Assembly (NCBI GenBank): GCA_947628805.1
Contig: CANRBG010000015.1
Location: forward strand, 1-37,542
Length of the DNA: 37,542 nt
Direction: 5' to 3'
Source of the DNA: an uncultured Oscillospiraceae bacterium
Lineage (GTDB): Bacteria; Bacillota; Clostridia; Oscillospirales; Oscillospiraceae
Shown: piece after piece, positions 1 through 37,542 of the stretch
Layout of the letters: the number at the start of each line of letters is the position of its first letter
Position numbering within the stretch: the stretch's first letter is position 1
Made by a program: the position numbers and the translations under genes
The notes under the pieces: generated by a model
Database searches by the model: none
Told to the model about the DNA's origin: nothing
The model's input: only the letters and a program-made list of their open reading frames with translations

Positions 1-131
1 AACCGGCAGTCGAACCGCAGCCACAGCGCCAGAAAAAACGCCAAGCTGACCGCAATGGCGTCATAGACCGCCAGCCCTACATTAACGAGCTGCCAGTGCT
101 CTATTCCTCTTTTCTGTCTGTCCTTGTCCAA
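1..131 (-). CDS. Membrane polysaccharide-biosynthesis protein, N-terminal part only
   Basis: A leftward frame enters from the window edge; only about 44 N-terminal residues are visible. Residues 23-41 read YDAIAVSLAFFLALWLRFD, a first membrane helix ending in the LRFD motif. That motif is typical of the membrane domain of NDP-sugar epimerase/dehydratases (CapD/PglF/WbpM/EpsC) and of some polyprenyl-phosphate sugar transferases. These proteins act at the inner face of the membrane in capsule, exopolysaccharide or glycoprotein glycan synthesis. I chose the TTG at 131-129 because AAAGGGG lies 8 nt upstream and a perfect promoter lies at 248-276; no ATG fits. The catalytic part is outside the window, so the exact enzyme is not known. 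Confidence 0.55.
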   Translation of the reverse strand, partial: MDKDRQKRGIEHWQLVNVGLAVYDAIAVSLAFFLALWLRFDCR

Positions 132-247
132 CGCCCTTGCCCCTTTGTCCCAAGCAGGTTCCCCAAATTGCCTTATCTCGCCCCACCGCAAGAGTGTCCG
201 CTTATGCTATTATATGCCCAAGCTTATCTCTCCGTACATCTCAGGGA

Positions 248-276
248 ATTATACATTGTTTTAAAGTTATTGTCAA
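248..276 (-). promoter_or_regulatory. Perfect sigma-A promoter for the left-edge polysaccharide gene
   Basis: On the minus strand TTGACA (276-271), a 17-bp spacer and TATAAT (253-248) match the housekeeping consensus at all twelve positions. Transcription would start near 241, leaving a leader of about 110 nt before the TTG start at 131. Confidence 0.75.
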
Positions 277-360
277 CATAAAGAGTCAGTCCAAATACTT
301 ACAATTGTCCACGGACTTCAATACCGCTTCAGCGTCGTCAAACGCCGCCTTTAGGTATGT

Positions 361-389
361 TTGTCAGCGTACCTTCATAACATTAGATG
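361..389 (+). promoter_or_regulatory. Weak candidate promoter for the small ORF and serine recombinase
   Basis: TTGTCA (361-366), 17 bp and TAGATG (384-389) lie upstream of the GGAGG ribosome site at 406-410. The -10 is poor. The stretch 277-416 otherwise shows no gene, only short dyads such as GTCCACGGAC at 306-315. Confidence 0.25.
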
Positions 390-416
390 CAAGAATTACG
401 TTTATGGAGGTTAAGA

Positions 417-554
417 ATGCCTAAAGACGAAACCAACGCTATTTCCTCTCGCAAATTGCCAGCTCATCCCTACCGCATCGTTCGCCTATTTGTCGGCAAG
501 CGCACGGCGGCCCAAGTCGTGGCAGACCTGGTGAAAGTACATAACGCTGCCTGA
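417..554 (+). CDS. Small 45-residue protein upstream of the serine recombinase
   Basis: The ATG at 417 follows a strong GGAGG (406-410) at 6 nt spacing. The product is 45 residues, with a basic middle (residues about 16-29) and a C-terminus that looks helical (AAQVVADLVKVH). The stop is only 11 nt before the recombinase start, so the two are probably co-transcribed and translationally linked. I do not recognise the family. Short basic ORFs directly before large serine recombinases are common in clostridial mobile elements, so an accessory or regulatory role for the recombinase is a reasonable guess only. Confidence 0.5.
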   Translation: MPKDETNAISSRKLPAHPYRIVRLFVGKRTAAQVVADLVKVHNAA

Positions 555-565
555 GGGATCGCAAA

Positions 566-2131
566 ATGTCTGCTACTAAAGAAAAATACAAGACCGCCCG
601 CTATGGCCGGCTGTCACGGGAGGATGGCGACAAGCCGGAGAGCGACAGCATCGTCAATCAGCTCTACCTGATGGATGACTACTGCTCCCGCCATCCGGAG
701 CTGGAGGTCGTGGACGACTATACCGACGACGGCTTCACAGGCACGAATTTTGACCGTCCCGGCTTCCAGCGCATGTTGAGGGACATTGAAGCGGAAAAGA
801 TCGACTGCGTCATCGTGAAAGACCTCTCCCGCTTCGGCCGGGATTATATCGACATGGGCTACTACTTGGAGCGGTGGTTCCCGGCCAGGGGCGTGCGCTT
901 CATCGCCGTGAACGACGGCGTGGACAGCCTGAACGGCCCCTACGATATGCTCCTGCCCCTCAAGAACGTCTTCAACGCCCAGTACGCCAGGGACATCTCC
1001 GCCAAGGTCCGCAGCGCCTTCAAGGCTAAGCAGCGGCGCGGCGAGTTCGTGGGCGCCTTCGCCTCCTACGGCTACCTGAAAGACCCGGCGGACCACAACC
1101 ACCTCATCATCGACCCGGTGGCAGCAGGGACCGTACTGCGCATCTTTGAGATGGCCGCCAAAGGCATCGGGCAAATCCGCATCGCAAAGCAGCTCAACGC
1201 CGAAGGCATCCCATGCCCTAGCGAGTACAAGCGTCAGATGGGCGAGCGGTATACCAACGGCCAGCGGCTGGAGTCCACCCGCTACTGGACCTACGCCACC
1301 ATCCACCGGATGCTGCAAAACGAGATGTATCTGGGCAGCATGGTGTCGGCCCGCTCCGTCCGCCCCGACATGCACAGCAAAGCCCGCTCCGCAGACAAGA
1401 GCAACTGGATCGTAGTGCCCGGCACCCACGAGCCAATCATCTCCCGGCAGCTCTGGGACACGGTCCAGGCGCAGATAAGCAAAAACGCTCGTCCCATTGA
1501 TTTCGCGGGCAATGTGAGCCGCTTCGCCGGGCTTTTGACCTGCGGCGACTGTGGGCGTGCCATGTGCAAGACCACCTGGAACAGCCGCGTGACCTACTCC
1601 TGCGGCTCCTACCACCGCTATGGTTCCAGCGTATGTTCCCCTCATTACATCCGTGAAGACATGCTCTCATCCGTCATTCTGGAGGACCTGAACCGGGTCG
1701 TCGCCGCCGTCACCGACCTGCGGGCCCTGGCCGAACGCAACAAGGCCTCCCCCGCCGCCCGTCAGGAAGGCGAAAAGCAGCGGCTCCAGGCGGCGCTGGC
1801 CAGGATACAGCGCCTGAAAAAGAGCGCCTATGAGGACTACCGGGACAAGCTGCTCAGCCGGGAGGAATTCATCCGCTACAAGGCGGATTATGACCGACAG
1901 GAGCGTGACATCACACAGCAGCTGAAGAGGGCCTGTGCCGACAGCTCCAATCCTATCCTCCGGCAGCCCTGGGTCGACGAACTGGTGCGCGCGGGAAGGC
2001 TGACGGAATTGGATCGGGCAACGCTCGTCCAGACCGTGAAGTCTGTCCGCGTGTTTGCAGACGGGCATTTAGAGATCACTTACCTGTTTTCCGCTGATCT
2101 GCGCCCGCTTCTGGAGGCACACAAGCCATAG
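566..2131 (+). CDS. Large serine recombinase (TndX/resolvase-type)
   Basis: This 521-residue site-specific recombinase cuts and rejoins DNA through a 5'-phosphoserine link. The N-terminal resolvase domain has the catalytic serine in RLS (Ser17) and the arginine motif DLSRFGRD (Arg89, Arg92). A recombinase DNA-binding domain follows. A zinc ribbon (CGDCG... then two further Cys, about residues 325-358) and a charged coiled coil (about 395-455) complete the usual large-serine-recombinase order and length. The gene reads right, away from the polysaccharide gene, and converges on the invertible segment at 2222-2546. Enzymes of this type usually integrate or excise mobile elements, but no conjugation genes accompany it here. 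It may belong to a small or decayed element, or act on a local site; the target is not visible. Confidence 0.92.
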   Translation: MSATKEKYKTARYGRLSREDGDKPESDSIVNQLYLMDDYCSRHPELEVVDDYTDDGFTGTNFDRPGFQRMLRDIEAEKIDCVIVKDLSRFGRDYIDMGYYLERWFPARGVRFIAVNDGVDSLNGPYDMLLPLKNVFNAQYARDISAKVRSAFKAKQRRGEFVGAFASYGYLKDPADHNHLIIDPVAAGTVLRIFEMAAKGIGQIRIAKQLNAEGIPCPSEYKRQMGERYTNGQRLESTRYWTYATIHRMLQNEMYLGSMVSARSVRPDMHSKARSADKSNWIVVPGTHEPIISRQLWDTVQAQISKNARPIDFAGNVSRFAGLLTCGDCGRAMCKTTWNSRVTYSCGSYHRYGSSVCSPHYIREDMLSSVILEDLNRVVAAVTDLRALAERNKASPAARQEGEKQRLQAALARIQRLKKSAYEDYRDKLLSREEFIRYKADYDRQERDITQQLKRACADSSNPILRQPWVDELVRAGRLTELDRATLVQTVKSVRVFADGHLEITYLFSADLRPLLEAHKP

Positions 2132-2221
2132 GCGATGGTTACCGAGAAGCGGGATACCACCCAGTATACCAGCGGGCGGGAAATGGCACGGCTCCGTATA
2201 TGTCCCCACTTCGTTTTCTGC

Positions 2222-2249
2222 ACCACATAATCCGCATTATGTGGTGCGA
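2222..2249 (+). repeat. Left inverted repeat (recombinase core-type site)
   Basis: This 28-bp copy is the exact reverse complement of 2519-2546. With the flanking G at 2221 counted on the shared axis, it is built of 11-bp arms GCACCACATAA and TTATGTGGTGC around the 6-bp centre TCCGCA (2220-2247). The 11-6-11 layout matches Xer-family tyrosine-recombinase core sites. The asymmetric centre gives the site a direction. No T-run follows this copy on either strand. Confidence 0.85.
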
Positions 2250-2319
2250 AGTTCAGTGTGAGACGCAAAAAATCGGTACCCATCTCCATAAAGGCAGGCG
2301 AGCAGCCGATATATCTCCC

Positions 2320-2354
2320 CCGTGCATCCAGAAGGTCTGTACTTCTTTGCACGG
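2320..2354. other. Stem-loop inside the invertible segment
   Basis: CCGTGCA (2320-2326) pairs with TGCACGG (2348-2354). An inner AGAAG (2330-2334) pairs with CTTCT (2342-2346). There is no T-run. The role is unknown; it could be a protein-binding or RNA structure that moves with the promoter when the segment flips. Confidence 0.45.
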
Positions 2355-2453
2355 CAAGAGATGGGCGTCTCTACACTAGTGCGCCCAAAATGTAAATTTT
2401 CACCAATCATTTTAGGGTATTTTTACGATCCCGCCATAGTCCGTCATATGCGG

Positions 2454-2482
2454 TTGACAATCACAGTCGAATCCGCTATAAT
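2454..2482 (+). promoter_or_regulatory. Perfect consensus promoter inside the invertible segment
   Basis: TTGACA (2454-2459), 17 bp and TATAAT (2477-2482) match at all positions. The predicted start is near 2489, only about 30 nt before the right inverted repeat. No rightward gene lies downstream, because the recombinase (2563-3399) is read from the other strand. In this orientation the promoter would give a very short terminated RNA or antisense to the recombinase. Confidence 0.8.
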
Positions 2483-2518
2483 CTGTGCGTTACTGTAATA
2501 TTGTTTTAATGTACTTCC

Positions 2519-2546
2519 TCGCACCACATAATGCGGATTATGTGGT
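2519..2546 (-). repeat. Right inverted repeat (recombinase core-type site)
   Basis: This is the exact reverse complement of 2222-2249, with the central hexamer reading TGCGGA on the plus strand. It lies 16 bp past the stop codon of the tyrosine recombinase. Its hairpin-forming arms are followed by seven T, so it also resembles a rightward terminator. Confidence 0.85.
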
Positions 2547-2554
2547 ATTTTTTT
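2521..2554 (+). terminator. Terminator formed by the right inverted repeat
   Basis: ACCACATAAT and ATTATGTGGT pair around GCGG, and a run of seven T follows at 2548-2554. It would stop transcription from the promoter at 2454-2482 after about 65 nt. The left repeat has the same stem but no T-run, so termination should depend on the orientation of the segment. Confidence 0.55.
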
Positions 2555-2562
2555 ATGTCATA

Positions 2563-3399
2563 TCATATCAGTAGAAGCAGGCGTTCGATCTGCCTCCGCT
2601 GTTCTGTCCCTGAACGCATGGTGTAGATACGGGTCGTATCGATGCTGGCGTGACCTAGAATGTCCGCCAGACGCACGATGTCCTTATATGCCTTGTAGTA
2701 CGTCCGGGCGAACAGGTGCCGCAGGTTGTGGGGGAACACCTTTCCCAGGACCACTTTTGCCCGCACCGCCAAGCGCTTCATCATCTTCCAGATGTTGCTC
2801 CGGTCCAATGGCAGGCCGCTCCTTGTCATAAATACCTGCCCTTGGGAAATGCCCTTTCTCCTGCAATACTTCAGCAAGACCGCGCACAGCCTTTTGGGCA
2901 GCAGGATCACTCGGACCCTGCCCTTGTTCCGTATCTCCGCCTGCCCAGTCCGTAGGCTCTCCACCGTAATGGCGCGCACCTCGCTGACCCGGATGCCGGT
3001 GGAACAGACTGTCTGCACCAGCATCTCCAGCCGGCTGTCTCCCGCCGCTCTGGCCGTCTCCACCAACCGGCAGTACTCCTGCTGTGTCAGCTCTTTCTCC
3101 TTGCCGGAAAAGTTTGTCCTCTGCACCTTCAAATATCGCAGTCTCCATCCCGGCTGGCCGGCAAAGGCCAGATATGCATTCACCGCCGCCAGCATGGAGT
3201 TGACGCTGGCCGGGGCATAACCCCTTTCCTGCAGGTGCTGCTTGTACGCGATGAGCGTGCTCTTATCCTCTACCGCGCCCCCGCAGAACGACGCCAACAG
3301 TTCCACATCGTGCAGGTACTTGGTCACCGTCGCCACGCTTCGCTCCCGCTCCTGTAGGTACAGCCGGAATGCCTCTGTCGTCTCTTGGTCTATCCGCAT
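2563..3399 (-). CDS. Tyrosine recombinase, probable invertase of the adjacent switch
   Basis: This 278-residue phage-integrase-family enzyme has an N-terminal core-binding domain (about residues 5-85) and a C-terminal catalytic domain. Catalytic residues are visible in order: Arg137 (STGIRVSEV), Lys159 (NKGR), His224 and Arg227 (HNLRH), His250 (GHAS) and Tyr259 (IYT). The ATG at 3399 is chosen because AAAGGAGG lies just upstream and the domain begins there; an in-frame extension to 3510 lacks such a site. A possible -10 TAAAAT lies at 3425-3420. At this length it resembles XerC/D-like invertases rather than large integrases that carry an arm-binding domain. Its 3' end abuts the 28-bp core-like repeat, so promoter inversion is the most likely job; integration of a lost element is the alternative. 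Confidence 0.9.
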   Translation of the reverse strand: MRIDQETTEAFRLYLQERERSVATVTKYLHDVELLASFCGGAVEDKSTLIAYKQHLQERGYAPASVNSMLAAVNAYLAFAGQPGWRLRYLKVQRTNFSGKEKELTQQEYCRLVETARAAGDSRLEMLVQTVCSTGIRVSEVRAITVESLRTGQAEIRNKGRVRVILLPKRLCAVLLKYCRRKGISQGQVFMTRSGLPLDRSNIWKMMKRLAVRAKVVLGKVFPHNLRHLFARTYYKAYKDIVRLADILGHASIDTTRIYTMRSGTEQRRQIERLLLLI

Positions 3400-3514
3400 A
3401 TTGAATCCTCCTTTCTCCCATTTTACCCAAAAGAACACGGTAAAACTTTTCCGCCCAAACGTATGAGCATACTGCAGCAACAAGAGAAAGTAGACAGGAA
3501 AAACACCCAACGAG

Positions 3515-3703
3515 TCAAAAGCCCAGTTCGGTACAAATCCGAACCGGGCTTTTGTAACCTAAGGCAGCAGCAGAACGTATACCGTTGAAGTGATAAACGT
3601 AGCCGCCAAGGAGTTTTGGCACATCATCTGTGTCAGCAAGACGAAGGTCGAGAGCCGGCCCTTCTTTCATCCAGCCGTTGAGGGCTTCAATAGCAGCCGC
3701 CTC
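3515..3703 (-). pseudogene. IS3-family transposase remnant, C-terminal 62 codons
   Basis: Read leftward from 3703, the frame gives AAAIEALNGWMKEG, then a stretch ending LGYKSP and finally TELGF before TGA at 3517-3515. This is the tail of the integrase-core transposase (OrfB) of IS3/IS150-type elements, including the family-typical ALGYKSP motif. The DDE catalytic core is absent and several positions look degenerate, so it is dead. It begins within 6 nt of the dehydrogenase stop codon and in the same frame, so the IS evidently ended up directly behind that gene before it decayed. Confidence 0.7.
3517..3553 (-). terminator. Hairpin at the end of the IS remnant, likely terminator for the dehydrogenase
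   Basis: AAAAGCCCAGTTCGG (3517-3531) pairs with CCGAACCGGGCTTTT (3539-3553) with one A-C mismatch. On the minus strand the stem is followed directly by TTTTGACT. It overlaps the last codons of the transposase remnant and is the first plausible stop for leftward transcription from 4706. Confidence 0.6.
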
Positions 3704-3706
3704 ATT

Positions 3707-4675
3707 TTACAAGTGCTGCAATATCGTGCGGACCTTTTCTACCGCGTCAAAAAAGCCCCTGTACTCCTCCGGCGCCCAGCGCTCCCGGATGCGCTGCTGC
3801 ACACCGCCGGGCCCTACGACAGACGGGACCGACAGCGCCACGTCCCGCACGCCATGCTCCCCCATCAGCGGAGAACAGACACACCCAATCATGGGGCGCT
3901 GATTGAGGATAGCATCCGTGAGCTGGCAGACACAGGTAGCAACGCCATAGTGGGTCCTTCCCTTGGCACGAATGATCTCGGTGCCCATGCCTTTTGTCTT
4001 TTCGGCAAGCTCGGCACGAACCGACTCGTCCCACCGGATGTTCGCCTCTTTACAATATTCCTCAATAGGGATGCCGCCCACTGACACACGACTCCATATC
4101 GGCACCTGGCCATCGCCATGCTCTCCCACCAGGTATCCCTGGATCACGCCGGTGCCCAAGCTCACATAGTCGGCGATGCAGCGAACGAACCGGGAGCTAT
4201 CCAAAATGCAGCCTGTTCCGAACACGCGCCCGTTGGGAAAGTCCATCCACTCGCTGACCTTGTACGTAAGGATATCCACCGGGTTGGTGATCACCAGGAT
4301 CACCCCGCGGGTATAGTATTTCTGAATAGACGCTGTGACCTCGCGCAGCAGATGTACATTCTCATCCGCCAGGTCCATTCTGGATTCGCCCGGCGCCCGG
4401 TTGCGGCCGACAGCAAGGATGATAAGGTCGCAGTCCGCGCAGTCGGGATAGCCGCCGGCATACAGGTCGGCAGTCCCCAGCATAGGGATACCATGGCGGA
4501 TATCCCACGCCTCTCCCTCCGCCTTTTCCCTGTTGCGGTCGATCAGCACGATCTCCCTGGCGATATCACGCAGGGACAGCGCATAGGCCACCGTCGAGCC
4601 CACATAACCTGACCCGATGATGGCCACTTTTCGATTGCCGTATGATCTTGGCTGCTGCTCCATCATTCCGTCCAT
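3707..4675 (-). CDS. L-2-hydroxyacid dehydrogenase (lactate/malate dehydrogenase family)
   Basis: This cytoplasmic NAD-dependent enzyme interconverts a 2-keto acid and an L-2-hydroxy acid. Visible motifs are the Rossmann GSGYVGS near the N-terminus, TNPVDILTY, LDSSRF (substrate-binding Arg), and GEHGD with the catalytic His. The active-site loop reads GRNRAPGESRMDL. Lactate dehydrogenases normally have Gln at the second variable position (ANQKPGETR); here it is Arg (about residue 93), the residue linked to malate/oxaloacetate preference. I therefore avoid the symbol ldh. The start is uncertain: the ATG at 4696 would leave only about 10 nt of leader, while the ATGs at 4675 and 4666 follow a GGAG. 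It has its own promoter at 4713-4741. Confidence 0.85.
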   Translation of the reverse strand: MDGMMEQQPRSYGNRKVAIIGSGYVGSTVAYALSLRDIAREIVLIDRNREKAEGEAWDIRHGIPMLGTADLYAGGYPDCADCDLIILAVGRNRAPGESRMDLADENVHLLREVTASIQKYYTRGVILVITNPVDILTYKVSEWMDFPNGRVFGTGCILDSSRFVRCIADYVSLGTGVIQGYLVGEHGDGQVPIWSRVSVGGIPIEEYCKEANIRWDESVRAELAEKTKGMGTEIIRAKGRTHYGVATCVCQLTDAILNQRPMIGCVCSPLMGEHGVRDVALSVPSVVGPGGVQQRIRERWAPEEYRGFFDAVEKVRTILQHL

Positions 4676-4712
4676 TTCTCCGTGTAAATCATACATTTAA
4701 ACTGTGGAGTGC

Positions 4713-4741
4713 ATTATAGCATAGAAGTATTTATTCTGCAA
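4713..4741 (-). promoter_or_regulatory. Promoter of the dehydrogenase gene
   Basis: TTGCAG (4741-4736), 17 bp and TATAAT (4718-4713) on the minus strand. Transcription would start near 4706. The interval 4742-4909 shows no intact gene and probably holds debris of the truncated deacetylase. Confidence 0.65.
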
Positions 4742-4909
4742 CCTGCAACGAAAACGGCAGATGACCGGTACTGGCCTGACTCCCGGATCGATATCAGCTG
4801 CCGTGTGCAGAGCGGGACAAACTTCTCCGGAAAAGCGGCCCGCCGGTGCATCCGCATTAGCGAGATAGACCAGGCTGTCCCCTCTATAGAGCGAGAAAGA
4901 GCTTTCACA

Positions 4910-5161
4910 TCATTGCCGCACTCTTACATCACCCCATGCCGCGTCGAAGGTCAGGCTCACGGCCTTGTTATCCCGCTGCACGGAGTAGATTGGTAGCTCC
5001 TTTGCCGAGGCGGACACCCCAACGATCGCAGGGCTGTTCACCACCCAGAATATAGCTATCACCGCAAGCACCAGGGCGCCTGGCCCCAACAGCTTGCGGT
5101 GACTCGTAAGTACGGTTCTTATTTTGTTCACAGGACATACCTCCGGCTGTTTTTGGTCCAT
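4910..5161 (-). pseudogene. Truncated polysaccharide deacetylase (PdaB/sporulation type)
   Basis: The frame encodes 83 residues: a basic N-terminus, one membrane/signal helix (about residues 25-48), then LPIYSVQRDNKAVSLTFDAAWGD. The pattern LPIYSV followed by LTFDAAWG is the start of the NodB (CE4) domain in the Firmicute sporulation deacetylases. The frame then ends at a TGA about seven residues later, before any of the remaining catalytic motifs (H-x3-H, R-x-GG). The downstream DNA to 4742 does not restore the domain in any frame I can read. It is best seen as a deleted gene, with the dehydrogenase promoter now within the scar. Confidence 0.6.
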
Positions 5162-5210
5162 CCTATGAATTTTACCGGTGGTTTATGCGTTCCGGCCGCA
5201 AAACAGCCGC

Positions 5211-5882
5211 CTATTCCGCCCAGATGATGTTCTCCGCACCGGCGCCCTGTTCAAAGTGGTATTTCACGATGCCCAGGTCCACCCGGGAAAACGGACCCCG
5301 CAGGGCCTCGGCCCGGACCCTGCCGTCCGTCTCCAGCGTAAAGCGAAACTTCTGCTGGTTCACGGCCGTGGGTGCCAGCATGGCGTACTCCATCCCCCGG
5401 CGGAACCAGTTGGGCATGTCCCCGCTCACCTGGCATAGTTTTTCCATGGGCTTATCCTTGTGGGCCGCGCCCTGGGTGGCCCCATAGCCCAGCGCAATTA
5501 TCAGCACCAGCTTCTCTCCCGGTCCCACTTCGATACGGGCCTTCTTTTTGGAGAAGGTCAGTCCTACCCAGCAGGTGTTCAGACCCAGTGTCTGGGCCAG
5601 GATCACAAGCCGCTCGCCATAGTACCCGGCCCGCTCCTCCAGACCGTCGTCATCCGGACCTACCAGCGCCAGGTAGTTGCTCACGCCGGAAAAGCTGCCG
5701 TACTTGGCAACGGCGCAGTCGAACGCCCCGGGCTCGTCCGCCACCAACTGGATATGCAGATCTCCCCCCCGATTGCAGGCGTCCACCTCGTTCCGGAGCT
5801 TGGCCAGCACATCCGCCGGGATGGGCTTGTCCAGATACTGCCGCACGCTGTGCCGCGCGCGCATCGCCTCCAAAACGTCCAT
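5211..5882 (-). CDS. Nitroreductase-family FMN oxidoreductase
   Basis: This 223-residue protein begins with the nitroreductase signature LEAMRARHSVRQYLDKPI, in which the Arg/Ser/Arg cluster binds FMN phosphate. Mid-protein it has GVSNYLALVG and a GYYGERLVILAQTLGLNTCWVG helix typical of the family, and then ALGYGA. The C-terminal half resembles the longer variant in which a second partial nitroreductase repeat contributes to the flavin site. Such enzymes reduce nitro, quinone or ene substrates with NAD(P)H; the substrate cannot be told. AAAGGAG lies 6 nt before the ATG at 5882. It has its own promoter at 5921-5949 and is followed by the deacetylase remnant. Confidence 0.85.
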   Translation of the reverse strand: MDVLEAMRARHSVRQYLDKPIPADVLAKLRNEVDACNRGGDLHIQLVADEPGAFDCAVAKYGSFSGVSNYLALVGPDDDGLEERAGYYGERLVILAQTLGLNTCWVGLTFSKKKARIEVGPGEKLVLIIALGYGATQGAAHKDKPMEKLCQVSGDMPNWFRRGMEYAMLAPTAVNQQKFRFTLETDGRVRAEALRGPFSRVDLGIVKYHFEQGAGAENIIWAE

Positions 5883-5920
5883 GGTATTCTCCTTTCGCCT
5901 CCTTATAGCCTTATGATCCG

Positions 5921-5949
5921 TTTATAAACCGACGTTGATATCATGTCAA
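5921..5949 (-). promoter_or_regulatory. Promoter of the nitroreductase gene
   Basis: TTGACA (5949-5944), 17 bp and TATAAA (5926-5921) on the minus strand, about 40 nt before the nitroreductase start. Confidence 0.65.
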
Positions 5950-5964
5950 CCGGACCGGATCCCC

Positions 5965-6294
5965 TCACGCCCGGATAAACCGGCTATCCGCTGCCGGCGA
6001 AGTATCGTCGGACATGTACCGCTCCACCCGCATGTGCAGGTCGTACTTCTCCCGCAGGGTCGCGATCCGGCCCATCATGGGCGAGGCGTGGTGCGCGTCC
6101 AAAGAAGCCTGATCTTTCCAGCTGTCGATCAGCAAGACGGTATTTTCGTCGTCCATGGGCAAGAAATATTCATACCTGAGGTTACCGGCCTCCGCCCGGA
6201 TATCCGCCGTAACGCCGCTTTCCGTCATCTCCCGGGCGAAAGCCTGGGCGCGGCCCGGCGCGCCGGTATAATAAATGTTCACGGTGATGGCCAT
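5965..6294 (-). CDS. Putative quinol monooxygenase (ABM domain)
   Basis: This 109-residue protein starts MAITVNIYYTG and carries the antibiotic-biosynthesis-monooxygenase fold signature. The signature is a small beta-strand opening, then TVLLIDSWKDQASLDAHHASP, where the W-x-D/S-x2-ALDAH-H pattern is the usual ABM core. The short length fits YgiN-like cofactor-free mono-oxygenases that act on quinols or related aromatics. AGGAGG lies 7 nt before the ATG. Together with the nitroreductase it could form a small quinone/redox-stress pair; this is inference from adjacency. Confidence 0.75.
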   Translation of the reverse strand: MAITVNIYYTGAPGRAQAFAREMTESGVTADIRAEAGNLRYEYFLPMDDENTVLLIDSWKDQASLDAHHASPMMGRIATLREKYDLHMRVERYMSDDTSPAADSRFIRA

Positions 6295-6352
6295 TTCATA
6301 TCCTCCTTATCCTGTCCGGTCATGACCAGATGCGGGCTGCGCGGCCTGCCCG

Positions 6353-6841
6353 TCAGACCTGGAACACAGTCCGGGCGAGGCGCCTGCCGCTCTCGGTCCG
6401 CATGTGCTTTTCGATGAACGCTTCCACGGTCTTTTTATCGTACCCGCCCTCGCAGGCGTTCACGATATAGTCCGCCTCGATCAGGATCTGATAGTCCATG
6501 CCGTCGATGCCGTGGAGGGTATGGTGGTGCCCCACCAGGTACGCCACCCGCTCGATCTGCGCCGGCGTCATGCCGGTGTCAGCCAAAAACGCCCGCGCCA
6601 GCGCGGGGCCTTCCTCCTCCTGACGTTTACCGTCGGCGCTGCCGTACTTCTCACGGCAGAGGGGACAGGCGATGTCGTGGGTGATGGCCGCCGCCTCCAG
6701 GATAAACTGGGTCTCCCGGTCCAGGCCCTCCAGTTCCCCGATCGTCTTGGCATAGGTCCACACATGGGTCAGGTGGCCGATGTCATGGATGTTTCCATTG
6801 GAGTATTCGATCATTTTCACCATGATCTCAGATACGTTCAT
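6353..6841 (-). CDS. HD-domain phosphohydrolase
   Basis: This 162-residue protein has the metal-binding HD set: H in DIGHLTHVW, HD in AAITHDIA, and the paired HH in VGHHHTLHGIDG followed by EADYI. It is a short, single-domain relative of hydrolases that remove phosphate from nucleotides or related compounds; no specific substrate can be assigned. I chose the ATG at 6841 because GGGAGG lies about 8 nt upstream; an in-frame ATG at 6868 has no ribosome site. It is transcribed from 6921-6949 and probably co-transcribed with the ABM gene 58 bp downstream. Confidence 0.8.
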   Translation of the reverse strand: MNVSEIMVKMIEYSNGNIHDIGHLTHVWTYAKTIGELEGLDRETQFILEAAAITHDIACPLCREKYGSADGKRQEEEGPALARAFLADTGMTPAQIERVAYLVGHHHTLHGIDGMDYQILIEADYIVNACEGGYDKKTVEAFIEKHMRTESGRRLARTVFQV

Positions 6842-6920
6842 GTTCACGCCTCCCTTTTCGCCAAGCACAGCGGTCCCGGCTCGTCGATCTCCCGTTCAAC
6901 GCTCTGCCGGCATCGATAGA

Positions 6921-6949
6921 ATTGTACCATCCCGGCCAGCCAAACGCAA
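6921..6949 (-). promoter_or_regulatory. Promoter of the HD-domain gene
   Basis: TTGCGT (6949-6944), 17 bp and TACAAT (6926-6921) on the minus strand. Confidence 0.55.
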
Positions 6950-7056
6950 GGCGTCTTTTCACAGTCGGGCAAAAAAACAAACGCGTCAGGACCCCGCACA
7001 TCCTTTCGCATAATTTACAGTCATTTTATAATATCTTCCGGCGAAAGCACAAAAAA

Positions 7057-7086
7057 TTGACAAAACGTCCTTCAAACAGTTATAAT
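7057..7086 (+). promoter_or_regulatory. Promoter of the FN3-CE4 deacetylase
   Basis: TTGACA (7057-7062), 18 bp and TATAAT (7081-7086), with transcription expected near 7093. The interval between the divergent promoters (6950-7056) shows nothing else. Confidence 0.7.
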
Positions 7087-7124
7087 TATAAATAAGGATC
7101 GATAGCGGAAAGAGGATGTACAGC

Positions 7125-8774
7125 ATGGCAACGGACAGGGGAAGCGAGGGCTATCCCGACAGCGATTTTTTGGAGTATGACGATCTCACAGATCCCTGGG
7201 ATCTGCTGGGATTTGACGATGACCTGGATGCGGACGGTCTGCCGCCGGAGGAGGACGTTTTCCGCCCGGCCAGGACCCGCGCCGGGGCCCATCAGGCGGC
7301 GGGCCGCCGGGTATCCACCCGCCAGGAGCCGGTGAAGCGCCAGGCCGTAGTCAGAGAGCCTAAGCCGCAGCCGGTGAGCCGCCGAGCCGCGGCGAGCAGG
7401 CCCGCGCCGGAGCCGGCAAAACGCCGGGCCAAGGCCAGCGAACCTGCGCTGGAGCCGGAGCAGGCGCCCCCTGCGCGAAACGGAAATCACCGCCACCCGG
7501 TCAGCAAAAGGCGGCGGCGCAGAAAGATGGTCGCGCTCGTCATATTGCTCGTTCTGGCCGGCGCGGCCTATGTGGCGGCCAACATCGTCGTCGCTCGTGT
7601 AAAGGGCTTCCAGGTCACTTCCGCCAGCGCGGACCAACAGGTGCTGTCCTGGGAGAAGTCCCGGGGCGCGGACGGCTACGACATCTATGACGGCAGCGGA
7701 ACGCTTCTCGCGGAAGTGAGCGCGGACAAGGACGCTCAGTACACCGTGGACGGTCTGCGGGGCGGCACGCGCTATACCTATACCATCGTGGGCGTGAAAA
7801 ACTTCCTCGGCAAGCATTCCGGCAAGGCGGCGGAATGCTCCGCCTACACCATGCCGGAGACGGTGAGCGACCTGGCCGTCATGAATTCCGGTACGGGCGC
7901 GCTCCTCCGCTGGGAGGACAGCGGCGCCACCGGCTATGAGGTGCAGTATACCGACGGATACAGCCCGGCAAAAACGATAGAAACAAAAACCGGCGACGCT
8001 GAAGGACTCAGCATCCCCGATCTACAGGAGGGAGCACAGTATACGTTCCAGATCCGCAGCTTTATACAGGACGGCGAGTCCCGCGTCTATTCCGACTGGA
8101 GCTCCGCCGAGCCCATCACCGCGGTGCACACGGCGGATATGACCGGCGTCGACGTGGACAAGCCCATGGTCGCGCTCACCTTTGACGACGGACCGGATTA
8201 CGGAGACGTCACCGACCGCATCCTGGCCACACTGAAAGAATACGGCGCTCACGCCTCCTTCTTCCAGGAGGGCGCCAGCGCGTCGGATCTGCCCGAGCTG
8301 ATGAAACGCATCGCGGACGCGGGCCATGAGATCGCCTGCCACACCTACGACCACTCCCATTACGGCTCCGCCGTCACGGCAGACGACATCATCCGTGCCG
8401 ACGACGCCATCGAACAGGCTGTGGGCAAGCGGCCCAGTGCTTTTCGCTCCCCCGGCGGGGAGACCACGGATCTGATCCGGGATATCTGCGTCAGCGAGAA
8501 GATGCCGATCTTCTATTGGAGCATCGACACGGAGGACTGGAAATCCCGGAACGCAGACTCCGTTTGCGATATCGTCATGAACAACGCCTCGGACGGCGAC
8601 ATCATCCTGATGCACAACGTCTACGACTCCACGGCCGACGCCGTGGAGCGCATCGTACCGTTCCTGGCGGAAAAAGGGTATCAGATGGTCACGGTCAGCC
8701 AGCTCGTGCAGGCCAAGACCGGCAAACCGCCCGTGCCCGGCACCCAGTATATCACCGCGACGAGCACGAACTGA
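7125..8774 (+). CDS. Membrane-anchored polysaccharide deacetylase with two FN3 domains (CE4)
   Basis: This 549-residue surface protein has an acidic then basic, Pro/Ala/Arg-rich cytoplasmic part (1-133), one membrane helix (about 134-158), two fibronectin-III-like repeats (about 162-242 and 244-340) and a NodB/CE4 domain (about 345-525). The CE4 motifs are complete: TFDDGP (Asp-Asp near 353), HTYDH (metal His near 406), RSPGG (near 441), DTEDW (near 467) and ILMHN (catalytic His near 495). It should remove N-acetyl groups from peptidoglycan or another GlcNAc polymer outside the cell. I chose the ATG at 7125, 9 nt after AAGAGG; the ATG at 7116 directly abuts that site. It is convergent with glf. 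Confidence 0.9.
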   Translation: MATDRGSEGYPDSDFLEYDDLTDPWDLLGFDDDLDADGLPPEEDVFRPARTRAGAHQAAGRRVSTRQEPVKRQAVVREPKPQPVSRRAAASRPAPEPAKRRAKASEPALEPEQAPPARNGNHRHPVSKRRRRRKMVALVILLVLAGAAYVAANIVVARVKGFQVTSASADQQVLSWEKSRGADGYDIYDGSGTLLAEVSADKDAQYTVDGLRGGTRYTYTIVGVKNFLGKHSGKAAECSAYTMPETVSDLAVMNSGTGALLRWEDSGATGYEVQYTDGYSPAKTIETKTGDAEGLSIPDLQEGAQYTFQIRSFIQDGESRVYSDWSSAEPITAVHTADMTGVDVDKPMVALTFDDGPDYGDVTDRILATLKEYGAHASFFQEGASASDLPELMKRIADAGHEIACHTYDHSHYGSAVTADDIIRADDAIEQAVGKRPSAFRSPGGETTDLIRDICVSEKMPIFYWSIDTEDWKSRNADSVCDIVMNNASDGDIILMHNVYDSTADAVERIVPFLAEKGYQMVTVSQLVQAKTGKPPVPGTQYITATSTN

Positions 8775-8804
8775 CCTCCATCCTGTCTCTTTTCCGGACC
8801 GCCT

Positions 8805-9920
8805 TCAGCCCAGCACGCTGCTGCTCATTGCCAGCGCGGCCGCGATGACCTGGTCCATGTCGTAGTACCGGTACTCGCCCAGGCGGCCGCCGAATACAAC
8901 ATTGCGCTCCGCCTCCGCCAGGGCCTTGTATTGCCGGTAGAGCGCGTTGTTTCGTTCATCGTTCACTGGGTAATAGGGCTCGTCCCCCGGCTTCCACTCG
9001 GAGCTGTACTCCCGGCTGATCACCGTCTTGGGCAGATCATTCCCGGCGTCGTCCTTACCGAACTGGAACCACTTGTGCTCGATGATCCTGGTCCAGGGCG
9101 TCTCCCGGTCCGTATAGTTCACCGCCGCGTTCCCCTGGAAGTTGGGCATGTTCAGCGTCTCGGTCTCGAACCTCACAGAGCGGTACTCCAGCGCGCCGAG
9201 CCTGTATCCGAAGTACGCGTCGATGGGGCCCGTGTAGACGACCCTGTCCGCCAGCGCGTCCAGCTCCGGCTTATGGGCCAGATAATCCGTTCCCAGGCGC
9301 ACCTCAACGCCGTCCAGCATGTTGGCCACCATCCGGGTGTAACCGCCTATGGGGATCCCCTGATAGAGGGCGTTGAAGTAGTTGTTGTCAAAGGTCAGGC
9401 GCACCGGAAGCCGCTTGATGATAAACGCGGGCAGGTCTGTACAGGGCCTGCCCCACTGTTTTTCCGTGTAGCCCTTGACCAGCTTCTCGTAAATATCCGT
9501 CCCCACCAGGGAGACGGCCTGTTCCTCCAGATTCTTCGGCACGGTGACGCCGGCCGCTTTCCGCTGCCGCTCGATCTCCGCCGCCGCCTGCTCCGGCGTG
9601 GTCACGCCCCACATGCGGTTAAAGGTATACATGTTGAAGGGCAGCGAGTACAGCTCCCCTTTATAATTTGCCACCGGCGCGTTGGTAAAGCGGTTGAACG
9701 TGGCAAAACGGCTCACATACTCCCACACGCGCTTGTCATTCGTGTGGAAAATATGCGCGCCGTATCTGTGGACATGGATGCCCTCGATCTGCTCCGTATA
9801 CGTATTTCCAGCGATATGCGGGCGCTTGTCGATCACGAGCGCCCGCTTTCCCTTTTCCGCCGCCTCATGGGCAAACACCGCGCCGTACAGTCCGGCGCCG
9901 ACGATCAGATAGTCATACAT
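8805..9920 (-). CDS. glf: UDP-galactopyranose mutase
   Basis: This 371-residue FAD enzyme converts UDP-galactopyranose to UDP-galactofuranose, the donor for galactofuranose in cell-surface glycans. It opens with the dinucleotide motif VGAGLYGAVFA, followed by IDKRPHIAGN and the signature RYGAHIFHTND. Further conserved parts are LPFNMYTFN, KGYTEKQWG, RLPVRLTFDNNYF and the C-terminal FGGRLGEYRYYDMDQV. Length and motif order match bacterial Glf throughout. It lies 48 bp downstream of a DUF4422 gene in the same transcription unit, a frequent pairing in glycan loci. No other galactofuranose genes are in the window. Confidence 0.96.
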   Translation of the reverse strand: MYDYLIVGAGLYGAVFAHEAAEKGKRALVIDKRPHIAGNTYTEQIEGIHVHRYGAHIFHTNDKRVWEYVSRFATFNRFTNAPVANYKGELYSLPFNMYTFNRMWGVTTPEQAAAEIERQRKAAGVTVPKNLEEQAVSLVGTDIYEKLVKGYTEKQWGRPCTDLPAFIIKRLPVRLTFDNNYFNALYQGIPIGGYTRMVANMLDGVEVRLGTDYLAHKPELDALADRVVYTGPIDAYFGYRLGALEYRSVRFETETLNMPNFQGNAAVNYTDRETPWTRIIEHKWFQFGKDDAGNDLPKTVISREYSSEWKPGDEPYYPVNDERNNALYRQYKALAEAERNVVFGGRLGEYRYYDMDQVIAAALAMSSSVLG

Positions 9921-9968
9921 ACTTTATTTCACTCATACGCACCGCTCAAAGAGCCTCTGTATCCGTTT

Positions 9969-10739
9969 TTACATACTCTTGTGGTATTTCCTCCCGGTGA
10001 ATTTCGCCTCCAGGAAGCCCCATATCTTCTTGAGCCAGTTCTCCGGCTCCATATGGATGTACTGGATCTCTTTGTACGGGATATCGTTTTGCAGCAGCCA
10101 AACGTCCAGCAGCCGCTCGCTCACCCGGCCAAACAGCCGCGCCTCAAAGGGGGTCATGCCGACGGTATCCACCCGTTTTTCCAGCTCGAACAAAATGTCA
10201 AATAGCCACCTGCAATACCGGTCGAGAAGCTCCCGCTTCATAATGAGCATGTTGAACATATGGGCGCTGCGCATGTTCATCACCCGGTCAAAGCTGCCGA
10301 GATACTCCGGGCACCGCTCCGCGATGATCTGCCGCGTCATATCCAGATGGGCCCCGTCGTTGGTGTGGGCGTAATGGCTGTAGATCGTCTCTATATAATA
10401 TTTCCGCTTTTTGGGCACGACCACATCCACCCGCCGCAGGATCGGCTCAAGCTGGGAGCGGGTCAGAACGCTTGACTGTTTATCATCCCCGCGCTTCACG
10501 GAAAAATGACGCCGGTAATGCACCAGACCGATGTAATCCGCCTGAAGATTTTTCCAGGCCCAATACAGACCCGTCAGCTCGCTAAAGTTACTGTTTTTCT
10601 CGCTGATGTTCTCACCCGTGTCATCGCCGGCAAAGCCAATGCTCTCTTTTCCCGCCTTCCCTACCTGGAGCGGCAGATACATATCGTCCCGCGGCATCCA
10701 AAAGGTCCTGTGGGTGGCAACGATGATCTTTATGTCCAT
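9969..10739 (-). CDS. DUF4422 glycan-biosynthesis protein (putative glycosyltransferase)
   Basis: This 256-residue soluble protein begins MDIKIIVATHRTFWMP. It has the DUF4422 hallmarks: SELTGLYWAWKN, DYIGLVHYRRHFS, the conserved YSHYAHTNDGAHLDMTR, and FNMLIMKRELLDRYCRWLFDIL. Members occur in capsule and exopolysaccharide clusters and are thought to be glycosyltransferases; the reaction is not established here. Neighbouring glf suggests it may act in a galactofuranose-containing glycan. The ATG at 10739 is chosen because the domain begins there and GGGGAG precedes it, although the spacing is short (2 nt). It is transcribed from 10825-10853. Confidence 0.8.
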   Translation of the reverse strand: MDIKIIVATHRTFWMPRDDMYLPLQVGKAGKESIGFAGDDTGENISEKNSNFSELTGLYWAWKNLQADYIGLVHYRRHFSVKRGDDKQSSVLTRSQLEPILRRVDVVVPKKRKYYIETIYSHYAHTNDGAHLDMTRQIIAERCPEYLGSFDRVMNMRSAHMFNMLIMKRELLDRYCRWLFDILFELEKRVDTVGMTPFEARLFGRVSERLLDVWLLQNDIPYKEIQYIHMEPENWLKKIWGFLEAKFTGRKYHKSM

Positions 10740-10824
10740 AACTCCCCAGCCTTTACCAGATGGCCTATCAAAACCACGCCCATAAGAAATACCGGCTGAC
10801 AATGGCCATTATTACCTATTTACA

Positions 10825-10853
10825 ATTATAGTTCCTATACGACATTTCTGCAA
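10825..10853 (-). promoter_or_regulatory. Promoter of the DUF4422-glf unit
   Basis: TTGCAG (10853-10848), 17 bp and TATAAT (10830-10825) on the minus strand. The remaining intergenic stretch to 10951 shows no gene. Confidence 0.65.
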
Positions 10854-10960
10854 GTACAATATGTACATCCATATCGTTTCATTTCATTACATCACGAAAG
10901 ACCCTGCCGTACCGGTCCGTCCCACCGCCGCTTGGGACCGGCATACCCTTTCCCGGCCCG

Positions 10961-11782
10961 TCAGGGCCGGGCCCGGAGCTGCCAGAAGGCCACGGCGCCG
11001 GCGGCCGCAACGTTCAGCGAGTCCACGCCGTTTCGCATCGGGATGCGCACCGTCCAGTCGCAGCCCGCTATGGTCCGCCTGGCCAGGCCGTCGCCCTCGG
11101 CCCCCAGCACCAGGGCCAGCCGTTCCGCCCCCGACAGGACAGCGTCGTCAATATCCAGGCTCTCCTCCTGCAGGGCCAGCGCGGCGGTCCGAAAACCCAG
11201 GGCCCGGAGCCGGGCAAGGCCCCCGCCTGGCCAGTCCTCCACATAGGCCCAGGGCACCTGCAGCACCGTGCCCATGCTGACCCGCACCGCCCGCCGGTTC
11301 AGCGGGTCGCAGCAGGTCTGGCTCAGCAGCACGCCGTCCACCCCCAGCGCCGCGGCGGAACGGAAAATGGCGCCCACGTTGACCGCGTCCACGATCCCCT
11401 CCAGCACGGCGATCCGCCGTGTCCCGGCGGCGCAGACCCGCTCCAGATCCGTCGGCAGAGGCCGGCGCATGGCGCACAGCATCCCCCGGTTCACCGGATA
11501 GCCGGTGAGCTTTTCCAGCACGTCCCCATCTCCGGTGTAGACCGGCGTATCCGGGCAGCGGTCCATGAATTCCCGTCCCTGCCCCCGGATATGCCGCCGG
11601 TCCATAAGAAAGGACAGAGGCTCATATCCCCCATCCAACGCCACCCGGATGACCTTCGCGCTCTCGGCGATGAACACGCCCATCTCCGGCTCCCGGCGAT
11701 TTCTGAGCTGGGCCTCCGTGAGCCGTTCATATACGTCCAGCGCGGGGTCGGCCAGATCCGATATCTCTACAATGTTCCCCAT
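10961..11782 (-). CDS. TrmH/SpoU-family RNA 2'-O-methyltransferase
   Basis: This 273-residue enzyme has an N-terminal substrate-binding part (VFIAESAKVIRVAL) and a C-terminal SPOUT knot domain. The three SpoU motifs are visible: motif 1 NVGAIFRSAAALGVDGVLL, motif 2 LALVLGAEGDGL and motif 3 IPMRNGVDSLNVAAAGAV. It uses S-adenosylmethionine to methylate a ribose in rRNA or tRNA; the target nucleotide cannot be deduced. The ATG at 11782 is preceded by GAGGTGA at 5 nt. It is the last gene of the ddl operon. A GC hairpin spans its stop codon (10952-10971) but lacks a T-run. Confidence 0.88.
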   Translation of the reverse strand: MGNIVEISDLADPALDVYERLTEAQLRNRREPEMGVFIAESAKVIRVALDGGYEPLSFLMDRRHIRGQGREFMDRCPDTPVYTGDGDVLEKLTGYPVNRGMLCAMRRPLPTDLERVCAAGTRRIAVLEGIVDAVNVGAIFRSAAALGVDGVLLSQTCCDPLNRRAVRVSMGTVLQVPWAYVEDWPGGGLARLRALGFRTAALALQEESLDIDDAVLSGAERLALVLGAEGDGLARRTIAGCDWTVRIPMRNGVDSLNVAAAGAVAFWQLRARP

Positions 11783-11787
11783 CCGGC

Positions 11788-12486
11788 TCACCTCGCCCGG
11801 CCCGTTATCTCTCCAATGGCTGCTGCCACAAGCGGGCAAGCCATCCGATACCCCGCGTCGTTTGGATGGAGCCCGTCGTCGGTATAGCGCTCGTCCAGCC
11901 GCCCGTCGGCGGTGCACAGGGCACTGTACACGTCCACATACCGGCAGTTCAGCTCCTCTGCAAGAGCCTCCAGCCGGCCGTTGACGGCCCGGATGTGGCC
12001 CGTATAATACAGGTCCTCCCCCTCCATCACGGGATAGATGGACTGCAATATGACCGCCGTCTCCGGCAGCGTCCGCCGGACGCCCTCCACGATAGCACGC
12101 ATATTGTCCACCACCTGGTCGTCCGGATAGTCCGAGAGGATATCGTTCACCCCCGCCAGCAGCACCAGGATATCGGGTTTATAGGGGGAGACGGACCGGT
12201 CCAGCCGGTCCAGGATATCCCCGGTGGTCTCCCCGGAGATCCCCTGGTTGACGGCGTTCAGGCCGGGATAATAGACGGCAAGATCGCAAAAGTCCGTGAT
12301 GCTGTCTCCCAGAAACAGCGCCGTGCCGTCCCAGCCCTCCCAACTTTCGGGACCGGGCTGGGGCGGGCCAGACGGTCCCGTTTCGGTCTTCGCATCGCCC
12401 CGCGTCAGCATGGAGCCGGTGCACAGCGCCCCCAGCGCCACCAGGACGGCCAGGCCAAGGGCCAGTTTACTCTTTCCTCCGCTCAT
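11788..12486 (-). CDS. SGNH/GDSL-family secreted or membrane-anchored esterase
   Basis: This 232-residue protein starts with a membrane or signal helix (about residues 7-27) and a Pro/Gly-rich linker, so the catalytic domain is extracytoplasmic. Block I is ALFLGDSITD (nucleophile Ser), a Gly block follows in NQGISGETT, block III is VLLAGVNDIL (Asn) and block V is DDGLHPND (Asp and His of the triad). Such enzymes hydrolyse esters, including acetyl or acyl groups on wall glycans; an O-deacetylase of wall material would fit the ddl-murF neighbours, but this is inference. The stop lies 5 bp before the methyltransferase start, so they are co-transcribed. Confidence 0.85.
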   Translation of the reverse strand: MSGGKSKLALGLAVLVALGALCTGSMLTRGDAKTETGPSGPPQPGPESWEGWDGTALFLGDSITDFCDLAVYYPGLNAVNQGISGETTGDILDRLDRSVSPYKPDILVLLAGVNDILSDYPDDQVVDNMRAIVEGVRRTLPETAVILQSIYPVMEGEDLYYTGHIRAVNGRLEALAEELNCRYVDVYSALCTADGRLDERYTDDGLHPNDAGYRMACPLVAAAIGEITGRAR

Positions 12487-12512
12487 CCGTTCACCCCGCC
12501 GCCTGTGCTCGC

Positions 12513-13844
12513 TCAGCGGCTGTTGATGTATACGTCGATGCCCGCCGCGGCCCGCCGGCCGGCGGCCATGGCCCCGATCACGGTGGCCGCGCCGGTGACG
12601 GCGTCGCCTCCGGCGAATACGCCCACACGGCTGGTGGCCCCGGTGACGGCATCCGCCGCCACGCCCCCCGCCGCCGTGGCATTCAGTCCCGGGGTGGAGT
12701 CCAAAAGCCGCTGGCCGGTGCTGGCGCTGGCGGCGTTGACCACCGTATCCACCGCGATGACCCGCTCGTCCGTCTGGCTGCCGTCCGGCTCCACGCTCAC
12801 GGCCCGGACCCCGGCCACCCGGCCGTCCGGCCCGGCCAGGATCTCCGCCGCCTCATGGTCCGGCAGGATCTCGATCCCCTCCGCCTGTGCCCGGGCCACG
12901 TCCTCTTTCCGGGCGTACAGGGCCTCCGCCGCGGCCGCCCGGCAGATGAGCCAGACCTGTTCCGCCCCATAGCGCACCGCGCTGCGGGCCGCGTCCAGAG
13001 CCATGTCGCCGCTGCCCAGTACCGCCACCCGCTTGCCCAGGCTGACGCCCTCGGCCAGGGGGAGCGTCTGATAGGCCGTGTAGACCCCTTTCAGATCCTC
13101 ACCGGGGATGTTCAATGGCACGTTGACCCCGGCGCCCGCGCCGATGAACACCGCCTCAAAGCCCTCCTCAAAGAGCGAGTCGATGCTCCTGTTCTCGTCG
13201 ATCTGCACGCCGGTGACGATCTTCACCCCCGCCCGCTCCAGCCGGGCGATCTCCTTTTCCACCACGGCCCTAGGCAGCCGGAAAGACGGCACGCCGTGGG
13301 TCAGCATGCCGCCGGGATGGCGGAACGCGTCAAACACAGTCACGTCATAGCCCCGGCGCAGAAGCTCTCCCGCGCAGGCCAGGCCCGCCGGGCCGGAGCC
13401 GATCACCGCCACGCTGTGGCCGTTGGGCTCCGGAGCCGGGGGCGCGTCCTGGGCCGTCCGGCCCGCCAGATGCCAGTCCGCCACGAACCGCTCCAGGGCG
13501 CCAATGGCCACGCTCTCGCCCTTGATGCCCCGGATACACTGGCCCTCGCACCGGTCCTCCTGATGGCACAGCCGCCCACAGACCGCGGGCAGGTCGTTGG
13601 CGGCGGCCACGGCGGCGTAGGCCGCCTCCATGTCCCCGGCGGCCACCTGGGCGATGAATGCCGGGATGGGCACGCTCACCGGACAGCCCTGCACGCACTT
13701 TGGCACCTTGCACCGCAGACACCTTGCCGCCTCGTCCATGGCCGTTTCCCGGTCATAGCCCAGGGCCACCTCGTCGAAGTTGCCCCGCCGGAGGGCGGGG
13801 TCCTGCTCGGGCATGGGATTTTTGTCCATTCGCATGTTCGCCAT
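12513..13844 (-). CDS. gltA: Glutamate synthase small-subunit-type NADPH oxidoreductase
   Basis: This 443-residue flavoprotein is of the GltA/GltD/NfnB type. The N-terminal ferredoxin-like part has two cysteine clusters, CLRCKVPKCVQGC and CGRLCHQEDRCEGQC, for iron-sulfur centres. An FAD-binding VIGSGPAGLACAGELLRRG follows, then HGVPSFRLPR, an NAD(P)-binding LGSGDMALDAARSA, and the closing FAGGDAVTGAATVIGAMAAGR. It passes electrons between NADPH and a partner in ammonia assimilation or electron bifurcation. No large subunit (gltB) or nfnA is adjacent. It lies 14 bp after murF in the same direction; AAAGGGG precedes the ATG at 8 nt. Confidence 0.88.
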   Translation of the reverse strand: MANMRMDKNPMPEQDPALRRGNFDEVALGYDRETAMDEAARCLRCKVPKCVQGCPVSVPIPAFIAQVAAGDMEAAYAAVAAANDLPAVCGRLCHQEDRCEGQCIRGIKGESVAIGALERFVADWHLAGRTAQDAPPAPEPNGHSVAVIGSGPAGLACAGELLRRGYDVTVFDAFRHPGGMLTHGVPSFRLPRAVVEKEIARLERAGVKIVTGVQIDENRSIDSLFEEGFEAVFIGAGAGVNVPLNIPGEDLKGVYTAYQTLPLAEGVSLGKRVAVLGSGDMALDAARSAVRYGAEQVWLICRAAAAEALYARKEDVARAQAEGIEILPDHEAAEILAGPDGRVAGVRAVSVEPDGSQTDERVIAVDTVVNAASASTGQRLLDSTPGLNATAAGGVAADAVTGATSRVGVFAGGDAVTGAATVIGAMAAGRRAAAGIDVYINSR

Positions 13845-13858
13845 ACTTCGATCCCCTT

Positions 13859-15202
13859 TCAGCGGTCCAGCGCCCGCAGCGCCTCCGTGACCGCCTCAAA
13901 ACCCATGGCGCGGCTGGCCTTCACCAGCACCGCGTCGCCTCTGTCTATGAGCCGGGGCAGAGCGTCAATGAGTTCCTGCCGCTCCCGGAACCACACCGCG
14001 TCCGCTCCCGCGCCCAGGGCGATCTGCTCCGCCTCTGCGCCGCAGGCGATCACCGCATCGCAGAGCCTGGCCGCCAGGGCACCGGTCTGCCGGTGCAGAG
14101 CCGGACCGGTGGGACCCAGCTCCCGCATGTCGCCCAAAATAGCCACTTTCCTGCCGGGCAGGCCCGCCAGGCTCTCCAGGGCGCTCTTCACGCTGGTGGG
14201 ATTTGCGTTATAGCAGTCGTCCAGGATGGTGATAGTGCCCGTATCCAGCACCCGGCCACGGCTGCCCACCACTTCATAGCTCTCTATGCCCCGGGCGATC
14301 TCACCGTCCGTCAGGCCCAGTTCCAGCCCCACGGCGGCCCCCATGAGGGCCGCGCTGACCATGTGGGGCCCGAAGGCGGGGATCCGGACTGGGATGCGCC
14401 GCTCACCGGCGCGGATCGTGCAGGTCATGCCCGCCGCGCCGTCCACTTTCACGTCCTCCGCCCGGATATCACAGTCTTTCCCCAGGCCGAACAGGACCGT
14501 GCGCCGGCCGAAATCGTGGGCCCGCAGCAACGCGTCGTCCCCGTTGGCGATGATGACGCCGTCGGGGCCCATTCCCTCCACCATCTCGCCCTTGGCCCGG
14601 AGCACGCCGGGCCGGTCCCCCAGAAATTCCAGGTGGGCGTCGCCGATGACGGTGTAGACGCCTATATCCGGCCGGACCATGTCCGTGAGCCGGCGCATCT
14701 CCCCAAAGCCGGAGATGCCCATCTCCACTACCGCCGCCTCATGGTCCTCCCGCAGGCGGAACAGGGTCAGGGGCACGCCCAGCTCGTTATTGAAGTTCTT
14801 TTCCGTCTTCAGGGTGTGAAGCCGCTGGCCCAGCACCGAGGCGATCATCTCCTTGGCGGTGGTCTTGCCCACGGAGCCGGTCACGCCGATGAAGGGGATG
14901 GAAAACTGCCGGCGGTACCAGCCCGCCAGGGTCCGCAGAGCAGCCTGGGTGTCCTCCACCCGGAACTGAGGCACCGTCGCGTCCACGAACCGCTGGCACA
15001 GCACGCAGGCCGCGCCCTTTTCGGCGGCCTGACCGATGAAGTCGTGTCCGTCCACCCGGGCCCCGGGGATGGCCGCGAACAGGCACCCGGGCCAGATGGC
15101 CCGGCTGTCGGTGGTCAGGCCGGTGAGTTCGCCAGCCGGCAGCGCGCCCCGGACCTCTCCGCCTGTGACGGACGCCACAACGGCGGGCGTCAGATCTTTC
15201 AT
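13859..15202 (-). CDS. murF: UDP-MurNAc-tripeptide-D-Ala-D-Ala ligase (MurF)
   Basis: This 447-residue cytoplasmic ligase adds D-Ala-D-Ala to the UDP-MurNAc tripeptide, the last soluble step of peptidoglycan-precursor synthesis. It has the Mur-ligase N-domain (TTDSRAIWPGCLFAAIPG), the ATP loop GVTGSVGKTTAKEM, ALLTLFR-like EKNFNNELGVPLT, and VVEMGISGFGEM. The C-domain carries ILDDCYNANPTS and ILGDMRELG. I chose the ATG at 15202 with GGAG 9 nt upstream; an ATG at 15217 overlapping the ddl stop (TGATG) is an equally possible coupled start. It follows ddl directly, so the enzyme making D-Ala-D-Ala and the one using it are in one operon. Confidence 0.94.
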   Translation of the reverse strand: MKDLTPAVVASVTGGEVRGALPAGELTGLTTDSRAIWPGCLFAAIPGARVDGHDFIGQAAEKGAACVLCQRFVDATVPQFRVEDTQAALRTLAGWYRRQFSIPFIGVTGSVGKTTAKEMIASVLGQRLHTLKTEKNFNNELGVPLTLFRLREDHEAAVVEMGISGFGEMRRLTDMVRPDIGVYTVIGDAHLEFLGDRPGVLRAKGEMVEGMGPDGVIIANGDDALLRAHDFGRRTVLFGLGKDCDIRAEDVKVDGAAGMTCTIRAGERRIPVRIPAFGPHMVSAALMGAAVGLELGLTDGEIARGIESYEVVGSRGRVLDTGTITILDDCYNANPTSVKSALESLAGLPGRKVAILGDMRELGPTGPALHRQTGALAARLCDAVIACGAEAEQIALGAGADAVWFRERQELIDALPRLIDRGDAVLVKASRAMGFEAVTEALRALDR

Positions 15203-15216
15203 ACGTCCCGTCTCCA

Positions 15217-16245
15217 TCACTGGTACTTCTTCATGGACGCGTCGATAAGCGCCTGGCACAGGGTCCCGTAGTCCATGCCCATGGCCCGGCCCATCCGGGG
15301 GATCAGGCTGGTGGGGGTCATGCCAGGCAGGGTATTGGCCTCCAGACAGTAAAATACCCCGTCCCGGCCCATGATGAAGTCCACCCGACCGTAGGCCTCC
15401 AGATGCAGGGTCTCATAGGCCCGCTCCGCCAGGGCCTGGATGGCGGCGGTCTGCTCCGCCGTGATGGGCGCGGGGCAGGGTTCGTCCGTCATACCGGGCT
15501 GGTACTTGTTTTTGTAGTCGTAAAATCCGCTCTTGGGGATGATCTCCGTCACGGGCATGGCCTTGCCGTCCAGCACCCCCACGGTCAGCTCCCGGCCGTC
15601 GATGAAGCTCTCCGCCAACACGCTGTCCTCGTATTGAAACGCCAGCGCCAGGGCCGCGTCATATTCCTCCGGGTCCCGGACGATGGTGGTGCCCACGCTG
15701 CTGCCCCCGGAGCAGGGCTTCACCACGCAGGGGAACGGGGGCTTTTTCGCCGGGGTATGTCCCTTGCGGACGGTGACGCTCTCCGCCACCGGCACTCCCG
15801 CCTCCCGCAGCAGGGTCTTGGAAAGGCTCTTGTTCATGGCGATGGCGCTGCCCAGATAGCCGCTGCCGGTGTAGCGCACGCCGTTGATGTCGAACCAGGC
15901 CTGGAGCTTGCCGTTCTCCCCCTCCTCGCCGTGCAGGGCCAGAAAGGCGATATCCGCCGCTTGGCATATCTCCAGCACATGGGGGCCCACCAAGCCCTGG
16001 CCGGGGCGCATGGCCCGGACCGCCGCCAGATCGGGAGCGTCCTCCCCCACGGCAAAATCGCTGGGACGGTCCTCTGCCGTGAATACGTCCTCCACCGCCG
16101 CGAAGGGCTCCGTCCAGCCCAGAAACAGGTCCACCAGCGCCACCTGATGGCCCTTGCCCCGCAAGGCTCCGGCGATACCCACACCGCTGGACAGGGACAC
16201 ATCCCGCTCGTTGGACAGACCTCCGCATATGACCGCTACCTTCAT
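15217..16245 (-). CDS. ddl: D-alanine-D-alanine ligase
   Basis: This 342-residue ATP-grasp ligase joins two D-Ala. It shows VICGGLSNERDVSLSSG at the N-terminus, ALHGEEGENGKLQAWFDI with YTGSG, the Lys of MNKSLSKTLL, VVKPCSGGSSVGTT, EIIPKSGFYDYKNKY and GRVDFI...YCLEANTLPGMT. The YTGSG-type insertion and the dipeptide-ligase loop (KSGFYDYKNKY) suit D-Ala-D-Ala; nothing suggests the D-Lac variant. GGAGGAG lies 7 nt before the ATG at 16245. It is the first gene of the leftward operon ddl-murF-gltA-SGNH-TrmH, with a promoter at 16290-16318. Confidence 0.94.
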   Translation of the reverse strand: MKVAVICGGLSNERDVSLSSGVGIAGALRGKGHQVALVDLFLGWTEPFAAVEDVFTAEDRPSDFAVGEDAPDLAAVRAMRPGQGLVGPHVLEICQAADIAFLALHGEEGENGKLQAWFDINGVRYTGSGYLGSAIAMNKSLSKTLLREAGVPVAESVTVRKGHTPAKKPPFPCVVKPCSGGSSVGTTIVRDPEEYDAALALAFQYEDSVLAESFIDGRELTVGVLDGKAMPVTEIIPKSGFYDYKNKYQPGMTDEPCPAPITAEQTAAIQALAERAYETLHLEAYGRVDFIMGRDGVFYCLEANTLPGMTPTSLIPRMGRAMGMDYGTLCQALIDASMKKYQ

Positions 16246-16289
16246 CCCATCACTCCTCCCCAGGAAAGAAAAACTTTTGCTTTTCCGGT

Positions 16290-16318
16290 ATTTTAACATA
16301 TACGGCCGATTTGCGCAA
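16290..16318 (-). promoter_or_regulatory. Promoter of the ddl-murF operon
   Basis: TTGCGC (16318-16313), 17 bp and TAAAAT (16295-16290) on the minus strand, back to back with the rightward promoter at 16324. Confidence 0.6.
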
Positions 16319-16323
16319 TTATG

Positions 16324-16352
16324 TTGTTATTTTTCCAAAACCGTGCTAAAAT
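16324..16352 (+). promoter_or_regulatory. Promoter of the exonuclease-DUF554 unit
   Basis: TTGTTA (16324-16329), 17 bp and TAAAAT (16347-16352), followed by GAGGGGG about 11 nt before the ATG at 16385. Confidence 0.6.
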
Positions 16353-16384
16353 GATCGATAACAATCGAGGGGGATCATCCACAT

Positions 16385-17344
16385 ATGCCATACATCGTCA
16401 TCGACCTGGAATGGAACCAGGCCATGAGCGCGAAATCGTCCGTATTCAACCATCTTCCCATTCACCTGCGGGGGGAGATCATCCAGATCGGCGCGGTGAA
16501 GCTGAACGAGGACTTCACACCCGGGGAGGAATTCCAGTGCGACGTGAGCCCGGTCTGGTTCAAGAAGATGCATTACAAGGTCAAGAAGCTGACGGGCTTT
16601 GACAACGCCCGTCTGGCCCACGGCGACTCCTTCCCGGCGGCCATGGAGAAGTTTCTGGCCTGGTGCGGCCCGGACTGCACCTTCATGACCTGGGGCTATG
16701 ACGACAGCGGCATCATGGAGCAAAACTGCATCATCCACGACCTGGACATCGACTGGATGGGTCAGTGGATCAACCTGCAGCTGATCTACAACATGCTCAC
16801 CGAGGACACGGACCACAACCAGAAATCCCTGGAGACGGCCATGGAGCACTTCGGCATCGAGCAGACCCGGGTGGCCCATGACGCCCTGGGCGACGCCTAC
16901 AACACGGCTTTGGTCTGTTCCCGGCTGGATATGGCCCGGGGCCTGGCGGGATACGGGGATCTGGTCCATCACCTGTCCCGCCGCACCCACGGGGGCGGCG
17001 GCCAGGACGGGCCCGAGCCCATCGAGCACACCGTCTCACCTGTCTACGATACCCGGGAGCAGCTCTGGGAGGCCGTGGACCAGTCCCAGGCCGTGTGCCC
17101 TGTCTGCGGCAAGGCGCTGGAGCGGAGCCGCTGGGTCAGTCAGGGCGACCACCGGTATATGTCCCTGGCCACCTGCGACGAGCACGGGTCCTATCTCTGC
17201 CGGGTCCGGCTGCGCCATGAGGAGATCGGCGGGTGGTTCGCCAATCGCCTGCTCTACCAGGCGGACGAGGAGATGGTCAACAGCTTCCATGACCGCCAGG
17301 CCCGGCCCCGTCGGCGCAGACGCCGGGGAAAGAAGCAGGCGTAA
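16385..17344 (+). CDS. DnaQ/ERI1-like 3'-5' exonuclease with C-terminal zinc-ribbon-like part
   Basis: This 319-residue protein has a DEDDh exonuclease domain (about residues 1-185). Exo I is IVIDLEWNQ (catalytic Asp/Glu), Exo II lies around TFMTWGYDD, and Exo III is RVAHDALGDAYNT with His and Asp. Such domains trim single-stranded DNA or RNA 3' ends. The C-terminal third has CPVCGK and a later Cys/His pair (ATCDEHG), suggesting a metal-binding ribbon, and ends in an Arg/Lys-rich tail. The KapD/ERI1-like subgroup fits best; the substrate is unknown. It is followed 9 bp later by a DUF554 gene. Confidence 0.8.
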   Translation: MPYIVIDLEWNQAMSAKSSVFNHLPIHLRGEIIQIGAVKLNEDFTPGEEFQCDVSPVWFKKMHYKVKKLTGFDNARLAHGDSFPAAMEKFLAWCGPDCTFMTWGYDDSGIMEQNCIIHDLDIDWMGQWINLQLIYNMLTEDTDHNQKSLETAMEHFGIEQTRVAHDALGDAYNTALVCSRLDMARGLAGYGDLVHHLSRRTHGGGGQDGPEPIEHTVSPVYDTREQLWEAVDQSQAVCPVCGKALERSRWVSQGDHRYMSLATCDEHGSYLCRVRLRHEEIGGWFANRLLYQADEEMVNSFHDRQARPRRRRRRGKKQA

Positions 17345-17353
17345 AGCGGAGTC

Positions 17354-18073
17354 ATGATCGGACTGGGTACCATTCTCAACGTGGCCGGCATCCTGGCCGG
17401 CGGCCTGCTGGGCGCCGTTTTCGGGCGCTTTCTGCCCCAGCGGTTTCAGGACACTTTGAACAGCGCCTGCGGCGTGTGCGTGCTGTTTCTGGGCATCGCC
17501 GGGGCCATGGAGGGCATGCTCACCCTCCGGGACGGGGCGCTGGTCAGCGGCGGGTCCATGCTGATCATCCTCAGCCTGGTGCTGGGGGGCCTGGCGGGCG
17601 AGCTTTTGAACATCGACAGCGCCTTTGAGCGCTTCGGCCAGTGGCTGAAGATCAGGACCGGCAACGCCAAGGAGCAGCGCTTCGTGGAGGGCTTCGTCAC
17701 CGCCTCCCTCACCGTGTGCATCGGGGCCATGGCCGTGGTGGGCGCCATCGAGGACGGCATTTTCGGCGACTGGTCCATCCTGGCCACCAAGGCCGTGCTG
17801 GACCTGATCATCGTGATGGTCATGACCTGCTCCCTGGGCAAGGGCTGTCTTTTCTCCGCCATCCCGGTAGGGCTTGTGCAGGGCCTTATCACGGTGCTGG
17901 CCCGGCTCATCAAGCCGGTGATGACCGACGCGGCGCTGGCCAATCTCTCGCTGGTAGGCTCCGTGCTCATCTTCTGCGTGGGCCTGAACCTGATCTGGGG
18001 CAAGAAGATCCGGGTGGCCAACCTGCTGCCTGCCATCCTCATCGCCGTGGCGGCGGCGTTCCTCCCTATTTGA
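17354..18073 (+). CDS. DUF554 family membrane protein (YdfK-like)
   Basis: This 239-residue integral membrane protein has about six or seven hydrophobic helices. It shows the DUF554 pattern: GLGTILNVAGILAGGLLGA at the N-terminus, an internal GFVTASLTVCIGAMAVVGAIEDG, KAVLDLIIVMVMT, and a C-terminal GLNLIWGKKIRVANLLPA. Function is unknown; transport has been suggested for the family because of its repeated helical halves. The start is 9 bp after the exonuclease stop, so the two are probably one transcript, ending at 18088-18116. Confidence 0.88.
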   Translation: MIGLGTILNVAGILAGGLLGAVFGRFLPQRFQDTLNSACGVCVLFLGIAGAMEGMLTLRDGALVSGGSMLIILSLVLGGLAGELLNIDSAFERFGQWLKIRTGNAKEQRFVEGFVTASLTVCIGAMAVVGAIEDGIFGDWSILATKAVLDLIIVMVMTCSLGKGCLFSAIPVGLVQGLITVLARLIKPVMTDAALANLSLVGSVLIFCVGLNLIWGKKIRVANLLPAILIAVAAAFLPI

Positions 18074-18087
18074 ATCGGACAAAAGTC

Positions 18088-18116
18088 AAAGCGGCAGCCC
18101 GTGGGCTGCCGCTTTT
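18088..18116. terminator. Bidirectional terminator between DUF554 and xerD
   Basis: AAAGCGGCAGCCC (18088-18100) pairs with GGGCTGCCGCTTT (about 18103-18115), with T-rich tails on both strands. The two flanking genes converge here. Confidence 0.8.
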
Positions 18117-18130
18117 GTATGTCTGTGTCT

Positions 18131-19030
18131 TTACGCTCTGGGATGGGCCTTGTTGTACACGTCCTTCAGCTGTTTTTTCACCAGCTGGGAATAGATCTGA
18201 GTGGAGCTGATATCCGCGTGGCCCAGCATCTCCTGGATGGAGTGCAGGTCCGCGCCGTTTTCCAGCAGATGGGTGGCAAAGCTGTGGCGCAGGGTGTGGG
18301 GCGTGATGTCCTTTTCGATGCCCGCCTTCATCTGATAGCTTTTGACGATCTTCCAAAAGCCCTGACGGCTCATACGCTCGCCGCTTACGTTCACGAACAG
18401 TGCCCGCTCCCCCGGGGTGGCGATCATCTCCGGGCGGATGAAGTCCACATAATCCTTTAACGCCTTGATGGCCTTGGGATACAGGGGGATCGAACGGACC
18501 CGGTTCCGGCCCCGGCAGTTGATGATGCCGGCGGACAGATTCACATCGGAAATGTCCAGGCCAATGAGCTCGCTGACCCGGATGCCGGTGGCATACAAAA
18601 GCTCCAGCATGGCCCGGTCCCGATAGCCCTTGCGGTCGGTGCACTCCGGCTGGGACAGCAGCAGCTCCACCTCCTGAGCCGTCAGGATCTCCGGCAGCTT
18701 GTGGTTGGCCTTGTCCGGCACCAGCTTGCCGGTGGGGGTGTGCTCAATGTAACCGTGCATCTGCAGCCACACATAGAAGTTGCGCAGCGACGCGATGGAC
18801 CGGGACACGGTGGCGACGGACTTTCCCTCCGCCCGGAGATGGTCTATGTACTCGCACAGCACATCCTCGCTGGCCGCGACATAATCCCCCTCGTCGTTGG
18901 CGTCCAGATACTCGCCGAACTGGCGGATATCCCGCAGGTAGGAATTGAGCGTATTCTTGCTGGCCCGCTTCTCGTCGGTCAGATAACGCTCATATTTGCT
19001 CAGGCATTCGGAATTTGTCACAGTGGCCAC
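18131..19030 (-). CDS. xerD: Site-specific tyrosine recombinase XerD-like
   Basis: This 299-residue recombinase resolves chromosome dimers at dif together with XerC. It has an N-terminal SAM-like core-binding domain (about 8-95). Catalytic residues are Arg151 (ATGIRVSEL), His245 and Arg248 (HTLRHSFATHLL), His271 (GHADISSTQIY) and Tyr280. The beta-hairpin that usually carries the catalytic Lys reads CRGRNRVR, with Arg but no Lys. The start is a GTG at 19030, 1 nt after AGGAGC; a second GTG at 19021 has better spacing and is equally possible. It is transcribed from 19069-19097, a promoter overlapped by a palindrome. XerD at this length is housekeeping, unlike the recombinase at 2563. Confidence 0.9.
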   Translation of the reverse strand: MATVTNSECLSKYERYLTDEKRASKNTLNSYLRDIRQFGEYLDANDEGDYVAASEDVLCEYIDHLRAEGKSVATVSRSIASLRNFYVWLQMHGYIEHTPTGKLVPDKANHKLPEILTAQEVELLLSQPECTDRKGYRDRAMLELLYATGIRVSELIGLDISDVNLSAGIINCRGRNRVRSIPLYPKAIKALKDYVDFIRPEMIATPGERALFVNVSGERMSRQGFWKIVKSYQMKAGIEKDITPHTLRHSFATHLLENGADLHSIQEMLGHADISSTQIYSQLVKKQLKDVYNKAHPRA

Positions 19031-19068
19031 GCTCCTCTGCTGTCGCTTGACATAATTATCGTGACCCC

Positions 19069-19097
19069 AATATAGTACAAATTCAATTTGTAATCAA
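19069..19097 (-). promoter_or_regulatory. xerD promoter with a palindromic operator in the spacer
   Basis: TTGATT (19097-19092), 17 bp and TATATT (19074-19069) on the minus strand. The spacer is filled by the palindrome TACAAATT-C-AATTTGTA (19076-19092), a place where a dimeric repressor would block RNA polymerase. Confidence 0.55.
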
Positions 19098-19167
19098 GTA
19101 TTTTTCGCAAAAAATGTCATTTTTGTTACTTTTAACGGACCATTTTTGCGTAAATTTCTTAAATTAG

Positions 19168-19244
19168 TTACATTTTGTAATTTGTAAGATCCCAAAATCA
19201 GGGACTTATCCCCATTTATAGTATCATTGGTTACAATTTATAAC
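19168..19244. promoter_or_regulatory. Two further TTACA/TGTAA-type dyads in the AT-rich intergenic region
   Basis: TTACA-TTT-TGTAA (19168-19180) is a perfect dyad, immediately followed by TTTGTAAG. GTTACAATTTATAAC (19230-19244) is a looser one. They share half-sites with the palindrome in the xerD promoter. The 282-bp interval 19031-19312 holds no gene that I can see. Confidence 0.35.
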
Positions 19245-19312
19245 GATATTTTGTGCTTTTGTTACTACTTATGTCCACCGGCCATACAATAACTACTTGT
19301 TATCAAAAGTGC

Positions 19313-19714
19313 CTAACGGCGGCGTTTTTTATGGCTATTTCGACGAATCCCCAGCAGCGCGCCCGCCAGGCACCCTATCGCCAGGGCGCCCGTCAGGTAC
19401 AGCAGCCAGGGGCCGAAGGCGCATTTTCCCCCGCCCAGGGCGCAGCACAGCGCGGCCAGCGCCAGGATCCCCAGGGCGATAGCGCCGCCGGTGACCAAAG
19501 CCTCCCGGCCCCGGGCCCGGGCGATCACCGCCGTAGCGATCAGCACGGCCAGTCCCGCCAGGACCAGCGCGGCCGTCCGGCCCGCCGGCTCCGGCAGCAG
19601 CCCCGCCGACACGGCCCAGGCGGCCGGAAGCAGCGCCAGGGCGGTCATGACCAGCGCGGCGCCCACCCCTATGGCCGCGCAGACGGCGAAGGAACTCTTT
19701 TTTAAAAATGACAT
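19313..19714 (-). CDS. TIGR04086-type small membrane protein
   Basis: This 133-residue hydrophobic protein has four predicted membrane helices (about residues 9-33, 46-65, 71-95 and 98-122) and a basic C-terminal tail (RRNSHKKRRR). Length, helix number and position directly after yajC fit the TIGR04086 membrane-protein family of Clostridia, whose function is unknown. GGAGGG lies 9 nt before the ATG. The SCIFF peptide and its radical-SAM partner, which often follow this family in Clostridia, are not present; xerD comes next. Confidence 0.65.
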   Translation of the reverse strand: MSFLKKSSFAVCAAIGVGAALVMTALALLPAAWAVSAGLLPEPAGRTAALVLAGLAVLIATAVIARARGREALVTGGAIALGILALAALCCALGGGKCAFGPWLLYLTGALAIGCLAGALLGIRRNSHKKRRR

Positions 19715-19789
19715 AATAACATCCCTCCAGGATCGAAGCTGTTCAAGCCTATTCCCGGAGGGATGAAATTATTTATCCTTTTTTCGCGA

Positions 19790-20200
19790 TCAGTTCTGGG
19801 GCTCCTCGGTCTGCTTGCCCACGCTGGACACGGCCCACTTGGCCAGCTGCATCCGGACCCGGTCCTCGCTGGTCTCGATAATGATGTTGTTCTCACGGAC
19901 GCTGACGATCTTGCCCATGATGCCGCCAATGGTGGTGATGGTATCGCCCACGGCCAGGTTGTCGCGCATCTGCTGGGCCTGCTTTTTCCGCTTGTTTTCC
20001 GGCCGGATCATGAAAAAGTAGAACACGCCGATCATGACCACCAGCATGACGATCATGCTGATGCCGCCGCCGGCGGCGGTAGCGGTCCCATCAGCGGCGG
20101 CGCCGGTGGTATCGGCCGCCAGGCACCCGGACAGCAGAAAAACGGCCGAAACGGCCAACAGCAAAAGGGCGCAGACCCTGAAAAGGCGGGATAGTTTCAT
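19790..20200 (-). CDS. yajC: Preprotein translocase accessory subunit YajC with a lipobox
   Basis: This 136-residue protein has the YajC core. A single membrane helix (about 46-66) is followed by FFMIRPENKRKKQAQQMRDNL, then VGDTITTIGGIMGKIVSV and IIIETSEDRVRMQLAKWAV, as in YajC proteins that bind SecDF. Unusually it has an extra N-terminal signal segment ending FLLSGC, a lipobox with Cys26. The protein may therefore be a lipoprotein, or start with a second helix. Its own promoter (20228-20257) overlaps the end of tgt, and GGAGG lies 7 nt before the ATG. Confidence 0.88.
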   Translation of the reverse strand: MKLSRLFRVCALLLLAVSAVFLLSGCLAADTTGAAADGTATAAGGGISMIVMLVVMIGVFYFFMIRPENKRKKQAQQMRDNLAVGDTITTIGGIMGKIVSVRENNIIIETSEDRVRMQLAKWAVSSVGKQTEEPQN

Positions 20201-20227
20201 TTGATTACCTCCAAAATAGTTGCCTCT

Positions 20228-20257
20228 ATTATATAGTTACTCATATCCTCATGTCAA
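20228..20257 (-). promoter_or_regulatory. yajC promoter within the end of tgt
   Basis: TTGACA (20257-20252), 18 bp and TATAAT (20233-20228) on the minus strand. The -35 lies inside the last codons of tgt, giving yajC and the membrane-protein gene transcription independent of queA-tgt. Confidence 0.6.
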
Positions 20258-21374
20258 GAAGTTTGGCATATTTTGCCCGATAGGCGGCAAAAGTCCCTTC
20301 CTCCAGGGCCTGGCGTATCTCCGCCAGCAGGGTATTATAAAACCACAGGTTGTGCATCACCGCCAGCCGCAGGCCCAGTGCCTCCTCCGCCTTAAAGAGG
20401 TGGCGGATATAAGCCCGGCTGTACCGGCGGCATACGGGGCAGCCGCATGCGGGGTCGATGGGGCTCTCGTCCCGGGCGTATCTCTCGTTTTTCATGTTGA
20501 TGATCCCCTGTTTGGTGAACAGGTGCCCGTGCCGGCCGTTCCGGGCGGGCATGACGCAGTCGAACAGGTCCACCCCCCGCCAGACGCCCTCGATGATGTT
20601 GCCGGGGGTCCCCACGCCCATCAGGTACCGGGGCCGGTGGTTGGGCATGTGCTCCTGGACCAGCTCGATGGTGTCGTACATCTGCTGGTGGGTCTCCCCC
20701 ACCGCCAGGCCGCCGATGGCGTAGCCGGGCAGGTCCAGCTCCGCGATGGCCTTCATGTGCTCCACCCGCAGATCCGGGTAGATACCACCCTGGTTGATGC
20801 CAAAGAGCATCTGGCCGGGATTCACCGCGTCCGGCTCGGCGTTATATTCCGCCAGGGCCTTTTTGCACCGGACCAGCCACCGGTAGGTCCGCTGGTTGGC
20901 GGCCTCGAAGTACTCCCGGGGGGAGGGTATCTTCACGCACTCGTCGAAGGCCATGGCCACGTCGCTGCCCAGATTGGCCTGGATGCGCATGCTCTGCTCC
21001 GGGCCGATGAACAGCCGCCGGCCGTCCACATGGCTCTGGAAGGTCACGCCCTCTTCCGTCACCTTGCGCAGCCCCGCCAGGGAGAACACCTGAAAGCCGC
21101 CGCTGTCGGTTAGGATGGGGCCGTTCCAGCCCATGAATTTGTGCAGGCCGCCCATCTGCTTTATGAGCTCGTCCCCGGGCCGGACATGCAGGTGGTAGGT
21201 GTTGGAAAGCTCCACCTGGCAGCCGATATCCTCCAGGTCCTTTGCGGACAGGCCCCCCTTGATGGCGGCCACGGTCCCCACGTTCATGAAGGCCGGCGTC
21301 TGTACGGTCCCGTGGGGGGTGGTGAACTCCCCCCGCCGGGCATGACCCTCGGCCTGTTTCAACAGTTTATACAT
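20241..21374 (-). CDS. tgt: tRNA-guanine transglycosylase
   Basis: This 377-residue enzyme swaps the wobble guanine of GUN-anticodon tRNAs for preQ1, leading to queuosine. It has LSNTYHLHVRPG, the active-site LTDSGGFQVFSL with catalytic Asp, GIDQG-like FGINQGGIYPDLR, YAIGGLAVGE, and VDLFDCVMPARNGRHG with the nucleophile Asp. The zinc site is CGCPVCRRYSRAYIRHL with a later MHNL His. Full family length. It is part of the leftward unit with queA, the next enzyme of the pathway, though an AIM24 gene lies between them. Confidence 0.96.
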   Translation of the reverse strand: MYKLLKQAEGHARRGEFTTPHGTVQTPAFMNVGTVAAIKGGLSAKDLEDIGCQVELSNTYHLHVRPGDELIKQMGGLHKFMGWNGPILTDSGGFQVFSLAGLRKVTEEGVTFQSHVDGRRLFIGPEQSMRIQANLGSDVAMAFDECVKIPSPREYFEAANQRTYRWLVRCKKALAEYNAEPDAVNPGQMLFGINQGGIYPDLRVEHMKAIAELDLPGYAIGGLAVGETHQQMYDTIELVQEHMPNHRPRYLMGVGTPGNIIEGVWRGVDLFDCVMPARNGRHGHLFTKQGIINMKNERYARDESPIDPACGCPVCRRYSRAYIRHLFKAEEALGLRLAVMHNLWFYNTLLAEIRQALEEGTFAAYRAKYAKLLDMRI

Positions 21375-21413
21375 AAATCCCTCTCAGATCGTCATAAGTA
21401 TGGTATAGCCGCG

Positions 21414-22211
21414 TCACTTTCCCGCCTTTGGTACCGCAATGTTTTTATTCCTCGCGACAGGCGCGATCATCACGCGCCCCGTCCCTCGGTAGACATTTAC
21501 GAGCCCCTCTCCGGAGGCGGCAGAACCCACCAGCGTTTTTGTCGTCCGCTCAACGGTGAACTCCAGCGAGCTGGACCATGCTATCGCCATATTTCCGTCG
21601 ATCCTGAGCTCGTCTTTTACCAGATCAACAACAACCAGTTCTTCGGATGGGACAGGGCTCTCCAGTACGGCGATCCCTTCTCCAACAAGCGCGGTATTGA
21701 ACAGACCCTCATTTCCCAAGATCGCCGAGGACAGCGAACTTCTGGCGGTGACCTTCATCCCCACGGAATCGTCGCAGGCCAGGAACATCCCGTCCTCGAT
21801 CACCATGCTCCCATCCCAATCCGCCAGGTCCTCGAACAATATGTACCGGTAGGTAGGCTCCAATACCAGCAGGCCGGTCCCCTCGTACCGCGGCTTTATG
21901 GCCGTCTCGCCAGTGACCTTACTGCCGACGAATTTTCTCATGAGATCACCGGCTCCATTGATATTCGTCGCGGCGCGCAGCTTACCGATCATCATCTGCA
22001 TAGCGCCTGCCTGTACAATAACGCCTCCGTCATTATTCAGTCGGGCGATCACCTGTTTTTTGTGTACATTCATTTTTGCCGCGAAGAACGCCGCTCCCGC
22101 CGTTTCCGGCGTAACAGATATATCCTTTCCATATTCCAACAGATAAAACCGCCCCGCGTTCGCAACGATCTCGTGCGCGTCAGATGCCTTGAACAGGTTT
22201 GTCTTTATCAT
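21414..22211 (-). CDS. AIM24-family protein
   Basis: This 265-residue protein is rich in beta strands and lacks membrane helices. It matches the AIM24 (DUF124) beta-helix fold: VIARLNNDGGVIVQAGAMQMM, then GTGLLVLEPTYRYILFED, IEDGMFLACDDSV, and a closing FTVERTTKTLVGSAASGEGLVNVYRGTGRVMIAP-type section. The role of bacterial AIM24 proteins is unknown; mitochondrial Aim24 affects inner-membrane organisation. It is inserted between queA and tgt and appears less GC-rich than both. GGGG-rich DNA precedes the ATG at 22211, and a 22-bp repeat with an extended -10 lies about 40 bp upstream. Confidence 0.8.
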   Translation of the reverse strand: MIKTNLFKASDAHEIVANAGRFYLLEYGKDISVTPETAGAAFFAAKMNVHKKQVIARLNNDGGVIVQAGAMQMMIGKLRAATNINGAGDLMRKFVGSKVTGETAIKPRYEGTGLLVLEPTYRYILFEDLADWDGSMVIEDGMFLACDDSVGMKVTARSSLSSAILGNEGLFNTALVGEGIAVLESPVPSEELVVVDLVKDELRIDGNMAIAWSSSLEFTVERTTKTLVGSAASGEGLVNVYRGTGRVMIAPVARNKNIAVPKAGK

Positions 22212-22249
22212 ATCCCCACCCCCGTCGTCCGATCAAATGAGATATATTG

Positions 22250-22276
22250 CGATCATACCATGTCGCGCGGTTCCGG
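22250..22276 (-). repeat. 22-bp repeat (copy 1) with an extended -10-like edge
   Basis: The 22 bp at 22255-22276 (plus strand beginning ATACCATGTCGCGCGG and ending TTCCGG) are identical to 32088-32109. On the minus strand the repeat ends TGGTAT and continues to TGGTATGAT, an extended -10 shape, about 40 bp before the AIM24 start. There is no -35 hexamer. Confidence 0.6.
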
Positions 22277-22304
22277 GGAGCCTTTCAATGCTACCCCTTA
22301 CATA

Positions 22305-23339
22305 TTACATCGTATCTCCAATGAACATCGCATCCCCAAAGGAGAAAAACCGGTACTCCTTTTCTATGGCCTCGGCGTAGGCGTTCAGGATGTTCTCCCG
22401 GCCCGCCAGAGCGGAGACCAGCATCACCAGCGTGGAGCCGGGCAGATGGAAATTGGTCACCAGCGCGTCGATGCATTTGAACTTATAGCCCGGATAGATG
22501 AAGATATCTGTCCAGCCGCTGTCGGCCCGGAGCACGCCGTCGTCTCCGGTGAAGCTCTCCAATGTCCGGCAGGAGGTGGTGCCCACGGCCACGATCCGGC
22601 CCCCGGCGGCCTTGGCGGCATTGACCGCCTCCGCTGTCTCCGGCGGCACGGTACAAAACTCGCTGTGCATCTCGTGCTCCTCCACATCCTCCACCTGTAC
22701 GGGCCGGAACGTGCCCAGCCCCACGTGGAGGGTGACGAAGCAGACCTTAACGCCCATGCCCCGGATGCGCTGCAAAAGCTCCTGGGTGAAATGCAGCCCC
22801 GCCGTGGGCGCGGCCGCGCTGCCCGGGTGGACGGAGTACACGGTCTGATACCGCTCCGGGTCCTCCAGCTGGGTCTTGATATAGGGCGGCAGCGGCATCC
22901 GGCCCAGCCGCTCCAGCACCTCCAGGAATATGCCCTCGTATGCAAAGCGGATGACGCGGTTGCCCCCCTCGGCCACGGACTCCACCGTGCCGGTGAGCTC
23001 GCCGTTCTCACCAAAGGACACCGTCGCGCCGGGGCGCATCTTCCGGCCCGGCCGGGTCAGACATTCCCAGCGCCCTTCCCCCAGATCCCGCAGCAGCACC
23101 ACCTCCGCCGCGCCGCCGGTGGCGCGCACGCCGATGAGCCGGGCGGGGATCACCCTAGAGTCGTTCAGCACCAGGCAGTCCCCGGGCCGCAGATAGTCCG
23201 GCAGGTCGTAAAAATGACGGTGCCCGGTCTGGCCGGTGCGCTTGTCCAGCACCAGCAGCCGGGACCCGTCCCTGCGGGGGAGCGGCGTCTGGGCGATCAG
23301 CCGCTCCGGCAGGTCATACATGAAATCAGATGTCTTCAA
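22305..23339 (-). CDS. queA: S-adenosylmethionine:tRNA ribosyltransferase-isomerase
   Basis: This 344-residue enzyme builds epoxyqueuosine on preQ1-modified tRNA using the ribosyl part of S-adenosylmethionine. It opens [20 protein letters not shown] and has [68 protein letters not shown] and [15 protein letters not shown]. The start is a TTG at 23339, giving the usual family N-terminus, with GGAG 10 nt upstream inside the end of the previous gene; an ATG at 23321 would remove the conserved first residues. It begins 5 bp after the SpoIID-domain gene. Confidence 0.95.
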
Positions 23340-23344
23340 GTGGC

Positions 23345-25243
23345 TTATGCTCCGTATTGCAGATTGGTCCCCGGGAAGTAGAAGCCCAGGATCACGTCGT
23401 AGGTCTTGCCGTATACCTTGGCCATGGCGTAGGCGCCCCACTGGCTCATGCCCACCCGGTGGCTGGCGCTGACCATGCCGGAATAGTTGCTGATCTCACC
23501 GGCCACCGCCGCCTCATAGGGGTCGGCCTTGCCCACCAGGTAGGGATGCGAGCCCCAGCCGGCATCGGCAGAGCTTCTGATCGTACCGCCGTTGCAGGCG
23601 GAGTAGCTGGTGACGCAGAGCTGGCCGCCGTAGGTGAGATACAGTCCTGCGGTGGCGTCCGCCGCCAGGTCGGAGTTCTCCCCGCCGCTGGTGGTCACGC
23701 CCCGGTAGGTCTGGCTGCCGTCGTTTGCCACCACGTCCATGCCGTAGGCGTTATACGCCCCGTTGACCATGGACATGATGTGGGTCCGGGCGGCCACCGC
23801 AGCCGCTTTCAGCGTCTCTATGGGCCAATAGGAGCCAAACTCATTGGGCAGCACGCCTTTCACGAAGTCCTCAATGCCCACGAAATTGATGACGCTGATA
23901 TAGCCCGGCATACCGGCCGCCTGCCGCAGCTCGATACAGCCCCGGTAGGTCCGGGAGCCCGCGCTTGTATTCAGGGTGGTGGCCCCGCCGTAGGGACGCA
24001 CCGCAAAGGCGTCGCCGGAGACTGTATGGCTCGCCCCCGCGCCGTCGATGGCGGTAAAGGTGTAGCCGTCGGTGGTAACGGTGACGGAGCCGCTGGCGGT
24101 ACTGCCGCCGGCCACGAAAGTGCGGCCGTCCATATAACCGTACTCAAAGCCGGAGCCGCCCGCGTCCTGCAGGGTCACGCTGGTGGCACTGGACGTGAAC
24201 GTGCCCGTGGTCACCAGGCCGGGCAGCCCCACCCGGATCACGCTGGCGGGGATGCTGACCGCGCTGCCCAGCTGGGTAGCCGGGACGTCCTGGGGCATTT
24301 CGCCGGACGGGGGCACGCTGTTGCTGTTATTATCCCCACCGCCGCCTTCCGTAGACGGAGGCGTGACGCTCTGGTCGGAGCCGCCCAGGGACGGAGCGCT
24401 CTGCACCCCGCAGGAGAAGCCGCCGCAGGCGCTGTCGAACCGCTGGATCATGGCGGCGGTCTCCGCCCGGGTGACGGCGTTTTTCGGATTGAAAGCGCCG
24501 GTATTGGTGCCCTGGACAACGCCGCTGCGCTGCATGGAATAGACGCTGTCCCTGGCCCAGGAGCTGATACTGCCGTCGTCGGTGAAGGTGGAGGCGCCCA
24601 CGTTCTGCGAAAGCCCGATGCCCATGACGGAAGCGAACCGGCTCAGCATGGTGCAGACCTCCTGTCGGGTGATGTTCCCGTTGGGATTGAAAGTATCGGC
24701 GGAACCGTAGCCGGAGACCACGCCTTTCTCAAAGGCCCACACGGCATAGCCGGCATAGTACTTGTCGTAGGACACGTCGGAGAAGCTGTGGAAGCCGGGC
24801 GAGACGTAGCTGGCGTTTATGTATCCGTCCCCGGAGCCGGTGCCCACCTGATACCAGTCCCCGGACCGGCCCTTGATGGTCACGGCCGACCCCTGGCCCA
24901 GGACGGTGACCACGCCGGCGTTCATGCCCGCGCCGCTGCGCAGGTTCACATCGGAGCCGGTCACCTTCCCCGCCAGCCAGGAGCCCGCGTCCACATTGGC
25001 GTACCGGCCCAGGACCGTGATGAACATACCCCGGGTCATGGACGCGCTAGGACTGAAGGATGTGGAAGACGTGCCCTGGAAAAGGCCCTTGTTCACCACA
25101 AAGTCCACCGCGTTATAATACCAGCTTGAGGCGGACACATCCCCGAACGAGGCCGCCTGCGCCGCCGTAAAGGGCGTCAGGATCATGACCGCCGTCAGCA
25201 TCGCTGCCACACCGGCGCGCAGAAAACGCTTTCTGCCTGTCAT
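23345..25243 (-). CDS. Surface SpoIID/LytB-domain protein with SLH and SH3 modules
   Basis: This 632-residue secreted protein has a signal peptide (1-30, ...TPFTAAQA). Next come an SLH motif (about 32-80), a bacterial SH3 domain (about 90-145; [19 protein letters not shown]), two more SLH motifs (about 148-200 and 215-265), a Gly/Ser/Pro linker and a C-terminal SpoIID/LytB domain (about 430-620). The SpoIID part shows [42 protein letters not shown] and [14 protein letters not shown]. SpoIID domains cleave stem-peptide-free glycan strands; SLH repeats hold proteins on wall-linked polymers. GGAGG lies 7 nt before the ATG, with a perfect promoter at 25313-25341. It leads the unit containing queA and tgt. 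Confidence 0.92.
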
Positions 25244-25312
25244 GGTTTTCCCTCCTTCCAAAAACCGTCGCATTGACGTGAAAAAAAAGCTATGGTATAC
25301 TTATTTGGCAGT

Positions 25313-25341
25313 ATTATAAACAAAAAATTACAAAATGTCAA
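25313..25341 (-). promoter_or_regulatory. Perfect promoter of the SpoIID/SLH-queA-tgt unit
   Basis: TTGACA (25341-25336), 17 bp and TATAAT (25318-25313) on the minus strand. The spacer is T-rich. Confidence 0.75.
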
Positions 25342-25353
25342 CAATATGTCACC

Positions 25354-25377
25354 AATTATGTTACCTAACACATAATT
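25354..25377 (+). other. Small hairpin in the asd leader region
   Basis: AATTATGT (25354-25361) pairs with ACATAATT (25370-25377) and a T-rich stretch follows to 25385. It could be a weak attenuator or a regulator site before asd. No clear rightward -35/-10 pair was found in 25342-25396. Confidence 0.3.
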
Positions 25378-25414
25378 TTTCTTTTGGCATAGATTGATGC
25401 AGGAGGTCAAGGAC

Positions 25415-26500
25415 ATGGAAAAGCTGAAAGTTGGCGTCATTGGCGGCACCGGTATGGTGGGCCAACGCTTTGTATCCCTGTTGGCGGAGCACCCCTGGTT
25501 CGAGCTGACGGTCATCGCCGCCAGCCCCCGGAGCGCGGGCAAGACCTATGACGAGGCCGTAGGCGGCCGCTGGGCTTTGGAGACGCCCATGCCGGAAAAG
25601 GCAAAGGGCATCGTGGTGAAGAGCGCTGCGGACGACATAGCGGCTATCGCGGAGGAAGTGGACCTGGTCTTCTCCGCCGTGGACATGAAAACGGACCAGA
25701 TCCGGGCCCTGGAGGAGGCTTACGCCAAGCTGGAGTGCCCGGTGGTATCCAACAACAGCGCCCACCGCTGGACGCCGGACGTGCCCATGGTGGTGCCGGA
25801 GATCAACCCGGAGCACCTGGCCGTGATCCCGGCCCAGCGCAAACGGCTGGGGACGAAGCGAGGCTTCATCGCCGTAAAGAGCAACTGCTCTTTGCAGAGC
25901 TACGTGCCCGCGCTGCACCCGCTGAAGGACGAGTTTGGGCTGTCGAAAGTCCTGGTATGCACATACCAGGCCATATCCGGCGCGGGCAAGACCTTTGAGA
26001 CCTGGCCGGAGATGCTGGACAACGTGATCCCATACATCGGCGGCGAAGAGGAAAAGAGCGAGCGGGAGCCCATGAAGCTCTGGGGCCATGTGGCGGGCGA
26101 CCATATCGAGAACGCAGTCGCCCCGTCCGTCACCGCCCAGTGCCTGCGGGTCCCCTGCTCCAACGGCCACATGGCCGCCGTGTTCGCCAGCTTTGACAAA
26201 AAGCCGTCCCGGGAGGAGATACTGGCCCGCTGGGCCGCCTTTTCCGGCCGGCCCCAGCAGCTTTCTCTCCCCTCCGCGCCCAGGCAGTTCCTCCACTATT
26301 TCGAGCAGGACGACCGGCCTCAGACGAGGCTGGACCGGGACCTGGAAGGCGGCATGGCCGTCAGTGTCGGCCGGCTGCGGGAGGATACCCAGTACGACTA
26401 TAAATTCGTGTGTCTGAGCCACAACACCCTGCGTGGCGCGGCCGGCGGCGCGGTGCTGCTGGCGGAGCTGCTGCGGGCAGAGGGCTGGCTGGACCGCTGA
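25415..26500 (+). CDS. asd: Aspartate-semialdehyde dehydrogenase
   Basis: This 361-residue NADP enzyme reduces aspartyl phosphate to aspartate semialdehyde, the branch point to lysine, diaminopimelate, threonine and methionine. It has the nucleotide loop VGVIGGTGMVGQRFVSLL, FSAVD, VVSNNSAHRW, the catalytic Cys in VKSNCSLQSYV, GAGKTF and the C-terminal VPCSNGHMAAV with catalytic His. The layout (SNCS, long variant of about 360 residues) fits the fungal/archaeal-type Asd also seen in Clostridia. The ATG at 25415 is 8 nt after AGGAGG. dapA, the next enzyme of the lysine branch, follows. Confidence 0.93.
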   Translation: MEKLKVGVIGGTGMVGQRFVSLLAEHPWFELTVIAASPRSAGKTYDEAVGGRWALETPMPEKAKGIVVKSAADDIAAIAEEVDLVFSAVDMKTDQIRALEEAYAKLECPVVSNNSAHRWTPDVPMVVPEINPEHLAVIPAQRKRLGTKRGFIAVKSNCSLQSYVPALHPLKDEFGLSKVLVCTYQAISGAGKTFETWPEMLDNVIPYIGGEEEKSEREPMKLWGHVAGDHIENAVAPSVTAQCLRVPCSNGHMAAVFASFDKKPSREEILARWAAFSGRPQQLSLPSAPRQFLHYFEQDDRPQTRLDRDLEGGMAVSVGRLREDTQYDYKFVCLSHNTLRGAAGGAVLLAELLRAEGWLDR

Positions 26501-26520
26501 CCTCCTGACAGATCGTAACG

Positions 26521-26555
26521 AAAGACGCCGTGGACCGATCGTCCGCGGCGTCTTT
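26521..26555 (+). terminator. Strong stem-loop between asd and dapA
   Basis: AAAGACGCCGTGGAC (26521-26535) pairs with GTCCGCGGCGTCTTT (26541-26555) with one G-T wobble and a CGATC loop. TTT ends the stem and a GCTTT follows. It may terminate some asd transcripts; the dapA ribosome site follows almost at once. Confidence 0.6.
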
Positions 26556-26574
26556 GCTTTGGGAGGAAATATCT

Positions 26575-27465
26575 TTGAGATCGCCAATATTCACCGGCTC
26601 CGGCACCGCTATCGTGACGCCGCTGGCCGGCGATAAGATAGACTTTGACGCATTCGCCCGGCTCGTGGAAGCTCAGGCCGCCGGCGGCACCGCCGCGCTG
26701 ATCGTCTGCGGGACCACCGGCGAGGGTGCCACCCTGTCCGTACAGGAGCACGAAGACCTGTTCCGCTTCGCCGCGGAAAAGGCGGCCGGCCGGATGAAGA
26801 TCGTGGCCGGCATCGGCTCCAACGATACCGCCGCCGCCCTGGACATGGCCCATGTGGCGGAGCAGGCCGGCGCGGACGGACTTTTGATGGTCACGCCCTA
26901 TTACAACAAGACCACCCAGGCGGGGCTCATAAAGCATTTCACCTATGTGGCGGACCGGACCAAGCTGCCCGTGATCGTCTACAACGTCCCCAGCCGGACA
27001 GGCGTAGGCGTGGCCCCGGAGACGTACGCCGTTTTGGCGGACCACCCCAACATCAGCGGCGTGAAAGAGGCTAACGGCGACATCGCCGCCTTCGCCCGGA
27101 CCAAGGCCCTGTGCGGGGATAAGCTCACGTTTTACAGCGGTAACGACTCCGACACCGTTGCCATGATGGCCCTGGGAGCGAAGGGTGTGATCTCCGTGGC
27201 GTCCAATCTGGTCCCCGGCGCGGTGAGCAGGCTGTGCGCGCTGTGCCTGGCGGGGGACTTTGCCGCGGCGGCGGCCCTGAGCGAGCAGTACATGGACCTG
27301 TTCACCGCCCTGTTCTGGGAGGTGAACCCCATCCCCGTCAAGACGGCCATGGCCCTGGCGGGCCTGTGCGGCGACAGTATGCGCCTGCCGCTGGTAGCCA
27401 TGAGCCCGGCTCGTCGGGAGGATCTGAAGAAAGTCATGGAGCGGCACGGGCTGTTAAACGGATAA
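26575..27465 (+). CDS. dapA: 4-hydroxy-tetrahydrodipicolinate synthase
   Basis: This 296-residue enzyme condenses pyruvate with aspartate semialdehyde, the first committed step to diaminopimelate for peptidoglycan and to lysine. It shows GSGTAIVTPL, the GTTGEGATLSVQEH loop, GSNDTAAAL, VTPYYNKTTQAGL, the catalytic Tyr in IVYNVPSRTG, the Schiff-base Lys in SGVKEANGD, and FYSGND. The start is a TTG at 26575 preceded by GGGAGGA at about 6 nt. An upstream in-frame GTG (26530) would lie within the terminator stem. Confidence 0.94.
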   Translation: MRSPIFTGSGTAIVTPLAGDKIDFDAFARLVEAQAAGGTAALIVCGTTGEGATLSVQEHEDLFRFAAEKAAGRMKIVAGIGSNDTAAALDMAHVAEQAGADGLLMVTPYYNKTTQAGLIKHFTYVADRTKLPVIVYNVPSRTGVGVAPETYAVLADHPNISGVKEANGDIAAFARTKALCGDKLTFYSGNDSDTVAMMALGAKGVISVASNLVPGAVSRLCALCLAGDFAAAAALSEQYMDLFTALFWEVNPIPVKTAMALAGLCGDSMRLPLVAMSPARREDLKKVMERHGLLNG

Positions 27466-27476
27466 GTAAATACGGC

Positions 27477-27507
27477 GGCCCGGACCTGAGAAGGTCCGGG
27501 CCTTTTT
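27477..27507 (+). terminator. dapA terminator
   Basis: GGCCCGGACCT (27477-27487), loop GAGA and AGGTCCGGGCC (27492-27502) are followed by five T. Confidence 0.9.
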
Positions 27508-27510
27508 GCG

Positions 27511-27897
27511 TCAGGGATTCGTGCTGGGGCTGGGAGAAACCGTGTTGTTTTTGCCGCTGTTGGAACCGCCGTCGCTCTTGGCGTCGGTGGCGTCGCCGGA
27601 CTTGTTGTTGCCGGTAACGTCGTTCACCACGTCCTCGCCGGCGCCGACCACATCGTTCACCGCATCCTCACCGGCGCCGACCACGCCGTCCACGGCGTCC
27701 TTGCCCTCGTCGATCACGCCATCAGCGGCGCTGTCAGTGGCCTTGGGAGAGGCCGAGGGCTTATTGGTCGCTTTGACGTCGGTCGTAGCCGTGGCGGCGG
27801 GGGTATTTCTGGTCTCGCCGCTCATATCCCGCGCGCAGCCGCTCAGCACTGAGATCAGCGTCAGGGCTGCCAGCAGGGTCGATAAGATGGTCTTCAT
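27511..27897 (-). CDS. Small repeat-containing lipoprotein
   Basis: This 128-residue protein has a lipoprotein signal ending SVLSGC (Cys21). The mature part is low-complexity: a Thr/Ala/Lys section, then tandem copies of a roughly 12-residue unit, visible as DGVVGAGEDAVN and DVVGAGEDVVN, and a Gly/Asn/Ser tail ending PSPSTNP. The unit alternates acidic and hydrophobic residues and may form a helix. The family is not recognised; it would sit on the outer face of the membrane. GGAGG lies 7 nt before the ATG. The stop lies 4 bp from the dapA terminator T-run, convergent with dapA. Confidence 0.7.
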   Translation of the reverse strand: MKTILSTLLAALTLISVLSGCARDMSGETRNTPAATATTDVKATNKPSASPKATDSAADGVIDEGKDAVDGVVGAGEDAVNDVVGAGEDVVNDVTGNNKSGDATDAKSDGGSNSGKNNTVSPSPSTNP

Positions 27898-27992
27898 CTT
27901 TCCGCCTCCGTAAAATCATATTGTACAGTCCTATTATGCCAACTTATCGCAAAAACTTTCATCATACAAAAAATTTTTACCTGGAAAAGCGA

Positions 27993-28021
27993 TTGCAATG
28001 GACGGGCCGCTGTGCCATAAT
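27993..28021 (+). promoter_or_regulatory. Promoter of the DUF1273 gene, possibly leaderless
   Basis: TTGCAA (27993-27998), 17 bp and CATAAT (28016-28021). Transcription would start about 7 nt further on, at or next to the ATG at 28028, and no ribosome site is present. Confidence 0.5.
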
Positions 28022-28027
28022 GTGCCC

Positions 28028-28576
28028 ATGGAACGAGAACGGACATGCTGCTTCACCGGCCACCGGGCCGAAAAGCTCCCCTGGAAAAACGACGAGCGCG
28101 CCCCCGGCTGTCAGCGGTTGAAGACGGCCATCGAGGACGTGCTCTCCAGTCTTTACGCCGCCGGCTGCCGCCATTTTATCTGCGGCATGGCCACGGGCGC
28201 GGACATGTATTTCGGCGAGGCCGTGGCCGCCCTGCGGGAGGAGCATCCCGACGTGACGCTGGAGGCGGCGGTGCCCTTTTCCGGCCAGGAAAAGCGCTGG
28301 CCTGTCTTTTGGCAGCGTCGGTACTTCCGCCTGGCGGAGGCCTGCGATACGGTCACGGTGGTGCATCAGACCTACACGCCCACCTGTATGATGGACCGCA
28401 ACCGCTACATGGTGGACCGGTCCGCCATCCTGATCGCGGCCTACAACGGCGCGCCTGGCGGCACCCAGGCCACCGTCCGCTACGCCCTCCGCCAGGGCCT
28501 GCAGGTCATCGAACTGCCGGTGGAGGACGCCCCGCCTCCGCTGGCTGAGCTCTCCGCCGGACCGAGGCCCAAATAA
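28028..28576 (+). CDS. DUF1273/YpsA-like SLOG-family protein
   Basis: This 182-residue protein begins MERERTCCFTGHRAEKLPW, the typical opening of DUF1273 proteins. It has the Rossmann-like SLOG features: ICGMATGADMYFGEAVAALRE, VPFSGQEKRW, and CMMDRNRYMVDRSAILIAAYNGAPGGT. The GATGAD and GGT loops are the presumed nucleotide or ligand site. B. subtilis YpsA affects cell division; related SLOG proteins sense nucleotide ligands. The ATG at 28028 is chosen because homology starts there; the earlier in-frame ATG at 27998 overlaps the -35. It is monocistronic, with a terminator at 28571-28608. Confidence 0.82.
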   Translation: MERERTCCFTGHRAEKLPWKNDERAPGCQRLKTAIEDVLSSLYAAGCRHFICGMATGADMYFGEAVAALREEHPDVTLEAAVPFSGQEKRWPVFWQRRYFRLAEACDTVTVVHQTYTPTCMMDRNRYMVDRSAILIAAYNGAPGGTQATVRYALRQGLQVIELPVEDAPPPLAELSAGPRPK

Positions 28577-28608
28577 AAACGACTTGCAAGAGCAAGTCGT
28601 TTTTATTT
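28571..28608 (+). terminator. Terminator of the DUF1273 gene
   Basis: The stem AAATAAAAACGACTTGC (28571-28587) and its perfect complement (28592-28608) enclose AAGA, with the T-run inside the 3' arm. Confidence 0.88.
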
Positions 28609-28639
28609 GGTGGATTCCAGCACGAAGTATGCGAACACC

Positions 28640-29210
28640 TCACGGAAAAAAATCGGGGTCATCCGTCCCTTCTGCCGTGTCTGTATCGTCAATCAAACTG
28701 GCAAGCATTTTTTCTGTCAGGGGCGTCTTTTGAAGATTGGACCGGTCATTCATCAAATCGGCAATGCGCTGCTGATTTTCAAAAAGCTCCTTCATGTCAG
28801 CAAAACTAAATTCGCGGCAATCATCCGTGAAGTAGAACGTCATAGCCAGCTTGTCAGGATACACGTATATTCCGCTCACGAGGAAGTCCAGCAGCCTTTG
28901 TGTTGTCTGCGGGTTATTGATATCCCCGACATACGCCTCTAAGAACCGCAAGACTGTCTCCGGCTTTAGGTCGTACTTTTTCCTGTTTTGCTCGGCCAAG
29001 AGCGCGTCTCTCAACATGGATTTCTGATTTTCAAGCACGTTCATCCGCTCAGCTGTCGTAGCGGTGAAGATTCCCGCTTCGATTGCAGACATGATGTTGG
29101 CAAGTTTGGCCTCGACATCTTTTAGTTGTGCTTTGATGGATGCTTCATATGCGCCGCCGTCGTCGTTCTGAGCCTTATAGTACGCATATATCATGTCCTT
29201 CTCACAGAAA
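28640..29210 (-). pseudogene. Serine recombinase, C-terminal fragment
   Basis: The frame encodes the coiled-coil and C-terminal part of a large serine recombinase: KAQLKDVEAKLANIMSAIEAG, then TTAERMNVLENQK, LLDFLVSGIYVYPDKLAMTFYF and an acidic end. The resolvase domain, catalytic Ser and zinc ribbon are missing. Upstream of about 29200 the same strand is merely the antisense of the relaxase fragment, although the frame stays open to 29254. Two unrelated gene pieces therefore appear to have been fused by deletion or recombination at about 29190-29210. The protein part differs from the intact serine recombinase at 566-2131. Confidence 0.75.
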
Positions 29211-29987
29211 GAATTGAATCCCAAAAGCAAGAATGATTTGAATCGGGCCGCCATGATAGGGCGTGAATTTGCGGAGAAAATCGCTCCCGGACATCAGGCT
29301 GTTGTTGCCGTCCAGACGGATGGAAAAGGCGGCAAGGTTCACGTTCATATTGCGGTCAATGACGCTCGGACAGTAGATACACGAGGGCTGCCCGCTACCG
29401 CATATTGGTTCTGGAAATTCAAAGAGAAAGCTAACGAGATATGCAAGCAGTTTTTCAATTTGGACTTTGGCGCGGATGCCGACGATAAAGAATCGCAGTA
29501 TGAGCGTGAAGCTCTTGGCGGTAAGTATAGTTGGAAAGAGGACCTGAAGGAGCGTATCCGTGGAGCGGCTGCATTTGCGAAGAACGATGAGGAATTTCTG
29601 GAGGGTTTGAAGGAAAATGGCGTCAAAGTAACGCGGCGTCATGCCACTAAGACCCAGCCGGAATACTATGTTTATGAGCTGACGGATTACTCTCATTTTC
29701 CGGCTGATAAGATGCCAAAGCGGGCGTGTCTTGCGAAATCGTACAAGCTGGGTGCAGAGTTTGGTCCCAGCGAGATTCCGAAACAATACGGGACCTTCAT
29801 GGATTATCTACCATCCGATTTTGTTATTCCAGAGCCGGTTAAAGTCGAGGATAAGGAGCCGAGGCAAGAGCAGAGCGCACAAGAATTGCGGCAGCGAAAT
29901 GCTGAACGTCTGGCTGCTCTGGAGCGTGAGTATCGTCATCTTGTGAATGATGGTCACGGTGAAGATGAAGATTCGTATGGCCGATAA
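29193..29987 (+). pseudogene. Relaxase/mobilisation nuclease fragment
   Basis: The 264 residues start inside the relaxase domain (SFSQKELNP...). They include KIAPGHQAVVAVQTDGKGG and the metal-binding HVHIAVND (HxH motif), followed by the C-terminal region and an acidic/basic tail. The N-terminal catalytic Tyr region expected before this point is absent and its place is taken by the recombinase fragment. The ATG at 29193 is only the first codon after the junction and has no ribosome site. An intact copy would nick the transfer origin of a conjugative or mobilisable element. Confidence 0.75.
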
Positions 29988-29988
29988 T

Positions 29989-30007
29989 GCTCCCCGTTAA
30001 GGGGAGC
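29989..30007. other. Short hairpin after the relaxase fragment
   Basis: GCTCCCC and GGGGAGC enclose GTTAA directly after the relaxase stop codon; no T-run follows. Confidence 0.4.
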
Positions 30008-30044
30008 CGGGTTGAAATAGAAAAATGGATGTGCAATAAAGAAA

Positions 30045-30072
30045 GAGCCTGTTGCAGTTTTGCAACAGGCTC
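30045..30072 (-). terminator. Terminator of the small ORF beside ssrA
   Basis: GAGCCTGTTGCA (30045-30056) and TGCAACAGGCTC (30061-30072) form a perfect 12-bp stem. On the minus strand TTTCTTT follows. Confidence 0.8.
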
Positions 30073-30075
30073 AAT

Positions 30076-30381
30076 TCATATTAGGCCAAACCAGCGGAAC
30101 GCTGCGAGGATTGCTGCTTCTTTTTCGGGTTTCAGCTTGGGGATGTAATGCCCTTCTGCTCCCTCAAAGCCTTTGTACTCGTACTGAACAAGTCCGCACA
30201 GCTTCTTGGTCTGCGATATACTGAGATTGCTGACATGAAAGCCATAATGCTGTTTGACCCATGCCTGAATCTCTTTGTATGTGGCACGTTTGGTCTGTAA
30301 TTGTGTTTCACCCTCATAGTCGTCTAGTTCGACTATGAGGGCGAACACATTGCGGTATACGCCCAAGCTCATATTGGACAT
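30076..30381 (-). CDS. Small stand-alone protein resembling the C-terminal tail of RlmD-type proteins
   Basis: About 101 residues from the ATG at 30381 (an ATG at 30372 is also possible). The part KRATYKEIQAWVKQHYGFHVSNLSISQTKK, followed by a PEKEAAILAAFRWFGLI-type end, has the pattern of a short winged-helix-like tail. That tail occurs at the C-terminus of some Firmicute 23S rRNA uracil methyltransferases and in mobile-element proteins (RATY-x-EI...V-x-LYI-x-Q...PEKE-x-AI). It may bind nucleic acid. No strong ribosome site is visible. The gene starts about 22 bp from the tmRNA 3' end, so read-through from ssrA may transcribe it. A perfect 12-bp inverted repeat lies inside it. Confidence 0.55.
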   Translation of the reverse strand: MSNMSLGVYRNVFALIVELDDYEGETQLQTKRATYKEIQAWVKQHYGFHVSNLSISQTKKLCGLVQYEYKGFEGAEGHYIPKLKPEKEAAILAAFRWFGLI

Positions 30382-30395
30382 GGTGTTCGTATACC
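30311..30395. repeat. Two inverted repeats next to the ssrA 3' end
   Basis: CCCTCATAGTCG (30311-30322) and CGACTATGAGGG (30330-30341) form a perfect 12-bp stem around TCTAGTT, within the small ORF. GGTATACG (30354-30361) and CGTATACC (30388-30395) form an 8-bp repeat 26 bp apart, 8 bp from the tmRNA end. They may be recombinase sites or RNA structures. Confidence 0.5.
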
Positions 30396-30402
30396 TAACG
30401 TC

Positions 30403-30763
30403 TGGTGGAGCTGAGGGGAATCGAACCCCTGTCCGAAAACGCTTCAACGGAACCTTCTCCGGGCGCAGACGGTCATCTTGCGCTTACGCGCTCTTCCCCT
30501 TCCCGGTGCAGGCCGTCACGCATGACGGGTCAGGTAGCTTCATGATGCATGGTGCGCTCAAAGCTTTGCGCACGCACGGACGCTGCTAGTCGACGCCCAG
30601 GCCCCGGGCCGCAGCGCTCCCGGGCTGGACGGGCCTGCCTTAGGCGGCGGCCAGAACGGTGTTGTCGTTCTCAGTTAATTTTAAGGTTCCCGGTTTTATG
30701 GATGGCCGGGGCATCCGCCCGCTTATTCCGTCCCCACGCCCCCGTCGAAACCATTGCAGCCCC
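30403..30763 (-). ncRNA. ssrA: Transfer-messenger RNA (tmRNA)
   Basis: The 361-nt RNA begins GGGGCTGCAATGGTTTCGAC, the standard tmRNA opening, and ends with the T-arm GGTTCGATTCCCC and an encoded CCA. The 5' GGGGCTG pairs with CAGCTCC near the 3' end as the acceptor stem (one G-U). The tag frame reads ENDNTVLAAA then TAA (about 30652-30620), ending in the expected Leu-Ala-Ala type degron. The RNA rescues stalled ribosomes with SmpB, which is encoded just upstream in the same direction. No strong promoter lies directly before it, so it may be processed from a longer transcript. Confidence 0.95.
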
Positions 30764-30934
30764 TCGTCGGAGTGCGCTCCGTAGGCCGGGATACGGCGCG
30801 AGCGCCATATCCCGGATACTTCGCGACTTCTCCTCTCCCCTCGCGAACAGCTTCGCTTGGTTCGCTCGGGGGCCCTTATCGGGGCGGAAGCGTCGATCCA
30901 TTCCTCGGAGCACAGTATGAGAACGAACGTACAA
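30764..30934. repeat. GC-rich hairpin block between ssrA and the cyclophilin gene
   Basis: This stretch contains CGGAGTGCGCTCCG (30768-30781), a 14-bp stem CCGGGATACGGCGC / GCGCCATATCCCGG (30786-30799 / 30802-30815), and TTCGCGA / TCGCGAA. No gene is convincing. It sits where the tmRNA promoter would be expected, and might be a 5' precursor structure or an inserted palindromic element. Confidence 0.45.
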
Positions 30935-30971
30935 ACTATAAACTATATGAATTACGCCTTTTTACGCCTTT

Positions 30972-31490
30972 TTATGCTTTCTTCGGCTCGGGATAATCCT
31001 GGCCGAAGGTGTCCACCGTGACCTTTTGCATGACCTGGGGCGTCAGGGGCTTGTCGCCCCAGCCGGTCTTCACCGCGGCGATCTTATCCACCACGTCCAT
31101 ACCCTCCAGCACCTGGCCGAAGGCGGCGTACTGGCCGTCCAGATGGGGCGCGTCCTCATGCATGATGAAAAACTGACTGCCGGCGGAGTCCGGGTCCATG
31201 GCCCGGGCCATGCTCAGCACGCCCCGGGTGTGGCGCAGATCGTTCACATAGCCGTTGGCGGTGAACTCGCCGGGGATAGAATACCCCGGGCCGCCAGTGC
31301 CGTTGCCCTGGGGGCAGCCCCCCTGGATCATGAAGCCGGGGATCACCCGGTGGAAGATCAGATCGTTATAAAAGCCCTTTTTCACCAGGGAGATAAAGTT
31401 GTTGACCGTGTTGGGAGCGATCTCGGGGTACAGCTCCGCCTTGATGACGCCGCCGTCGTTCATCCGAATGGTCACGATGGGATTTTTCAT
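30972..31490 (-). CDS. Cyclophilin-type peptidyl-prolyl isomerase
   Basis: This 172-residue enzyme catalyses cis-trans isomerisation of prolyl bonds. It has the cyclophilin core [13 protein letters not shown] (catalytic Arg), GYSIPGEF, the [38 protein letters not shown] block, and a family-typical length. There is no signal peptide, so it is cytoplasmic. Its ATG overlaps the smpB stop (ATGA), so translation is coupled. Just after its stop is a tandem TACGCCTTTT repeat (30953-30972). It lies between smpB and ssrA. Confidence 0.93.
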
Positions 31491-31957
31491 GCGTTTGCCT
31501 CCTTGAATTTCCGATCCATCTCGCGGCGGGCGGACTTTTCCGCCGCGTCGCTGCGCTTATCGTAGAGTTTTTTGCCCTTGCACAGGCCCAACTCCACCTT
31601 GACGAGACTGTCCTTGAAATATAGGCTCAGCGGCACCAGGGCCAGCCCCTCCTGCTGGACCTTCGCCCCCAGCCGGACGATCTCCCGCCGGTGCATCAAA
31701 AGCCGGCGGTCCCGGTCCGGGTCGGCGTTGAAATAGCTGCCCTGCTTATAGGGGCTGATGTGCATCCCTTTGACCCAAAGCTCCCCGTCCTTCACCCGGG
31801 CGTAGCAGTCTTTCAGGTTCAGAGTCCCGGCTCGGACGGATTTGACCTCCGTGCCGGTCAGCTCGATGCCCGCCTCAAAGCGGTCCAGGACAAAGTAATC
31901 GTGACGGGCCTTGCGGTTTTCCGCGATCAGCTTCGTCCCCTTTCCTCTTGCCGGCAT
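31487..31957 (-). CDS. smpB: SsrA-binding protein SmpB
   Basis: This 156-residue protein binds tmRNA and takes it to stalled ribosomes. Motifs include [60 protein letters not shown] and a basic C-terminal tail ([22 protein letters not shown]) that enters the mRNA channel. I chose the ATG at 31957 with GGAG 7 nt upstream; an in-frame GTG/ATG extension to 31984 is not needed. The order smpB-cyclophilin-ssrA puts both trans-translation partners within 1.6 kb. Confidence 0.96.
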
Positions 31958-32087
31958 CGCTCTACTCCTTTCCCCGCGGGTCATTCAGGCCGCGCCGCAT
32001 TTCTGCGGTGCAGTTGATTATACATCATTTTTCCGTTTTTAGCAATCATAACCAACGGGGACCGAAAAAAGTTTACAGATAGGCAGT

Positions 32088-32134
32088 ATACCATGTCGCG
32101 CGGTTCCGGCGCCAGCCGGGAGCGCGACTGGTAT
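32088..32134. repeat. 47-bp palindromic element carrying copy 2 of the 22-bp repeat
   Basis: Arms ATACCA...GTCGCGC...CCGGC and GCCGG...GCGCGAC...GGTAT form a long interrupted palindrome. Its left 22 bp (32088-32109) are identical to 22255-22276. On the minus strand the edge reads TGGTATACT, an extended -10 about 120 bp before smpB. Confidence 0.7.
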
Positions 32135-32140
32135 CTTTCA

Positions 32141-32171
32141 GGTATAATAGGGCCAACGGCACTATTATACC
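32141..32171. repeat. Inverted repeat with outward/inward -10 sequences
   Basis: GGTATAATAG (32141-32150) and CTATTATACC (32162-32171) are perfect complements 11 bp apart. Each contains TATAAT on one strand. The minus-strand copy is preceded by TG (TGGTATAAT), an extended -10 that may serve smpB. Confidence 0.6.
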
Positions 32172-32177
32172 ACGCCG

Positions 32178-32633
32178 TCACCGCGAAAAATGCCGTCTCA
32201 GCACGCCCGCCGCGTCCCCGTCCGCCAGGCACATGCCCTGCTCCCTGGCGTGGATCTCCCAATCCGCGGAGACCGACCCCGCCCGGCCATACTCATACAA
32301 CCCCGGCGTCACGGCCTCCTCTCCCACCGCCAGCAGATATCCGTCGTCCATTGCGTACAGGGTGTTCTCCCCGCCGGCCACGCCCAGCGCGCCGGATAAG
32401 AGCGTCTCCAGGTCCGCAAAATAAAAAGCCGGCCGCCGATCCCGGGCCGGACGGGCGATCACCAGCGTATCCTCTCCCGCGGCGAAGCACTCCGCCTCTA
32501 CCGCCGGCCAGGGCGTCAGCCCCCGCTCCGCCAGCGACCGGCGTACCAGCGCCAGCAGCGCGTCCCCCTCCGGGACCGCCTCTCTCGTGATCCAGATGGA
32601 CACAGCCGTCTCTGCCGCCTGCACCGTTTTCAT
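32178..32633 (-). CDS. Uncharacterised small acidic protein
   Basis: This 151-residue cytoplasmic-looking protein has no signal or membrane helix. It contains IWITREAVPEGDALLALVRRSL, ECFAAGEDTLVIARPA, and AFYFADLETLLSGAL, an alternating strand/helix pattern. I do not recognise the family; a MecA-like adaptor was considered but the key features are not there. GGAGG lies 9 nt before the ATG at 32633. It is monocistronic, with repeat-rich DNA downstream. Regular codon use and a good ribosome site support a real gene. Confidence 0.6.
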   Translation of the reverse strand: MKTVQAAETAVSIWITREAVPEGDALLALVRRSLAERGLTPWPAVEAECFAAGEDTLVIARPARDRRPAFYFADLETLLSGALGVAGGENTLYAMDDGYLLAVGEEAVTPGLYEYGRAGSVSADWEIHAREQGMCLADGDAAGVLRRHFSR

Positions 32634-32795
32634 TATGTACCGCCTCCCCTGCAGCGATATACCTGTACCGATTGTAGCACGAACCTTTTTCCCGCGCATG
32701 CATAAAAATGTGGTAATTTGCGGAGAGATGTGTTATACTGGTCATAAATTGTTGTTATGTAACCTTTTTGGACCTTATTTTGAGGGGAGCATAAG

Positions 32796-33335
32796 ATGGA
32801 CTACACGGAAAAAAAGCTCCGCCGGGTATGTGCCCACCGGGGGCCGGTGGTGGAGCTGACGGAGGATATCGTGGAGCTGCCGAACGGCGCCGTCAGCGTC
32901 CGGGAGGTAGTGCACCACCCCGGCGGGGTCTGCGTGGCGGCGGTGGACGAGGCGGGCTGCGTGACGCTGGTGCGCCAGTACCGCTACCCTTTCGGCCAGC
33001 GGCTTTTGGAGCTGCCGGCGGGAAAGCTGGAGCCGGGCGAGGAGCCCTTTGACGCCGTGAAGCGGGAGCTCAGCGAGGAGACTGGCCTGGAGGCGGACAA
33101 CTGGACCGACCTGGGGTTTCTCTATGTCTCCCCCGGCATATCCACGGAAAAGATATACATATACCTCGCCACCGGCCTGCATCAGGGCAAGGCCCATCCG
33201 GATCCCAACGAGTTTCTGGATGTGGAAAAAATGCCCCTGCGGGAGCTGGCGGACAAGGCCCTGGCCGGACAGATCCGGGACGCGAAAACGGTGGTGGGCG
33301 CGCTGAAAGCCGCCGCGATCGTACTCGGGAATTGA
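32796..33335 (+). CDS. NUDIX hydrolase, ADP-ribose pyrophosphatase type
   Basis: This 179-residue enzyme has the Nudix box GKLEPGEEPFDAVKRELSEE-TGL (about residues 76-98; G-x5-E-x7-RE-x2-EE-x-G), preceded by LVRQYRYPFGQRLLELPAG and followed by LYVSPGISTEKIYIYLA, as in ADP-ribose pyrophosphatases. It likely cleaves ADP-ribose or related nucleotide sugars. GAGGGGAG lies 6 nt before the ATG. An extended -10 TGTTATACT lies at 32731-32739 with a poor -35. Confidence 0.9.
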   Translation: MDYTEKKLRRVCAHRGPVVELTEDIVELPNGAVSVREVVHHPGGVCVAAVDEAGCVTLVRQYRYPFGQRLLELPAGKLEPGEEPFDAVKRELSEETGLEADNWTDLGFLYVSPGISTEKIYIYLATGLHQGKAHPDPNEFLDVEKMPLRELADKALAGQIRDAKTVVGALKAAAIVLGN

Positions 33336-33360
33336 TTTTCCGGTGGATATGTGGTACAAT
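33332..33360 (+). promoter_or_regulatory. Promoter of the murA operon
   Basis: TTGATT (33332-33337), 17 bp and TACAAT (33355-33360). The -35 overlaps the NUDIX stop codon. The roughly 67-nt leader contains CCTGTATTT paired with AAATACACAGG (about 33364-33391), a possible leader hairpin. Confidence 0.6.
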
Positions 33361-33434
33361 GCTTCCTGTATTTGCCTGAGAAATACACAGGGCGTTTCCT
33401 CGGTTGCCTGAGCCTATATATGTTGGGAGACTGT

Positions 33435-34751
33435 ATGGAAAAGTACGTTATTCAGGGCGGCAGGCCCTTGCACGGTTCCGTTGAGATATCCGGCGCGAAG
33501 AACGCGGCGGTCGCTATCATCCCCGCGGCCATCATGGTCCGGGGCGTATGCAGACTGGAGAACCTGCCGGAGATCAGCGATACCGATACCCTCCTTCACA
33601 CCCTCACCTACATGGGCGCGAAGGTGAATATGATAAACCGCTCCACCGTGGAGCTGGACTGCACCCATGTACAGATGGACGTGCTGCCGGAGGACATGTG
33701 GGCTCGGACCCGGAGGATCCGGGCCAGCTACTACCTGATCGGGGCTATGCTGGGCCGTTTTGGCCGCGCCCGCACCACCATGCCCGGCGGCTGTAATTTC
33801 GGCGTGCGGCCCATCGACCAGCACATCAAGGGCCTCACCGCCCTGGGGGCGGACATCCGCCTCAACGGCGGCTTCATCACCGCCGAGGCCCGGGACGGCC
33901 GACTGAAGGGCGGCACGGTATACCTGGACAAGGTATCCGTAGGCGCCACCATCAACATCATGATCGCCGCCGCCACGGCGGAGGGCCGCACAGTCATTGA
34001 AAACGTAGCCCGGGAGCCCCACATCGTGGATCTGGCCAACTTCCTCAACTCCATGGGCGCGGATGTACGCGGCGCGGGCACCGACGTGATCAAGATCCGG
34101 GGCGTGAAGCAGCTTCACGGCGGCACCTACACCCTGATCCCCGACCAGATCGAGGCGGGCACCTACATGACCGCCGTGGCCGCCGCCGGCGGCGCGGTGA
34201 AGATCGCCAACGTGATCCCCAAGCACCTGGAATGCATCTCCACCAAGCTGCGGGAGATGAACGTGGAGGTGGAGGAGGGCGACGACTATGTGCTGGTCCG
34301 GCGGGACGGGCCTCTGCACGCGGTGAACCTCAAGACCATGCCCTACCCCGGCTTCCCCACCGATATGCAGCCGCAGATGACCGCCGTGCTGTGCTGCGCT
34401 CCCGGCGTCAGCGTAGTGACGGAGGGCGTGTGGAACAACGGCCGGTTCAAGTACGTTGCCGAGCTGAAAAAGATGGGCGCCCAGATCGAGGTGGAGGATC
34501 AGTCCGCTTTCCTCCAGGGCGTGGACCATCTCACCGGCGCGGTGGTGCGCTCCTGTGACCTGCGGGCCGGCGCGGCCATGGTGATCGCCGGGCTGGCCGC
34601 CCAGGGCAAAACCACCGTGGAGGACATCGTATACATCGAGCGGGGCTATCAGGACGTCGTTGGTAAATTCCGGTCCCTGGGCGCGGACATCCAATGTGTC
34701 GACGAGCCGGAGTTCGATGCTATGGACCGGGCTGACATATCCGCCGGCTGA
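33435..34751 (+). CDS. murA: UDP-GlcNAc 1-carboxyvinyltransferase (MurA)
   Basis: This 438-residue enzyme transfers enolpyruvate to UDP-GlcNAc, the first committed step of peptidoglycan synthesis and the fosfomycin target. It begins MEKYVIQGGRPLHGSVEISGAKNA and carries the catalytic Cys in MPGGCNFGVRPIDQHIKG, then LIPDQIEAGTYM, YPGFPTDMQPQ and ERGYQDVVGKFRSLGADI. The fosfomycin-binding Cys is present, so no intrinsic resistance is indicated by that residue. The ATG at 33435 has GGGAGA 4 nt upstream. It overlaps the next gene by one base (TGATG). Confidence 0.96.
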   Translation: MEKYVIQGGRPLHGSVEISGAKNAAVAIIPAAIMVRGVCRLENLPEISDTDTLLHTLTYMGAKVNMINRSTVELDCTHVQMDVLPEDMWARTRRIRASYYLIGAMLGRFGRARTTMPGGCNFGVRPIDQHIKGLTALGADIRLNGGFITAEARDGRLKGGTVYLDKVSVGATINIMIAAATAEGRTVIENVAREPHIVDLANFLNSMGADVRGAGTDVIKIRGVKQLHGGTYTLIPDQIEAGTYMTAVAAAGGAVKIANVIPKHLECISTKLREMNVEVEEGDDYVLVRRDGPLHAVNLKTMPYPGFPTDMQPQMTAVLCCAPGVSVVTEGVWNNGRFKYVAELKKMGAQIEVEDQSAFLQGVDHLTGAVVRSCDLRAGAAMVIAGLAAQGKTTVEDIVYIERGYQDVVGKFRSLGADIQCVDEPEFDAMDRADISAG

Positions 34752-35530
34752 TGCGATTGGTGGTCTTTGCCAGCGGCTCCGCCGGCAACTGTGCGCTGGT
34801 GCAGGGCGGCGGCCGCAGCGTCCTGCTGGACGCGGGCATATCCGCTAAACGGATCCGCACGTCGCTGCAGGCCGAGGGCGTTGAGCCCGCCGGTCTGGAC
34901 GGCGTCTTTATCACACACGAACACGCAGACCATGTCTCAGGGCTCGCTGTATTCATCAAGCAGTTTCCTTTGCCGGTCTATGCCCCTGGGACGGTTGCGG
35001 ACGCGCTGCGCCGGTCAGTCCCCGGGGCATGCCCTTATATCCGGGACATCGAACCGGAACGGCCCCTGTCCCTGGGCTGCATGACCGTGACGGCCTTCCC
35101 CACCCCCCACGACACGGCCCAGAGCGTGGGCTACCGGATCGAGTCGGACGGGGCCGTTCTGGCCACGGCCACGGATACCGGCTGTGTGACGGACGATATG
35201 CTCCGTTACTTCGCCGGGGCGGATGCGGCTCTCATCGAGGCCAATCACGATGTGACCATGCTCCAAAACGGTCCCTACCCCGCCTACCTGAAGCGGCGGA
35301 TCCTCTCGGACCGGGGGCATCTTTCCAACGCCGAGTGCACCTGGCTTGCGGCGGTGCTGGCCCAGCGAGGCACCCGCCGGATCATATTGGGCCACATCTC
35401 CAAAAACAACAACCTGCCCGGTCTGGCCCGGCGCACCGTCTGCCGGGGCCTGGAGGGCACCGGCGCCACGATAGACATAGCCCCGGAATACGGCCGGCTG
35501 GCGGTGGAGGTATCGCCGTGCTTCGCGTGA
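34751..35530 (+). CDS. MBL-fold metallohydrolase (YycJ/WalJ-like)
   Basis: This 259-residue protein has SGSAGNCALVQ and LLDAGISAKRI, then the metallo-beta-lactamase motif THEHADHVSG (HxHxDH), FPTPHDTAQSVGYRI, ATATDTGCV with the bridging Asp, EANHDV and LGHISKNNN with the last metal His. This pattern is that of the YycJ/WalJ exonuclease-like group. Its ATG overlaps the murA stop, so it is translationally coupled. The start context lacks an independent strong ribosome site. Confidence 0.92.
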   Translation: MRLVVFASGSAGNCALVQGGGRSVLLDAGISAKRIRTSLQAEGVEPAGLDGVFITHEHADHVSGLAVFIKQFPLPVYAPGTVADALRRSVPGACPYIRDIEPERPLSLGCMTVTAFPTPHDTAQSVGYRIESDGAVLATATDTGCVTDDMLRYFAGADAALIEANHDVTMLQNGPYPAYLKRRILSDRGHLSNAECTWLAAVLAQRGTRRIILGHISKNNNLPGLARRTVCRGLEGTGATIDIAPEYGRLAVEVSPCFA

Positions 35531-35943
35531 GCGTCATCTGCCAGGGCAGGCTGAAGGAGTCATACTACATCGCCGCCTGTCAGGAATACTTAAAGCGGCT
35601 TTCCGCGTTTTGCAAGGCGGAGGTCACGGAGCTTGCCGAGGACGGGGACGTGGCCGCCCGCATCCCAAAGGGGGCCTATGTGATCGCCCTGTGCGTCGAG
35701 GGGGAGAAGCTCTCCAGTCCCGCACTGGCGGCCCGGCTGCGGGAGCTTGCCAACCGGGGCGTGAGCCGGGTGTGCTTTCTTATCGGCGGGTCCGAGGGCC
35801 TGCCGGAGGACGTGAAAAAGGCGGCGGACTTTCGTCTTTCCATGTCGGACATGACCTTCCCCCACCACCTGGCGCGGGTAATGGTCCTGGAACAGCTATA
35901 CCGGGCGTTTTCCATCAACGCCGGAACAAAGTACCACAAATAA
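35518..35943 (+). CDS. rlmH: 23S rRNA pseudouridine-1915 N3-methyltransferase (RlmH)
   Basis: This 141-residue SPOUT methyltransferase acts on helix 69 of 23S rRNA. It shows GRLKESYYIAACQEYLKRLSAF, VIALCVEGEKLSS, FLIGGSEGL (the knot loop), and the family-diagnostic MTFPHHLARVMVLEQLYRAFSI with the closing YHK. It starts at a GTG (35518) preceded by GGAGG at 7 nt and overlaps the MBL gene by 13 nt. It is about 18 residues shorter than B. subtilis RlmH, all in the variable region before VIALCVEG. Confidence 0.93.
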   Translation: MLRVSVICQGRLKESYYIAACQEYLKRLSAFCKAEVTELAEDGDVAARIPKGAYVIALCVEGEKLSSPALAARLRELANRGVSRVCFLIGGSEGLPEDVKKAADFRLSMSDMTFPHHLARVMVLEQLYRAFSINAGTKYHK

Positions 35944-35967
35944 GCGTATTGGCAAAGGAGCGTTGTC

Positions 35968-36282
35968 ATGTCCTGGGGGTTGCACAGATTTGGAGAAGAC
36001 TATGACGCCTGGCCCAAGGAGCCGGACGGGGAACCGGAGGAGCCGGCGTTTCTTCTCAACTGCATGCAGCTGGACATGCAGGCGGACATGACCCGCAATC
36101 TGCTCCAGGCCTACGGCATACCCAGTTTTCCCCGCTACCCCGGCGACGGTTCTTTCGGGAACGTGGTGCTGGGCATGAGCGGCAGCGGGGTGGATATTTT
36201 CGTACCAAAAAGCCGCCTGGCGGAAGCCCAGGAACTTTTGAAAGGAGAACCTGATCATGACGGACTACAGGAAGGAATATGA
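35968..36282 (+). CDS. DUF2007-like small protein
   Basis: This 104-residue protein contains LLNCMQLDMQADMTRNLLQAYGIPSF, GSGVDIFVPKSRLAEAQELL. These parts resemble the DUF2007 (putative signal-transducing) fold, in which a helix of the form EA-x2-LL-x2-GI is followed by a glycine loop and VPxxxLxxAxxLL. Function is unknown. GGAG lies about 9 nt before the ATG. The end overlaps the phosphohexomutase start by 26 nt, so the two are coupled. Confidence 0.7.
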   Translation: MSWGLHRFGEDYDAWPKEPDGEPEEPAFLLNCMQLDMQADMTRNLLQAYGIPSFPRYPGDGSFGNVVLGMSGSGVDIFVPKSRLAEAQELLKGEPDHDGLQEGI

Positions 36283-37542
36283 GCGCTGGCTGGACAGCCC
36301 CGCCCTGTCCGATGAAGAGTGGCGGGAGTTGGACGCCATCCGGGACAACGAGGATGAGATCAAAAGCCGCTTCCGGGGCCCGCTGGAGTTCGGCACCGCC
36401 GGACTGCGGGGCGTGATGGGCGCGGGTCTTGCCCGGATGAACATCCACGTGGTCCGCTGGGCCACCCAGGCATTTGCCTCGCTGATCGTGGCGGAGGGCG
36501 ACGAGGCCCGGCACAAGGGCGTGGTGATCGCCCACGACTGCCGGCTGAACAGCCCGGAATTCGCCAAAGAGGCCGCCTGCGTGTGCGCCGCCAGCGGCAT
36601 CCACGTGCGTCTTTTTGACGATCTGCGCCCCACCCCGGAACTGAGCTTCGGCGTGCTGCACTACGGCGCCACCGCCGGCATCAACATCACCGCCAGCCAC
36701 AACCCCATGGCCTACAACGGCTACAAGGTCTACTGGTCCGACGGCGCCCAGCTGCCGCCCCACCACGCGGAGGCGGTGGCCCGGAACATGGCCGGGATCG
36801 ACATCTTCAATGACATCTCCTCCATGCCCTTTGACGAGGCTGTGGAGAAAGGTCTTATCGAGATCATCGGCCCGGAGACGGACGAGCTGTTTTTGCAAAA
36901 CGTCCTGGCCCAGGCCATCGATCCGGCGGCGGTGAAGGCCGTGGCGGACGACTTCCAGGTGGTCTATACGCCTTTCCACGGGGCCGGCCACATCATGGTC
37001 CCGGAGGCGTTGAAGCGGCTGGGTCTGAAGCACATCCATCCCGTACCGGAGCAGATGGTCATCGACGGCCACTTCCCCACGGTGGAGAGCCCCAACCCGG
37101 AGAATCCGGAGGGCTTCTATCTGGCGGTGGACCTGGCGAAAAAGGTCAAGAGCGACCTGATCATCGGCACCGACCCGGACTCCGACCGGGTGGGCGTCAT
37201 GGCCCGGGGCAAGGACGGCGAATTCCACACCATCACCGGCAACCAGATGGGCGCGCTGCTGGCCGATTATGTGATCACCGCCCGGCAGAAGAAGGGCTCC
37301 ATGCCCCAAAAGCCCGTGATATTGTCCACCATTGTGTCCACCAGCATGACCCGCGCCATCTGCGAGGCCAACGGCGTGGCCTACGGAGAGACCTTCACCG
37401 GCTTCAAATTCATGGCGGAGCGGCTGGCCTCCTACGCCGCCGCCGGGACTGGCGAGCAGTACATCCTGGCCTTTGAGGAGAGCTACGGCTACATGATGGG
37501 CGACTACGTCCGGGACAAGGACGCCGTCACCGCCTCCATGAT
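36257..37542 (+). CDS. Phospho-sugar mutase (phosphoglucomutase/phosphomannomutase), 3' truncated by window end
   Basis: 428 residues are visible and the frame is open at the edge. The protein moves phosphate between C1 and C6 of a hexose. It has FGTAGLRGVMGAG near residue 46, the phosphoserine loop TASHNPMAYNGYKVYW, the metal loop GTDPDSDRVGVM, and the sugar-binding FEESYGYMMGDYVRDKD. The insertion-rich N-terminus and FEESYG favour the phosphoglucomutase (PgcA/PGM2-like) group, which makes glucose-1-phosphate for UDP-glucose and surface glycans. AAAGGAG lies 9 nt before the ATG. Confidence 0.92.
   Translation, partial: MTDYRKEYERWLDSPALSDEEWRELDAIRDNEDEIKSRFRGPLEFGTAGLRGVMGAGLARMNIHVVRWATQAFASLIVAEGDEARHKGVVIAHDCRLNSPEFAKEAACVCAASGIHVRLFDDLRPTPELSFGVLHYGATAGINITASHNPMAYNGYKVYWSDGAQLPPHHAEAVARNMAGIDIFNDISSMPFDEAVEKGLIEIIGPETDELFLQNVLAQAIDPAAVKAVADDFQVVYTPFHGAGHIMVPEALKRLGLKHIHPVPEQMVIDGHFPTVESPNPENPEGFYLAVDLAKKVKSDLIIGTDPDSDRVGVMARGKDGEFHTITGNQMGALLADYVITARQKKGSMPQKPVILSTIVSTSMTRAICEANGVAYGETFTGFKFMAERLASYAAAGTGEQYILAFEESYGYMMGDYVRDKDAVTASM

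Follow-up and report, generated by a model that had tools for sequence, protein, structure and literature searches.

Bacteroides provides the best-known cases of phase variation through inverting promoters, and the locus described here raises the question of whether bacteria that are probably gut Clostridia of the Oscillospiraceae use a switch of this kind, which enzyme would turn it and which genes it would govern. The window, the whole stretch of 37,542 nucleotides that was analysed, is an entire contig of a MAG that is 82% complete (G000). Two 28-nt arms within it (2222-2249 and 2519-2546), 100% complementary and 269 nt apart, bound a segment (2250-2518, 269 bp, no strand) that is predicted from its relatives to invert and has a G+C content of 45%, against 61% for the contig. 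Simple arithmetic puts the chance of meeting such a perfect 28-bp pair across a few hundred bases at the order of 1e-10 per window, and no second long perfect repeat pair was listed in positions 1-6000. The arms flank a perfect sigma-70 promoter, TTGACA-17-TATAAT (2454-2482, + strand, 12/12 matches), which as assembled points rightward at the adjacent recombinase gene, antisense to it, drives no nearby gene and would be OFF for the genes to the left. A terminator-like hairpin with a T-run (2265-2310, - strand, -14.8 kcal/mol, coordinates placed by eye) points the opposite way, away from the recombinase; it was found by an RNA-folding test only and is absent from the output of two simpler terminator scans, and the stretch 2250-2399 folds better than its shuffles on both strands (z about -4.2). 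Taken as a whole, the locus is very likely to be a self-contained DNA-inversion switch, with a promoter and an opposing terminator on a segment served by the recombinase next to it.

The putative invertase is a tyrosine recombinase (P0001; 2563-3399, - strand, 278 aa from ATG) whose 3' end faces the switch, with 16 bp between its stop codon and the repeat. It matches PF00589 (E = 4.9e-23, above the cut-off) and PF02899, a SAM-like N-terminal domain, and it carries R138, K160, H225, R228, H251 and Y260 (P0001 numbering), invariant across 11 aligned members, which we take to be the six catalytic residues of tyrosine recombinases (R-K-H-R-H-Y). By its sequence the protein is Xer-like and is not filed as Xer, as it scores far below the NCBIfam equivalog cut-offs for XerD (105.8 against 329.6 bits) and XerC (104.2 against 335.15). 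Named homologues are found in Pusillibacter and Subdoligranulum (48-52% identical) and in Monoglobus, of another order (47%). PsrA of Streptococcus, annotated as a DNA invertase and reported in the accounts available to invert hsdS genes, is 30.5% identical over 91% of the query. A scan of viral contigs with P0001, the dyad and the promoter stretch returned no relative. The original prediction, made from the window alone, of a perfect 28-bp inverted repeat enclosing 269 bp, a perfect promoter inside it and a tyrosine recombinase with all catalytic residues ending 16 bp away is borne out on each of these points.

The same prediction described each repeat as an 11-6-11 dyad, and this layout does not hold. 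Relatives conserve arms of 10 bp and a centre of 4 bp, and we therefore prefer to read the 24-bp dyad as ACCACATAAT-CCGC-ATTATGTGGT. The predicted distal recombination site (2222-2249, + strand) contains the dyad at 2222-2245 with centre CCGC, and the predicted proximal site (2519-2546, - strand) contains it at 2523-2546, where the centre reads GCGG on the + strand.

The combination of recombinase and repeats recurs widely. A P0001 homologue was found at E<=1e-30 in 22 of 35 genomes of the genus, with 17 matches in G032, 10 in G011 and 8 in G024 (some of them partial), and at E<=1e-60 in 78 of 300 genomes of the family. Pooling of the loci, removal of duplicate recombinase sequences and a requirement for at least 420 bp downstream gave 72 members, the window included. 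A repeat pair with at least 17/20 matches, its start no more than 120 bp from the recombinase stop, lies just after the stop in 54 of the 72, compared with 1/72 for shuffles and 1/72 for an upstream control in which members with too little upstream sequence were counted as misses; by the same threshold and distance, 18 members have no such pair. With up to three mismatches allowed, the 35 genus genomes contain 67 instances of the dyad pattern, spread over 15 of them, and four of the reversed pattern.

Both orientations are present among these relatives. Homologous inner segments form 96 pairs among the 54 loci, and relative to the recombinase 63 of these pairs, which are not independent of one another, have the same and 33 the opposite orientation; promoters scoring at least 10 point toward the recombinase in 22 segments and away from it in seven. 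Within G032, L055 is opposite to L010, L012 and L018 at about 90% identity. Another opposite pair, L047 and L082, is 94% identical. Two loci of G025, L193 and L098, are 99.3% identical over 277 bp and oppositely oriented, and their flanks agree at 62/62 bases on the recombinase side, where the L193 contig starts, and at 96% over 154 bases on the target side. Because relatives carry the same switch in both orientations, it very probably flips, and judged from sequence it would very probably turn surface genes on and off; the window copy is present in a single orientation in one incomplete MAG (82% complete). Mixed orientations in the reads would make contigs end at the proximal site, and several MAG contigs do appear to end in or just after it (L085, L188, L189, L190, L191 and L192; the sites are cut and most are unverifiable as dyads). 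The excess of such ends is suggestive only: among 179 matches from the genus and family searches, with partial ones removed and L085 outside the count, contigs end within 60 bp in 5/94 cases on the proximal side and in 0/85 upstream (p=0.06, not significant), and within 350 bp in 10 and 4 cases, respectively (p=0.17). In four further loci with relatives of the recombinase, L068 (=L030), L071 (=L033), L077 (=L034) and L073 (=L046), the gene that the promoter faces encodes a signal-peptide surface protein (truncated at the contig end in L073), a single ACAACGGAATGTTGATTCTGTTGT-type dyad separates the two, and a proximal site is not evident. Such loci may be switches that have become locked, or may act as donors when loci exchange sequence.

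The crossover can be placed within four bases from naturally occurring isomers. L074 and L076, from the same MAG and 86% identical, have promoters reading away from and toward the recombinase, respectively; their inner half-sites show eight mismatches when compared unswapped and none when swapped, and their outer half-sites none unswapped and six swapped. Five more pairs, hand-picked from the group with the centre TCAC, behave in the same way (2/0 for the inner and 0/2 for the outer halves). The comparison was extended to all homologous pairs with both sites located, 32 opposite and 61 in the same orientation. For the inner halves, the swapped alignment is better in five opposite pairs and the unswapped in none, with 27 ties, whereas in same-orientation pairs the unswapped is better in 26 and the swapped in none, with 35 ties. 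For the outer halves, the unswapped alignment is better in six opposite pairs and the swapped in three (23 ties), and in 14 and three same-orientation pairs, respectively (44 ties). Since inner half-sites are swapped between isomers and outer ones are not, strand exchange would take place in the 4-bp centre; as far as these sequences go, the exchange is clear where the sites are informative, and it rests on two groups of loci.

The centres themselves point the same way. Sites were located ignoring the centre, and 41 loci with at least 53% recombinase identity yielded 33 with both sites, or 24 distinct pairs. The centre is identical within the locus in 33/33 loci and in 24/24 distinct pairs, compared with a mean of 1.75 and a maximum of nine when partners are permuted. 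In these 24 pairs, mismatches affect 9.6% of arm positions and 0/96 centre positions; between loci the corresponding differences are 12.2% for arms and 59.9% for centres. A third, tandem copy of the recombination site is seen in L202 (1080-1500) and L056, and these extra copies retain the locus-specific centre. The comparison of relatives shows, at the level of the loci compared, that the module is conserved, that both orientations occur and that crossover falls in the centre. The original proposal of an invertible promoter served by the adjacent recombinase is thus supported by the conserved module, the two orientations in relatives, the exchange of inner half-sites and the matched centres. 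For the window, we infer that its own segment inverts, with P0001 as the enzyme responsible, and that in the OFF state the recombinase would be damped by the antisense promoter and the terminator.

With the crossover mapped to four bases, two questions become simple to test: by what means recombinases keep many switches separate, and in what way a switch acts back on the recombinase that turns it. Ten loci of the window's arm type in G032 have six different centres. We tentatively suggest, at somewhat less than even odds, that the switches form an addressed set, in which shared arms would bind recombinases that could cross-act, private 4-bp centres would be matched by their own partners only, and flipping would rewire the recombinase through the antisense promoter and the terminator and leave OFF more stable than ON. 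Private crossover centres would therefore allow many inversion switches to coexist without scrambling the chromosome. This suggestion is weakened because near-identical copies within a genome share a centre and because most opposite pairs are uninformative for the swap. A common centre is found in 10/76 within-genome locus pairs (G032 has two such triplets, G011 a single pair and G026 three loci), and the loci concerned are apparently near-identical copies. Near-identical switch loci with common arms and centre lie on separate contigs of one MAG in G032 (L060/L061/L089 and L063/L064/L066) and in G026 (L083/L084/L086), and may be recent duplications or reflect strain mixture or variants. If they are genuine duplicates, recombination between the sites of different copies could occur, and if the switches do form an addressed set, copies with a common centre might exchange promoters or targets.

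In the mechanism that we propose for the window, the recombinase would bind the 10-bp arms of both dyads, and strand exchange in the 4-bp centres would invert the 269-bp segment with its strong promoter and the predicted intrinsic terminator facing the other way. In the ON state the promoter would face the target operon and transcribe it, with the recombinase gene behind. In OFF, the orientation assembled here, the promoter would fire antisense into the recombinase gene and the terminator would halt recombinase read-through short of the target, and together the two may damp the recombinase. The other segments carry elements of the same kind. An inner promoter scoring at least 11.5 is found in 22/54 segments compared with 0.19% of 1,080 shuffles, and one scoring at least 9.5 in 49/54 compared with 21% of shuffles; a second group of loci has the promoter TTGCTT-17-TATAAT, whose score of 9.5 is at this level reached by 21% of shuffles. 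A terminator-like hairpin opposite to the promoter is found in 18 of 44 distinct segments with a directional promoter, one in the same direction in 6/44, and in shuffles 1/88. Among the 15 segments closest to the window, 12 have the opposite terminator and three of these also one in the same direction.

Invertible capsule promoters in Bacteroides (Mpi and others) likewise, in the accounts available, have an inverting promoter in front of polysaccharide operons. The invertase Mpi is of the serine type and acts in trans on many loci, whereas here a tyrosine recombinase gene lies at each locus. That invertible promoters beside recombinases such as P0001 are an established kind, as originally claimed, is in line with cases in print from Clostridia (PMC11892184). 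According to the available text of that study, inverton group 139 (32/33 from Clostridia) is linked to tyrosine-type recombinase group 35, with the recombinase nearby, enriched in the non-regulatable position, and cultures of Intestinimonas butyriciproducens and Clostridium sp. D5 provide examples whose orientation shifts. Group 139 resembles the window in joining a Clostridia inverton to a tyrosine-type recombinase; the word "helicase" is absent from the main text of the study, and the description of the group, as available, mentions neither shared arms with locus-specific centres nor a paired terminator, section 6 referring to motifs possibly tied to transcription termination (PMC11892184). 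For such Clostridia switches, no description of either feature was found in the literature covered, most of it outside subscription journals and some of it available in part.

The fim switch of E. coli (FimB/FimE), in the account available, is like the window in having a promoter on the invertible segment and an adjoining recombinase gene (PMC2784873). An orientation-dependent terminator acts there on the transcript of the fimE recombinase, and because fim has this comparable terminator after fimE we regard feedback on the recombinase as a reasoned proposal; judged from sequence alone, a pattern of this type by the recombinase transcript is present in our segments. The two systems differ in that the fim terminator is Rho-dependent, whereas that of the window is intrinsic-like and lies inside the segment, and in that fim has two recombinases, whereas a single P0001-like match at E<=1e-30 was found in G000, which is 82% complete (PMC2784873 for fim). 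In Clostridioides difficile, RecV, a tyrosine recombinase of the XerC/D family, inverts 195 bp between 21-bp repeats before the gene of the surface protein CwpV; as described in the same available text, the cwpV promoter is outside the segment and recV is remote (PMC2784873), whereas the segment of the window contains both promoter and terminator and adjoins its recombinase gene.

The genes behind the switches were classed in 63 loci by reading the next ORF. It is a large or signal-peptide surface-type ORF in 40 loci, three of which begin with a LytR-CpsA-Psr protein or homologue, and a helicase in ten; the 13 loci in the unassigned class are the window, those cut by contig ends, L058, L067, L148, L158, L160, L163 and L167. 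In some loci the target ORF starts 0.7-1.5 kb after the recombinase. A family search with eight of the proteins found a helicase with HA domains, Polysacc_synt_2, DUF7601 repeats, LytR-CpsA-Psr, Wzz and HTH; two large secreted proteins (L062, L065) gave no Pfam match. Proteins of a signal-peptide group beginning MTKR... are 916 to 1,393 aa long across the 14 loci that have a repeat pair or an isomer, and in a record of Pusillibacter faecalis the recombinase is followed by an S-layer homology protein. The targets in relatives thus appear to be mostly surface proteins and polysaccharide operons, and the self-contained switches form a family, reaching 17 recombinase matches in one genome, whose members mostly precede large surface-type proteins and polysaccharide operons.

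The window departs from this arrangement on its left side. Most relatives that were read have a sense-oriented gene after the switch, whereas here a large serine recombinase gene convergent with the switch intervenes (P0002; 566-2131, + strand, 521 aa, PF00239, PF07508 and PF13408). The original prediction named a polysaccharide gene as the nearest leftward target; the first gene to the left is P0002. The polysaccharide biosynthesis gene (1-131, - strand, TTG start at 131) is represented by its 5' end, cut by the contig end, and is homologous to L053:11868-13853 (PF02719, Polysacc_synt_2). As the target of the switch it is plausible by ancestry, since in L053 the same gene comes after a helicase gene behind a switch, and the polysaccharide operon was probably the ancestral target; its present control is doubtful, with P0002 in between and a second perfect promoter (248-276, - strand) reading left into it. 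The stretch 242-300 around this promoter is 81-84% identical to the promoter part of relatives' invertible segments and here lacks such repeats. A flipped window promoter would first run antisense through the P0002 gene. Because P0002 intervenes and the polysaccharide gene has its own promoter, the window switch may be uncoupled, and these two features probably weaken or end control of the operon here; most likely, the locus was rearranged, which left the operon with a fixed promoter, either newly acquired or retained, and deprived the switch of its direct target. An inserted gene seems to have separated the window copy from that target.

The likeliest of the alternatives, to which we give nearly an even chance, is that the switch was once functional and has decayed or become locked, the P0002 insertion having removed its target and left the operon on the fixed promoter copy (276-248), so that inversion would be without consequence. 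The position of P0002 between switch and polysaccharide gene, the second perfect promoter without such repeats and the failure to find the helicase gene of related loci in G000 (an incomplete MAG, 82%) all favour it. The open recombinase, the perfect 28-bp repeats and the perfect promoter argue against long neglect, and transcripts could run on over about 2 kb into the operon, as the minus strand between switch and operon has weak terminator-like sites only at 1404-1382 and the scanned region has four such sites against 3.4 expected, which is no excess. This alternative concerns the effect of the switch in the strain rather than its ability to flip, and adds to the self-contained inversion switch without competing with it.

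It is improbable that the switch mainly controls its neighbouring recombinases, running antisense to the tyrosine one in one orientation and to the serine one in the other. Both flanking genes do converge on the segment; however, most relatives read have a sense-oriented target on the distal side, and the serine recombinase looks like a local insertion. Stretches of 353-2093, a serine recombinase unit, recur in L055 and L171, and a small ORF upstream of P0002 (417-554, + strand, 45 aa, read by eye) falls within the conserved part. At these loci, in two other genomes, a 3.4-kb stretch with a P0002-related serine recombinase (L055:13481-16872 and L171:2921-6312) is 94% identical, a degree of similarity that suggests a recently mobile element. 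P0002 was also considered as a second invertase for the switch and rejected: it is a large serine recombinase with Resolvase, Recombinase and zinc-ribbon domains, and the 94%-identical stretch elsewhere and the lack of a second long perfect repeat pair in positions 1-6000 also count against this role.

We consider it very improbable that a small mobile element uses the dyads for attachment, the tyrosine recombinase being its integrase, as the phage-integrase family of the enzyme and its multiple copies (17 matches in G032) might suggest, since the two sites are inverted, the recombinase lies outside the pair in 54 loci (from a search beside the gene only), the segments carry promoters pointing either way, mostly ahead of surface-type genes, and the exchange of half-sites is what inversion would produce. 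That the repeats serve the convergent genes as bidirectional terminators and are not recombination sites has the slightest chance of all, for although the dyad 2523-2546 and the T that follows it scored as terminator-like in the terminator scan, and an additional terminator role is possible, segments are found inverted and the centres are matched in the inverted sense within the locus (33/33) although the arms vary.

Returning to the targets of the self-contained switches, a superfamily-2 helicase comes first behind several of them (L053:9285-11816, L056:1604-3706, L059:5748-7679, L060:3170-5701 and L166), with six HA-domain stretches (PF03457) in L053, and is followed by polysaccharide genes where the sequence allows, also in another genus. 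The helicase was found in 13/300 family genomes, and the next gene is polysaccharide-synthesis-like by eye in 10 of the 13 loci read. A reading of the gene as a defence function was dropped, as PADLOC gave partial matches to parts of the helicase only. UpxY or LoaP hold the position of an operon-specific factor elsewhere, and the helicase may be such a factor in their place. Upstream of the same helicase, L179 (G139) and L182 (G253), of one genus, have another inverton-like type with the dyad TCCGAAAAGGTGTACCTTTTCGGA, and their inner segments are in opposite orientation and 83% identical over 123 bp.
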